A stretch of 45,182 nucleotides of DNA from Acidimicrobiia bacterium (GTDB lineage: Bacteria > Acidobacteriota > Vicinamibacteria > Vicinamibacterales > UBA2999): the NCBI GenBank assembly GCA_016871255.1, contig VFZH01000013.1:1-45182 (forward strand), in the 5' to 3' direction. Positions 1 to 45,182 of this stretch are shown here, piece after piece (positions within the stretch are counted from its first letter, which is position 1; each line of letters starts with the position of its first letter). A program made the translations under genes and the position numbers. The notes under the pieces are model-generated. The model searched no databases. It was not told the DNA's origin and was given only the letters and a program-made list of their open reading frames with translations.

Positions 1-2201
1 CCGGGCACCGCACGCCCCCGTCGCGCCGTCTCCCGGGGACCTGTCTCACCGACCGCGTCCAGGATATCCGTCAGCGCCAGTTCAACCTTGCGCCGTTCCA
101 GATCGACCCGTACCACCTGCACGCTGACCCGGTCGCCCAGGCGATAGACCTTCCTGGTGTTCTCGCCCTTCAGCACGTGCTGGTGCTCGAGGAACCGGTA
201 GAAGTCGTCCGCCATCGTCGAGATGTGCACCATGCCTTCCACGTAGTGCTCCACCAGCTCGATGAACAGGCCGAACTGCGCCACCCCCGTCACGTAGCCG
301 TCGAAGACGTCGCCGACCTTGTCCGCCATGAAGCGGACCTTCTTCCACTGGAGCAGCTCGCGCTCGGCCTCATCGGCCCGGCGCTCGCGATCCGAGGTGT
401 GCCGCGCGAGCTCCGGCAGCTCCTCGGCCAGCTCCTCGCGCCGGGCGGCATCGAGTGCTCCCCCGCGCGACTCCCGCAGCATGCGATGGACGATGAGGTC
501 GGGATACCGGCGGATCGGAGACGTGAAGTGGGTGTAGTGCGTCGCGGCGAGTCCGAAGTGCCCGAGGCTGGCGGCGTCGTATCGCGCCTTCTGCATCGTG
601 CGCAGCATCAGCGCGGCGATCGGGCGCTCTTCGGGCGTGCCGGCGATCCGGTCGAGCAGCCGCTGGAAGTGCCGTGGCGTGACCTGGCGCTCACCTGCGC
701 CGAGACCGTACCCCAGCGACGCGATGAACGTCTCGAAGGCGGCCACCTTCTCGGCGTCCGGAGCCTCGTGCACGCGGTGCAGCGCCGGCACGCCCTGCTC
801 CTGCAGATGTGCCGCCACCGTCTCGTTGGCGAGCAGCATGAACTCCTCGATGAGGCGATGGGCGACGTTGCGTTCCCCTGCCACGATCGCCTCCACCTCA
901 CCCTCCGCGCTCAGGAGCACCTCGGCCTCCGGCAGGTCGAAGTCGATCGCACCGCGACGGCGGCGCCGGGCCCGCAGCACCTCGTACAGCTCGCGCATCA
1001 GCTCGAACATCGGCACCAGCGCGGCGTACCGCTCCATCGCGACCGGATCCCGGTCGGTGAGAATCACGTTCACCGCCGTGTACGTCATCCGGGCGTCGCT
1101 GTGAATGACACCGTCGTGCAGCTCGTAGCGCACGACGGCTCCCTTCGCGTTCACCTCCATCACACACGACTGCACGAGGCGATCCACGTGCGGGTTGAGG
1201 CTGCACAGGCCCGTGGCGAGGTCCGCCGGGAACATGTGGACGGCCCGCTCGGGGAAGTACACCGACGTCGCCCGCTCGCGGGCATCCTCGTCCAGGGCGC
1301 TCCCTGCGGCCACGTAGTGCGCCACGTCGGCGATGTGCACGCCGAGCCGCACGCGATCGCCGTCGATCCGTTCGATCGTGATGGCGTCGTCGAAGTCCCG
1401 CGCGTGCTCCCCGTCAATCGTCACCGTGGTCACGCCCCGGAAGTCCGTCCGGCCGGCGAGATCGCGCTCTGTGACCGCGGTTCCCAGCCGACGCGCGTCG
1501 GCCACGGCCGCGGCGGTGTGCTCGCCGGAGATGCCGTACTTGCGGAGAATCACCTCGGTGTCCACGCCGGGCTCCGACGCACGGCCCAGGACCTCGGTGA
1601 CACGGCCCAGCGGACCGCGCGCCGGCGTGGGCCAGCGCGTGATCGCGACCACGACCATTTCCCCCGGCTCCGCAGAGGACCACTGCCCCGCCGGCACCTG
1701 CACGTCGGTGGCGACGCGGCGGTCGAACGGCACCACGTACCCGAGCTCGCCGTCGGTTTCGAAGCGCCCGACGATGCGGGCGTGCGCGCGCTCGAGGATC
1801 CGGACGACACGCCCCTCCGGTCCGAGCGGCGTCTGCCGCTCGAGTCGCACGAGCACACGGTCCCCCGGCATCGCCTCACCGAACGCGTCGCCGGGTGTCA
1901 GCACCTCGGCCGGGCCGCGATCCGGGCGGCCGGCCCGATCCCGGCGCTCCGGCACCACCACCCCCCTGCCGCCCGGGCGCCGTTCCCAGCGCCCCACGAT
2001 CAGGCTCATGACCTCCGGCACACCGATACGGGCATCGCGCGTCCGGACCAGCAGGCCCGCCTCAACCAGCCGCTCGACCTCTTCGCCGAGCGCCCGGCGG
2101 CGTCCGGGGGGTACGCCGAGCAGGTGCATCAGTTCCGGCATGGTCGCCGGGTGCGACACGCGGTCGCGAATGCGTTTCAGCAGATCTCTCGATGCGCTCA
2201 T
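1..2201 (-). CDS. rnr: Ribonuclease R (VacB family), 3' end cut by window edge
   Basis: This is a processive 3'-5' exoribonuclease of the RNase II/R family that degrades structured RNA in the cytoplasm. The frame starts at ATG 2201 and stays open to base 1, giving at least 733 residues; E. coli RNase R has 813. An N-terminal winged-helix-like segment (MSASRDLLKRIRDRV) is followed by cold-shock-like OB domains, then the RNB catalytic domain with the DFDDAI metal-binding motif near residue 269 and HIADVAHYV just after it. The SPIRRYPDLIVHR block and a C-terminal S1 domain (GLFIELVEHYVEGMVHIS) follow, and the sequence is cut at the end of the S1 domain. The start codon overlaps the stop of the upstream glycerate kinase as ATGA, so the two are probably translationally coupled. 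Long open frames on the other strand here are codon-bias shadows. Confidence 0.96.
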   Translation of the reverse strand, partial: MSASRDLLKRIRDRVSHPATMPELMHLLGVPPGRRRALGEEVERLVEAGLLVRTRDARIGVPEVMSLIVGRWERRPGGRGVVVPERRDRAGRPDRGPAEVLTPGDAFGEAMPGDRVLVRLERQTPLGPEGRVVRILERAHARIVGRFETDGELGYVVPFDRRVATDVQVPAGQWSSAEPGEMVVVAITRWPTPARGPLGRVTEVLGRASEPGVDTEVILRKYGISGEHTAAAVADARRLGTAVTERDLAGRTDFRGVTTVTIDGEHARDFDDAITIERIDGDRVRLGVHIADVAHYVAAGSALDEDARERATSVYFPERAVHMFPADLATGLCSLNPHVDRLVQSCVMEVNAKGAVVRYELHDGVIHSDARMTYTAVNVILTDRDPVAMERYAALVPMFELMRELYEVLRARRRRRGAIDFDLPEAEVLLSAEGEVEAIVAGERNVAHRLIEEFMLLANETVAAHLQEQGVPALHRVHEAPDAEKVAAFETFIASLGYGLGAGERQVTPRHFQRLLDRIAGTPEERPIAALMLRTMQKARYDAASLGHFGLAATHYTHFTSPIRRYPDLIVHRMLRESRGGALDAARREELAEELPELARHTSDRERRADEAERELLQWKKVRFMADKVGDVFDGYVTGVAQFGLFIELVEHYVEGMVHISTMADDFYRFLEHQHVLKGENTRKVYRLGDRVSVQVVRVDLERRKVELALTDILDAVGETGPRETARRGRAVP

Positions 2202-3538
2202 GATGCCCGCCCGTCCATGGCGGGATCGGCCGCGAGCAGCACCTGCACGTCTCCCACGTTGGTATTCGTGGGTCCGGTCACGACGGTATCTCCCAGTTGC
2301 GTGAAGTACGCATGTGAATCGTTGTTGGCCAGGAACGCGTCCGGCTCCGCCAGCCCGGCGTCCCGTGCGCGGCGCATCGTGGAACTGTCCACGATGGCAC
2401 CGGCGGCGTCGGTGGGGCCATCCCGTCCGTCCGTGCCAACGCTGGCGACGGCGATCGTCCCCTCCGCCCTGGCCACCGCGCTCGCCAGCGCGAGCGCGAA
2501 CTCCTGGTTTCGTCCCCCCAGGCCCGACCCGGTGACCCGCACCGTGGTCTCGCCGCCCGCCACGACACACACGCGACGTCCCCGACGCACATACGTGCCC
2601 GCGTCGCTCAGGAACGAGAGCGCGGCGATACGTGCCTCGCCCACGATGGGCCGCGACAGCACGTGCGTCTCGTAGCCGAGACGCCGGGCCGCCGCCGCTG
2701 CGTCCTGCAACGCGTCCTCCCTCCCGCCGATCACCATCGCCTGCGAGCGATCGAGGGCCGCGTCCCCCGGTTTCGGCGTTTCCGGCACGCGGCCGTCGGC
2801 CCCGTCACGCAGCAGGCCCACCGCGCGTTCGGGGTATGCCGCCGTCCCCCCATAGCGGTCCAGGACGTCCAGGGCCATCCGATAGGTGCTGGGATCGGCC
2901 ACGGTCGGGCCGGAGCCGATCACGGTCAGGTCGTCGCCCACGACGTCGGACACGGCGAGCGTCAGCACCGGGACCCGGGCGGCGGCCGCGAGACGGCCGC
3001 CCTTGATCCGCGACAGGTGCTTGCGAACGGCGTTCAACTCGTCGATCGCCGCACCGGCCTGGAGCAGCCGGCCCACGACCGCCTGCTTGTCATCCAGCGT
3101 CACCGGCGCCAGGGGCGCGGCCATCATCGAGGAGGCCCCGCCCGACAGGAGGAGCACGACGCGCTCCCGCCCACCCCCATCTGCGTTCCGCACCAGTGCG
3201 AGCGCGGCGTTGGCGGCGGACACGCTGGTCTCGTCCGGCGTGGGATGGCGCCCCGCGAACCACGCCACCGGGAGGCCGCGCGGCGCGTCGTCCCAGGCCC
3301 TGCCGACAACCAGCACGCGGCGGACGGCGGACGGGCTCGTCTCGACGAACGCCCGGGCCATGGGTGCCGCCGCCTTGCCCACCGCCATCACGTCGACCGC
3401 CTCAACACGGCCGCGCGGATCCGGGTACGCAGCAATCCGGACGAAGCGCTGGACCAGCCGTCCGGCGTCGGCGGCGTCGATGCCCGTGTGAACGATGTCG
3501 AGCAGGTCGCGGCGCAGGTCCGCGAGAGCGGCGTTCAG
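2198..3538 (-). CDS. Glycerate 2-kinase, MOFRL type, probable CTG start
   Basis: The protein resembles type II glycerate kinases (N-terminal DUF4147 domain plus C-terminal MOFRL domain), which phosphorylate D-glycerate to 2-phosphoglycerate. Visible blocks are VGKAAAPMA, GRHPTPDE, LLSGGASSMMAAP, ELNAVRKHLSRIKGGRLA, SDVVGDDLTVIGSGPTV and, near the C-terminus, GLGGRNQEFALA and GTDGRDGPTDAAGA. The first conventional start is GTG 3391, but that removes about 50 residues that look like the family's own N-terminus (LRRDLLDIVHTGIDAADAGR). No ATG, GTG or TTG exists upstream in frame before the stop. CTG 3538 is in frame, gives 446 residues, and forms a CTGA overlap with the stop of the preceding gene, as ATGA does at this gene's other end. 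I therefore prefer CTG. It sits in a three-gene operon ending in rnr. Confidence 0.9.
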   Translation of the reverse strand: MNAALADLRRDLLDIVHTGIDAADAGRLVQRFVRIAAYPDPRGRVEAVDVMAVGKAAAPMARAFVETSPSAVRRVLVVGRAWDDAPRGLPVAWFAGRHPTPDETSVSAANAALALVRNADGGGRERVVLLLSGGASSMMAAPLAPVTLDDKQAVVGRLLQAGAAIDELNAVRKHLSRIKGGRLAAAARVPVLTLAVSDVVGDDLTVIGSGPTVADPSTYRMALDVLDRYGGTAAYPERAVGLLRDGADGRVPETPKPGDAALDRSQAMVIGGREDALQDAAAAARRLGYETHVLSRPIVGEARIAALSFLSDAGTYVRRGRRVCVVAGGETTVRVTGSGLGGRNQEFALALASAVARAEGTIAVASVGTDGRDGPTDAAGAIVDSSTMRRARDAGLAEPDAFLANNDSHAYFTQLGDTVVTGPTNTNVGDVQVLLAADPAMDGRAS

Positions 3539-3846
3539 TGGACGTGTCGCGGATCAGACCAGTTCACGACGCCGGGGACGCCGGTGAACTGCCGGAGGAG
3601 ATGGCCGACCATCCTGCCGGCCTCGGGGGCGGAGCACACGTGGTCGAGCTCTGCCATGACGCGGTGGAGCGCCCGCTCGACCTCGCGAATCGTCTGCTCG
3701 GAGTAGTACTCGCGCTGCTCCTCGAGACACTGCTGACAGCGGATGACTTCTTCCCGGTAGAAATTGGTGAGGAGGCGGAACGACGGGGCGGCTGCCCCGT
3801 TGGACTCAATTGCGTGCCGTGCAACCGGGCTCCGGTGGACTGACAT
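3535..3846 (-). CDS. Small protein of unknown function, first gene of the operon
   Basis: I do not recognise this 103-residue protein. It has no signal peptide or membrane segment. The middle is a charged, probably helical stretch (NFYREEVIRCQQCLEEQREYYSEQ, continuing with TIREVERALHRVMAELDH) carrying a CxxC pair, and the tail ends PRHVH. The CxxC alone is not enough to claim a metal site. A longer frame begins at 3978 inside ftsX, but ATG 3846 is preferred because a good sigma-70 promoter (3862-3891) lies just upstream and would start transcription about nine bases before it. Its stop overlaps the CTG start of the glycerate kinase gene by four bases, so it is co-translated with that gene and rnr. 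A regulatory or accessory role is only a guess. Confidence 0.6.
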   Translation of the reverse strand: MSVHRSPVARHAIESNGAAAPSFRLLTNFYREEVIRCQQCLEEQREYYSEQTIREVERALHRVMAELDHVCSAPEAGRMVGHLLRQFTGVPGVVNWSDPRHVH

Positions 3847-3861
3847 GCCGGATACGCGACA

Positions 3862-3891
3862 AGTGTAGCGACCGTTCGGCTGGCCTGTCAA
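3862..3891 (-). promoter_or_regulatory. Sigma-70 promoter for the unknown gene-glycerate kinase-rnr operon
   Basis: On the minus strand a perfect -35 hexamer TTGACA (3891-3886) is followed after 18 bases by TACACT (3867-3862), which matches four of six -10 positions. Predicted transcription start is near 3855, leaving a leader of about nine bases before ATG 3846. This lies in the 92-base gap after ftsX, so ftsX and the downstream three genes are likely separate transcripts. Confidence 0.55.
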
Positions 3892-3938
3892 ATCTCCGGC
3901 CTCGAACCTGTCCCGCGCGCCGCTGGCGTGCCATCGGG

Positions 3939-4817
3939 TCAGGAGACGCGGACCACCGCTCCAAGCCCGCCGAGGCACCCGACCGCCAGACCGCCCGCCA
4001 CGAGCAGGCCGGACAGCGACCAGGGCAGGAACTGCACGGCCTCGCCCACGCCTGCGGCCGCGAGACTGTCACCCCACGACGCCAGCACGAGGGCGAACCC
4101 CGCGCGCAGGGCCAGAAGCGCGACGATCGCCCCGGCGCCCCCCTGCAGCAGGCCCTCCGCCACGAACGGCCCGCGGATGAAGGCATCCGGCGACCCGACG
4201 AGCGACATCACCTCGATCTCGTCGCGCCTGTCGTGCAGCGCCAGCCGCACCACGGCGCCCACGCTCACCGCGGCGACCGCCATCATCACCAGCGCCAGGA
4301 CGAAGCCGAGGCGGCGAACCGCGTCGAGCACGGCCAGCGCCCGGGCGATCCACTCCCGGTCGTAGCGCACGTCGACCACGCCGGGCAGCCCGGCGACCGC
4401 CTCGATCAGCGCGTCCACGGCGGGACTGCCCTGGGCATCGGGGGTCACCAGCACCTCCACCGATGAGGGGAACGGGTTGTCCGCCGCGAGCGGTGCGAGC
4501 GACGGGAAGTCGCCGCGGAACCTGGCGAGCGCGTCTGCCTTCGACACGAACTCCCGGCCTGCGCTCGCCGGGCTGGCGTCCACGGCCGACTCGACGGCGC
4601 GGCGCTCGTCGGCGGTGACCGCGTCGCCCAGGAAGATCGAGACCTCGGCCGCGTTCGCCCAGCCGGCCAGGATGCGTTCCGCGTTGGAGGTCACGAGGAG
4701 CAGCGCCCCGAGCACCACGAGCGCCAGCCCGATGGCGAGCACGGCGACGATCGAGGACGCCCGGCGGCGCCACAGGCTCCGGCACGCTTCGCGGAAGGCG
4801 TACTGGATCGCTCTCAT
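3939..4817 (-). CDS. ftsX: Cell-division ABC transporter permease FtsX
   Basis: This 292-residue inner-membrane protein partners FtsE and relays cell-division signals to periplasmic peptidoglycan hydrolases. It starts MRAIQYAFREACRSLWRRR, the positively charged cytoplasmic N-terminus usual for FtsX, then a first membrane helix (SIVAVLAIGLALVVLGALLL). A periplasmic loop of about 120 residues (ERILAGWANAAEVSIFLGD to LPGVVDVRYDREW) and three C-terminal helices follow. The cytoplasmic RRDEIEVMSLVGSPDAFIRGPFVAEG block is the classic FtsX signature before the third helix. The ATG overlaps the ftsE stop as ATGA. A much longer frame continues upstream to 5513, but that part is a shadow of ftsE. Confidence 0.95.
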   Translation of the reverse strand: MRAIQYAFREACRSLWRRRASSIVAVLAIGLALVVLGALLLVTSNAERILAGWANAAEVSIFLGDAVTADERRAVESAVDASPASAGREFVSKADALARFRGDFPSLAPLAADNPFPSSVEVLVTPDAQGSPAVDALIEAVAGLPGVVDVRYDREWIARALAVLDAVRRLGFVLALVMMAVAAVSVGAVVRLALHDRRDEIEVMSLVGSPDAFIRGPFVAEGLLQGGAGAIVALLALRAGFALVLASWGDSLAAAGVGEAVQFLPWSLSGLLVAGGLAVGCLGGLGAVVRVS

Positions 4818-5476
4818 GCCGTCTCGACGACGTGCCCGTGCTCGAGCGTGATGGCGCGGCGGCCGACCAGCCTGATGAGCTCGCGATCGTGCGTGGCCAC
4901 CAGCACCGTGGTGCCGCCCGCGTTGACTTCGCGGAACAGGTTCATGATCTCGAGCGAGAGATCCGGATCCAGGTTGCCCGTCGGCTCGTCGGCGAGCACG
5001 AGCGCCGGTTCCGATGCCAGCGCCCGGGCAATCGCCACGCGCTGCTGCTCGCCGCCCGACAGGTCCCTGGGCCGGGCGTCCATCCGCCGCTCGAGGCCGA
5101 CCCACTTCATTACCTGCTCCGCCCGGCGCCGCTGCTGCGTGGCGGGCATGCCGAGCACCTCCGGCACGAACGCGATGTTCTCGAAGACGGAACGGGCGGC
5201 GATCAGCTTGAAATCCTGAAAGACGGCGCCGATGCCCCGGCGGTACTCCTGTACCTGCGCGCGGGTCAGGGTCGCGAGGTTGTAGCCGTTGACGTAGATG
5301 TCGCCCTCCGAGGGCCGCTCCTGCGCCAGCAGGAGTCGCAACAGCGTGGACTTCCCGGCGCCGCTCGGTCCGGTGAGGAACACGAACTCCCCTCTGGCGA
5401 CGCCGAACGTCAGGTCGCGCAGCGCGGGGGGATCCGCCTGACCGTAGCGCTTCGAGACGTTCCGGATTTCGATCAC
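4814..5476 (-). CDS. ftsE: Cell-division ABC transporter ATP-binding protein FtsE
   Basis: This 220-residue cytoplasmic ATPase pairs with FtsX. It carries Walker A GPSGAGKST (about residues 34-42), the Q-loop FQDFKLI typical of FtsE, the ABC signature LSGGEQQR, Walker B LVLADEPTGNLD and the H-loop in ATHDREL. Length matches the family (about 220). The start is GTG 5476, giving IEIRNVSKRYG; this GTG overlaps the gatB stop codon as GTGA, so translation is coupled to gatB. In many genomes ftsE lies near ftsY or rpoH; linkage to gatB is less usual. Confidence 0.95.
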   Translation of the reverse strand: MIEIRNVSKRYGQADPPALRDLTFGVARGEFVFLTGPSGAGKSTLLRLLLAQERPSEGDIYVNGYNLATLTRAQVQEYRRGIGAVFQDFKLIAARSVFENIAFVPEVLGMPATQQRRRAEQVMKWVGLERRMDARPRDLSGGEQQRVAIARALASEPALVLADEPTGNLDPDLSLEIMNLFREVNAGGTTVLVATHDRELIRLVGRRAITLEHGHVVETA

Positions 5477-6939
5477 CGCTGGGCCGTCCCAGGGGTGACG
5501 GCAACGTCTCCATCCCGATCCAGCACGGCCCGCAGCCGCTCGTTCGCCAGTTTCGGATTCACTCTGCCGCCACTCGCCTTCATCACCTGCCCCACCAGGA
5601 AACCGAACACCTGCCGCTTGCCGTCCCGATATTCCGCCACAACCGGGGTGTTGGCGGCAACCACCCGGTCCACGAGCGCGGCCACCTCGTCCGCATCGCC
5701 GATCTGCGCCAGGCCCTCCGCCTCGACGATGGCCGCTGCCGACTGCCCGGTGTCGTACATCCGGGCGAACACGTCCTTCGCCATCGCGCTGCTGATCGTG
5801 CCGCGGTCGATCAACGCAATCAGGCCGCCCAGGGCGTCCGGCGCGATCGGCGCCGTCTCGACGGTGGCGTGCCGATCGTTCAGCATCCCGAGCAGCTCCC
5901 CCATGATCCAGTTGCTCGCCGCCTTCGCGTTGCCGGCCGCCGCGGCCGTCCGTTCGAAGTAGTCGGCCAGTCCGGCCGACTGGGTCAACACCCCCGCGTC
6001 GTACGGCGGCAGGCCATGCGCCGCAACGAAGCGCTCCCGGCGCGCGGCCGGCAGTTCCGGCAACGCGGCACCGAGCGCCTCGATCCTGGCGGCATCGACG
6101 ACGAGCGGCGGCAGGTCGGGTTCGGGGAAATAGCGGTAGTCCTGGGCGTCCTCCTTCGAGCGCATCGGCTGCGTCCGGCCCGACGCCCCGTCCCAGAGCC
6201 GGGTTTCCTGCCGCACGCGCCCGCCTCCCCGGACGACCTCGATCTGCCGCTCGATCTCGTAGGTCAGCGCCTTCTCGACATGCCGGAAGGAGTTGAGATT
6301 CTTGACCTCGGTCTTCGTGCCCAGCGAGCTCTGCCCCGCCGGCCGCACCGACACGTTGGCGTCGCAGCGCAGGCTGCCCTCCTCCATGTTGCCGTCGTTC
6401 ACGCCGATCCAGACGAGGATCGCCCTGAGCTCGCTGAAGAACCCGGCCGCCTGCGCGGCCGATCGCAGATCCGGCTCGCTGACGATCTCGATCAGCGGAA
6501 CGCCGCTCCTGTTGAAATCCACGCCGGTCTTGATCGCCGAGTCCGCCAGCCCCTCGTGCAGCGACTTGCCGGCATCCTCCTCCAGGTGGACGCGCGTGAT
6601 CCGGACGTGTGTCGCATCGCCGAGCGTCAGGCCCCCCGCAACGGCCAGGGGACGCTCGTACTGGGAGATCTGGTAGCCCTTGGGGAGGTCGGGATAGAAG
6701 TAGTTCTTCCGCGCGAAGACCGACTCCGTCTCGACGCGGCACCCCAGCGCAAGCGACGCCTTGATGGCGCAGTCAACCGCCTGCCGGTTGAGGACGGGCA
6801 GCGCGCCCGGCAGCCCGAGGCAGACCGGGCACACCTGCGTGTTGGGCCGGGCGCCGAACGCCGTGCTGCACCCGCAGAACATCTTGGTGCGGGTCAGCAG
6901 GTGCGCGTGGACCTCCAGGCCGATGACCGCTTCGTACAT
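5473..6939 (-). CDS. gatB: Aspartyl/glutamyl-tRNA(Asn/Gln) amidotransferase subunit B
   Basis: GatB phosphorylates the side chain of Glu-tRNA(Gln) or Asp-tRNA(Asn) and joins it to ammonia supplied by GatA. The 488-residue product from ATG 6939 shows GLEVHAHL at the N-terminus, two CxC/CxxC pairs (MFCGC and CPVCLGLPGALPVLN) consistent with a zinc site, ARKNYFYPDLPKGYQISQYE, and a C-terminal tail domain (VGQVMKASGGRVNPKLANE) for tRNA binding. gatA and gatC are not in the window. A start three codons earlier at GTG 6942 or twelve bases upstream at CTG 6951 is possible; the only Shine-Dalgarno-like GAGG (6960-6957) is ideally spaced for the CTG, not the ATG. It is followed immediately by ftsE. 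Confidence 0.95.
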   Translation of the reverse strand: MYEAVIGLEVHAHLLTRTKMFCGCSTAFGARPNTQVCPVCLGLPGALPVLNRQAVDCAIKASLALGCRVETESVFARKNYFYPDLPKGYQISQYERPLAVAGGLTLGDATHVRITRVHLEEDAGKSLHEGLADSAIKTGVDFNRSGVPLIEIVSEPDLRSAAQAAGFFSELRAILVWIGVNDGNMEEGSLRCDANVSVRPAGQSSLGTKTEVKNLNSFRHVEKALTYEIERQIEVVRGGGRVRQETRLWDGASGRTQPMRSKEDAQDYRYFPEPDLPPLVVDAARIEALGAALPELPAARRERFVAAHGLPPYDAGVLTQSAGLADYFERTAAAAGNAKAASNWIMGELLGMLNDRHATVETAPIAPDALGGLIALIDRGTISSAMAKDVFARMYDTGQSAAAIVEAEGLAQIGDADEVAALVDRVVAANTPVVAEYRDGKRQVFGFLVGQVMKASGGRVNPKLANERLRAVLDRDGDVAVTPGTAQR

Positions 6940-7012
6940 CACCGTGGACAGGTGGACCTCGTGTCGTGCCACAGCCCTCGGGCGCGGGACCGCACCCGGT
7001 TCCACCGGGCCG

Positions 7013-8623
7013 TCAGCGTGAGGACCTGGGACCGGCCTCCAGCACGGCGCGGCTGACGGTGTCCGAGAAGGCGGTGAAGTTCTCCGTGAACATGCCGGCC
7101 AGCTCCCGCGCCGCGGTGTCGTAGCCGGCGGGATCCGGCCAGGTGGCACGCGGGTCGAGCACGCCGTCGGGCACGCCGGGGCAGCTCAGCGGCACCTCGA
7201 CGTTGAAGACGGGATCCCGGCGATACGCCACGCCATCGAGCTCGCCCTTCAACGCCGCCGCAATCGTGGCCCTCGTATGCGCGATGCGCATCCGGGTTCC
7301 GACCCCGTACGGACCGCCGGTCCATCCCGTGTTCACCAGCCACACCTTCACTCCGTGCAGCGCGATCTTCTCGCTCAGCATGCGCGCGTAGACGCCCGGC
7401 TGCAGCGGCAGGAACGGCGCGCCGAAGCAGGTGCTGAACGTCGCCTTCGGTTCCGTCACGCCGCGCTCGGTGCCGGCCACCCGCGCCGTGTATCCCGACA
7501 GGAAATGATACGCCGCCGCGTCCGAGGAGAGACGCGCAATCGGCGGCAGCACGCCGTAGGCGTCTGCGGCGAGCATCACGATGTTCACCGGGTGACCGCC
7601 GCGCCCTGTCGGGACGGCGTCCGGGATGGAGGCGATCGGGTACGACGCGCGCGTGTTCTCCGTGAGCACTCCGTCCGCGAGATCGATGGCGCGGGACTCC
7701 GGGTCCATCACCACGTTCTCCAGCACCGTGCCGAAGCGGCGCACCGCCCCGTAGATCTGCGGCTCGGCCTCCGCCGACAGGTTGATGACCTTCGCGTAGC
7801 ATCCGCCCTCGAAGTTGAAGATCCCCTGGTCGCTCCAGCCGTGCTCATCGTCGCCGATCAGCCGGCGCGCCGGGTCGCTGGACAGCGCGGTCTTGCCGGT
7901 CCCCGACAGGCCGAAGAACAGGGCCGTGTCCCCACCCGCCCCGATGTTGGCGGAACAGTGCATCGGCAGCGCCCCCTTCAGCGGGAGCAGGTAGTTCAGC
8001 AGCGTGAAGACCGCTTTCTTGATCTCGCCGGCGTACCGGGTGCCGCCGATCACGACGACCCGGCGGCCGAGATGGATGGCGATGCAGGTGTCCGACCGCG
8101 TGCCGTGCCGGGCCGGGTCGGCAGAGAACTCGGGCACCGCCAGCAGCGTGAAGTCCGGCACGAACGGCGTCGCGCCGCCCTGTGCCGGGATGAACATGTT
8201 GCGGGCGAACAATCCGTGCCACGCCAGCTCTGTGACGACGCGGACCGGCACCCGGAACACGGGGTCGGCCCCCGCCCAGGCGTCCAGCACGTACAGCCCG
8301 CGGCCGGCCACGTGCGCCGCGGCATCGGCGAGCAGCGCGTCGAAGTGATGCGCGTCCAGCGGCTGGTTGACGGCGCCCCAGAGGATATGGTCGCGACTGG
8401 ACGGCTCGACCACGAAGTACTTGTCGTTCGGCGAACGCCCGGTGTGCCTGCCCGTCCGGCACACCAGGGAACCGTCCGTGGACAGCAACCCTTCGTGCCG
8501 CCTGGCCGCCTCCTCGTACAGCGCCGGTACGCTCAGGTTCCAGTGCAGCGGGCCGGCCTGCCTGATGCCGAGCACCTCCAGCCCTGCGACCTCGTCTCCC
8601 CTCTCCCCCTGTGTCTGTGCCAT
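7013..8623 (-). CDS. pckA: Phosphoenolpyruvate carboxykinase (ATP)
   Basis: PckA converts oxaloacetate and ATP to phosphoenolpyruvate and CO2, the first committed step of gluconeogenesis. The 536-residue protein has the kinase-1a P-loop GLSGTGKTALS from about residue 238, the preceding HCSANIG, the metal-binding RLIGDDEHGW, GTRYAGEIKKAVF and the R-rich TGRSPNDKYFVVEP substrate region, in the order and length usual for the ATP-dependent class. The ATG at 8623 starts MAQTQGERGDEVAGLEVLG. The gene ends 73 bases before gatB on the same strand and is divergent from the sigma-factor gene. A possible promoter lies at 8676-8704. Confidence 0.96.
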   Translation of the reverse strand: MAQTQGERGDEVAGLEVLGIRQAGPLHWNLSVPALYEEAARRHEGLLSTDGSLVCRTGRHTGRSPNDKYFVVEPSSRDHILWGAVNQPLDAHHFDALLADAAAHVAGRGLYVLDAWAGADPVFRVPVRVVTELAWHGLFARNMFIPAQGGATPFVPDFTLLAVPEFSADPARHGTRSDTCIAIHLGRRVVVIGGTRYAGEIKKAVFTLLNYLLPLKGALPMHCSANIGAGGDTALFFGLSGTGKTALSSDPARRLIGDDEHGWSDQGIFNFEGGCYAKVINLSAEAEPQIYGAVRRFGTVLENVVMDPESRAIDLADGVLTENTRASYPIASIPDAVPTGRGGHPVNIVMLAADAYGVLPPIARLSSDAAAYHFLSGYTARVAGTERGVTEPKATFSTCFGAPFLPLQPGVYARMLSEKIALHGVKVWLVNTGWTGGPYGVGTRMRIAHTRATIAAALKGELDGVAYRRDPVFNVEVPLSCPGVPDGVLDPRATWPDPAGYDTAARELAGMFTENFTAFSDTVSRAVLEAGPRSSR

Positions 8624-8675
8624 CCGCTCCGACCGGCCTTTCCCCGACCGCTGTCCCCCCCGGGGAGGCGCTCAC

Positions 8676-8704
8676 AGCGTATCGACGCCGCGCCGCGTCG
8701 TCAA
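8676..8704 (-). promoter_or_regulatory. Possible sigma-70 promoter for pckA
   Basis: On the minus strand TTGACG (8704-8699, five of six matches) is followed after 17 bases by TACGCT (8681-8676, three of six). It would start transcription near 8669 and give a leader of about 45 bases. The -10 match is weak, so this is tentative. Confidence 0.3.
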
Positions 8705-8833
8705 TCGGCCGTGCGCCGACCGCGTGCGCCCATCGACCCTGCGCCGCGTTCATACACCACTACCAGCGGGCGGAGCGGTTCCGGGTATATTCTGAGACGA
8801 ACGGTAAACAGCGAGGCCTGAAGAGCGGTATCC

Positions 8834-9496
8834 ATGCCTAGCGCGTCACGGCGCGGCGGGCCGGTGCACGCGGCGTCGCCGACGGCGGCCGCACAGACCG
8901 CCTCTCGCAGCCACCTGTCCGGTGACTCGGCGCTGGCCTCCGAGGTCAAGCGGCACGTACTCGCCGGCGAGCGGGACGCCGCGGTCGAACGGTTCGCCAT
9001 CCTGCTCGCCAACCAGCAGCGGCGGGCGGCGCGGATTGCGTTCCAGTACCTGCGCGACGTGCACGATGCGGATGAGGCCGTCCAGGACGCCTTCCTGCGC
9101 GTCTTCACCCACATCGCACGATATCGGGAGGATCTGCCATTCGAGGTGTGGTTCACGCGGATCCTCATCAATCGGTGCCTGGACGTCCGAAAGACGCGTG
9201 CCAGGCGACTGCGGTGGACGCTCCCGATCGAGGCGGCCGCCCCGGCGCCCGAGCCGCCAGACGGCAGCCCGAGTATCGAAGCGCGGCTGGTCAGCGGCGC
9301 GCGGGTGCAGGCGATTGCGGCGGCTGTCGAGACACTGCCGGAGCGACAGCGCGCGGTATTCATCCTGCGGCACTTCGGCGGTCACTCGCCCGCTGACGTG
9401 GGCCGCGTGCTCGGTTTGACGGAGTCGACGGTTCGCGTGCACCTGTTTCGCGCGATCCACCGCCTGCGGGCGCTTCTGGAGCGGGAAGGACCATGA
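8834..9496 (+). CDS. ECF-family RNA polymerase sigma factor
   Basis: This 220-residue protein is a sigma-70 factor of the extracytoplasmic-function group, which directs RNA polymerase to stress promoters. Region 2 is seen at about residues 56-100 (QYLRDVHDADEAVQDAFLRVF) and region 4 at about 157-216 (LPERQRAVFILRHFGGHS, then VGRVLGLTESTVRVHLFRA), with the helix-turn-helix at the end. A non-conserved, Ala/Ser-rich N-terminal extension of about 35 residues is unusual, and a later start cannot be excluded. The stop overlaps the ATG of a zinc-finger anti-sigma factor (ATGA, 9493-9496), a typical sigma/anti-sigma pair. A TATATT at 8786-8791 upstream is AT-rich, but I see no convincing -35 box. Confidence 0.93.
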   Translation: MPSASRRGGPVHAASPTAAAQTASRSHLSGDSALASEVKRHVLAGERDAAVERFAILLANQQRRAARIAFQYLRDVHDADEAVQDAFLRVFTHIARYREDLPFEVWFTRILINRCLDVRKTRARRLRWTLPIEAAAPAPEPPDGSPSIEARLVSGARVQAIAAAVETLPERQRAVFILRHFGGHSPADVGRVLGLTESTVRVHLFRAIHRLRALLEREGP

Positions 9497-10098
9497 GATC
9501 GAAACACCTGAGCGAGCAGCAGCTCGTCGCCGCCAGCGCCGGCGACGCGGGCACGGCTGATGAGCACGCCCACCTCTCGGCATGCGAGACGTGCCGTGCG
9601 CGTGCCGGCCGTCTCCAGGCCCTGCTGGCCGAGGTCGCCGCGGTGGCCGAAGCCGAAGCGGACGCCAGGTTTCCGAGCCACCGCCTGGAGGCCCAGCGCT
9701 CCCATATCCTGGAGTGCATCGAGCAGGACGGCCGCCCGGCCCAGATCATCGCCTTTCCGGCCGGATCGCGGGCGGAGGTGCGCACGCGCCGTGTCACGAC
9801 GAGGTCCCGCTGGGTTGCGGCGGCGGCCATCGCGGGGCTGGCCATCGGGCTCGCCGTGGGCCGCTGGTCGCATCGACAGCCGCCCGTGGCCCTCTCGCTG
9901 CCCGGCACGCCACCGGCCGATTCGGAGATCTGGGCCCCCGGGTCGGACAGGCCGGCCACTGCCCGCGGATCGTCGGAAGACGAGTTCCTCGGGCAGATCG
10001 AGCAGGCCTCGACCGGGCTGCTGCCGGAGCTGCGCGCCATCCACGAGCTGACGCCGCACGTGGAGCAGGTGCTCGCAATCAACGCGGACGGGCGGTAG
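9493..10098 (+). CDS. Membrane-bound zinc-finger anti-sigma factor
   Basis: The 201-residue product has an N-terminal HxxxCxxC motif (His27, Cys31, Cys34), the hallmark of the ZAS anti-sigma domain, which holds an ECF sigma factor inactive. A linker follows, then one membrane helix at about residues 107-124 (WVAAAAIAGLAIGLAVG) and a periplasmic tail of about 75 residues. The expected topology is N-in, C-out, so the tail could sense envelope state. It overlaps the upstream sigma gene by four bases. The periplasmic tail has no domain I recognise. The nearby Spy-like and TolC genes would fit an envelope-stress role, but their control by this pair is inference. Confidence 0.85.
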   Translation: MRSKHLSEQQLVAASAGDAGTADEHAHLSACETCRARAGRLQALLAEVAAVAEAEADARFPSHRLEAQRSHILECIEQDGRPAQIIAFPAGSRAEVRTRRVTTRSRWVAAAAIAGLAIGLAVGRWSHRQPPVALSLPGTPPADSEIWAPGSDRPATARGSSEDEFLGQIEQASTGLLPELRAIHELTPHVEQVLAINADGR

Positions 10099-10122
10099 CC
10101 TGCCGTACGCCGCGCCCGCCGA

Positions 10123-10128
10123 TATAAT
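10123..10128 (+). promoter_or_regulatory. Perfect -10 box, possible leaderless promoter of ispH
   Basis: The hexamer TATAAT ends six bases before the GTG start of ispH at 10135, so transcription would begin at or next to the start codon and give a leaderless mRNA. The matching -35 position (10100-10105, CTGCCG) agrees at only three of six bases. TATAAT is rare in sequence this GC-rich. Confidence 0.4.
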
Positions 10129-10134
10129 CGACGC

Positions 10135-11313
10135 GTGCCCCCCCTGGTCTTCCGCAAGGGCCTCGATCTGCGCAACGAGGTCATGCCGCTGCTGGCGGAG
10201 AGCTACCACAGCGATCTGATCGCCGCGATTCGCGAGGACGATTTCAAGTACCGCTCGGGCCGGCTGACCGTCCACCTGGCGCACGAGTTCGGCTTCTGCT
10301 ACGGCGTGGACCGTGCCGTTGACTACGCCTATCAGACACGCCGGCGATTTCCGGACCGCCAGGTATTCCTCACCGGGGAGATCATCCACAACCCCTACGT
10401 GAACGATCAGCTGCGGCGCCAGGGCGTCCGGTTCCTGAGTGACCCGGGCGAAGCCGTCGAGCGCCTCACCCCACCGGACGTGGTGATCCTCCCGGCGTTC
10501 GGCGCCACCGTGGACATGCTGCTGCAGCTCGAACGCCGCGGCTGCACGATCGTGGACACCACCTGCGGCTCGGTCCTGAACGTCTGGAAGAACGTGCGGC
10601 GCTACGCCCAGGACGGCCTCACGTCGGTCATCCACGGCAAGTACTGGCACGAGGAGACGCAGGCGACGGCGTCGCAGGCACACCTGGAAGGCCCGGGGCA
10701 CTTCCTGATCGTCCTGGATCAGGACGAAGCCGCGATCGCCTGCGCCTACATCCGCGGCGGCGGCGACCGGGCGGCGTTTCTCGACCGCTTCGCCAGGGCC
10801 GTGTCACCCGGCTTCGACCCGGATCTCCACCTCCTCCGCGTCGGCTGCGCCAACCAGACCACGATGCTCAGCTCCGAATCGCTGGCCATCGGCGAGATGT
10901 TCCGCCAGGCGATCGCCGACCGCCACGGTGCGGACGCCCTCGGGACGCGGTTCCAGGCGTTCGACACGATCTGCAGCGCGACACAGGACCGCCAGAACGC
11001 GGTCGCGGCGCTGCTCGACGACCACGCCCTCGACCTGATGATCGTGATCGGCGGCTACAACAGCAGCAACACCTGCAACCTGGCGCGCATGTGCGCCGAA
11101 CACGTGCCGACCTACCACGTCGCCAACCCGTCGTGCCTCGTCTCCCCGGACCGGATCCGCCACAAGCCGGTTGGGCAGAAAGACGACGTGGTGGCGAGCG
11201 GCTGGCTGCCCGGCACCGGGCCGATCCGGATCGGCCTGACGGCCGGGGCGTCCACCCCGGACAATCTCGTCGGGGAACTGATCCGAACGCTGGCCCGGTT
11301 CGCAGACGCCTGA
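10135..11313 (+). CDS. ispH: 4-hydroxy-3-methylbut-2-enyl diphosphate reductase, long form
   Basis: IspH carries out the last step of the non-mevalonate isoprenoid pathway, reducing HMBPP to IPP and DMAPP with a [4Fe-4S] cluster. The three cluster cysteines are visible: Cys55 in FGFCYGV, Cys144 in DTTCGSV and Cys280 in TICSATQDRQ. Other family blocks are TGEIIHNPYVN, VILPAFGA and IGGYNSSNT. At 392 residues it belongs to the long cyanobacterial/plant type rather than the roughly 315-residue E. coli type. The GTG at 10135 is kept because the N-terminal FRKG and the region around SYHSDLIAAIR resemble that long form. It is preceded by a perfect TATAAT box and followed by a GC-rich hairpin. Confidence 0.95.
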   Translation: MPPLVFRKGLDLRNEVMPLLAESYHSDLIAAIREDDFKYRSGRLTVHLAHEFGFCYGVDRAVDYAYQTRRRFPDRQVFLTGEIIHNPYVNDQLRRQGVRFLSDPGEAVERLTPPDVVILPAFGATVDMLLQLERRGCTIVDTTCGSVLNVWKNVRRYAQDGLTSVIHGKYWHEETQATASQAHLEGPGHFLIVLDQDEAAIACAYIRGGGDRAAFLDRFARAVSPGFDPDLHLLRVGCANQTTMLSSESLAIGEMFRQAIADRHGADALGTRFQAFDTICSATQDRQNAVAALLDDHALDLMIVIGGYNSSNTCNLARMCAEHVPTYHVANPSCLVSPDRIRHKPVGQKDDVVASGWLPGTGPIRIGLTAGASTPDNLVGELIRTLARFADA

Positions 11314-11315
11314 CC

Positions 11316-11339
11316 GGCCGGCGAGGCGCCTCCCCGGCC
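11316..11339 (+). terminator. GC-rich hairpin after ispH, no T-tract
   Basis: Two bases after the ispH stop, GGCCGG (11316-11321) can pair with CCGGCC (11334-11339), enclosing the palindrome GAGGCGCCTC. It lacks the T-run of an intrinsic terminator, so it may only stabilise the mRNA 3' end. Confidence 0.3.
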
Positions 11340-11350
11340 GCCTGCCCCCG

Positions 11351-11362
11351 TAAGGGCCCTAA
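11351..11362. repeat. Near-palindrome TAAGGGCCCTAA upstream of the Spy-like gene
   Basis: This 12-base near-palindrome lies 32 bases before the ATG at 11395. Its core AGGGCCCT is also the outer tip of both arms of the inverted repeat at 21372-21532. It could be an operator for the Spy-like/TolC operon; no factor is known. Confidence 0.3.
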
Positions 11363-11394
11363 ACATCCGCCATGCAGCCGTCGTAACGACCTGT

Positions 11395-11853
11395 ATGACC
11401 CGGTTTTCCCGTTTCGGTCTGCCCGGGTGCCCGGCCGCCGCGCTCGCCGTGGTGATCGGCCTGATGGCGCCGGAGCCCGCCTACGGTCAGGGCCCGAGGG
11501 GCAGGTGGTGGCAGGACGGCACCGTTCAGCGCGAGATCGGGCTCACCGCCGACCAGAGCACGCGGATCGAGGGTCTCTTCCAGGAGGCCTTGCCCGTCCT
11601 GCGCCGTGGCAAGCGGCAGCTCGACGCCGCCGAGCGTGACCTCGCCCGCCTCATCGAGAGCGACGACTCGAGCGAGTCGATGCTCGTGCAGCAGGTGGAT
11701 GCGGTGGAAGCGGCCCGGGCCGCGATGAACAAGACCCGGACCCTGATGCTGCTGCGCATGCGCCGCGTGCTGTCCGCGGAGCAGCGGGACGGCCTCGACG
11801 CGCTCCACCGCGCCCGTGAACGGGAACGCGGGAACCGCTCGTCTCGTCACTGA
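11395..11853 (+). CDS. Periplasmic CpxP/Spy-like protein
   Basis: This 152-residue protein begins with a signal peptide (AALAVVIGLMAPEPAYG, cleavage expected near residue 31) and continues as a helical, charged protein. The LTADQ segment and the later LSAEQRDGLDAL match the LTxxQ repeats of the CpxP/Spy/heavy-metal-sensor family, which act as periplasmic chaperones or stress sensors. The ATG at 11395 lies downstream of a TAAGGGCCCTAA palindrome. The TolC-family gene follows nine bases later, so the two are probably one transcript. An exact role (metal sensing or folding help) cannot be read from the sequence. Confidence 0.75.
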   Translation: MTRFSRFGLPGCPAAALAVVIGLMAPEPAYGQGPRGRWWQDGTVQREIGLTADQSTRIEGLFQEALPVLRRGKRQLDAAERDLARLIESDDSSESMLVQQVDAVEAARAAMNKTRTLMLLRMRRVLSAEQRDGLDALHRARERERGNRSSRH

Positions 11854-11862
11854 TCAGCAGCC

Positions 11863-13584
11863 ATGAATCGAACGACGCTCTGTTTCGTACTGGTGGTCTC
11901 GGCCGCCGCACTCGGACCCCTCCCCGCCCTGGCCCAGGACGCCGAGCGGGTGGACGGACTCGCCCGCGACGCGGCAGCCCGTTTCGAACGGGCCCTCGCC
12001 GGAGGGCAGACGACCCGCACCGTCCCGCCCGTGGCCGGCGCGACCACCGATCTCACGCTGGACGAGGCCACGGCCCGGGCGCTGGAACGGAACCTGGACA
12101 TCGCGGTCGAGCGGTTGAACCCGCAGACCTTCGACTTCTCGATCGCGTCGCTGGACGCGTCGTACCGCCCGACGTTCTCGTCGCAGTTCGGGCTGCGGAA
12201 CGCGACGACGTTCAGCCGGAGCCAGACCGCCGGCGCGGTGGTGCTGGAAACGGCGACCCTGACCGGCAACAGCGGCCTGTCACAGAACCTCAAGTGGGGT
12301 GGCGGGCAACTGTCGGTGACCTTCAACAACAACCGGTTGAAGCAGAGTGACGCCTTTGCGCTGCGGAACCCGACGCTCAACACGTCGTTCAGCGCGGTCA
12401 TGGTGCAACCGCTGCTCCGCGGCTTCCGCATCGACGGCACGCGCTCGCAGCTGGTCATCACCCACCTCAACCAGGAGATCTCCGAGATCGCGCTCAAGGG
12501 CACGATCGTCGCCACGCTGGCCGGCGTCCGGAACGCGTACTGGGACCTCGTCTACGCCGTGCAGGCCGTGGACGTCGCCCAGCGGTCGCTCGCGCTCGCC
12601 ACCAAGCTGGTGGACGACAATCGGGCGCGCGTCGAAGTCGGCACGCTGGCCCCGATCGACGTCGTGCAGGCCCAGTCCGAGGAGGCGCTGCGCCGGCAGG
12701 CGCTGGTGCAAGCGGAAGCGACCCACCAGACAGCCGAGCTGGCGCTCAAGCGGCTGCTCGTGAGCGGCACGGACGATCCCCTCTGGTCGGCCTCCATCAA
12801 CCCCGTCGATCGCCCGATCTTCTCGACCGAGTCGCTGGACGTCGAAGGCGCCGTGCGGCGTGCGCTGCAGCAGCGGACCGACCTCCAGCAGTCGCTGCGC
12901 CAGCTCGAATCGAACGACGTGTCGATCCGCAACCTGTCCGACCAGCGGCTGCCGGCCCTGGACCTCACGGCCAGCTACGGCGCCTCGGGGATCGGAGGCC
13001 CTCAGTTCGTCCGCCAGGGCCTGGGCGGCCTGATCACGGACACGATTCCGAGCGGCTGGGGCGACGCCCTCGGCACTCTCGCCCACCTGACGGCGCCCCA
13101 GTGGAATCTGGCGCTGAACCTCAGCTACCCGATCGGCGCCAGCACCGCCGACGCCAATCTTGCCCGGGCGCGGGTCCAGAAGCAGCAGACGCTGGCCCAG
13201 TCCCGGAAGCTCGAGCTCCAGATCGCCACCGAGGTGACCAACTCCGCCCTGCAGGTCCAGAACAGCCTGACGGCCTATCAGGCGGCGCTGGCCTCCCGTG
13301 AGCTGGCCCAGCAGCGGCTCGACGCCGAGACCAGCAAGTTCGAGGTGGGCATGTCGACGAACTTCTTCGTCGTCCAGGCCCAGCGCGATCTCGCCGATGC
13401 CCAGAACGCGGAGCTGCGGGCGCTGCTCAACTACCGCAAGGCGCTCGTGGACTTCCAGCGCGTGCAGGAAGCGCCGGCCGGGGGCGGCTCGGGCGGTGGC
13501 GTGACGGCGGTCTCGGGCGGAACGGGCGGCGCGACCACCACGCGATCGACCGCCGGGGGCGGCGGCGGATTCGGCGGATTCTGA
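11863..13584 (+). CDS. TolC-family outer-membrane channel protein
   Basis: The 573-residue protein has a signal peptide (LCFVLVVSAAALGPLPALAQ) and the repeated TolC fold: LTLDEATARALERNLDI near residue 66, a long helical hairpin (VRNAYWDLVYAVQAVDVAQRS), GTLAPIDVVQAQSEEA, and the second repeat with ALQVQNSLTAYQAALASREL and VGMSTNFFVVQAQRDLADAQ. It would form the outer-membrane and periplasmic tunnel of an efflux or secretion system. The last 45 residues are an unusual Gly/Ser/Thr-rich tail ending in a Gly-rich GGF. No membrane-fusion protein or intact pump gene adjoins it; only a 3' scrap of an RND pump follows at 13587. Confidence 0.93.
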   Translation: MNRTTLCFVLVVSAAALGPLPALAQDAERVDGLARDAAARFERALAGGQTTRTVPPVAGATTDLTLDEATARALERNLDIAVERLNPQTFDFSIASLDASYRPTFSSQFGLRNATTFSRSQTAGAVVLETATLTGNSGLSQNLKWGGGQLSVTFNNNRLKQSDAFALRNPTLNTSFSAVMVQPLLRGFRIDGTRSQLVITHLNQEISEIALKGTIVATLAGVRNAYWDLVYAVQAVDVAQRSLALATKLVDDNRARVEVGTLAPIDVVQAQSEEALRRQALVQAEATHQTAELALKRLLVSGTDDPLWSASINPVDRPIFSTESLDVEGAVRRALQQRTDLQQSLRQLESNDVSIRNLSDQRLPALDLTASYGASGIGGPQFVRQGLGGLITDTIPSGWGDALGTLAHLTAPQWNLALNLSYPIGASTADANLARARVQKQQTLAQSRKLELQIATEVTNSALQVQNSLTAYQAALASRELAQQRLDAETSKFEVGMSTNFFVVQAQRDLADAQNAELRALLNYRKALVDFQRVQEAPAGGGSGGGVTAVSGGTGGATTTRSTAGGGGGFGGF

Positions 13585-13586
13585 CA

Positions 13587-13760
13587 CGTGTTCTCCCCAA
13601 GGCCCCGCTGGCCCGCGTGGTCATCGGCGGCCTCACGGCGTCCGCGCTCGTGACCCTCGTGCTGGTGCCGGCGGTCTGCACGCTCTTCGAAGAGGGGCTC
13701 GAAGGCCTGCGGCGGGGACACGCGCCCGCGTCAGCGGGTGCGGCGAAGGCGATCGAGTAG
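13587..13760 (+). pseudogene. 3' remnant of an RND efflux pump gene
   Basis: Directly after the TolC stop, an open frame of 57 codons ending at TAG 13758-13760 has no start codon of its own at the beginning. It reads as the last membrane helix and tail of an RND (AcrB/HAE1-type) transporter: PLARVVIGGLTASALVTLVL followed by VPAVCTLFEEGLEGLRRG. In such pumps this PL..VVIGGL...LVTL.VVP..Y.LFE block is the final helix, so the upstream roughly 1000 codons have been lost. The remnant's last 30 bases overlap the 3' end of folK on the other strand. I infer that an RND pump once followed the TolC gene and was deleted. Confidence 0.75.
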
Positions 13761-14192
13761 CGTCTGGACGCTCAGGGCGGTGACCGGGTCCCGCCAGTCC
13801 GCCGCCACGGCCGCCAGGGGCGCGAGCACGAACTCGCGATCCCGGAACCGCGGGTGCGGCACCGCCAGACCCGGTTCGTCGATCACCTGCTGGTCGTAGA
13901 AGATCAGGTCCAGATCGAGCGTGCGGGCTGCGCCCGGCGCCGGACGCGTCCGGCCCAGGTCCGCTTCAATCGCCAGCAGGCGCTCCAGGAGGGCCCTGGG
14001 TGCCAGCGTCGTGTGCCCGACGGCAGCCGCGTTGAGGAACCGCGGCTGGCGGCCCACCCCCACCGCGTCGGTCTCGATCGCCGGCGACAGCCGGCACGCA
14101 TCGAGCAGAGCCGCCAGCCGCGTACCGGCCTCGCGTACGTGCCGCTCGCGATCGCCGAGGTTGCTGCCGATCGCGACGGCGACCCGCGCCAG
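13731..14192 (-). CDS. folK: HPPK, 2-amino-4-hydroxy-6-hydroxymethyldihydropteridine diphosphokinase, CTG start
   Basis: FolK transfers pyrophosphate from ATP to 6-hydroxymethyl-dihydropterin in folate synthesis. Family motifs are AIGSNLGDRERHV at the N-terminus, QPRFLNAAAVG, GRTRPAPGAARTLDLDLIFY and PHPRFRDREFVLAPLAA. An open frame runs up to ATG 14384, but the extra 64 residues overlap the upstream gene and are not family-like. No ATG, GTG or TTG lies near the true beginning. CTG 14192 would give MARVAVAIGSN, the expected N-terminus, and 153 residues in total. A good Shine-Dalgarno sequence GGGTGGAG (14205-14198) ends five bases before it. The gene begins two bases after the stop of the upstream gene. 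Confidence 0.9.
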   Translation of the reverse strand: MARVAVAIGSNLGDRERHVREAGTRLAALLDACRLSPAIETDAVGVGRQPRFLNAAAVGHTTLAPRALLERLLAIEADLGRTRPAPGAARTLDLDLIFYDQQVIDEPGLAVPHPRFRDREFVLAPLAAVAADWRDPVTALSVQTLLDRLRRTR

Positions 14193-14194
14193 TG

Positions 14195-14701
14195 CTACTC
14201 CACCCAGCGTGTCGCCAGCACGCGACCCATCCGTGAGGCCCCGGCCGTCCGGCGGCCGAGCAGGTCCTCGAAGCCCCGGGCGGCCTGCTCGAAGAGCTGC
14301 TGGTGCTCCCGGGTCTCGCCCAGCAGGATGCGCAGCATCGTGCGATGACGCGCGTGCGTCATCGCGTCCACCACCGGCGTCCACCGCTCCACGAACGCCG
14401 CCAGGTGCCGCACGTCGTCCTCGAGCACGGCCGTGAAGTCGCCGGCCTCCGCCGCCCCCCTGCCTGCCGGCACCGCGGGCACCGGGAGTGCGGCCGGAGC
14501 CGGCGGCACCGGCGCCTCGAGGCCGGCGAGCGCCTCCCGGAGCCAGGACAGATGGGTCTCTTCCCGGGCGATCACGTACTGATAGGTGTTGTTGAAGTCG
14601 TAGTGGGCGACCACGCGGGCGCCGGCCTCGTGGCGCTGGAGGAGGGCCAGCCGGTCGGCCGTGAGGTCCGACAGCAGCCGCAGGAGCGTCGGTTGATTCA
14701 C
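14195..14701 (-). CDS. Possible ferritin-like helical protein
   Basis: The 168-residue product from GTG 14701 is mostly helical. The first half holds HYDFNNTYQYVIAREETHLSWL with an ExxH pair (Glu47, His50), and the second half VDAMTHARHRTMLRILLGETREHQQLFEQ with another Glu/His cluster. A Pro/Ala-rich linker of about 25 residues separates the halves. Paired helices with Glu and His ligands suggest a ferritin-like or DinB-like four-helix bundle, possibly di-iron, but the second motif is not a clean ExxH. The longer frame from 14797 overlaps the DksA-like gene and is rejected. It lies between a DksA-like gene and folK with gaps of eight and two bases, so it is probably co-transcribed. Confidence 0.55.
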   Translation of the reverse strand: MNQPTLLRLLSDLTADRLALLQRHEAGARVVAHYDFNNTYQYVIAREETHLSWLREALAGLEAPVPPAPAALPVPAVPAGRGAAEAGDFTAVLEDDVRHLAAFVERWTPVVDAMTHARHRTMLRILLGETREHQQLFEQAARGFEDLLGRRTAGASRMGRVLATRWVE

Positions 14702-14709
14702 GGCGCGGC

Positions 14710-15048
14710 TCAGCCCTGCTGCTTTTCCTTGCACGCGATGCAGACCCGCGTCCACGGAATCGCGTTCAGCCGTGCAGGTGCAATCATCTCGCCGCAATCA
14801 CGGCACACGCCGTAGCTGCCCTCGTCGATGCGGCGCAGCGCCTCGTCGATCGCCTGCAGGATCTTGGCGTCGGTCTGCTTCAGCTTGAGCTGGATGTGCA
14901 CCTCGTTGTTGCCGCTCGCCTGGTCCGCCATGTCTCCCTGGCGGCCGGAGTTGTTCTCCATCGTCCACTGCAGCGGCTTCGCACCCGCTCCGCTCAGCAA
15001 GTCGTCGCGCTTGCGCTTCAGGGCTTCTCGATACGTCTCGGCGTCCAT
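14710..15048 (-). CDS. DksA/TraR-family zinc-finger protein
   Basis: This 112-residue protein has a long helical hairpin region followed by a C4 zinc finger: Cys82, Cys85 (YGVCRDCG), then Cys103 and Cys106 (VCIACKEKQQ). The line RIDEGSYGVCRDCGEMI, with IPWTRVCIACKE after it, is standard for the DksA/TraR family, whose members bind the RNA polymerase secondary channel and modulate initiation, often with ppGpp. The acidic pair of DksA's coiled-coil tip is not clearly present, so it may be a general family member rather than DksA itself. ATG 15048 (MDAETYREALKRKR) is chosen over 15090 because family proteins start there. It heads the operon with the ferritin-like gene and folK. Confidence 0.85.
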   Translation of the reverse strand: MDAETYREALKRKRDDLLSGAGAKPLQWTMENNSGRQGDMADQASGNNEVHIQLKLKQTDAKILQAIDEALRRIDEGSYGVCRDCGEMIAPARLNAIPWTRVCIACKEKQQG

Positions 15049-15125
15049 CGTGTCGTCCGCTCCATGGGCCGGCAGCTTGCGTCGGCCCAACGCGCCATCT
15101 TAACACCGAACGTCGAGCAGGCCGC

Positions 15126-17687
15126 TCACTCGGCGCGGAGCGTATCGAGCGGCTTGTGACGGAGGACTTCCAGGCTCGCGAGGACGCCGACGACCGCGAC
15201 GAGCAGCGTGGTGAGCAGCACGCCGGCCACCGAGAGGCCGGGCGCGGGCGTCCAGGGCAGCTCGAGGCCCCAGGTGGCGATCGCCCAGCTCAGCACCACC
15301 GCACCCGCGGCACCAATCGTGCCGGCGATCGCGCCGAGCACGGTGTACTCCAGGAGCAGGGTCATGCCGATGAGGCGCGTGCTGGCGCCGAGCGTCTTCA
15401 GGACGGCCGCCTCGTACACGCGCCGGAACTTCGTCATCGAGACCGCCCCGACCAGAATCAACGTGCCGCTCAGCAGCACCAGGGCACCGACGACCGTCAC
15501 GCCGCGTGTGACCGTCGCCATGACGTCACGCGCCAGACGCAACGCCTCCTGCACGTCGATGACGGACACGTTCGGGTATCGGGCGGAGAGCCCGCTGATC
15601 AGGACCGCACGCGCCTCCGGATCGGCCGGCCCCCTCGCCGTGGCGATGAACCCGTGCGGCGCGTCGTCGAAGGTCCCGGGAGAGAACACGAACATGAACC
15701 CCCCGGACCGGAAGTCGCGCCATTCCACCTCGCGCACGCTGGTCACGCGAGCCGAGATGATCCGGCCGAAGAGGTCGAAGCGCATCTCGTCGCCCAGATG
15801 GATCCGGTAGCGCTCGCGCAGGCTCTCCTCGATCGACACTTCCGCGACGGATCGGTCGCCGCCGGTCCACCATCGGCCATCGAGCAGCGTTTCGTTGTCC
15901 TCCAGGTGCTCGCGATACGTCACCGTGTATTCGCGCGCCAGCGACCCACGCCCGCGCACGTCCTGGTAGCCGTCCAGGTTCAGCTCGCGGCCGTTCACCC
16001 CGACGACGCGCGCGCGCAAGACCGGAATCGCGGCTGGCGGGGGCTCCTCGCCGTTCCGCGTGTCCACGAACGCGGCCAGCCCGTCGCGCTGATCCCCCTG
16101 CACGTCGAGCAGGAACAGGTCGGGCGCATCCTCGTCGATCTGGAGCGAAATGTCGGCCAGCAGGTTGCCCTGGAGCGCGCGGACGCCCAGGATGAAGAAG
16201 ACGCCAAGGCCCACCGACAGCAGGACGATACCCGCCTGGCTGCCGGGCCGCGCCACCTGAAGCACGGCGTGACGGAGCGCAAACGACCGGGCCCTCGCCA
16301 GGGGCTGGACGGCGCGCACGAGCGCGAGGCCTGCGCCGTGCAGCACGATCGTCAGGGCGACCAGCCCGCCGCACACGATCAGGGCGATCTCCACCGACCC
16401 GGCCTGCCAGGTGGCGACCGCCACCAGCGCGGCGGCCACGGCGGCGGCAGCACTCCAGCGCGTCCAGTCGATCCCCTCGCGAGGCGTGATCTCGTGGCGG
16501 AGCAGCAGGGACGGCTTGACGTCGCGCACCTGCAGCAGCGGCACCAGGGCAAAGAGCAGTGCCACCAGCAGGCCCACCGCCACGCCCTGCGCGACCGCGG
16601 AGACCGTGAGGCCGTACTCCAGCCTGGCCATGGCGGCCACCTGCACCGGCGCGGCCGCCGTGAGGGCTGGTACGGCGGCGAGGACGCCCGCCGCGATGAG
16701 TACACCCACGACACAGCCGGCCGCCGCCAGCACGCTGGCCTGCGTGAGGTAGGCCGCCAGCACCTGCCGGGTCGTGGCACCCAGGCACTTCAGGATGGCG
16801 ACGCTCCGGATCTTCTCCTGCACGAACACGCGGACCACGCTGGAGATCCCGATGCCGCCGAGCGCGAGGATGACCAGCCCCACGAGGCTCAGGTAGTTCT
16901 CGGCGCGTGACAGGTTTTCGCCAAGCCGATCCTCGGCGCGCCGGTAGGTCCGCACGCGCACGTATTCGGTGACGAAGCTCGCGCGCAGACTGTCGGCCAG
17001 CGGGTCCAGATGTGTCTCCGGGACCCTCAGCAGCACCTCGTAGGACACGCGCGACCCGAAACTCAGCAGGCCCGTGGAGGCCAGGTCCGCGCGGTCGATG
17101 ACGACGCGCGGACCGAAGCTGAACGCTCCGACCGAGCGGCCCGGCTCGGACGCCACCACGCCGCGCACCTCGAACCTTGCGTCCCCCACGCCAATGACAT
17201 CGCCAACGTCGAGGCCGAGCTGGGCCAGCAGATCAGGCCCGACCAGGGCGCCGTGATCCCGCAGCAGGTCGTGCCGGTAGGTTCCCTCTCGCAGCACGAG
17301 CGTGCCGTACATCGGATACCCGGCATCGACCGCCCGCAGTTCGACGACGCGTGCGCCGGCGTCCGGTCCCCGCATGCTCCGCGCCATCGTCGTCAGCTCG
17401 ATGGCATCGATCGCGTCCAGCACTCGGCCGGCCGTCCGTTCCCCGGCAATCTCCTGCCGCACGACGCCGGTGATCGGGTTGTTGCTGCTGATGATCAGGT
17501 CCGCCCCGAACATGCTCCGGGCGTCCGCCGTCAGGGCCACGCCGACGTTCTGCACCACCGACCGGAGCGCCACGATCGCGGACACCCCGATGGCGATGCA
17601 GGCAAAGAAGACCAGCAGGCGCCGCCAGGACGCGCGCAGCTCCCGCGCGGCCAGCGTCATGACGAACCGCATCGACGCGCCGTTCAT
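15126..17687 (-). CDS. ybbP: ABC transporter permease, YbbP type (FtsX-like domains)
   Basis: An 853-residue inner-membrane protein with an N-terminal helix (LLVFFACIAIGVSAIVAL), a large periplasmic MacB-type domain (MFGADLIISSNNPITG onward), and two FtsX-type permease blocks: about residues 265-400 (IRSVAILKCLGATTRQVLAAYL) and the C-terminal helices (YEAAVLKTLGASTRLIG). A second periplasmic segment (DISLQIDEDAPDLFLLDVQGD) separates them. This is the layout of YbbP, the partner of the ATPase YbbA. The start overlaps the ybbA stop as ATGA. The substrate is not known for the family. Together with tesA it suggests a lipid- or ester-related role. Confidence 0.9.
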   Translation of the reverse strand: MNGASMRFVMTLAARELRASWRRLLVFFACIAIGVSAIVALRSVVQNVGVALTADARSMFGADLIISSNNPITGVVRQEIAGERTAGRVLDAIDAIELTTMARSMRGPDAGARVVELRAVDAGYPMYGTLVLREGTYRHDLLRDHGALVGPDLLAQLGLDVGDVIGVGDARFEVRGVVASEPGRSVGAFSFGPRVVIDRADLASTGLLSFGSRVSYEVLLRVPETHLDPLADSLRASFVTEYVRVRTYRRAEDRLGENLSRAENYLSLVGLVILALGGIGISSVVRVFVQEKIRSVAILKCLGATTRQVLAAYLTQASVLAAAGCVVGVLIAAGVLAAVPALTAAAPVQVAAMARLEYGLTVSAVAQGVAVGLLVALLFALVPLLQVRDVKPSLLLRHEITPREGIDWTRWSAAAAVAAALVAVATWQAGSVEIALIVCGGLVALTIVLHGAGLALVRAVQPLARARSFALRHAVLQVARPGSQAGIVLLSVGLGVFFILGVRALQGNLLADISLQIDEDAPDLFLLDVQGDQRDGLAAFVDTRNGEEPPPAAIPVLRARVVGVNGRELNLDGYQDVRGRGSLAREYTVTYREHLEDNETLLDGRWWTGGDRSVAEVSIEESLRERYRIHLGDEMRFDLFGRIISARVTSVREVEWRDFRSGGFMFVFSPGTFDDAPHGFIATARGPADPEARAVLISGLSARYPNVSVIDVQEALRLARDVMATVTRGVTVVGALVLLSGTLILVGAVSMTKFRRVYEAAVLKTLGASTRLIGMTLLLEYTVLGAIAGTIGAAGAVVLSWAIATWGLELPWTPAPGLSVAGVLLTTLLVAVVGVLASLEVLRHKPLDTLRAE

Positions 17688-18388
17688 ACGGACACCACCC
17701 TCGACGTCCTGGCCGCGGCGGTGGACGACTCCAGCGTCGCGTGGCCGTCGCGCAGGATCAGCCGCCTGTCGGCCAGCGCGGCCAGCTCGGCATCGTGCGT
17801 GACCAGGACGAAGGTCGTGCCCCTCGTCCGGCGGACCTCGAGCAGCAGGTCCAGGATGTGCGCCCCTGTCCTGGAGTCCAGGTTGCCTGTCGGTTCGTCC
17901 GCCAGCAGCACCGGCGGGTCGTTGGCGAGCGCACGGGCAATGGCCACACGCTGCTGCTCGCCGCCCGACAGCTGCGACGGGTAGTGGTGCCCGCGGCTGG
18001 CGAGCCCCACTTCCGCCAGCAGGCTCTCCGCGCGGCTCAGCGCGTCGCGTCGGCCCGCAATCTCCATCGGCACGGAGACGTTCTCAAGGGCCGTCAGCGA
18101 CGGCACCAGGTGGAAGAACTGGAAGACGAACCCGATCGTGGCACCGCGCAGTCTTGCCAGCGCGTCCTCATCGAGCGTCGTGATGTCGGTGTCGTCGAAG
18201 CGGATCGAGCCGGTCGTCGGGGCATCGAGACCGGCCATGAGCCCCAGCAGCGTCGACTTCCCGCTTCCCGACGCCCCCAGGACGGCGAGAAACTGCCCCC
18301 GGGCAATCACGAGGTCCAGCGGGTGCAGAATCGTGAGCGGCCGGCCGCCGCTCGTGACGGTCTTCGAGACGTCCCGCAGTTCGATCAT
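17684..18388 (-). CDS. ybbA: ABC transporter ATP-binding protein, YbbA/LolD type
   Basis: The 234-residue ATPase has Walker A GASGSGKST, the Q-loop FQFFHLVPSLTALENV, the ABC signature LSGGEQQR, Walker B VLLADEPTGNLD and the H-loop VTHDAEL. It belongs to the MacB/LolD/YbbA group that drives FtsX-fold permeases. ATG 18388 gives MIELRDVSK, the family start; a longer frame to 18427 adds 13 unrelated residues inside tesA. It overlaps tesA upstream and ybbP downstream, each by four bases (ATGA), so all three should be made together. Confidence 0.93.
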   Translation of the reverse strand: MIELRDVSKTVTSGGRPLTILHPLDLVIARGQFLAVLGASGSGKSTLLGLMAGLDAPTTGSIRFDDTDITTLDEDALARLRGATIGFVFQFFHLVPSLTALENVSVPMEIAGRRDALSRAESLLAEVGLASRGHHYPSQLSGGEQQRVAIARALANDPPVLLADEPTGNLDSRTGAHILDLLLEVRRTRGTTFVLVTHDAELAALADRRLILRDGHATLESSTAAARTSRVVSV

Positions 18389-19089
18389 GGTTCGACCCGC
18401 TCGAGGTGCGGCTCGATCGCGGTCCACACGAGCGCCTCGACCTTCCGTGCGCCCTCCGGGTTGGGATGGATGCCGTCCGGCAGGTTCAGCGACGGCACAC
18501 CGGCTACGCCGTCGAGCAGGAACGGAATCAGCGTCACGTCGTACTCCCGGGCCAGATCCCGGTACACCTGGCGGAACGACCCCGTGTACTCCGGGCCGTA
18601 GTTGGGAGGAGCCTCCATGCCGGCCAGCACCACCGTCGCACCGGCCTCGCGTCCCTGCTCGATGATGGCCGAGAGGTTGTCCTCCAGTTGCGTCACCGGC
18701 AGCCCCCGCAGGCCATCGTTGCCCCCGAGCGCCACCACCAGCAGGTGCACGTCACCGTCGAGCGACCAGTCGAGGCGGCGGAGCCCGCCCGCCGAGGTGT
18801 CGCCGGACACGCCCGCGTTGACCACGTCGTACGCGTAGCCGGCGGCATCGAGCCGATCCTGCAGCAGCGCCGGGTAGGACTGATCCGACTCGAGTCCGTA
18901 CCCGGCCGTGAGGCTGTCCCCCAGCATCACGATGCGAGGCCGGCCCGACGGCGTCGGGACGGACGCGGCCGGCACGGGTGCGGCAGTCGCCGCGGGAAGC
19001 GTGGACATCCTCGCGGGCTCGTCACCGGCCGCGCAGGCCCCTGCCAGCAACGCACACGTGAGGGGAACGACGGGGCGCACGATCATCAT
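18385..19089 (-). CDS. tesA: GDSL arylesterase/lysophospholipase TesA, probable lipoprotein
   Basis: A 234-residue SGNH hydrolase of the TesA type (thioesterase/lysophospholipase/arylesterase). Block I is MLGDSLTAGYGL with the nucleophilic Ser; block II GVSGDTSAGG; block III GGNDGLRG; block V DGIHPNPEG with the catalytic Asp and His. The N-terminus (IVRPVVPLTCALLAGACAAG) is a signal peptide with a possible lipoprotein cysteine, though the residue at -3 is Ala rather than Leu. A linker rich in Ala/Pro/Thr leads to the catalytic domain. The start is ATG 19089 or the next codon. The stop overlaps the ybbA start (ATGA). In E. coli tesA also adjoins ybbA-ybbP, but divergently. Confidence 0.92.
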   Translation of the reverse strand: MMIVRPVVPLTCALLAGACAAGDEPARMSTLPAATAAPVPAASVPTPSGRPRIVMLGDSLTAGYGLESDQSYPALLQDRLDAAGYAYDVVNAGVSGDTSAGGLRRLDWSLDGDVHLLVVALGGNDGLRGLPVTQLEDNLSAIIEQGREAGATVVLAGMEAPPNYGPEYTGSFRQVYRDLAREYDVTLIPFLLDGVAGVPSLNLPDGIHPNPEGARKVEALVWTAIEPHLERVEP

Positions 19090-19116
19090 TATGATAGGTT
19101 CGATCGCTGAGACGTA

Positions 19117-20799
19117 GTGACGTCGCTCATGGGTTCCATGCTGCCGGACGCGGTGCGCGCCGCCATGGATCACGCGCAGGCCGAACTCGAGCGTATCAGC
19201 TTCGTCGACGCGCTCTGGAGCCGGCGTCTCGACGTCTGGTCCGACAGGGACGAGGTCCGGCGGATCGTGGCCAAGCGCCTCGGCTGGCTCGATGCCCCCG
19301 GGGTCGTGGAGCCCTGGTTGCCGCGCGTCGGCGCGCTGGCCGGGCGGGTGCGCGAGGCCGGCTTCACCGGCGTCGTGCTGCTCGGCATGGGCGGAGCCAG
19401 CCTGGCTCCCGAAGTCCTGCACCGCACGCTCGCGCCGGGCGCAGTCGCGCCGCGCTTCCGCATGCTCGACTCGGTCGATCCGGACGCGGTCGCACGCGCC
19501 ATGTCCCACGCTGCGACGACGCTCTTCGTCGTGGCGAGCAAGTCCGGCTCGACGATCGAACCGCGGACCCTTGCCCTGGAAGCGCGGCGGAGGGTCGAAG
19601 CCGCGGGGCACCACCCCTGGGGCTCGTGCTTCCTGGCGATTACCGACGAGGGGACCGAACTCCATCGCCTGGCCACCGCCGAGCGGTTCTTCGACGTCTT
19701 CGTGAACCCCTCCGACATCGGCGGCCGGTTCTCCGCCCTGTCGCTGTTCGGCCTCGTGCCGGCCGCCCTGCTCGGCATCCCGCTGCCGCCCCTGCTGGCC
19801 CGGACGCACGCCATGATCCACGCGTGCCAGGACCCGGACACGCGGACCAATCCAGGCGTCGAGCTGGGAGCGTTCCTTGCCGCCTGCGCCCATGAGGGCC
19901 GCGACAAGCTGACGCTGCTGGTGCCGCCCGCGCTCGCCTCCTTCGGCCTGTGGGTGGAACAGCTCGTCGCCGAGAGCACGGGCAAGCAGGGCCGGGGGAT
20001 CGTCCCGATCGTGGGCGAGCCGGTCCGCAGCGTGTACGGCCCTGATCGAGCCGTGGTCACGATCGCGGCTCCTGGCCAGGAGCCGGACCACGACCACACG
20101 GAGCGTCTGCAGGCCGCGGGTGCCCCGGTCTTCCCGCTCACGATGCCGGCGCTCGACGCGCTCGGCGCCGAGTTCTTCCGCTGGGAAGTGGCGACCGCCA
20201 CGGCCGCGCGGCTCCTGGGCGTGAACCCGTTCGACGAACCCAACGTCCGCCAGGCGAAGGAGGCCACCTCGGCCCTGCTGGCCACCTGCGCCTCGGCAGG
20301 CGCCCTGCCCGAGGTGCCCTCGGACCACGTCGTCGGCGGCGCGCGTGTCACGCTCAGCGGTGCGGCCCACCAGGCGCTGGGAGACACGGGGACGGTCCAT
20401 CTGTCCACCGCCGCCAATCCCGGGGACTACGTGGCCCTGCTGGCGTATCTTCCGCCAGACGACGCCGCGCTGGCCGAAGCACTCGCCGATGTCCGCGCCT
20501 ACGTCGGCGCGCGCACGCAGGCCGCGACCGTGGCCGGGTTCGGCCCGCGCTACCTGCACTCCACCGGCCAGTTGTTCAAGGGCGGGCCCCCGACGGGCGT
20601 CTTCCTGATCGTCACGGCCACCCCCGACGACGATCTCCAGGTGCCCGGCGCCCCGTACACGTTCGGCACACTGGAGATGGCGCAGGCCATCGGCGACTTC
20701 ACGTCGCTCGACGCTGCCGGCCGCCGCGCGGTGCTGGTGCGCGTCTCCTCACGACGTCCCGACGAACTGCGGCGCGTACTTCGTCAGATCTGCGGCTGA
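19117..20799 (+). CDS. pgi: Glucose-6-phosphate isomerase, stand-alone form of the Tal-Pgi type
   Basis: The protein interconverts glucose-6-phosphate and fructose-6-phosphate. SIS-fold motifs are LLGMGGASLAPEV, FVVASKSGSTIEP, VNPSDIGGRFSALSLFGLVPAALLG, the catalytic-Glu region AESTGKQGRGIVPI and, at the end, YLHSTGQLFKGGPPTGVFL. These match the isomerase half of the bifunctional transaldolase/phosphoglucose isomerase rather than ordinary Pgi (about 545 residues with different spacing). There is no transaldolase domain in front, and the upstream gene is tesA on the other strand, so this copy is separate. The start GTG 19117 gives 560 residues; ATG 19129 or 19138 would also serve. Only 27 bases separate it from the tesA start, so the divergent promoters must overlap coding sequence. 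Confidence 0.9.
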   Translation: MTSLMGSMLPDAVRAAMDHAQAELERISFVDALWSRRLDVWSDRDEVRRIVAKRLGWLDAPGVVEPWLPRVGALAGRVREAGFTGVVLLGMGGASLAPEVLHRTLAPGAVAPRFRMLDSVDPDAVARAMSHAATTLFVVASKSGSTIEPRTLALEARRRVEAAGHHPWGSCFLAITDEGTELHRLATAERFFDVFVNPSDIGGRFSALSLFGLVPAALLGIPLPPLLARTHAMIHACQDPDTRTNPGVELGAFLAACAHEGRDKLTLLVPPALASFGLWVEQLVAESTGKQGRGIVPIVGEPVRSVYGPDRAVVTIAAPGQEPDHDHTERLQAAGAPVFPLTMPALDALGAEFFRWEVATATAARLLGVNPFDEPNVRQAKEATSALLATCASAGALPEVPSDHVVGGARVTLSGAAHQALGDTGTVHLSTAANPGDYVALLAYLPPDDAALAEALADVRAYVGARTQAATVAGFGPRYLHSTGQLFKGGPPTGVFLIVTATPDDDLQVPGAPYTFGTLEMAQAIGDFTSLDAAGRRAVLVRVSSRRPDELRRVLRQICG

Positions 20800-20886
20800 C
20801 CCAGGAGCCGGCGCGAGACGCGCGCCACGCGCGCACGACGCCGGATCCGCTGGTATCGTGCCAGCATCGACGGCACGTCACCCGAC

Positions 20887-20908
20887 GGGGCCGGATCAGG
20901 CCGGCTCC
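20887..20908 (+). other. Hairpin in the leader of the PilZ-like gene
   Basis: GGGGCCGG (20887-20894) can pair with CCGGCTCC (20901-20908) around a six-base loop, with one G-U pair. There is no T-tract. It lies 87 bases after pgi and 38 before the next start, so it may end the pgi transcript or affect the next leader. Confidence 0.25.
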
Positions 20909-20946
20909 GTCATCGACGATCATCGAGACGAGGAGTGTTCCCGATC

Positions 20947-21372
20947 ATGAACAGTGCGCCCCCCCTGACCTCGCCCCCCCGCACCTCGCCATCCGCACCC
21001 GACGCACCGCCTGGACAGCGGCGCCGCACGAGGGCTCCCGGCCGGCTGACCTGGCGGGATGCCCGCGGTGCGCTTCGCTTCGTCGCGGTCGTCACACGGG
21101 ACGTGAGCGACGTGGATACGTACGTGACCTGTCAGGCACCGGCAACCATTCCGCTCTACCGACTGGTCCACATCCAGATCGATCGGCCGGCCCGCGGCAC
21201 ACCCGGTCTGCCCGACGCGCTGAAACGGGGCCGCGTACTCGCCGCCGTGTTCCGCGTAGGTCCGTACCGGACGGACACCGGTACGCCCGAAGGGTACGGC
21301 CTGCGTCTGCTCGTCGAACCGGCGACCGCTGCGGTCCGGGCGCCCGCCGGCGGCACCGCCGCACTGCGCTAA
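20947..21372 (+). CDS. Small PilZ-like protein
   Basis: A 141-residue cytoplasmic protein. After a Pro/Ser/Arg-rich N-terminus of about 45 residues, a beta-rich domain contains VVTRDVSDVDTYVTCQ, IPLYRLVHIQID, LKRGRVLAAVFRVGPY and EGYGLRLLVEP. The order (a DxS turn, strands, then a GxxL strand) resembles PilZ domains, which often bind cyclic di-GMP, but the RxxxR motif is not evident, so ligand binding is uncertain. ATG 20947 has GAGGAG (20930-20935) eleven bases upstream; GTG 20935 is the alternative. The stop codon TAA is the first step into the inverted-repeat element at 21372-21532. Confidence 0.6.
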   Translation: MNSAPPLTSPPRTSPSAPDAPPGQRRRTRAPGRLTWRDARGALRFVAVVTRDVSDVDTYVTCQAPATIPLYRLVHIQIDRPARGTPGLPDALKRGRVLAAVFRVGPYRTDTGTPEGYGLRLLVEPATAAVRAPAGGTAALR

Positions 21373-21532
21373 GGGCCCTGGCCGGAATAAGGTTGCCGAC
21401 TCTCGGGCGGCGAGGCGCCCGGATCGCCAGGCGCGAGGAGGGAGCAGGCCGGGTGCCTGTGACCGACGAGCAACGCCGCGAGGCGGGATGCAGCGTCGGC
21501 CGAGATGGCAACCGTATTCCGGCCAGGGCCCT
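21372..21532. repeat. 161-bp inverted-repeat element, structured RNA or MITE candidate
   Basis: The left arm (21372-21397) and the right arm (21507-21532) are reverse complements over 26 bases with one mismatch. Pairing resumes inside with TCTCGG (left) against CCGAGA (right). The 109-base centre has more structure: GGCGCCCGG with CCGGGTGCC (one G-U), and CGCC-GCGA-GGCG, a hairpin closed by a GNRA tetraloop inside a CCGACG/CGTCGG helix. A chance origin is unlikely. It fills most of the gap between the PilZ-like gene and the sigma-54 activator. It may be a non-coding RNA, a leader or terminator element, or a miniature inverted-repeat transposable element. I see no flanking target duplication I trust. 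Confidence 0.6.
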
Positions 21533-21626
21533 AACCCGCGCGCGGAAGACATCGCGTCGCTCTACACGCGTGTGGCCTCGCAGCCCGCCTTGCTTCGAGC
21601 CTGCCTTCAGGTCACACTGAGCCGCG

Positions 21627-23672
<2,046 letters not shown>

Positions 23673-23688
23673 GCCTCTGCCCTCCCCG

Positions 23689-24558
23689 ATGTACGCGCAC
23701 GTGCGACGCGTGGCGATCGCCGCCGGAATCGTCCTGGTTCTCCTGCTGCTGGCCGGCATGACCTATCAGGGCGTGGCCACGTCCCGGGAGCGGCGCGACT
23801 TCCCCGCGCCCGGCCGGCGTGTCGAGGTGGGCGATCACCAGCTCCACGTCTACTGCAGCGGCGAAGGGCGGCCGGTGGTCGTCTTCGAGGCCCCGGAAGC
23901 GGGCATGTCGGCCGCGTGGGGATGGGTCCAGCCGGAGATCGCCGCCCGCACGCAGGCGTGCAGCTACGACCGGGCGGGGCTGGGGTGGAGCGAGTCCAGC
24001 GACGGCCCGTTCCAAACCTCCAACATCCAGCGTGAGCTGCACGCCTTGCTGGCCGGGGCCGGACTCGAGCCTCCGTACGTCCTGGTCGGTGCCTCGCTCG
24101 GCGCGGCCTACGCGCGGCAGTTCGCCGCCGACTACCCGTCCGACGTGGCCGCGCTCGTGCTCGTGGACGATGCCACGCCCGATGGCAGCGGCAGCGATCG
24201 GGCCAGCCGGGTGGCCACGCTCGCGCGTTTCCTGCCATGGGCACCCTGGCTCGCCAGAATCGGCGTGCTTCGGGCCAGCGACACGCTGGCCCGGGATGCC
24301 AACGGCCTGCCGCCGGCCTCGAGCGGTGCGCTCCGGGCGTTCCTCAACCGCCCCGACCACCTGGCCAGGGCGGCGCGCGAGCTGGCCTCGCTCGACACGA
24401 TCCTGGCCGACGCGGCTGCCGCCACGCTCACCGTGCCGATCACCGAGGTACGAACGCCCGGCGATCCTGCACAGCCCTTCCTGGCCTCGCGCGAGTCCGC
24501 GGAGCCGGTGGTGGCGGCCGTGCTCGGCGTCACCCGATCGCTTGCCGCCGTGAAGTAG
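23689..24558 (+). CDS. Membrane-anchored alpha/beta hydrolase, catalytic His not seen
   Basis: A 289-residue protein with one N-terminal membrane helix or uncleaved signal (VAIAAGIVLVLLLLAGM) and an alpha/beta-hydrolase domain outside the membrane. The nucleophile elbow is GASLGAAYARQFA, and the oxyanion-side block FEAPEAGMSAAWGWVQPEI and SYDRAGLGWSE are typical. After VPITEVRTPGDP the chain runs straight to the family's last helix (AEPVVAAVLGVTRS), and no His occurs in the last 50 residues, where the catalytic SGH motif should be. The Asp/His part of the triad thus appears to be deleted, so it may be inactive or unusual. It is 16 bases after the sigma-54 activator and convergent with the next gene. 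Confidence 0.8.
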   Translation: MYAHVRRVAIAAGIVLVLLLLAGMTYQGVATSRERRDFPAPGRRVEVGDHQLHVYCSGEGRPVVVFEAPEAGMSAAWGWVQPEIAARTQACSYDRAGLGWSESSDGPFQTSNIQRELHALLAGAGLEPPYVLVGASLGAAYARQFAADYPSDVAALVLVDDATPDGSGSDRASRVATLARFLPWAPWLARIGVLRASDTLARDANGLPPASSGALRAFLNRPDHLARAARELASLDTILADAAAATLTVPITEVRTPGDPAQPFLASRESAEPVVAAVLGVTRSLAAVK

Positions 24559-24579
24559 AGCGTCGCCTGGCGGATCGCG

Positions 24580-26565
24580 TCAACCCTCCGCTGCGAAGCA
24601 CGGCAGTTCCCGTTCGCCGTAGGCGCGGGCCACGGGGGCCCGGGCATCGGCCAGGACGATGTACTCCTTCCCGTCGAGTCCCCGTTGTGAATGCCTGGCG
24701 ACCTCCCGATACCGGCTGCGTACGTACGCGGCAACGGGCGCCCAGTTCGATGACACCTCATCCTCGGTTTCCGAGTCCAGGAGGACGAACGGCACACGCT
24801 CGTGGCGCAGCCGCGCCAGCATCCGCGCGATCTGGTCCGGGGACGTGTAGAACCCGGGTACCAGCGACTCATGACCGCCGGCAAAGCCGCGGCCCGAAGC
24901 GAAGAAGATCTCGGGAGCGAACGTCATCGGGAGCAGGCGATCACCCGGCATGCTGCAGTCGCGGAGGTACTCCGCGAGCGGTTCCGTGACGCGGCCCGTC
25001 CTCTCCCTCGGCGGCTCGAATCCCTGACGCACATCTGCCGCCTGGGCACGGATACCCGCCCATCTTCCCGTCAACAACCCCGCCTCCTCCACGCGCTCCT
25101 GCAGCTCTCCCACTCGCCAGGTGCCTCCGACGGCGACCGCGAGCACAGCGACCGCCAGCACCCGTGCCAGATTCCTGAAATGGCCGCTCTCCACGTGCCA
25201 GAGACTCGAGACCACGAACGGGAGCAGGACGGCGAACGGCTGGACCACGTCCCGCACTCGCGTGGAGAGCGGGTCACGGAGCATCGACCGGTTCATGATC
25301 ACCTGCGCCACGGCTGCCATGACGACAACCGCGCGGACGGCACGTGGCAAGCGCGACCATCCGCGCCAGAGACCCAGCCCGGCCGCCAGCGGAAGCGCCC
25401 AGGCCAGCGCGTAGACCATCGCCACACCGTTCTCGATCGAGAGAAGCCCGGCACCCGGCAGGATCCGGACCCGCATGAGCATCCGCTCGATCAGCCCGGG
25501 ACTGCGCCTCACCAGCGCGTACTCCACCCGATCGATGCCGTGCGTGTCCGCGACGATGGGGTCGGTCACGAGCCGCTCGATGTCCCCGGTGGCCCAGCGG
25601 CTCAGCTCGTAACGCCAGGTCTGAGGTCCGTCTTCGGCCCTGCGCCGCAGCCCGTGCGCCAGCTCGCGGGCCTCGCGCGCGGCGGGGAGCGTTCCCGGGG
25701 CCCAACGCAGGGTCACCACCGGCCGCCAGGGCGTCACGAGCGGTACAAGGATCGGCTGGGTGGGGTCGATGGACAACCGTGGCACGCCCCAGTCCGCCCT
25801 CGCGGCCTCCCGGGCGCCCAGGGCAAGCGCATCGCTCGCGTAGGCAGCCACGCCCTGGTACGCCTGAACCCACAGCAGGTACGGGCTCACCAGGAGCAAC
25901 CCGATGGCCACGAACCGCGTCACCTGGCCGATCGCCTCGCGGGCAGGCCAGTGGCAGACGGTCATCGCCGCAGCGACGGACACCCCGATGATGAACCCGT
26001 GGTCGTGACGCAGCAGGAAGGCCGCCACGACGAGGACCGCGAGGAGCGCCATCCGGCCCGCACCGGGCTTTGCGGCGTACGCGATCATCGCCAGGAACGC
26101 GGCCACGTAGGGCAGCAGCTTCGGATAGCTGTAGCTGACGGGGAAAGCGAGAACGGTCACGGCGGCGCCCACCAGCGCGAGTACCAGCGATCCGCTGGTC
26201 CTGACTGCCGCCACCACGGACAGACCCGCTGCCAGCGCAAACGCCGCGCCGATCCAGATCAATTCGCTGTGGAGGCCCGGGCCGAGCAGCAGCTGCGCCA
26301 ATGCGGACAGGCCGGCCGTGAGCGGCAGACCCGACTCCGCGAAGTCCCGTACCGGCAAGCCCCCGAGGAGCATCTGCTGCGCCCGAGCGAGGTGCTGGTA
26401 GTGGTCGTTCGCGAAGTCCCTGAACAGCAGGTATCGCAGGCCGAACGCCACCCCACCCGTGCCGAGGGCCAGGACCACGAGCCCCACGCGGCGCACCCGG
26501 TCGCGCGCGAGGGCGGGCAGGACCAGGCGGGCGAGGGGCGCGAGCCGGACCGGCACGACGACCAT
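24580..26565 (-). CDS. Multi-pass membrane protein, GT-C glycosyltransferase-like
   Basis: The 661-residue product has about ten membrane helices in its first two thirds and a soluble domain of about 170 residues at the end. The first large loop holds RDFANDHYQHLARAQQMLLG with Asp54, then LPVRDFAESGLPLTAGLSAL; this matches the acidic first-loop pattern of GT-C (ArnT/PMT-type) enzymes that use polyprenyl-phosphate sugars. The tail (LAEYLRDCSMPGDRLLPM, then FVLLDSETEDE) resembles the C-terminal domains of such proteins. The assignment to a sugar transferase is by fold only. ATG 26565 is chosen; a long upstream frame to 27516 is a shadow of the lipoprotein gene. It is 92 bases downstream of that gene, same strand. 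Confidence 0.7.
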   Translation of the reverse strand: MVVVPVRLAPLARLVLPALARDRVRRVGLVVLALGTGGVAFGLRYLLFRDFANDHYQHLARAQQMLLGGLPVRDFAESGLPLTAGLSALAQLLLGPGLHSELIWIGAAFALAAGLSVVAAVRTSGSLVLALVGAAVTVLAFPVSYSYPKLLPYVAAFLAMIAYAAKPGAGRMALLAVLVVAAFLLRHDHGFIIGVSVAAAMTVCHWPAREAIGQVTRFVAIGLLLVSPYLLWVQAYQGVAAYASDALALGAREAARADWGVPRLSIDPTQPILVPLVTPWRPVVTLRWAPGTLPAAREARELAHGLRRRAEDGPQTWRYELSRWATGDIERLVTDPIVADTHGIDRVEYALVRRSPGLIERMLMRVRILPGAGLLSIENGVAMVYALAWALPLAAGLGLWRGWSRLPRAVRAVVVMAAVAQVIMNRSMLRDPLSTRVRDVVQPFAVLLPFVVSSLWHVESGHFRNLARVLAVAVLAVAVGGTWRVGELQERVEEAGLLTGRWAGIRAQAADVRQGFEPPRERTGRVTEPLAEYLRDCSMPGDRLLPMTFAPEIFFASGRGFAGGHESLVPGFYTSPDQIARMLARLRHERVPFVLLDSETEDEVSSNWAPVAAYVRSRYREVARHSQRGLDGKEYIVLADARAPVARAYGERELPCFAAEG

Positions 26566-26657
26566 CCTAACGGCAACGTCAACCGTCCCGACCACGAGGC
26601 CAGGGCCGCGTGTGAACTGGCGTTGTTCGACACGCTCCTGGCAGCCGCGCCACCCGA

Positions 26658-27290
26658 CTACCGGCGCGGCACGCCCAGCGTGAGAGGCGCTGTCAGCCGC
26701 GTCGTGACGTAGCTGCCCGCCACGAGTTCGACGTCCGCACCGCGCGTGGCCAGCACGGCGCCGGTTCCCGCCGCGCCACCGATCGCCGCACCCCTGGCCG
26801 CCCCACTGCCGCCTCCGAAGATCGCGCCCAGCGCGGCTCCTGCACCCGCCCCTATCCCGATCGTCCTCGCATCGTCCCCCTTTGTGGCCTCGGCCCGACG
26901 TGCGACCGGCTCGGCGGCGACGTTGTGGGACACGTTGTCGATCTCCACCTCCGTGAGACGGAACGCGATACGCGCGCGCCCTTTCACACGGCCCGCCCGC
27001 TCCGCGGCCGTCACGTGACCGGTGAAGACCGAGCCGGCCGGCAGCACCTCGACGCCTTCCAGCATCAGCGGCGCACGCAGCGTCGCCCGCACCGGGTCTT
27101 CGAGCCGGCTGTGTTCGGATGAGACCGTAGATTGCAGCTCCAGCGCGAGCACCGTACCCGGGGGTATGGACACCTCGCGGTGCGCCGGTGCCGCCGCCTC
27201 TCCCCCGTCCATGTCGTGAGCCGATGTGCCCGCCGAACAGCCCGTCGAGAGGGCCGCACACCCAAGCATGACCGTCATCAGTCTGCGCAT
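26658..27290 (-). CDS. Lipoprotein with glycine-zipper segment
   Basis: The 210-residue protein starts with a lipoprotein signal (VMLGCAALSTGCSAG; lipid-modified Cys about residue 18). A beta-rich part follows (PPGTVLALELQSTVSSEHSR, then DPVRATLRAPLMLEGVEVLP and GSVFTGHVTAAERAGRVKG), reminiscent of the SH3-like beta-barrel in secretion-linked lipoproteins. Then comes a Gly/Ala zipper (IGIGAGAGAALGAIFGGG and GAAIGGAAGTGAVLATRG, about residues 145-180), which could insert in a membrane or oligomerise. The C-terminus (VELVAGSYVTTRLTAPLTLGV) is another strand-rich piece. Such proteins occur across Acidobacteriota but have no assigned function. It is divergent from the aminopeptidase gene. Confidence 0.8.
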   Translation of the reverse strand: MRRLMTVMLGCAALSTGCSAGTSAHDMDGGEAAAPAHREVSIPPGTVLALELQSTVSSEHSRLEDPVRATLRAPLMLEGVEVLPAGSVFTGHVTAAERAGRVKGRARIAFRLTEVEIDNVSHNVAAEPVARRAEATKGDDARTIGIGAGAGAALGAIFGGGSGAARGAAIGGAAGTGAVLATRGADVELVAGSYVTTRLTAPLTLGVPRR

Positions 27291-27402
27291 GTCCGTGACC
27301 TCCTCGACCAGTCCCCGTAGCCAGGATCGTGCCGGCCACCCGGATCGCCCGGAAACCGTTGAATCTACGGCGCTCCCGGCGAACCTCTGCTAAGGTGACG
27401 CC

Positions 27403-30024
27403 ATGCGCGGCCCTGTCGTTCTTACTCGCCTCCGGGTAGTCGTGACCGGCATCCTCCTCCTGCTGGCGCACGCGGCGGCCGGGCAGCGCCTGCCCGACCT
27501 GGTCGTGCCGGAGCACTACACGCTCTGGTTCGCGCCCGACTTCACGACCGACACCTTCCGCGGCACGGATCGCATCGAGGCGCGGCTCACGCGGCCCTCA
27601 GCCGCCGTGACGCTTCACGCGCTCGACATCACCTTTTCGTCGGTGGCCATCACCGCCGACGGGCGCACGCAGGCCGCGTCCGTGCGCCTGGACGAGGCGC
27701 AGCAGACCGCGACGCTGCAGGTGGCCGAGGCGATGCCGGCCGGGCCGATCACCATCGACATCACCTTCAGCGGGGTCCTCAACGACAAGCTGCGGGGCTT
27801 CTACCTGAGCACGGCGAACGGCCGGAAATACGCGGTGACGCAGATGGAGCCGACCGACGCGCGCAGAGCGTTCCCCTGCTTCGACGAGCCGGCGCTGAAG
27901 GCGACGTTCGACATCTCGGTGACCGCGCCGGCCGGCGACACGGTGATCTCGAACGGGGCGCTGCTCTCGGACGAGCCCGGTCCTGATCCGGGCACGCACA
28001 CGCTGCGATTCGCCAGAACGCCGAAGATGTCCACGTATCTCGTGGCGATGCTGGTGGGTGACTTCGTCTGCCGCGCCGGCACGGCCGACGGCGTGGATGT
28101 CCGCGTGTGCGCCACGCCGGACAAGCAGGGGCTCACGGGCTTCGCCCTGGAGGCCGCGCTCTACGAACTCCGCTTCTTCAACGAGTACTTCGGCATCCCC
28201 TACCCGTTCGGGAAGCTCGACATCGTGGGCGTGCCCGACTTCGCCGCCGGTGCGATGGAGAACGCGGGCGCCATTACGTTCCGCGAATCGCGCCTGCTGG
28301 CGGACCCCGCGCGCGCCTCGCTCGGCACGCGCAAGACGGTCGCCTCCATCGTGTCGCACGAGATCGCGCACCAGTGGTTCGGCAACCTGGTGACCATGCG
28401 GTGGTGGGACGACATCTGGCTCAACGAGGGGTTTGCGACCTGGCTCGCCAACAAGCCGCTCCAGCAGTGGCGCCCCGACTGGGACACGCACCTGGACGAC
28501 GCGCAGGACACGGACGGCGCGCTGTCCACCGATTCGCTCCAGGCCACGCGCGCGATCCGCGCCAGCGCGAACACACCGGCCGACATCGGACAGGTCTTCG
28601 ACGCCATCGCGTACGAGAAGGCCGCCGCCGTCATCCGCATGGTGGAACGCTTCGTCGGGGAGGAGGCCTTCCGCGGCGCGGTCATCTCGTATCTGCGCAG
28701 GCACGCGTACGGCAACGCGACCGGCGAGGACTTCTGGAACGAAGTGGCGGCGGTTGCCGGGAAACCGGTCGCCGACATCATGGCGAGCTTCGTCACGCAG
28801 ATCGGGGCGCCGGTCCTGGAGGTTGCCACCGCCTGCACGGCCGCTGCGACCACCTTGACCCTCCGACAGTCGCGATTCACCTCGGCGCCGGGTGCCCCAA
28901 CACCTGCGCCGCAAATCTGGTCGATCCCGGTGTGCGTCCGCTCCGCGCACCGGGCTGACGCCACGTGTCGCGTGATCGCGAAGCCGGAAGAGACCGTGTC
29001 GGTGCCGGGTTGCGGGGCACCCGTGTTCGTCAACCCTCACAGCGTGGGCTACTACATCAGCGAATACGCGCCGGATGCCGCCCGCGCCCTGGCACGCGAC
29101 CCGGACCTCACGCTGACCACGGCGGAGCGCCTCCGGCTGCTCGGCGACGAATGGGCCCTGGTCCGCGCCGGCCGGCACGACATCGGCGTCTACCTCGACG
29201 TCGCCGCGGCGCTGGCCGATGACGAAGCGCCGGAGGTCATCGGCGACATCGCCGGGCGGCTCGCCTACGCGATGGCGTATGTCGCCCGGCCCGACGACCG
29301 CGAGCGGCTGCGCGCGTGGATCCGGACGACGTTCGGCCCTGCGCTCGATGCCATGGAGTTCCCCGGCCCCGCGGACGATTCGGACCAGCGCCAGACGCGC
29401 CGTGCAACGCTCGTGCGGCTGCTCGGTGTCACGGCCGGCGTGGAAGCGGTGCAGGCGCGGGCTCGGGAGCTGGCGCTCCGGTACCTGTCCGATCCCTCGG
29501 CTATGGCTCCAGGCCTGGTGTCCACCGTGCTCCAGGTGGCCGCCCTCTCCGGCGATGCCGCGCTCTACGAGCGTTTCCAGGGGCGCCTGCGCGAGCTGAC
29601 ATCCGTGCCGGAGGAGTACTACCGGTTCCTGGGCACCTTGTCGTCCTTCAGGGACCAGGCCCTCGCCGGTCGCACCCTCGAGTACGCGTTGTCCGACGAG
29701 GTGCGGTCGCAGGACACGGCGCAGCTCATTGCGGGGGTGATGGGGTCGTCCTCCCGCGACAGCGCCTGGACGTTCGTCAAGCAGCACTGGACGCGGGTGT
29801 CCGACAAGCTGGGCACGTTCCAGGGGCTGCCGGGCGTCGTCGGCTCGGTCGGGAGCTTCTGCTCGACCGACGCGGCACACGAGGTGCGCCGCTTCTTCCA
29901 GGACCACCCCGTGCCGACGGCCGCCCGGACGCTCAGCCGCGCGCTGGAGCGGATCGAGAGCTGCGCCGCGCTGGCGGAGCGGCAGGCCGCCCCGTTGTCG
30001 GCGTGGCTCGCGGATGCACGATGA
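27403..30024 (+). CDS. pepN: Secreted M1-family zinc aminopeptidase
   Basis: An 873-residue metallopeptidase that removes N-terminal residues from peptides. A signal peptide (VVVTGILLLLAHAAAGQ) points to the periplasm or outside. The M1 substrate motif GAMEN begins at about residue 283, the zinc motif HEIAH at 319, and the third ligand lies in WLNEGFATWL about 20 residues later. The N-terminal saddle domain and a long C-terminal ERAP1-like helical domain (about 540-870) are both present, matching the full-length eukaryote-like and PepN-type enzymes. The tRNA-Leu gene starts only four bases after the stop. The symbol is used in the general sense; substrate preference is not known. Confidence 0.93.
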   Translation: MRGPVVLTRLRVVVTGILLLLAHAAAGQRLPDLVVPEHYTLWFAPDFTTDTFRGTDRIEARLTRPSAAVTLHALDITFSSVAITADGRTQAASVRLDEAQQTATLQVAEAMPAGPITIDITFSGVLNDKLRGFYLSTANGRKYAVTQMEPTDARRAFPCFDEPALKATFDISVTAPAGDTVISNGALLSDEPGPDPGTHTLRFARTPKMSTYLVAMLVGDFVCRAGTADGVDVRVCATPDKQGLTGFALEAALYELRFFNEYFGIPYPFGKLDIVGVPDFAAGAMENAGAITFRESRLLADPARASLGTRKTVASIVSHEIAHQWFGNLVTMRWWDDIWLNEGFATWLANKPLQQWRPDWDTHLDDAQDTDGALSTDSLQATRAIRASANTPADIGQVFDAIAYEKAAAVIRMVERFVGEEAFRGAVISYLRRHAYGNATGEDFWNEVAAVAGKPVADIMASFVTQIGAPVLEVATACTAAATTLTLRQSRFTSAPGAPTPAPQIWSIPVCVRSAHRADATCRVIAKPEETVSVPGCGAPVFVNPHSVGYYISEYAPDAARALARDPDLTLTTAERLRLLGDEWALVRAGRHDIGVYLDVAAALADDEAPEVIGDIAGRLAYAMAYVARPDDRERLRAWIRTTFGPALDAMEFPGPADDSDQRQTRRATLVRLLGVTAGVEAVQARARELALRYLSDPSAMAPGLVSTVLQVAALSGDAALYERFQGRLRELTSVPEEYYRFLGTLSSFRDQALAGRTLEYALSDEVRSQDTAQLIAGVMGSSSRDSAWTFVKQHWTRVSDKLGTFQGLPGVVGSVGSFCSTDAAHEVRRFFQDHPVPTAARTLSRALERIESCAALAERQAAPLSAWLADAR

Positions 30025-30028
30025 ACAT

Positions 30029-30114
30029 GGCCCCGTGGCGGAACTGGCAGACGCTGCGGACTTAAAATCCGCTGGCCGGCAACGGCCGTCCGGGTTCGAC
30101 CCCCGGCGGGGCCA
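30029..30114 (+). tRNA. tRNA-Leu (anticodon TAA)
   Basis: A class II tRNA of 86 bases. The acceptor stem is GGCCCCG (30029-30035) with CGGGGCC (30107-30113) and discriminator A at 30114. The anticodon stem GCGGA/TCCGC encloses the loop CTTAAAA, giving anticodon TAA, which reads UUA. The long variable arm (TGGCCGGCAACGGCCGT) and the T-arm CCGGG-TTCGACC-CCCGG are intact. The 3' CCA is not encoded. UUA is very rare in genes this GC-rich. It begins four bases after the aminopeptidase stop and may be processed from its transcript. Confidence 0.97.
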
Positions 30115-30277
30115 CCTATACTGGAACTCTTGGAATCGCGCAGGCCCAGACGACGCCGCTCCGGCGGATGACGGCGACTGGTTGAACGCGCCTGGCGCGC
30201 GGCCTTCCCGACGAGAACGCCCACGCGCCGAACGAGCGGCTGGACCTCGGGAACTTCCGCAACGGGATCGTCGCGTC

Positions 30278-30303
30278 CGCGATCCTCATATCAGGAGATC
30301 GCG
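30278..30303 (+). other. Hairpin upstream of the methyltransferase operon
   Basis: CGCGATC (30278-30284) pairs with GATCGCG (30297-30303), and pairing continues inward with one mismatch to a loop ATATCA. It lies ten to twenty bases before the methyltransferase start. The other 160 bases between the tRNA and this hairpin show nothing I can name. An operator or mRNA leader structure is possible. Confidence 0.3.
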
Positions 30304-30313
30304 AACCTGAACG

Positions 30314-30970
30314 GTGCGTGGCATGGGACTCCTCGATACGACGTTCGTGACGTCCGTTCTCACGGTGGATGATCCGTTCTGCCGCGGTCACGGCTCCCAG
30401 AATGGCTCCGAGTACCTGGGCGCGGGCCTCCTCTACTACGGGCTCGCCTACTCGACGAGGGCGCGGATCTGCGTCTGCCTCGGATCCGGCGGCGGCTTCG
30501 TGCCGCGCATGATGCGGCAGGCGCAGCGGGATCTGGGCCTCGAGGGCGCCCGCACGATCCTGGTGGACGGACTCAACGAGGTTCCGCGAGAGAAGGTGAA
30601 GATCTGGGGCACGCCGTACTGGGCGCCTGCGGACTCGACCTTCCGCACGAACTTCCCCGACGTCGAGATCGTGGCGCGGCTCACGGCCGACGCGTGCCGG
30701 GACGTCTTCGTGCCGGCCGGGCTCCGGATCGACTACCTTCACATCGACGCGGACCATCACTACGAGGGGGCCCGCCAGGACTGGGATCTCTACGCGCCGC
30801 TGGTTTCTGACGGTGGCGTGATCACGCTGCACGACACGAAGAACTTCCGTCCGCCGTGCGGCGTGCCTCGACTCATCGAAGAGATTCGCGCCGAGGGCCG
30901 CTACGGGGTGGTCGATCTCCCGATCAGCTACGGCACGGCAATCGTGACGCGCAATCCCGCGCCGCGGTGA
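30314..30970 (+). CDS. SAM-dependent methyltransferase (Methyltransf_24-like)
   Basis: The 218-residue protein (GTG 30314; ATG 30323 would give 215) resembles class I methyltransferases of the cephalosporin-hydroxylase/Methyltransf_24 kind. The cofactor loop is ICVCLGSGGGFVP, and the C-terminal block IDYLHIDADHHYEGARQDWD, then LVSDGGVITLHDT, is the family's strongest signature. No membrane segment is present. The stop overlaps the next gene's ATG by one base (TGATG), so it is translated with a glycosyltransferase and a small kinase. Together they suggest sugar or small-molecule modification, but the substrate is unknown. Confidence 0.8.
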   Translation: MRGMGLLDTTFVTSVLTVDDPFCRGHGSQNGSEYLGAGLLYYGLAYSTRARICVCLGSGGGFVPRMMRQAQRDLGLEGARTILVDGLNEVPREKVKIWGTPYWAPADSTFRTNFPDVEIVARLTADACRDVFVPAGLRIDYLHIDADHHYEGARQDWDLYAPLVSDGGVITLHDTKNFRPPCGVPRLIEEIRAEGRYGVVDLPISYGTAIVTRNPAPR

Positions 30971-32139
30971 TGCGGCTCCTTCTCCTCCAGGACCAGGTCC
31001 ACCTTCCGTCGCTGGGCGGGGGCAACAAGACGACCCGGATGCTGATGGAGCAGCTCGCCCGGCGCGGGCACGAGTGCAGCCTGATGGCCCCCGCCCTCAC
31101 CACAAGGGCAGGGCCTGCCACGCTGGAGGAGTTCGCCGCCGAGATGACCGGGCGCGGGATCGCGCCGATCGAGGCCGGCGACGTGTTCGACTATGAATTC
31201 AGGGGTGTCAGCGTTTCAAGCTTTCGCGAGCGTGTGCCGGAAGGCGACGGACGCGACGCCTGGCGATCGGCGATCGCCGCGCGGATCGCGCGGTGGGTCC
31301 CCGACTGGGTCATCGTGTCCGACGACCGCCACCGCGTCCTGCTCGACGCGGCGTTCGACGCCGGCGCGCGCGTCTGTTTCCTGGCGCAGACGGTGATGCA
31401 CATGCCGTTCGGGCCGGACGCGGCCAGGCCGAGCGCACAGCAGGCGGCCCTCGTGCGACGGTGCCACGCGGTCATGGCGGTCGGCCAGCTTCCGGCCTAC
31501 CTGCGCGAGCATGGCGGAGTGGAGGCGGCCGGGTTCGCGCCTCCCGTCTACGGCCCGGGCCCGTTCCCGCTGCTCGGGAGGTGGGACGGTGAGTTCGTGA
31601 CGCTCGTGAACCCCTGCGTCGAGAAGGGCGTCGGCATCCTGACGGGGCTGGCGGCTGCCCGGCCGGACATCGCTTTCGCGGTGGTGCCAACGTGGGGCGC
31701 CGACGCAGGGCTCCTCGCCGAGCTGGCCGCGATCCCGAACGTCTGCATTCTGCCGCCGGCCGACGACATCGACGACGTGCTGGCGAGGACGCGGATTCTG
31801 CTTGCGCCATCGCTCTGGCCGGAGGCCTTCGGCCTCATCGTGGTGGAAGCGATGCTCCGCGGCATCCCCGCGATGGCGAGCGACGTGGGCGGGCTTCCGG
31901 AGGCGAAGCAGGGCGTCGAGTTCGTGCTCCCGGTGCGGCCCGCCGAGCGGCGCGACGGCGTCTTCGCCTCTCCTCCCCAGGATCTCGGACCGTGGCTCGC
32001 GGCCCTCGACGCGCTGGTCTCGGATCGCGAACGGTACGCCCGGTGCTCGCGCGACTCGCGCGCTGCGGCGCTCCGATACGTGACGGGCATCGGCGTCGAG
32101 CCGATCGAGCAGCGGCTCCTCGCAGCGGGAGCAGCGTAG
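30970..32139 (+). CDS. Glycosyltransferase, GT4-like
   Basis: A 389-residue GT-B fold glycosyltransferase. The N-terminal domain has the glycine loop LLQDQVHLPSLGGGNKTTRM; the C-terminal domain has LAPSLWPEAFGLIVVEAMLR followed by GIPAMASDVGGLPEA, the E-x7-E motif that binds the nucleotide-sugar donor. Length and layout fit family GT4, which transfers sugars to lipid-linked or other acceptors at the inner membrane face. Donor and acceptor cannot be read. ATG 30970 is inside the stop of the upstream gene (TGATG); a longer frame from 30856 is overlap only. The next start is four bases after the stop. Confidence 0.85.
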   Translation: MRLLLLQDQVHLPSLGGGNKTTRMLMEQLARRGHECSLMAPALTTRAGPATLEEFAAEMTGRGIAPIEAGDVFDYEFRGVSVSSFRERVPEGDGRDAWRSAIAARIARWVPDWVIVSDDRHRVLLDAAFDAGARVCFLAQTVMHMPFGPDAARPSAQQAALVRRCHAVMAVGQLPAYLREHGGVEAAGFAPPVYGPGPFPLLGRWDGEFVTLVNPCVEKGVGILTGLAAARPDIAFAVVPTWGADAGLLAELAAIPNVCILPPADDIDDVLARTRILLAPSLWPEAFGLIVVEAMLRGIPAMASDVGGLPEAKQGVEFVLPVRPAERRDGVFASPPQDLGPWLAALDALVSDRERYARCSRDSRAAALRYVTGIGVEPIEQRLLAAGAA

Positions 32140-32143
32140 GCTG

Positions 32144-32785
32144 GTGGGATCGAAGGCGTTGCGCGCCGCGAGGCCTGTGAGGTTTCCCCACGAGGCTCCG
32201 GACACCGGGGCGGGCTGGATTGAGGCGATCGCCCGGCTTGGCCGATCGGATCGGATTCTCGTACTGGGTCCCAGCGGAGCCGGAAAGTCTCATCTCGTCC
32301 GCCGGATCGCGCCGATGCTGAATCGCCCGATCCAGCACCTCGACGCCCTGTTCTGGGAGCCCGGCTGGCGGACGTCACGGCCTCCGGCCGAATGGCGCAC
32401 GCTGCTCGAGACCCTCGTCCGCGAGCCGCGCTGGATCATGGACGGCACCTACGAAAGCACGCTTCATCTCCGGCTCCCCGCCGCGGACAGCGTCGTGATC
32501 GTGGAGCGGTCGCGCGTGTTGTGCCTCTGGCGGGCGTTCGTGCGCGCCGTGCTGCTGCGGCGCCGCCCGCGTGCGGATGCCCCGCCGGGGGAGCGGTTCA
32601 CGGTCGCGTTCGTCCGCTACATCTGGCGCTATGCGCATCACACCAGGCCGATGATGGCCGCTGTGCTCGCCAGGCAGGGCGCCGGGAAGAACGTCATCGT
32701 GCTCCGGGGGGCTGCGGACGAGAAGCGGCTGCTGCGCGACCTCAGTCGGGCCCTGGCCCACCCGTCACAGCTCTCCCAGTTCTAG
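32144..32785 (+). CDS. P-loop kinase, FlaR/topology-modulation type
   Basis: A 213-residue NTPase. Walker A is ILVLGPSGAGKSHLVRRIA (about residues 38-56). Then come IQHLDALFWEPGW, WIMDGTYESTLHLRLPAADS and SRVLCLWRAFVRAV, the pattern of adenylate-kinase-like 'topology modulation' proteins (FlaR). The first 35 residues are extra compared with the family. The substrate is not known. The start is GTG 32144. Its TAG stop shares the palindrome CTAG (32782-32785) with the stop of the convergent glyoxalase gene. Adenylate-kinase-like activity is a family inference only. Confidence 0.8.
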   Translation: MGSKALRAARPVRFPHEAPDTGAGWIEAIARLGRSDRILVLGPSGAGKSHLVRRIAPMLNRPIQHLDALFWEPGWRTSRPPAEWRTLLETLVREPRWIMDGTYESTLHLRLPAADSVVIVERSRVLCLWRAFVRAVLLRRRPRADAPPGERFTVAFVRYIWRYAHHTRPMMAAVLARQGAGKNVIVLRGAADEKRLLRDLSRALAHPSQLSQF

Positions 32786-33213
32786 GGCTCGTACGCGTTG
32801 CGTTCGGCAGGATCGCGGCTGAAGTACTCCACGAACTCGAACTCGTTGCCGTCCGCATCCAGGAAGTACACGCGGCGCCGGTGTGGATGCCCGGGCGCGA
32901 TGTAGCCTTCCCGGAAGCCGGCCGCCAGCATCCGGGTCCGAAGCGCCTCCGCGTCCCGAACCTCGAAGCCCACGTGCTTGAAGCCGGGCGCGCCCGGGGT
33001 TCCCGGCGGCCGATCCGCGGTGGCCTCGCTGAGGGCGAGATACTGCGTGTCCGTTCCCAGGTGCGCCCATGCCGGCGACACGCCGATCGGTGAACGGCCG
33101 CGTACGCGCAGACCGGGGAAGGCGGTGGTCAGGAACCGGATGCTGTCCTGAAGGTCGCCGACCGTGAGGTTGACGTGCTCCAGCGCGAACGGCTCGGTCC
33201 CATCACGACTCAT
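32782..33213 (-). CDS. VOC-family (glyoxalase/dioxygenase fold) protein
   Basis: The 143-residue protein carries the vicinal oxygen chelate fold as two beta-alpha-beta-beta-beta halves. Probable metal ligands are His14 in LEHVNLTV, Glu in QYLALSEA, His in FKHVGFEV and Glu in NEFEFVEYF. These suit a single-chain metalloenzyme such as a glyoxalase or a modifying lyase. The second half ends VYFLDADGNEFEFVEY, which is very typical. It is the last gene of the minus-strand operon after the sulfotransferase (18 bases apart). The reaction cannot be told from sequence. Confidence 0.88.
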   Translation of the reverse strand: MSRDGTEPFALEHVNLTVGDLQDSIRFLTTAFPGLRVRGRSPIGVSPAWAHLGTDTQYLALSEATADRPPGTPGAPGFKHVGFEVRDAEALRTRMLAAGFREGYIAPGHPHRRRVYFLDADGNEFEFVEYFSRDPAERNAYEP

Positions 33214-33231
33214 CGATCCATTGTGCCGCGG

Positions 33232-33966
33232 TCATGAGGCCCGATCACGAAGCTCGGCTTCGCATGCGCTGTGGCGAAGCGCGCTCGCCAGCTCGTCGAA
33301 ATTGGAGATCAGATCGCGCAGATCGGAGGAATTCTGCTTGATGCTGGCCGCGGAGAGCGGCACGCGGGTGTCGCGCAGGCCAAGAAACCCGAGCATTCGG
33401 GCCTGCTCGTCCGGATCGAAGAGCCGCTCGTAGGTCACCGCCAGCGCAGGCGCCCCCGACTGCGCGAGGGCGGCATCCACGCCGGCATAGAACAGCTCCT
33501 GCTCCGCGATGTGCTGGCGCAGGGCGGCGACATCCACGCGCACCAGCGGGCGGTCCTTCGGCACGTCGGCGTGGTCGTACGCCTCCCAGACCCCTGTGGC
33601 CTGGGCGCGCTGCTCCGACACGTAGGTCTTGAGCCGGTTCGCCCGGCGCAGCACGATCGTGCGCACGCCCGGATCGCCCAGCACGGCGTCCAGCACCGCC
33701 GGGTGCTGGCCTCGCGTCATCTTGAACCCGACGCAGGAATGCCCGAGATCCGCGTCCCAGACGCGCGGAAGAAAACCGAGGGGATCGCGGTCCCGCTCCT
33801 CCAGCGTCCCCAGCGTGAAGGCGCCGCCCCGAAGCCGGAGCGCGTAGAACACTCCAGCCGGGTTGTAGAGCTCGTGATGGCAGAGCACGCGCGGGTGCGA
33901 ATCGAGCAGCGTGCAGAGCAGGTTGCTGCCGCTGCGCGCAGCAGCCACGATCACGAACTTCGTCAC
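33232..33966 (-). CDS. Sulfotransferase (Stf0-like)
   Basis: A 244-residue PAPS-dependent sulfotransferase. The 5'-phosphosulfate loop is FVIVAAARSGSNLLCTLLDS (about residues 4-23), followed by HPRVLCHHELYN, and the 3'-phosphate site is around IVLRRANRLKTYVSEQ (about 125-140). It resembles Stf0 and LPS-type sulfotransferases that sulfate sugars. The start is GTG 33966, which overlaps the WD40 stop as GTGA; a frame to 34422 lies inside WD40 coding sequence. It could decorate a glycan made by the neighbouring glycosyltransferases, but that is inference. No PAPS synthesis genes are seen. Confidence 0.85.
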   Translation of the reverse strand: MTKFVIVAAARSGSNLLCTLLDSHPRVLCHHELYNPAGVFYALRLRGGAFTLGTLEERDRDPLGFLPRVWDADLGHSCVGFKMTRGQHPAVLDAVLGDPGVRTIVLRRANRLKTYVSEQRAQATGVWEAYDHADVPKDRPLVRVDVAALRQHIAEQELFYAGVDAALAQSGAPALAVTYERLFDPDEQARMLGFLGLRDTRVPLSAASIKQNSSDLRDLISNFDELASALRHSACEAELRDRAS

Positions 33967-35864
33967 GATGCCTCGCTCGCGGGGGCCCACGTCGGCGGAT
34001 GGAGCCGCTGCTGCATGGCGCGCAGGACGCTGACCACCGAAAGGTCGTCGGGCCGCACCAGGTACACGGCCCCGTCGTAGGACGTCGCTGCGACGAAGGC
34101 GCCGCAGCGCGCCGCACAACTGAGCCCGTTGTGCGCGATCTGCCGCCGGATCAGCTCGCCCGTGCGGACGTCGTACCGGAAGACCATGCCCCAGTAGTTG
34201 GTCACCACGACCGTCTGTTCGTCGAAGAAGCAGACCGCCTTGGGCGACTTGTGTCCGAGCGGGCGGAGATCGACGAGATGGCCGCTGTGCACGTCGTGCA
34301 GCTTCAGCGTGAAGTCTCGTCCGGCGCTGGCGATCAGGCGGCCGGACGGGTCGATGTCCACGTCGTCCACGATCGCGGTGTGTCCCAGATAGCGATGGAG
34401 GCGCTCGCCCTCGAAGCTCCATGAGTGCAGCGTTCCGTCCGCGGCGCAGCTGACGCCGATCGGAAGCGTCGGATGCAGCCGCAGCGCCTTCACGGCGCCG
34501 TCATGCGCGGGGATGATGCCCCGAACCGCGCCCTCACGAGTCACGCGGACCACGGCGCCGCTGTAGCACGCGACAAACGCTTCAGCCGCGGACCCAGGAT
34601 GACGAGACACGCGCACCGCGTTGATCGGGCCCTGGCCGAGCGGGACGCAGACTTCGTCCCGCAATGCATGGCCTGCGTGCGTCCAGATGTGCAGCGTGTG
34701 GTCGTGGGCTCCCGCGATGACCAGATCGTGCGCGTCGTCCATGGTGACGGCGTTCATCAGGACGCGCCCTGCGGCCGGCGCCGTCTCGGCCGTCCATCGC
34801 GCCTCGCCTGGCGTGAGGCGACCGAGCCGCACGACGCCGTCGTCGCTGACGGTGACGATGTCGCCGCGGGCGTTCGACGAGACTTCGTTCAGGCAGGCGT
34901 TCCCGCGGCCGTCTCCGATCTCGCGGAGACGGCGCCCGCTGGCCGCGTCCCACTCGATCACGGTCCCTTCGAAGGTACCCGCCAGAATCGAGCGGCCGTC
35001 GGGGGACCAGTTGAACGACCGTTCCCATGTCGCCGGATGCCGCTCCAGCTCGACCTCCTGCTCGAAGGTGTCGGCGTTCCAGATCAGGACGCGCTGGTCG
35101 TAGGCGGCCGATAGAAGCGCTCCCGTCGCCGGCGAGGCCGCGACCCGCTTGATGCCGCACGCGTGGGCGGGAATCGTGGCCGCAGGGGCGCCTGATGCGA
35201 TGTCGAGGACGCGAAGAACCCCGTCATCGCACCCCAGGATCACGCGACCCCGGATCGGATCGACCGCGCAGGAATCGGTCTCGTGCTCGAACGGCCCCCA
35301 CATGCGCAGCATCCGGCCGGTCTCCAGATCCCACATGCGAAGGGTCATGTCGTCGCCAGACGTGTAGACGCGCCCATCGTGGCAGACCACGGAGAGCACG
35401 TCCCGCTCGTGACCGTCGAGCGCGCGAACGATCGCGCCGGTTGCCAGATCCCAGACGAGAACCCGCCGGTCCCGCGAAGCCGAGACCCCGAGCGTGGCGC
35501 CCGCGAACGCGAAGTCTTCCACGTCGTCGGCGTGCCCGATGAGCACGTTTGCGCAGACGCCGCGGCGGAGGTCCCAGATGTAGATGCTGTAGTCGGAGCC
35601 TGCCGACGCCGCCAGCGTGCCGGAGTCGTTGACGGCAATCCGGTTGACCAGGTGATCGTGATAACCGAGCAGCGTCATGCCGCCGGCGTCGAGATCGACC
35701 ATCCCGACGGCGCCGTCATATCCGGACGACACGGCCCGGCGGGTGCCTGGAACGCCGGTCACGCACGTGATCGGCCCGCGGTGGCGGACGAAGACGCCCG
35801 CGTCGCCCCGCGTTGCCAGGCTGACAGCGAGCGGAGCCGGGGTGTCTGTCGCGGTGATGATCAT
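33963..35864 (-). CDS. Large WD40 beta-propeller protein
   Basis: The 633-residue protein is made almost wholly of WD40 repeats, enough for about twelve to fourteen blades, so probably two seven-bladed propellers. Visible WD-type endings include IYIWDLRRG, VLVWDLATG, LRMWDLETG, VLIWNADT, VIEWDAASG, LHIWTHAG, LHSWSFEG and LKLHDVHSG, with GH-dipeptides before them. There is no signal peptide, kinase or other catalytic domain, so it is likely a cytoplasmic scaffold or binding protein. ATG 35864 (MIITATDTPAPLAV) is preferred to the frame start at 36050, which runs into the upstream gene. The stop overlaps the sulfotransferase start. The first gene of the operon, an unknown protein, ends 76 bases upstream. 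Confidence 0.88.
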   Translation of the reverse strand: MIITATDTPAPLAVSLATRGDAGVFVRHRGPITCVTGVPGTRRAVSSGYDGAVGMVDLDAGGMTLLGYHDHLVNRIAVNDSGTLAASAGSDYSIYIWDLRRGVCANVLIGHADDVEDFAFAGATLGVSASRDRRVLVWDLATGAIVRALDGHERDVLSVVCHDGRVYTSGDDMTLRMWDLETGRMLRMWGPFEHETDSCAVDPIRGRVILGCDDGVLRVLDIASGAPAATIPAHACGIKRVAASPATGALLSAAYDQRVLIWNADTFEQEVELERHPATWERSFNWSPDGRSILAGTFEGTVIEWDAASGRRLREIGDGRGNACLNEVSSNARGDIVTVSDDGVVRLGRLTPGEARWTAETAPAAGRVLMNAVTMDDAHDLVIAGAHDHTLHIWTHAGHALRDEVCVPLGQGPINAVRVSRHPGSAAEAFVACYSGAVVRVTREGAVRGIIPAHDGAVKALRLHPTLPIGVSCAADGTLHSWSFEGERLHRYLGHTAIVDDVDIDPSGRLIASAGRDFTLKLHDVHSGHLVDLRPLGHKSPKAVCFFDEQTVVVTNYWGMVFRYDVRTGELIRRQIAHNGLSCAARCGAFVAATSYDGAVYLVRPDDLSVVSVLRAMQQRLHPPTWAPASEAS

Positions 35865-35940
35865 GCCCGCAAGCCCCACTTGCCGACGGGGTGAATCCGT
35901 GAAAGGTAGAAGTAACGGGGCAACCTGGATGCCAACGGGA

Positions 35941-37368
35941 CTACATGCGGATTTCGGTGATATGTAGCGCGGCCGGCTCGAGGAAGCCCGGTTTAGTCTC
36001 CCTGTACCGAGACCAATAGTCTCCGGCGCGGAGCCCATTGACGCTGGCATTCGCGTAATCGGAACCGTAGACCAGCGCCTCCCCGTTTGCCGCGGCCAGG
36101 CCGGCCATCCAGCGTTCGTAGCTCGCCTGACGTGCCCGCTGGGAGTAGTACCAGTTGCCGTACATCGTGAAGAATGCGTTGCTCCACCAGACGATGTCGT
36201 GCGGGCGGGGATCTCGCGCGACCTCGCGGAGCGCCGGCGCGGGATCGGTCAGCAGGTCGCACTCGATGTAGGCATGCGGCAGCCGGCGATACGCGTTCCA
36301 GTGGCGTCGAAAGGCCTCGGCGCCTCCCCACCATTCCAGCTCCCGCCGCCAGGCCAGCTCGGCGTCGCGCCAGTCGAGCGCCTCGGGCGGCGCATCGCCC
36401 CACAGGTGATAGTACGTGCCGGGAGAGGGGTGCTTCGCGAAGAGATAGCGCACGAATCCGGGAAAGTGATCGCCGTTCCACTCCTCGACCAGCCGGCGGC
36501 GCACGGCGAGTGCCTGCGGGCTGTAATCGAGGAAGACGACCCGGGTGCCGGCGTCGAATCCGTGCCTGTGCAGGATCGCGTTCGGCTTGAAGCCGGCGGC
36601 GACTGAGTAGAGTGTGCCGGTTGCCCCATCCGCGCCTCCCGTCGCGGCGACATCGTCGTACGACTCGATGTTCCAGAGGAACACGCCCCTCCGCGCGTTG
36701 GCGGTCTGCCTGGCGATGACGCCCAGGAACTCCCGCTGGTTCTCGTCCAGCCGTTCGTCCTGCCTCAGGTTCTCGGGATCCAGGTCCGCCTGCGCGCCGC
36801 CGCGTCCGACATACGGCGCGAGCGCCTGAGCGCGCGTCGGACACGACGCGCCGAGGTCGAGCGTCCGTCCACGCAGCAGCGGCTCAATGTCCCGCACCGG
36901 CAGCCCGCCGCGATCGCAGGCGGCGATGAGCGCGTCGCCGAACGGAGGCGAGCCGGCCTCCCGGTAGCGTGCGAGGTCCACGAGCAGGCACCGTGTTGAC
37001 AGTGCCCGGCGGCCCTCGGGGCTGGTCTCGGTGTATGCCGCCACGAGATACGGCTCGCGTTCCGCGAAGTCGGCCAGGGCGCTCGTGAGATCGGGCGCGG
37101 ACGACCCCGGGTCCCACCGCTCGCGCACGACGTGGCCGGCGAACTGGATGAAGCAGTGGCGGAATCCGCGCGCCAGCGCGTGACCGAGGACGGCGTCGAC
37201 GGTGGGAGCGAGCAGGATCGGCCCGCGGTAGGTGTAGCGACACCAGGAGATCGTGAGATCGACCAGCTTGTCAGCGAGAGCGCTTTCAGGCGCGGTCGCA
37301 CCGACGACGCCGAATGCCAGCATCGACGGTCGAAGCGGTCCCCCCGGCATGAACGCCCAACGTATCAT
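35941..37368 (-). CDS. Unknown 475-residue protein, first gene of the WD40 operon
   Basis: I do not recognise this protein. From ATG 37368 it gives 475 residues; ATG 37350 is an alternative. The first 170 residues contain ILLAPTVDAVLGHALARGFRH, FIQFAGHVV and TRCLLVDLARYREAG, which look like a nucleotide-sugar-type alpha/beta fold. Later come NIESYDDV, AAGFKPNAILHRHGF, then VVFLDYSPQALAVRRRLVEE, which resembles a Rossmann-type SAM or cofactor strand and loop. Aromatic-rich blocks such as WRRELEWWGGAEAFRRHWNA and VWWSNAFFTMYGNWYYSQRA end the protein. There is no signal peptide or membrane helix. It begins 15 bases from the divergent nucleotidyltransferase gene. A two-domain glycan- or small-molecule-modifying enzyme is a guess. 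Confidence 0.65.
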   Translation of the reverse strand: MIRWAFMPGGPLRPSMLAFGVVGATAPESALADKLVDLTISWCRYTYRGPILLAPTVDAVLGHALARGFRHCFIQFAGHVVRERWDPGSSAPDLTSALADFAEREPYLVAAYTETSPEGRRALSTRCLLVDLARYREAGSPPFGDALIAACDRGGLPVRDIEPLLRGRTLDLGASCPTRAQALAPYVGRGGAQADLDPENLRQDERLDENQREFLGVIARQTANARRGVFLWNIESYDDVAATGGADGATGTLYSVAAGFKPNAILHRHGFDAGTRVVFLDYSPQALAVRRRLVEEWNGDHFPGFVRYLFAKHPSPGTYYHLWGDAPPEALDWRDAELAWRRELEWWGGAEAFRRHWNAYRRLPHAYIECDLLTDPAPALREVARDPRPHDIVWWSNAFFTMYGNWYYSQRARQASYERWMAGLAAANGEALVYGSDYANASVNGLRAGDYWSRYRETKPGFLEPAALHITEIRM

Positions 37369-37383
37369 GGGCGGCGGAGTTCC

Positions 37384-38604
37384 ATGCCCTTCCGGCGCCG
37401 CGAGACCCGGTTCCTGATTCTCTGCGCCCGAACGGACGCCGACCCGGCGCGTGTGCGGGCGCTGGCCAGCGGCGATCTCGACTGGCGGGCGCTTCGCGAG
37501 CGTGCCAGTCGGTGCGGCATCGCCCCGATGGTGGATGCGGCCCTGAAGGGCGCGGCCGGATCCGCGGACATCCCTGCAGAAGCCCTGCAGATGTTCGAAG
37601 GGGCCTATCTCTCGAACGCCCGCCGGAACGAGACCCTGTTTGGACACCTCGCGCGAATCCTGTCGGCCTGCGGGCAGAAGAGGATTCCAGTCATCGTCCT
37701 GAAGGGAGCGGCCCTGGTCGAAGAGGTCTACGCCGATCGCGGGCTGCGGCAGATGGTCGATCTCGATCTGCTGATCCAATCGGAACACCTGCAGGCCGTC
37801 GACCGGATGCTCGACGCCATGGATTACCCGCGGGTGCCGGAAGACGGCAAGATCAAGGCCCCGGAGTGGTATGCGGCGCATCACCAGCATCTCGCTCCTC
37901 GCAGGTCCCGCGACGGCGCATGCATGATCGAGATCCACTCCCACATCGTCGGCGCCTTCTCGCCGGTGCAGCTGCCCATCGCCGATCTGTGGCGCCGGTC
38001 CCGCCCCGCGCGCATTGCCGGCGTGGCCGCTCGTGTGCTGGCGCCGGAGGACCTGCTGCTGCACCTGTGCGCGCACTTTTTCGAGGACGTCGGGCACAAG
38101 CCGACGCTGCGCATCCCGAGTGACGTGATGGAAACGATCAGGCGGTACCCGCTCGACTGGGACGCCGTCCTCTCGTCGGCGCGCGCCTATCGGATGGCGA
38201 AACGGCTGTACTACGTCCTCTATCTGTCGAAAGAGGTGATCGGGCTGCCGATCCCAGCGGCGGCGCTGCGCACGCTGCGCCACGAGGCCCGCCCCGGCTT
38301 CTGTGAGCGGATGACGCTTCGCTTCCTGTTGTCGAAGGCGATGGTGGTCCCCAAGTCCGGCCCCGTGCCCAGCTGGCTGCTCGAAGCCGCCAGCTGGGAG
38401 CTTCTGCAGCCCCGTCCGGCGTGGCGCAACTTCACGGAGCTCGGCACGCGCATTCGGGACTCGTACGTGCAGTCGGCCAGACTGCAGGCTGCGGCGTCAC
38501 GATTCCCCGGATGGTTCTATATCGCGTGCATCCACGTGCCCTGGCTCATGACGCGGGCGATGGGACGTGCGTTTCGAATGCGCGTCGGCCCGCGATCAGG
38601 CTAG
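37384..38604 (+). CDS. Nucleotidyltransferase-family protein (NTP_transf_5)
   Basis: The 406-residue protein matches the uncharacterised nucleotidyltransferase family PF14907. The signature is IPVIVLKGAALVEEVYADRG, then RQMVDLDLLI with the Asp pair of the nucleotidyltransferase fold. It continues with IEIHSHIVG and EDLLLHLCAHFFEDVG. Such proteins are often found in polysaccharide, exosortase or peptide-modification loci; the substrate is unknown. ATG 37384 is preferred to the long frame from 37132, which overlaps the divergent gene. The cytochrome gene begins 16 bases after its stop, so it is probably in the same operon. The C-terminus includes an amphipathic stretch (FPGWFYIACIHVPWLM) that may touch the membrane. 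Confidence 0.82.
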   Translation: MPFRRRETRFLILCARTDADPARVRALASGDLDWRALRERASRCGIAPMVDAALKGAAGSADIPAEALQMFEGAYLSNARRNETLFGHLARILSACGQKRIPVIVLKGAALVEEVYADRGLRQMVDLDLLIQSEHLQAVDRMLDAMDYPRVPEDGKIKAPEWYAAHHQHLAPRRSRDGACMIEIHSHIVGAFSPVQLPIADLWRRSRPARIAGVAARVLAPEDLLLHLCAHFFEDVGHKPTLRIPSDVMETIRRYPLDWDAVLSSARAYRMAKRLYYVLYLSKEVIGLPIPAAALRTLRHEARPGFCERMTLRFLLSKAMVVPKSGPVPSWLLEAASWELLQPRPAWRNFTELGTRIRDSYVQSARLQAAASRFPGWFYIACIHVPWLMTRAMGRAFRMRVGPRSG

Positions 38605-38620
38605 GCTGGTGCGAGCGTCC

Positions 38621-41398
38621 ATGTCTCGACAGCGTTCTGCGCTCACGTCCGCACTCGCGGTGAGCGGCATCGTCCTGCTCGTCAATACGGCGTACGTGTG
38701 GGCGTTCGCCTCGCCGACGGTCTTCTACGTTGCGAACGTGCTGCTGCATCTGGCACTGGGCATCGCCGTCTCGATCGGCGGGGCCGTGCTCCTCGCGCGC
38801 GAGCCCGCTCTGCGGCGCACGCTGGGCCCGGCCGCTCTGGCCATGGCGGTGGCGCTGGGCTTCGCGATCGTTTTGATCGTCCGGGGCAACATCAGCGACC
38901 ACCGGTGGGCACTACGCGCGCACATCGTGGCTGGACTCGTCGCCGCTGTGGCCGCCCTGCCGTCCGCGTGGCGGGCGATGCCGCAGTCCGGTCGCGTGCG
39001 GACGCTCGGCGCCGTCGCCGTCGCGGCGACGGCGCTCGTGTTCCTGTTGCCCATCGGCGTGCGTCAGTATCAGAAGTTCCATCCGAACCCGTCCCATCGC
39101 ATCGTGAACCCGCTGACGGCGCCGCTGTCGATGGAGGACGAGGGCGGCGGGCCGGCGTCTCCGTTCTTTCCGTCCGCGGCGAAGACCAACGTGGGCGGCA
39201 TCATCCCGTCGGACTTCTTCATGGACTCGGCGATCTGCGGTGAGTGCCACAGGGACATCTACGATCAGTGGAAGGGCTCGGCCCACCGGTTCTCGTCGTT
39301 CAACAACCAGTTCTATCGGAAGGCGGTCGAGTACATGCAGTCGGTCGGCGGGCTGGCGCCGAGCAAGTGGTGCGCCGGGTGCCACGACCACGCGATGTTC
39401 TTCAACGGGCGGTTCGAGCGGCCGGTCACGGACCAGATCGACACGCCCGAGGCCCATGCCGGACTCGCGTGCACGTCGTGCCACTCGATCGTCCACGTCG
39501 AGGGCAGCATGGGCAACGGCGCCTTCACGATCGAGTACCCGCCGCTGCACGAGCTCGCCACCAGCAGGAACCGCTACATTCGCGCGCTCGATCGCTTCGT
39601 CACCTATCTCAACCCCAAGCCGCACCGCCGTTCGTTCATGAAGCCGTTCATGAGGGAGGACTCGTCCGAGTTCTGCGCCGCGTGCCACAAGGCGCATCTG
39701 GACGTGCCCGTCAACAACTACCGCTGGCTCCGCGGGTTCAACGACTACGACAGCTGGCAGTCGAGCGGGGTGTCCCATCAGGGCGCGCGGTCCTTCTACT
39801 ACCCGGAAAAGGCGACGGCGTGCATCGGGTGCCACATGCCGCCCGTCACGTCGACGGACCCGGGTCGCCATGAGGACGGCACCGTGCATTCGCACCGGTT
39901 TCGAGGGGCCAACACCGCCGTGCCGTTCGTCAACCACGATGCCACGCAGCTGAAGGAGACCGAGCGGTTTCTCACGTCGGGCTTCGTCCGCGTGGACATC
40001 TTCGCGATCTCGCCCATCAACGAGCTGTCCGCGGAGACACGCCCGGGTCGGGAGATCGGGAACGTGGCGGCGCCCGTCGACCGGGTCCGGCCCGCGCTCG
40101 CCCCCGGCTCCACGGTTCGCGTCGACGTGGTGGTGCGCACCGTCAGGGCCGGGCATTTCTTCCCCGGCGGCACCGCGGATGCGTTCGACATCTGGCTCGA
40201 ACTGCAGGGACGCGACGGCTCGGGCCGGGTGATCTTCTGGAGCGGCCAGGTACGGGACGGGGGGACGGGTCCCGTCGACGAGGCGTCGCACTTCTACCGG
40301 TCGTTGCTGCTCGATGCGAAGGGCAACCCCATCGACAAGCGGAACACCTGGCAGGCGCGCGCCTCGATGTACGTCCGGCACATTCCACACGGGTCGGCAG
40401 ACGCGGTGCACTTCCGCGTGCGGATCCCGAAGGACGCGCAGGGGCCGATCACCTTCACCGCGAAGCTGAACCACCGGAAGTTCGCGCACGCCTACACGCA
40501 ATTCGCGTATGCGGGCGAGCCTGAACCCGGACAGGACCCCGCCCTGCTGAGCTCGTCGCACAACAGCCTGCGGTACTCCTTCGATCCGGCGAACATCCCG
40601 GCGAACGTGTCCGGACAGATCAAGGACCGCATCCCGGACCTGCCCATCACCGTGCTGGCCGAGGCGACGGCCACCGCCCCGCTCGGCGACATCGAGACGC
40701 CTGCCACCTGGACGCCGGTCGTGCTGGAGGCGGACCGCGAGCGCTGGAACGACTGGGGGATCGGCCTGCTGCTCCAGGGCGATCTCAGGGGCGCCGGGTA
40801 CGCGTTCACGCAGGTGACGATCGCCGACCCGGGGTATGCGGACGGCTGGATCAACGTGGCGCGGGCGCTGATCCAGGAGGGCGACACGGCTGGCGCCAGG
40901 CGATACGTCGATCGGGCGCTCACGATCGCCCCGCTGGTCGAGCGGTTCTATTACTGGAAGGCGCTGATCCAGAAGGCGGACGGCGACTACGAGGGCGCGC
41001 TGACGTCGCTCGAGACAGTGGCGGCCAAGTACCCGCGGGATCGGGTCGTGCTCAACCAGATCGCACGGCTCCTCTTCCTCCAGCGGAAGTACGCCGAGGC
41101 GCTCGGGGTGCTCGAGCGCGTGAGCCGTGTCGATCCCGAAGACGTGCAGCTGCACTTCACCGCGATGCTGTGTTACCGGGCGCTGGGCCGCGCAGACGAG
41201 GCGGCACGGGAGGAACGGCTCTTCCTGCGGTTCAAGGCCGACGAGTCGTCGCAGGCGATTACGGGCGCAAGACGCCTCGAGCGGCCGGAAGAGAATATCG
41301 AGCGGCAGGAGATCCACGAGCACGAGAGCGGGCATCTGCCGGGCCTCGAGCCACGCCGGCCGGTGCAGGCTGGCGCGGCTCGACAGGACGGCAACTGA
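38621..41398 (+). CDS. Membrane pentahaem cytochrome c with TPR domain
   Basis: A 925-residue protein with five N-terminal membrane helices (about residues 8-30, 38-62, 70-90, 95-118 and 125-150), then a periplasmic region with five CxxCH haem sites at about residues 206 (CGECH), 251 (CAGCH), 284 (CTSCH), 352 (CAACH) and 401 (CIGCH). A beta-rich section of about 250 residues follows, then a TPR section (about 690-880, for example YADGWINVARALIQEGDTAG). The haem region resembles the NrfB/cytochrome c-554-like multihaem proteins, but I cannot name one. It should pass electrons in the periplasm. ATG 38621 is preferred over GTG 38567. Its stop overlaps the CRTAC1 gene start (TGATG). Confidence 0.85.
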   Translation: MSRQRSALTSALAVSGIVLLVNTAYVWAFASPTVFYVANVLLHLALGIAVSIGGAVLLAREPALRRTLGPAALAMAVALGFAIVLIVRGNISDHRWALRAHIVAGLVAAVAALPSAWRAMPQSGRVRTLGAVAVAATALVFLLPIGVRQYQKFHPNPSHRIVNPLTAPLSMEDEGGGPASPFFPSAAKTNVGGIIPSDFFMDSAICGECHRDIYDQWKGSAHRFSSFNNQFYRKAVEYMQSVGGLAPSKWCAGCHDHAMFFNGRFERPVTDQIDTPEAHAGLACTSCHSIVHVEGSMGNGAFTIEYPPLHELATSRNRYIRALDRFVTYLNPKPHRRSFMKPFMREDSSEFCAACHKAHLDVPVNNYRWLRGFNDYDSWQSSGVSHQGARSFYYPEKATACIGCHMPPVTSTDPGRHEDGTVHSHRFRGANTAVPFVNHDATQLKETERFLTSGFVRVDIFAISPINELSAETRPGREIGNVAAPVDRVRPALAPGSTVRVDVVVRTVRAGHFFPGGTADAFDIWLELQGRDGSGRVIFWSGQVRDGGTGPVDEASHFYRSLLLDAKGNPIDKRNTWQARASMYVRHIPHGSADAVHFRVRIPKDAQGPITFTAKLNHRKFAHAYTQFAYAGEPEPGQDPALLSSSHNSLRYSFDPANIPANVSGQIKDRIPDLPITVLAEATATAPLGDIETPATWTPVVLEADRERWNDWGIGLLLQGDLRGAGYAFTQVTIADPGYADGWINVARALIQEGDTAGARRYVDRALTIAPLVERFYYWKALIQKADGDYEGALTSLETVAAKYPRDRVVLNQIARLLFLQRKYAEALGVLERVSRVDPEDVQLHFTAMLCYRALGRADEAAREERLFLRFKADESSQAITGARRLERPEENIERQEIHEHESGHLPGLEPRRPVQAGAARQDGN

Positions 41399-43086
41399 TG
41401 CCCTGTCGCGTGCTGCTGGGGACGGTGGGAGTGGCAGCACTGGCGGCGGCGGCCGCGCCGGGAGCGGTCGGCCCGCCCGTGCGCGTGACGTTCACCGACG
41501 TGACGGCCGCGGCGCGCGTCACCTTCACGCACAACAGCGGGCGCAGCGGAAACAAGTACCTGCCCGAGACGCTAGGATCGGGCGGGGCGTTTCTGGACTT
41601 TGACGGCGACGGCCGTCTTGACATCCTGCTCGTCAACGGCAGGGACTGGCGCCCGACGGGACGAAGGTCGCTGAGCGCGCTGTTCCGGAACACCGGCAAT
41701 GGCACCTTCACCAACGTCACCGCTGGAAGCGGCCTCGACGTCGAGATGCACGGCATGGGGGTCGCGGTGGGCGACTACGACAACGACGGCCGCGACGACG
41801 TCTACATCACGGCGCTCGAAGGCGACCGCCTGTTCCACAACCGGGGCGGCGGCAGGTTCGCCGACGTCACGAAGGTCGCCGGCATCGCCAACGCCGCCTT
41901 CGGTACGAGCGCGGCCTGGCTCGACTTCGATCGCGACGGCCGGCTCGATCTCTTTGTCGGCAACTACGTCCAGTGGACCATCGCGGGCGATCTCTGGTGC
42001 ACGATCGACGGCGTGACGAAGTCGTATTGCACCCCGGAATCCTACAGGGGCGTCCCGTCGAAGCTCTACCACAACCTCGGCGGCGGCCGGTTCGAGGATG
42101 TCAGCCACGAGGCAGGCATCGGCGACCCGACGAGCAAGTCGCTCGGGGTGAGCGTCGTCGACTACGACGTCGACGGCTGGCCGGACGTGTTCGTGACCAA
42201 CGATACGCAGCCGCACAGGCTGTACCGGAACAACAGGAACGGCACGTTCACCGACCAGGCGCTCACCGCCGGCGTGGCCTACGGTGAAGACGGCGTCGCG
42301 GGCAGCGCGAGAGGCGCCGACTTCTCCGACTACGACAGGTCGGGACGGCCCCACCTGCTGGTCGGCAACGCGCCGAATCAGATGCTCGGTCTGTATCACA
42401 ACGAGGGGAACGGGCTTTTCGTCGACGAGGCGCCGAGATCGGCCGTGGGGCGCGCCAGCCTCCTGACCCTGGCGTTCGGCGTCTTCTTCTTCGACTACGA
42501 TCTGGACGGTCACCCCGACATCCTGGCCGCCAACGGCCATCTCCAGGAAGAGATCGGCCACGTCCAGTCGAAGGTGCAGTTTCGGCAGCCGCCCCTGCTG
42601 TTTCGCAACGTCGGGCAGGGGAAGTTCGAGGACTCGAGCGGCAGCGTCGGCGCCGCGTTCACCCGCCCCATCGTTGGCCGGGGGGCGGCCTACGGGGATT
42701 ACGACGGCGACGGCGACCTCGACGTCCTGATCACCACGAATCACGGCCCGGCGCACCTCTTCAGGAACGACGGCGGGAACACGAACAACTGGATCTCGAT
42801 TCGGACGCGCGGCGTGACGTCGAACCGCAACGGCATCGGGGCGGTCGTCCGCGTCCGGAGCGCGTCGGGCACGCAGTGGAGCGCCGTCCGCAGCGGATCG
42901 AGCTACTGCTCGGAGAGTGACCTGGCGCGGACGTTCGGCCTGGCGAAGGATCCGGTCGTGTCGGCGATCGACATCGAGTGGCCGAGCGGCGCGAGGGACC
43001 GTGTCGCGAACGTGCCGGTCAACCAGGCCGTGACGATTGAAGAAGGAAAGGGAATCGTCAGGCCTAATCCTTCCTCGGGACCGTGA
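41398..43086 (+). CDS. CRTAC1-like protein (FG-GAP/VCBS repeats and ASPIC/UnbV domain)
   Basis: The 562-residue secreted protein starts with a signal peptide (LLGTVGVAALAAAAAPGAVG). It has at least six FG-GAP repeats with Asp-rich calcium loops: FDGDGRLDIL, YDNDGRDDVY, FDRDGRLDLF, YDVDGWPDVF, YDLDGHPDIL and YDGDGDLDVL, and a weaker seventh (YDRSGRPHLL). The ASPIC/UnbV domain ends it (NRNGIGAVVRVRS onward, with IDIEWPSG). It should fold as a seven-bladed integrin-like propeller. Such CRTAC1 proteins occur next to TPR proteins in Acidobacteriota and Planctomycetes with no known function. It overlaps the cytochrome gene by one base and the next gene convergently by 23 bases. Confidence 0.88.
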   Translation: MPCRVLLGTVGVAALAAAAAPGAVGPPVRVTFTDVTAAARVTFTHNSGRSGNKYLPETLGSGGAFLDFDGDGRLDILLVNGRDWRPTGRRSLSALFRNTGNGTFTNVTAGSGLDVEMHGMGVAVGDYDNDGRDDVYITALEGDRLFHNRGGGRFADVTKVAGIANAAFGTSAAWLDFDRDGRLDLFVGNYVQWTIAGDLWCTIDGVTKSYCTPESYRGVPSKLYHNLGGGRFEDVSHEAGIGDPTSKSLGVSVVDYDVDGWPDVFVTNDTQPHRLYRNNRNGTFTDQALTAGVAYGEDGVAGSARGADFSDYDRSGRPHLLVGNAPNQMLGLYHNEGNGLFVDEAPRSAVGRASLLTLAFGVFFFDYDLDGHPDILAANGHLQEEIGHVQSKVQFRQPPLLFRNVGQGKFEDSSGSVGAAFTRPIVGRGAAYGDYDGDGDLDVLITTNHGPAHLFRNDGGNTNNWISIRTRGVTSNRNGIGAVVRVRSASGTQWSAVRSGSSYCSESDLARTFGLAKDPVVSAIDIEWPSGARDRVANVPVNQAVTIEEGKGIVRPNPSSGP

Positions 43087-44680
43087 CTTCCAGCAGCGAG
43101 TGCCTGCCTGCCATCCCCTTGATCGTGATGACCGCACCTGCGGCGATCAGCCTGGTGACATGCAGCCCCACGTTCGGCCCGCCAAACACCAGGAACCTTT
43201 CGTGTGACGACACGAAATCGGAGAAGAAGGCGGCGTTTACGGCAGCGCCGCAACAGTTCCGCAGCCTGATGTAGTCCCTGGCGACGAAATCGTCCTTCTC
43301 CCAGTCGACGTACACGAGGCGTGACGCGACGTCTGCGGGCGCATAGTAGAACGTCGGCTGTGACTCCAGGCCTTCCAGCAGGACGATGGGTACGTTCGCG
43401 TCCGGTGCAGCGGCCATCGCGGCGTATCTGGCCAGGAAGGCAGGCTCATTGGTGCTCACCTCGAATGAGGTGCTGGGCTCGCGTATCGAGGTCGCTCGTG
43501 CGTAGGAGATGAAGTCCCTGCCGATCTGCCCCGCCAGCAGAAGCAGGATGCCCAGTCCGATCGCGGGCCGTCTCGCCGCAGCCATTCCCAGCAGGCCGGC
43601 GAATCCGGCGATAAAGGACAGCCCGTAGCGATGGTAGTAGTTCGTCCCCACCAGCCCGGCCAGCACGCACGCGAAGACTGGCAGCGCCATGCACGCCAGG
43701 AGCGCCGCCGTTTCGTGGGATGGCATGGCGTGCACGGCACTCCGTTCAGCGAGACGGCGTGGCGCCAGCACGTGAGCCGTGCACACCAGCACGGCGGTCC
43801 CTGCCAGCACCATGACAGCGGGACTCAGGGTCGACTGGTAGGTGTCCAGCAACGCGCTCAGAGTGGGCAGGCGCGTGGGGGCTGGCAGGCCCGTCTCGGA
43901 CATGCGGTAGAGCGGGACCAGCAACATGGCGGGTGCGGACGAAACGGCGAGCGTTCCCCACAGCGGCCAGTCCGCACGCCCGCGCGTCCGAGCCCGCGCG
44001 AATTCCCCGAAAGCAATCGGCACGAACAGCAGCACGCCGAACGCGTGCATGAGCGGACCACAGGCCAGGGCCGCGCCAAGACCCATCAGCCACGGCCACC
44101 GGCGTTCGGCCGGCGCCGCTGCGGCCTGCCAGCACACGAGCGCCAGTCCGGCACAGCCGATGACGAGCCCGTGCGGCCTCGCCTCGTAGGCATACCAGTA
44201 CGCCGTGGTGACCAGCGGAAACAGCATGCTGACACATCCGCCCAATGCCGACGATCGTCTCGACACGAACCGGAACAGGCAGAGGCAGAAGGCTCCCACC
44301 CCGACGATTTCAGGCAGCCTCGCACCCAGATGACTTTCGCCGACGAGGGACCCGGAGAGCTTCGTGAGCAGGTAGAAGAGGGGCGGGTTGAAATCCACAC
44401 CGTCCAGCAGGACGCGCCAGAGGGAGTCCAGGTCGGGCAGACGCGAGAGGTAGACGGTGTAGAGCTCGTCGAACCAGAACAGCTTTCTGGAGGCGCGATA
44501 GCCGGTCGCCCCTGCATAGGCGATCGAAAACAGCATGACGAGGACGAACGCATGACGACCGATGTACTCCGAGACACGGCCTGCGGCGGCGTCCAGCCGT
44601 TCTCCTCTGCCGCACGCCGCGCGCGCGGAAGGCGGAGCCTGTGAGGGGACTATCGCCACGTCATTGGTGACTCTCGCCAT
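43064..44680 (-). CDS. GT-C glycosyltransferase (ArnT/PMT-like)
   Basis: The 538-residue inner-membrane protein has about ten membrane helices and a periplasmic C-terminal segment. The first loop has Asp71-Glu72 in KLFWFDELYTVYLSRLPDLD, the catalytic-type acidic motif of GT39/GT83 enzymes, then GVDFNPPLFYLLTKL. Lipid-linked sugar (polyprenyl phosphate) is the usual donor, with transfer to lipid A, protein or polysaccharide in the periplasm. ATG 44680 gives MARVTNDVAIVPS. The 3' end overlaps the CRTAC1 gene by 23 bases. It is divergent from the Kdo-transferase-like gene, with which it could act in surface glycan assembly; that link is inference. Confidence 0.85.
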   Translation of the reverse strand: MARVTNDVAIVPSQAPPSARAACGRGERLDAAAGRVSEYIGRHAFVLVMLFSIAYAGATGYRASRKLFWFDELYTVYLSRLPDLDSLWRVLLDGVDFNPPLFYLLTKLSGSLVGESHLGARLPEIVGVGAFCLCLFRFVSRRSSALGGCVSMLFPLVTTAYWYAYEARPHGLVIGCAGLALVCWQAAAAPAERRWPWLMGLGAALACGPLMHAFGVLLFVPIAFGEFARARTRGRADWPLWGTLAVSSAPAMLLVPLYRMSETGLPAPTRLPTLSALLDTYQSTLSPAVMVLAGTAVLVCTAHVLAPRRLAERSAVHAMPSHETAALLACMALPVFACVLAGLVGTNYYHRYGLSFIAGFAGLLGMAAARRPAIGLGILLLLAGQIGRDFISYARATSIREPSTSFEVSTNEPAFLARYAAMAAAPDANVPIVLLEGLESQPTFYYAPADVASRLVYVDWEKDDFVARDYIRLRNCCGAAVNAAFFSDFVSSHERFLVFGGPNVGLHVTRLIAAGAVITIKGMAGRHSLLEVTVPRKD

Positions 44681-44707
44681 GTGAGACGACTGGATCAGCC
44701 GGGTCAG

Positions 44708-44713
44708 TATATT
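44708..44713 (+). promoter_or_regulatory. Possible -10 box for the right-edge gene
   Basis: TATATT lies 23 bases before GTG 44737, in the 56-base gap between divergent genes. A convincing -35 box is not visible, so this is weak. Confidence 0.25.
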
Positions 44714-44736
44714 GCTACGATCACGGCGCGAGACCT

Positions 44737-45182
44737 GTGAGCGCGATCAGACTACGCGGCCGGTTGACCCTCCTTCGGCGGGACCTGCTCGCGTACGCGC
44801 GCTGTGTCCGCCATGGACGGCCGGCGTCGCTCCAGGCCCATCGCCGGTGGGATCGCGCGTCGTCGCGCATCTGGCTGGCCACTCGTGACACGGCCCAGCT
44901 CTACGCCGCGATCGGTTTCTCGGACGAGTTGCGCGCGCGTCGGCCGGACCTGCGCTTCGTGGTCTCGGTGCCGTCGCCGCGGCACGGCGAACTGGCGACC
45001 GCGGCCTTCACGCCCGACGACCTCGTCGTGGAGACGCCCTGCGAATGCCCCGCATTCGGCCGTCGGGCCCTGACGGCGCGGAGTGCGTCGACGCTCGTGG
45101 TGTTCGGAAATTCGATCCCGCTCGCACTGGCGCGGGCGGCCCGGGCATGCGGCGTGACCGTTGCGTGGATTGGCGCGGAAGT
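44737..45182 (+). CDS. Kdo-transferase-like glycosyltransferase (GT30 N-terminal domain), 3' end cut
   Basis: The frame from GTG 44737 stays open to the right edge (148 codons). It starts SAIRLRGRLTLLRRD, a basic N-terminus, then RIWLATRDTAQLYAAIG, RPDLRFVVSVPSPRHGELA and LVVFGNSIPLALARAARACG, followed by VTVAWIGAE. This follows the N-terminal layout of WaaA/KdtA (IWxHAxSVGE..., rP...VvST..., ...aLaraA...gvpv...). The catalytic-base Glu of that motif is replaced by Gln54 here if my alignment is right, so it may be a related GT-B enzyme rather than a true Kdo transferase. The other half of the protein lies outside the window. The short in-frame alternatives are not better. Confidence 0.55.
   Translation, partial: MSAIRLRGRLTLLRRDLLAYARCVRHGRPASLQAHRRWDRASSRIWLATRDTAQLYAAIGFSDELRARRPDLRFVVSVPSPRHGELATAAFTPDDLVVETPCECPAFGRRALTARSASTLVVFGNSIPLALARAARACGVTVAWIGAE

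Follow-up and report, generated by a model that had tools for sequence, protein, structure and literature searches.

The tolC locus of the window

The stretch of DNA analysed here (45,182 nucleotides of contig VFZH01000013.1, referred to below as the window) carries on its forward strand a conserved block of genes that ends in an outer membrane channel. The block is opened by a gene for an ECF-type RNA polymerase sigma factor (8834..9496; NCBIfam sigma70-ECF, E 1.7e-26), which is followed by an anti-sigma factor gene (9493..10098; NCBIfam antisigma, E 3.5e-5, below cut-off), ispH (LytB; 10135..11313; Pfam LYTB, E 3.7e-67), a gene for a Spy-like/Metal_resist protein (11395..11853; Pfam Metal_resist, E 2.9e-10; NCBIfam Spy, E 0.0029, below cut-off) and tolC (11863..13584; Pfam OEP, E 4e-37). 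The channel has the features of a TolC-type outer membrane factor, with two stretches matching the OEP repeat (PF02321) in an intact frame of 573 stop-free codons, and shares 51-72% identity with its linked counterparts in 20 relatives. The tails of these linked TolCs vary in length and are often glycine-rich (...GGGGGFGGF in the window, 13470-13581), and in many of the 20 relatives the C-terminal residue is Asn.

Downstream, a convergent folK lies on the reverse strand (13731..14384; Pfam HPPK, E 6.5e-33), whose real start may be internal to the listed frame (the HPPK match begins at residue 70). Further on are YbbA/YbbP-type ABC genes (15126-18427), which are not, to our knowledge, partners of TolC. 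No adaptor or pump gene adjoins tolC in the window, its neighbours being ispH, the Spy-like gene, folK and, between tolC and folK, a short open frame on the forward strand (13587..13760) that overlaps folK by 30 bases. This frame was read in the original prediction as the 3' end of an AcrB-type RND pump gene, left behind when an efflux operon lost its pump and adaptor while keeping the channel.

The frame encodes 57 residues with no internal stop (13587-13757), followed by a stop codon at 13758-13760. It contains no ATG, GTG or TTG before a GTG at 13617, which falls inside a helix, and is for that reason not a regular gene. Taken alone, the 57 residues match RND models weakly and near their C-terminal ends: Pfam ACR_tran (PF00873), to which residues 5-34 align at positions 991-1020 of 1021 (E 0.0098, under the cut-off), the CusA/CzcA model TIGR00914 at positions 1007-1041 of 1051 (E 9.8e-5, below cut-off) and ZneA (PDB) at positions 987-1021 (E 0.0065). 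The decisive evidence for the identity of the frame comes from synteny.

An intact efflux operon in the closest relative

When the window TolC was compared with 59 genomes (58 relatives and its own), the closest relative was G005 (72% identity), whose locus (L037) has the same neighbours on both sides. The order there is sigma factor, anti-sigma factor, ispH, Spy-like/Metal_resist gene, tolC, an adaptor of 470 aa, an RND pump of 1043 aa and convergent folK, with identities to the window of 55% for the sigma factor, 35% for the anti-sigma factor, 71% for IspH and 56% for FolK. Beyond folK, both genomes share genes for a 200-aa protein, a DksA-like protein, a YbbP-/YbbA-type ABC system and a glucose-6-phosphate-isomerase-like protein (the sigma factor, DksA-like and isomerase-like genes being named partly by eye). 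The G005 adaptor scores well above the RND_mfp cut-off (TIGR01730; 224 bits vs 94.9). Its pump matches RND_permease_2 best (787 bits), followed by TIGR00915, which we take to stand for HAE-1 (533 bits), and TIGR00914 (522 bits), all of them under their cut-offs.

It is to the C-terminus of this syntenic pump that the short frame in the window is clearly related. Over pump residues 994-1034, 33 of 41 residues are identical (E 1e-13 in the 45-kb window), which places the homologous stretch at 13599..13721 on the forward strand, or as far as 13745 in a second search; the first four residues of the frame and its last 4 to 12 have no counterpart in the G005 pump. As a whole pump the frame fails, only 41-49 residues being left of a permease of ~1040. 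Judging from the ends of the matched profiles and from the general topology of RND pumps, they would cover the last membrane helix and the start of the tail. Together with the position of the pump in relatives, this match bears out the reading of the frame as a 3' remnant of an RND pump gene. The AcrB label is loose, the G005 pump scoring about equally on TIGR00915 and TIGR00914. In G005 as well, the 3' end of the pump gene overlaps folK, and this overlap could explain the survival of that end in the window.

Among the 20 relatives whose loci were fetched, 16 have an adaptor and a pump behind tolC, two have an adaptor and then a contig end, and in two the contig ends just behind tolC. Pump sequence is thus found at the syntenic position in 16 of the 20, and the contigs of the other four end too early.

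Loss of adaptor and pump on one branch

No orthologue of the G005 adaptor or pump was found elsewhere in the draft genome of the window (243 contigs, rated 99.76% complete), where the best pump homologue is 35% identical and the best adaptor homologue 33%. Besides the remnant, that genome carries three complete RND genes and a further one truncated by a contig end, and channel matches were seen on six contigs other than that of the window. The pump might have been relocated rather than lost, splitting the operon, and in this group MacAB-type genes do sit either in the tolC-folK slot or elsewhere in the genome; the lack of any adaptor or pump orthologue contradicts relocation for this assembly and makes it scarcely credible. 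An assembly artefact or minority variant, in which the organism keeps both genes and the contig skips them, deserves more attention in a draft of so many contigs, but it is decidedly unlikely given the same lack of orthologues in a near-complete genome and a contig that continues with its neighbours in order.

How general the occupied state is was assessed in a larger set, partly overlapping the 20 relatives and built from the best 80 of 86 TolC matches. It comprises 82 loci (79 on named genome contigs, plus those of two additional relatives and the window itself), and 14 of them have no linked ispH or Spy-like gene. Besides the window there are 67 linked loci among these best 80 of 86 matches, eight of them on contigs that are too short; every one of the 59 assessable loci has an adaptor or pump behind tolC, and none is empty. 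Loci without tolC are absent from this set because it was found by TolC similarity. In a TolC tree (from which 12 TolCs located at other sites were omitted, apart from L125 and L128, restored as outgroup), the window groups with G005 and G018 with an SH-aLRT value of 99 in a quick search. For this tree the window was scored as empty, although its remnant alone drew an RND label. Since both tree sisters carry RND genes and 59 of 59 assessable loci are occupied, the loss falls on the window's own branch.

Synteny, the search of the draft genome and the tree thus agree with the original prediction that adaptor and pump were lost while tolC was retained. Our main reading, to which we give a probability of roughly 90%, is that one deletion on a single branch took the adaptor and most of the RND pump out of a tripartite efflux operon and left tolC and a scar.

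Junction and age of the deletion

The stop codon of tolC (13582-13584) is followed by 14 bases and then by the sequence that aligns with pump residue 994 onward. A putative trace of the adaptor gene start can be seen on the forward strand at 13581..13592, where 11 bases (13582-13592) are identical to those at the adaptor start of G005 and a C replaces the A of ATG, so that the putative start reads CTG in the window. The short frame is in frame with both this putative start and the pump tail. A match of 11 bases was reached by 4 of 20000 mononucleotide shuffles, and among the 20 relatives G005 gives 11 and the other 19 give 4-7. The detail is nevertheless tentative because the sister genome G018 lacks the 11 bases. 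If the match reflects homology, the deletion would start at about adaptor codon 4-6, in frame with the pump tail. On our main reading, the deletion removed some 95% of the pump gene along with the adaptor gene (the latter from about that codon on, if the junction is read correctly) and joined the remaining sequence to pump codon ~993. Taking the gene lengths of G005 as a guide, ~4.3 kb would have been lost. The operon now ends at tolC, with the pump codons forming a scar between tolC and folK that is probably untranslated.

The remnant has hardly decayed, which a false join of the assembly would also give. Over 36 codons it differs from the G005 pump by 4 bases at first, 3 at second and 19 at third codon positions, and the intact pumps of 12 relatives are similar among themselves. 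Its mean pN/pS is 0.25, compared with 0.19-0.34 for five intact pumps and the pump tail of G014 described below (the set being the seven of 15 sources that passed an exact-motif filter, namely these six plus the window, which entered with its tail alone, and eight were dropped). At one position, where all 12 relatives compared have a tyrosine, the window has a cysteine. As the remnant is still coding-like, the deletion looks recent; this is the plain reading of the substitutions, and selection on the tail is the alternative. No relaxation was seen in the channel: the mean identity to 16 outgroups is 0.589 for the window TolC, 0.570 for G005, 0.566 for G018 and 0.582 and 0.560 for two others, a comparison that is uninformative if the deletion is recent. 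Because the deletion looks recent, a conserved TolC is not evidence of a new job.

The tolC-folK interval in other genomes

A pump of at least 68% identity is present in 38 of the 43 family genomes searched, those without it being the window, G014, G017, G018 and G029. G018 is explained by a contig break: one contig ends with the adaptor, and another ends with the pump tail next to folK. In the other four family genomes the pump is truly absent, and of these the window alone has kept the channel: in G014, G017 and G029 the linked TolC is gone too, and the best TolC matches are 41-44% identical. In G014, the sigma factor, anti-sigma factor, ispH and Spy-like genes are kept, followed by ~116 codons of the pump end and then folK, and the locus is without tolC and adaptor. 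In G017, the Spy-like gene is followed by folK, and no tolC, adaptor, pump or tail was found at the locus. Homologues of the window's sigma and anti-sigma factor genes lie at the matching position in G005, G014 and G017. G029 has an IspH homologue (53% identity), around which none of the locus neighbours was found in the 17 kb fetched. The G014 scar is independent of that in the window, and the loss of all three genes in G017 is scarless. Unless they are artefacts too, the G014 and G017 losses suggest that the slot is truly lost in this family, which argues against an artefact in the window. Because the Spy-like/Metal_resist gene is kept in the reduced loci of G014 (L177) and G017 (L178), it may have a function independent of the pump.

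The tail in G014 (L177:7957-8331) is an open frame of 125 codons that starts with an ATG at L177:7957. Roughly the first ten codons are unlike the pump and, by their position behind the Spy-like gene, may be the start of the lost tolC. Compared with the pump of G027, one of 100 residues differs, with a pN of 0.005 at a pS of 0.333 over 100 codons. Such conservation in a frame with a start codon, the coding-like substitutions of the window remnant and the fact that both tails are in frame with the apparent start of a lost gene would all fit a small membrane protein made from the last helix of the pump and kept by selection. We regard this as very improbable for the window, where the frame has no start codon before mid-helix and the conserved tyrosine has changed to cysteine; a recent deletion explains the substitution pattern equally, two in-frame joins occur by chance once in 9, and the two tails are unlike in length and start. 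Intact small-protein homologues in other genomes, which the original prediction had named as evidence against itself, were not found: the sole other short homologue examined, that of G014, is the scar of a different deletion.

Short frames were sought with the last 129 pump residues in 162 genomes of the order, at a threshold too strict for the window's 57 codons. Among the matches listed, eight of at least 71% identity lie in open frames of <600 aa (G014, G004, G018, G044, G074, G078, G021 and G011). Of these listed matches, G014 is the scar, G004, G018, G044, G074 and G078 have a pump match running to the contig edge, and G021 is frameshifted. The G021 pump gene (L184:2628-5641) consists of two overlapping pieces in different frames (residues 1-687 and 694-1043), reflecting either a frameshift or a sequencing error.

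What follows tolC varies across the order. Among the 59 assessable loci from the best 80 of 86 matches, 33 have RND genes, five have RND and MacAB genes, and 21 have MacAB genes, with some of these assignments made from the adaptor alone. In the 21, the linked TolC is followed by MacA-like genes and, where the contig reaches, by ATPase and MacB-type genes. The tandem of RND and MacAB occurs in four separate parts of the TolC tree, and in G044 and G074 pump sequence is followed by MacAB and then folK. Intervals between tolC and folK with RND, MacAB or both occur in different Vicinamibacterales (L107, L110, L117, L046, L078, L082, L083, L124, L183 and L185). The locus otherwise comes from Acidobacteria records, and three records that contain it under other titles, Acidimicrobiia for L078 and L134 and Cyanobacteria for L087, may be mistitled. 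The simplest history of the slot would be an ancestral tandem with repeated losses. A more sweeping proposal is unlikely to hold. In it, Vicinamibacterales would use the interval between tolC and folK as an exchangeable pump slot, in which a conserved channel with its sigma factor and Spy-like protein has been joined by RND genes, MacAB genes or a tandem of the two; a channel retained after loss of its pump would re-pair with an unlinked MacAB, and the tails (57 codons in the window, 125 with an ATG in G014) would perhaps be made as small membrane proteins.

A candidate partner for the orphan TolC

As anticipated in the original prediction, an orphan TolC of this kind may serve another exporter. 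In the window's own genome, a MacA (67%) lies at the end of contig C139, and an ATPase (71%) and a MacB (61%) lie on contig C145. Neither C139 nor C145 yielded a TolC gene, and none was found in the flanking sequence fetched around the MacAB genes of G005 and G018; a TolC paralogue directly follows this type of MacB in six of the 14 relatives that have it. We also considered whether the window's MacB is a slot MacB that has moved out. The 15 slot MacBs cluster in another clade, the one exception being L153, which lies elsewhere in its genome, and on account of this difference the move was rejected.

The MacAB on C139 and C145 is a plausible candidate, and the best one on the basis of genome content, for a partner of the orphan TolC. 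The channel is without its own pump and, if still working, would have to rely on an adaptor from another locus, the likeliest being this MacA. A second channel gene, on contig C31, is 44% identical to the window TolC, with no adaptor found nearby, and could equally serve the MacAB on C139 and C145. The genomes searched include a single genome of the window's genus.

Relation to known systems and outlook

HgdD, a channel of the cyanobacterium Anabaena, and TolC of Salmonella are established shared channels. A single channel can serve several exporters through different adaptors, Salmonella TolC working with RND, MFS and ABC systems (PMC8277102). Set against these channels, the pump-less state of the window is new in one lineage and its partner is a candidate only. 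The nearest likeness to the deletion is mexXY-oprA of Pseudomonas aeruginosa PAO1, where part of oprA is still present downstream of mexY and OprM serves as the channel of MexXY (PMC3516279). There too, a tripartite operon that is intact in other strains has lost a component and retains a small gene piece as a scar. The kept part in PAO1 works with OprM, encoded elsewhere, whereas in the window the unlinked partner is a candidate. In contrast to the window, which lost adaptor and pump and kept the channel, PAO1 has lost the channel and kept adaptor and pump (PMC3516279). Because this near mirror image and shared channels are already in print, the finding in the window is of an ordinary kind. 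Our searches yielded no paper linking Vicinamibacteria with efflux and TolC and, among the papers listed, none on this locus by title.

In conclusion, the window offers a snapshot of a three-part export machine falling apart, in which connector and pump go and the outer channel stays. Seen alongside the relatives, it suggests an operon in which the channel is stable and the energised pump can be exchanged, which offers a natural test of TolC promiscuity. The exchangeable pump slot, if that is what the interval between tolC and folK is, would be a more interesting by-product of this analysis than the gene remnant itself.
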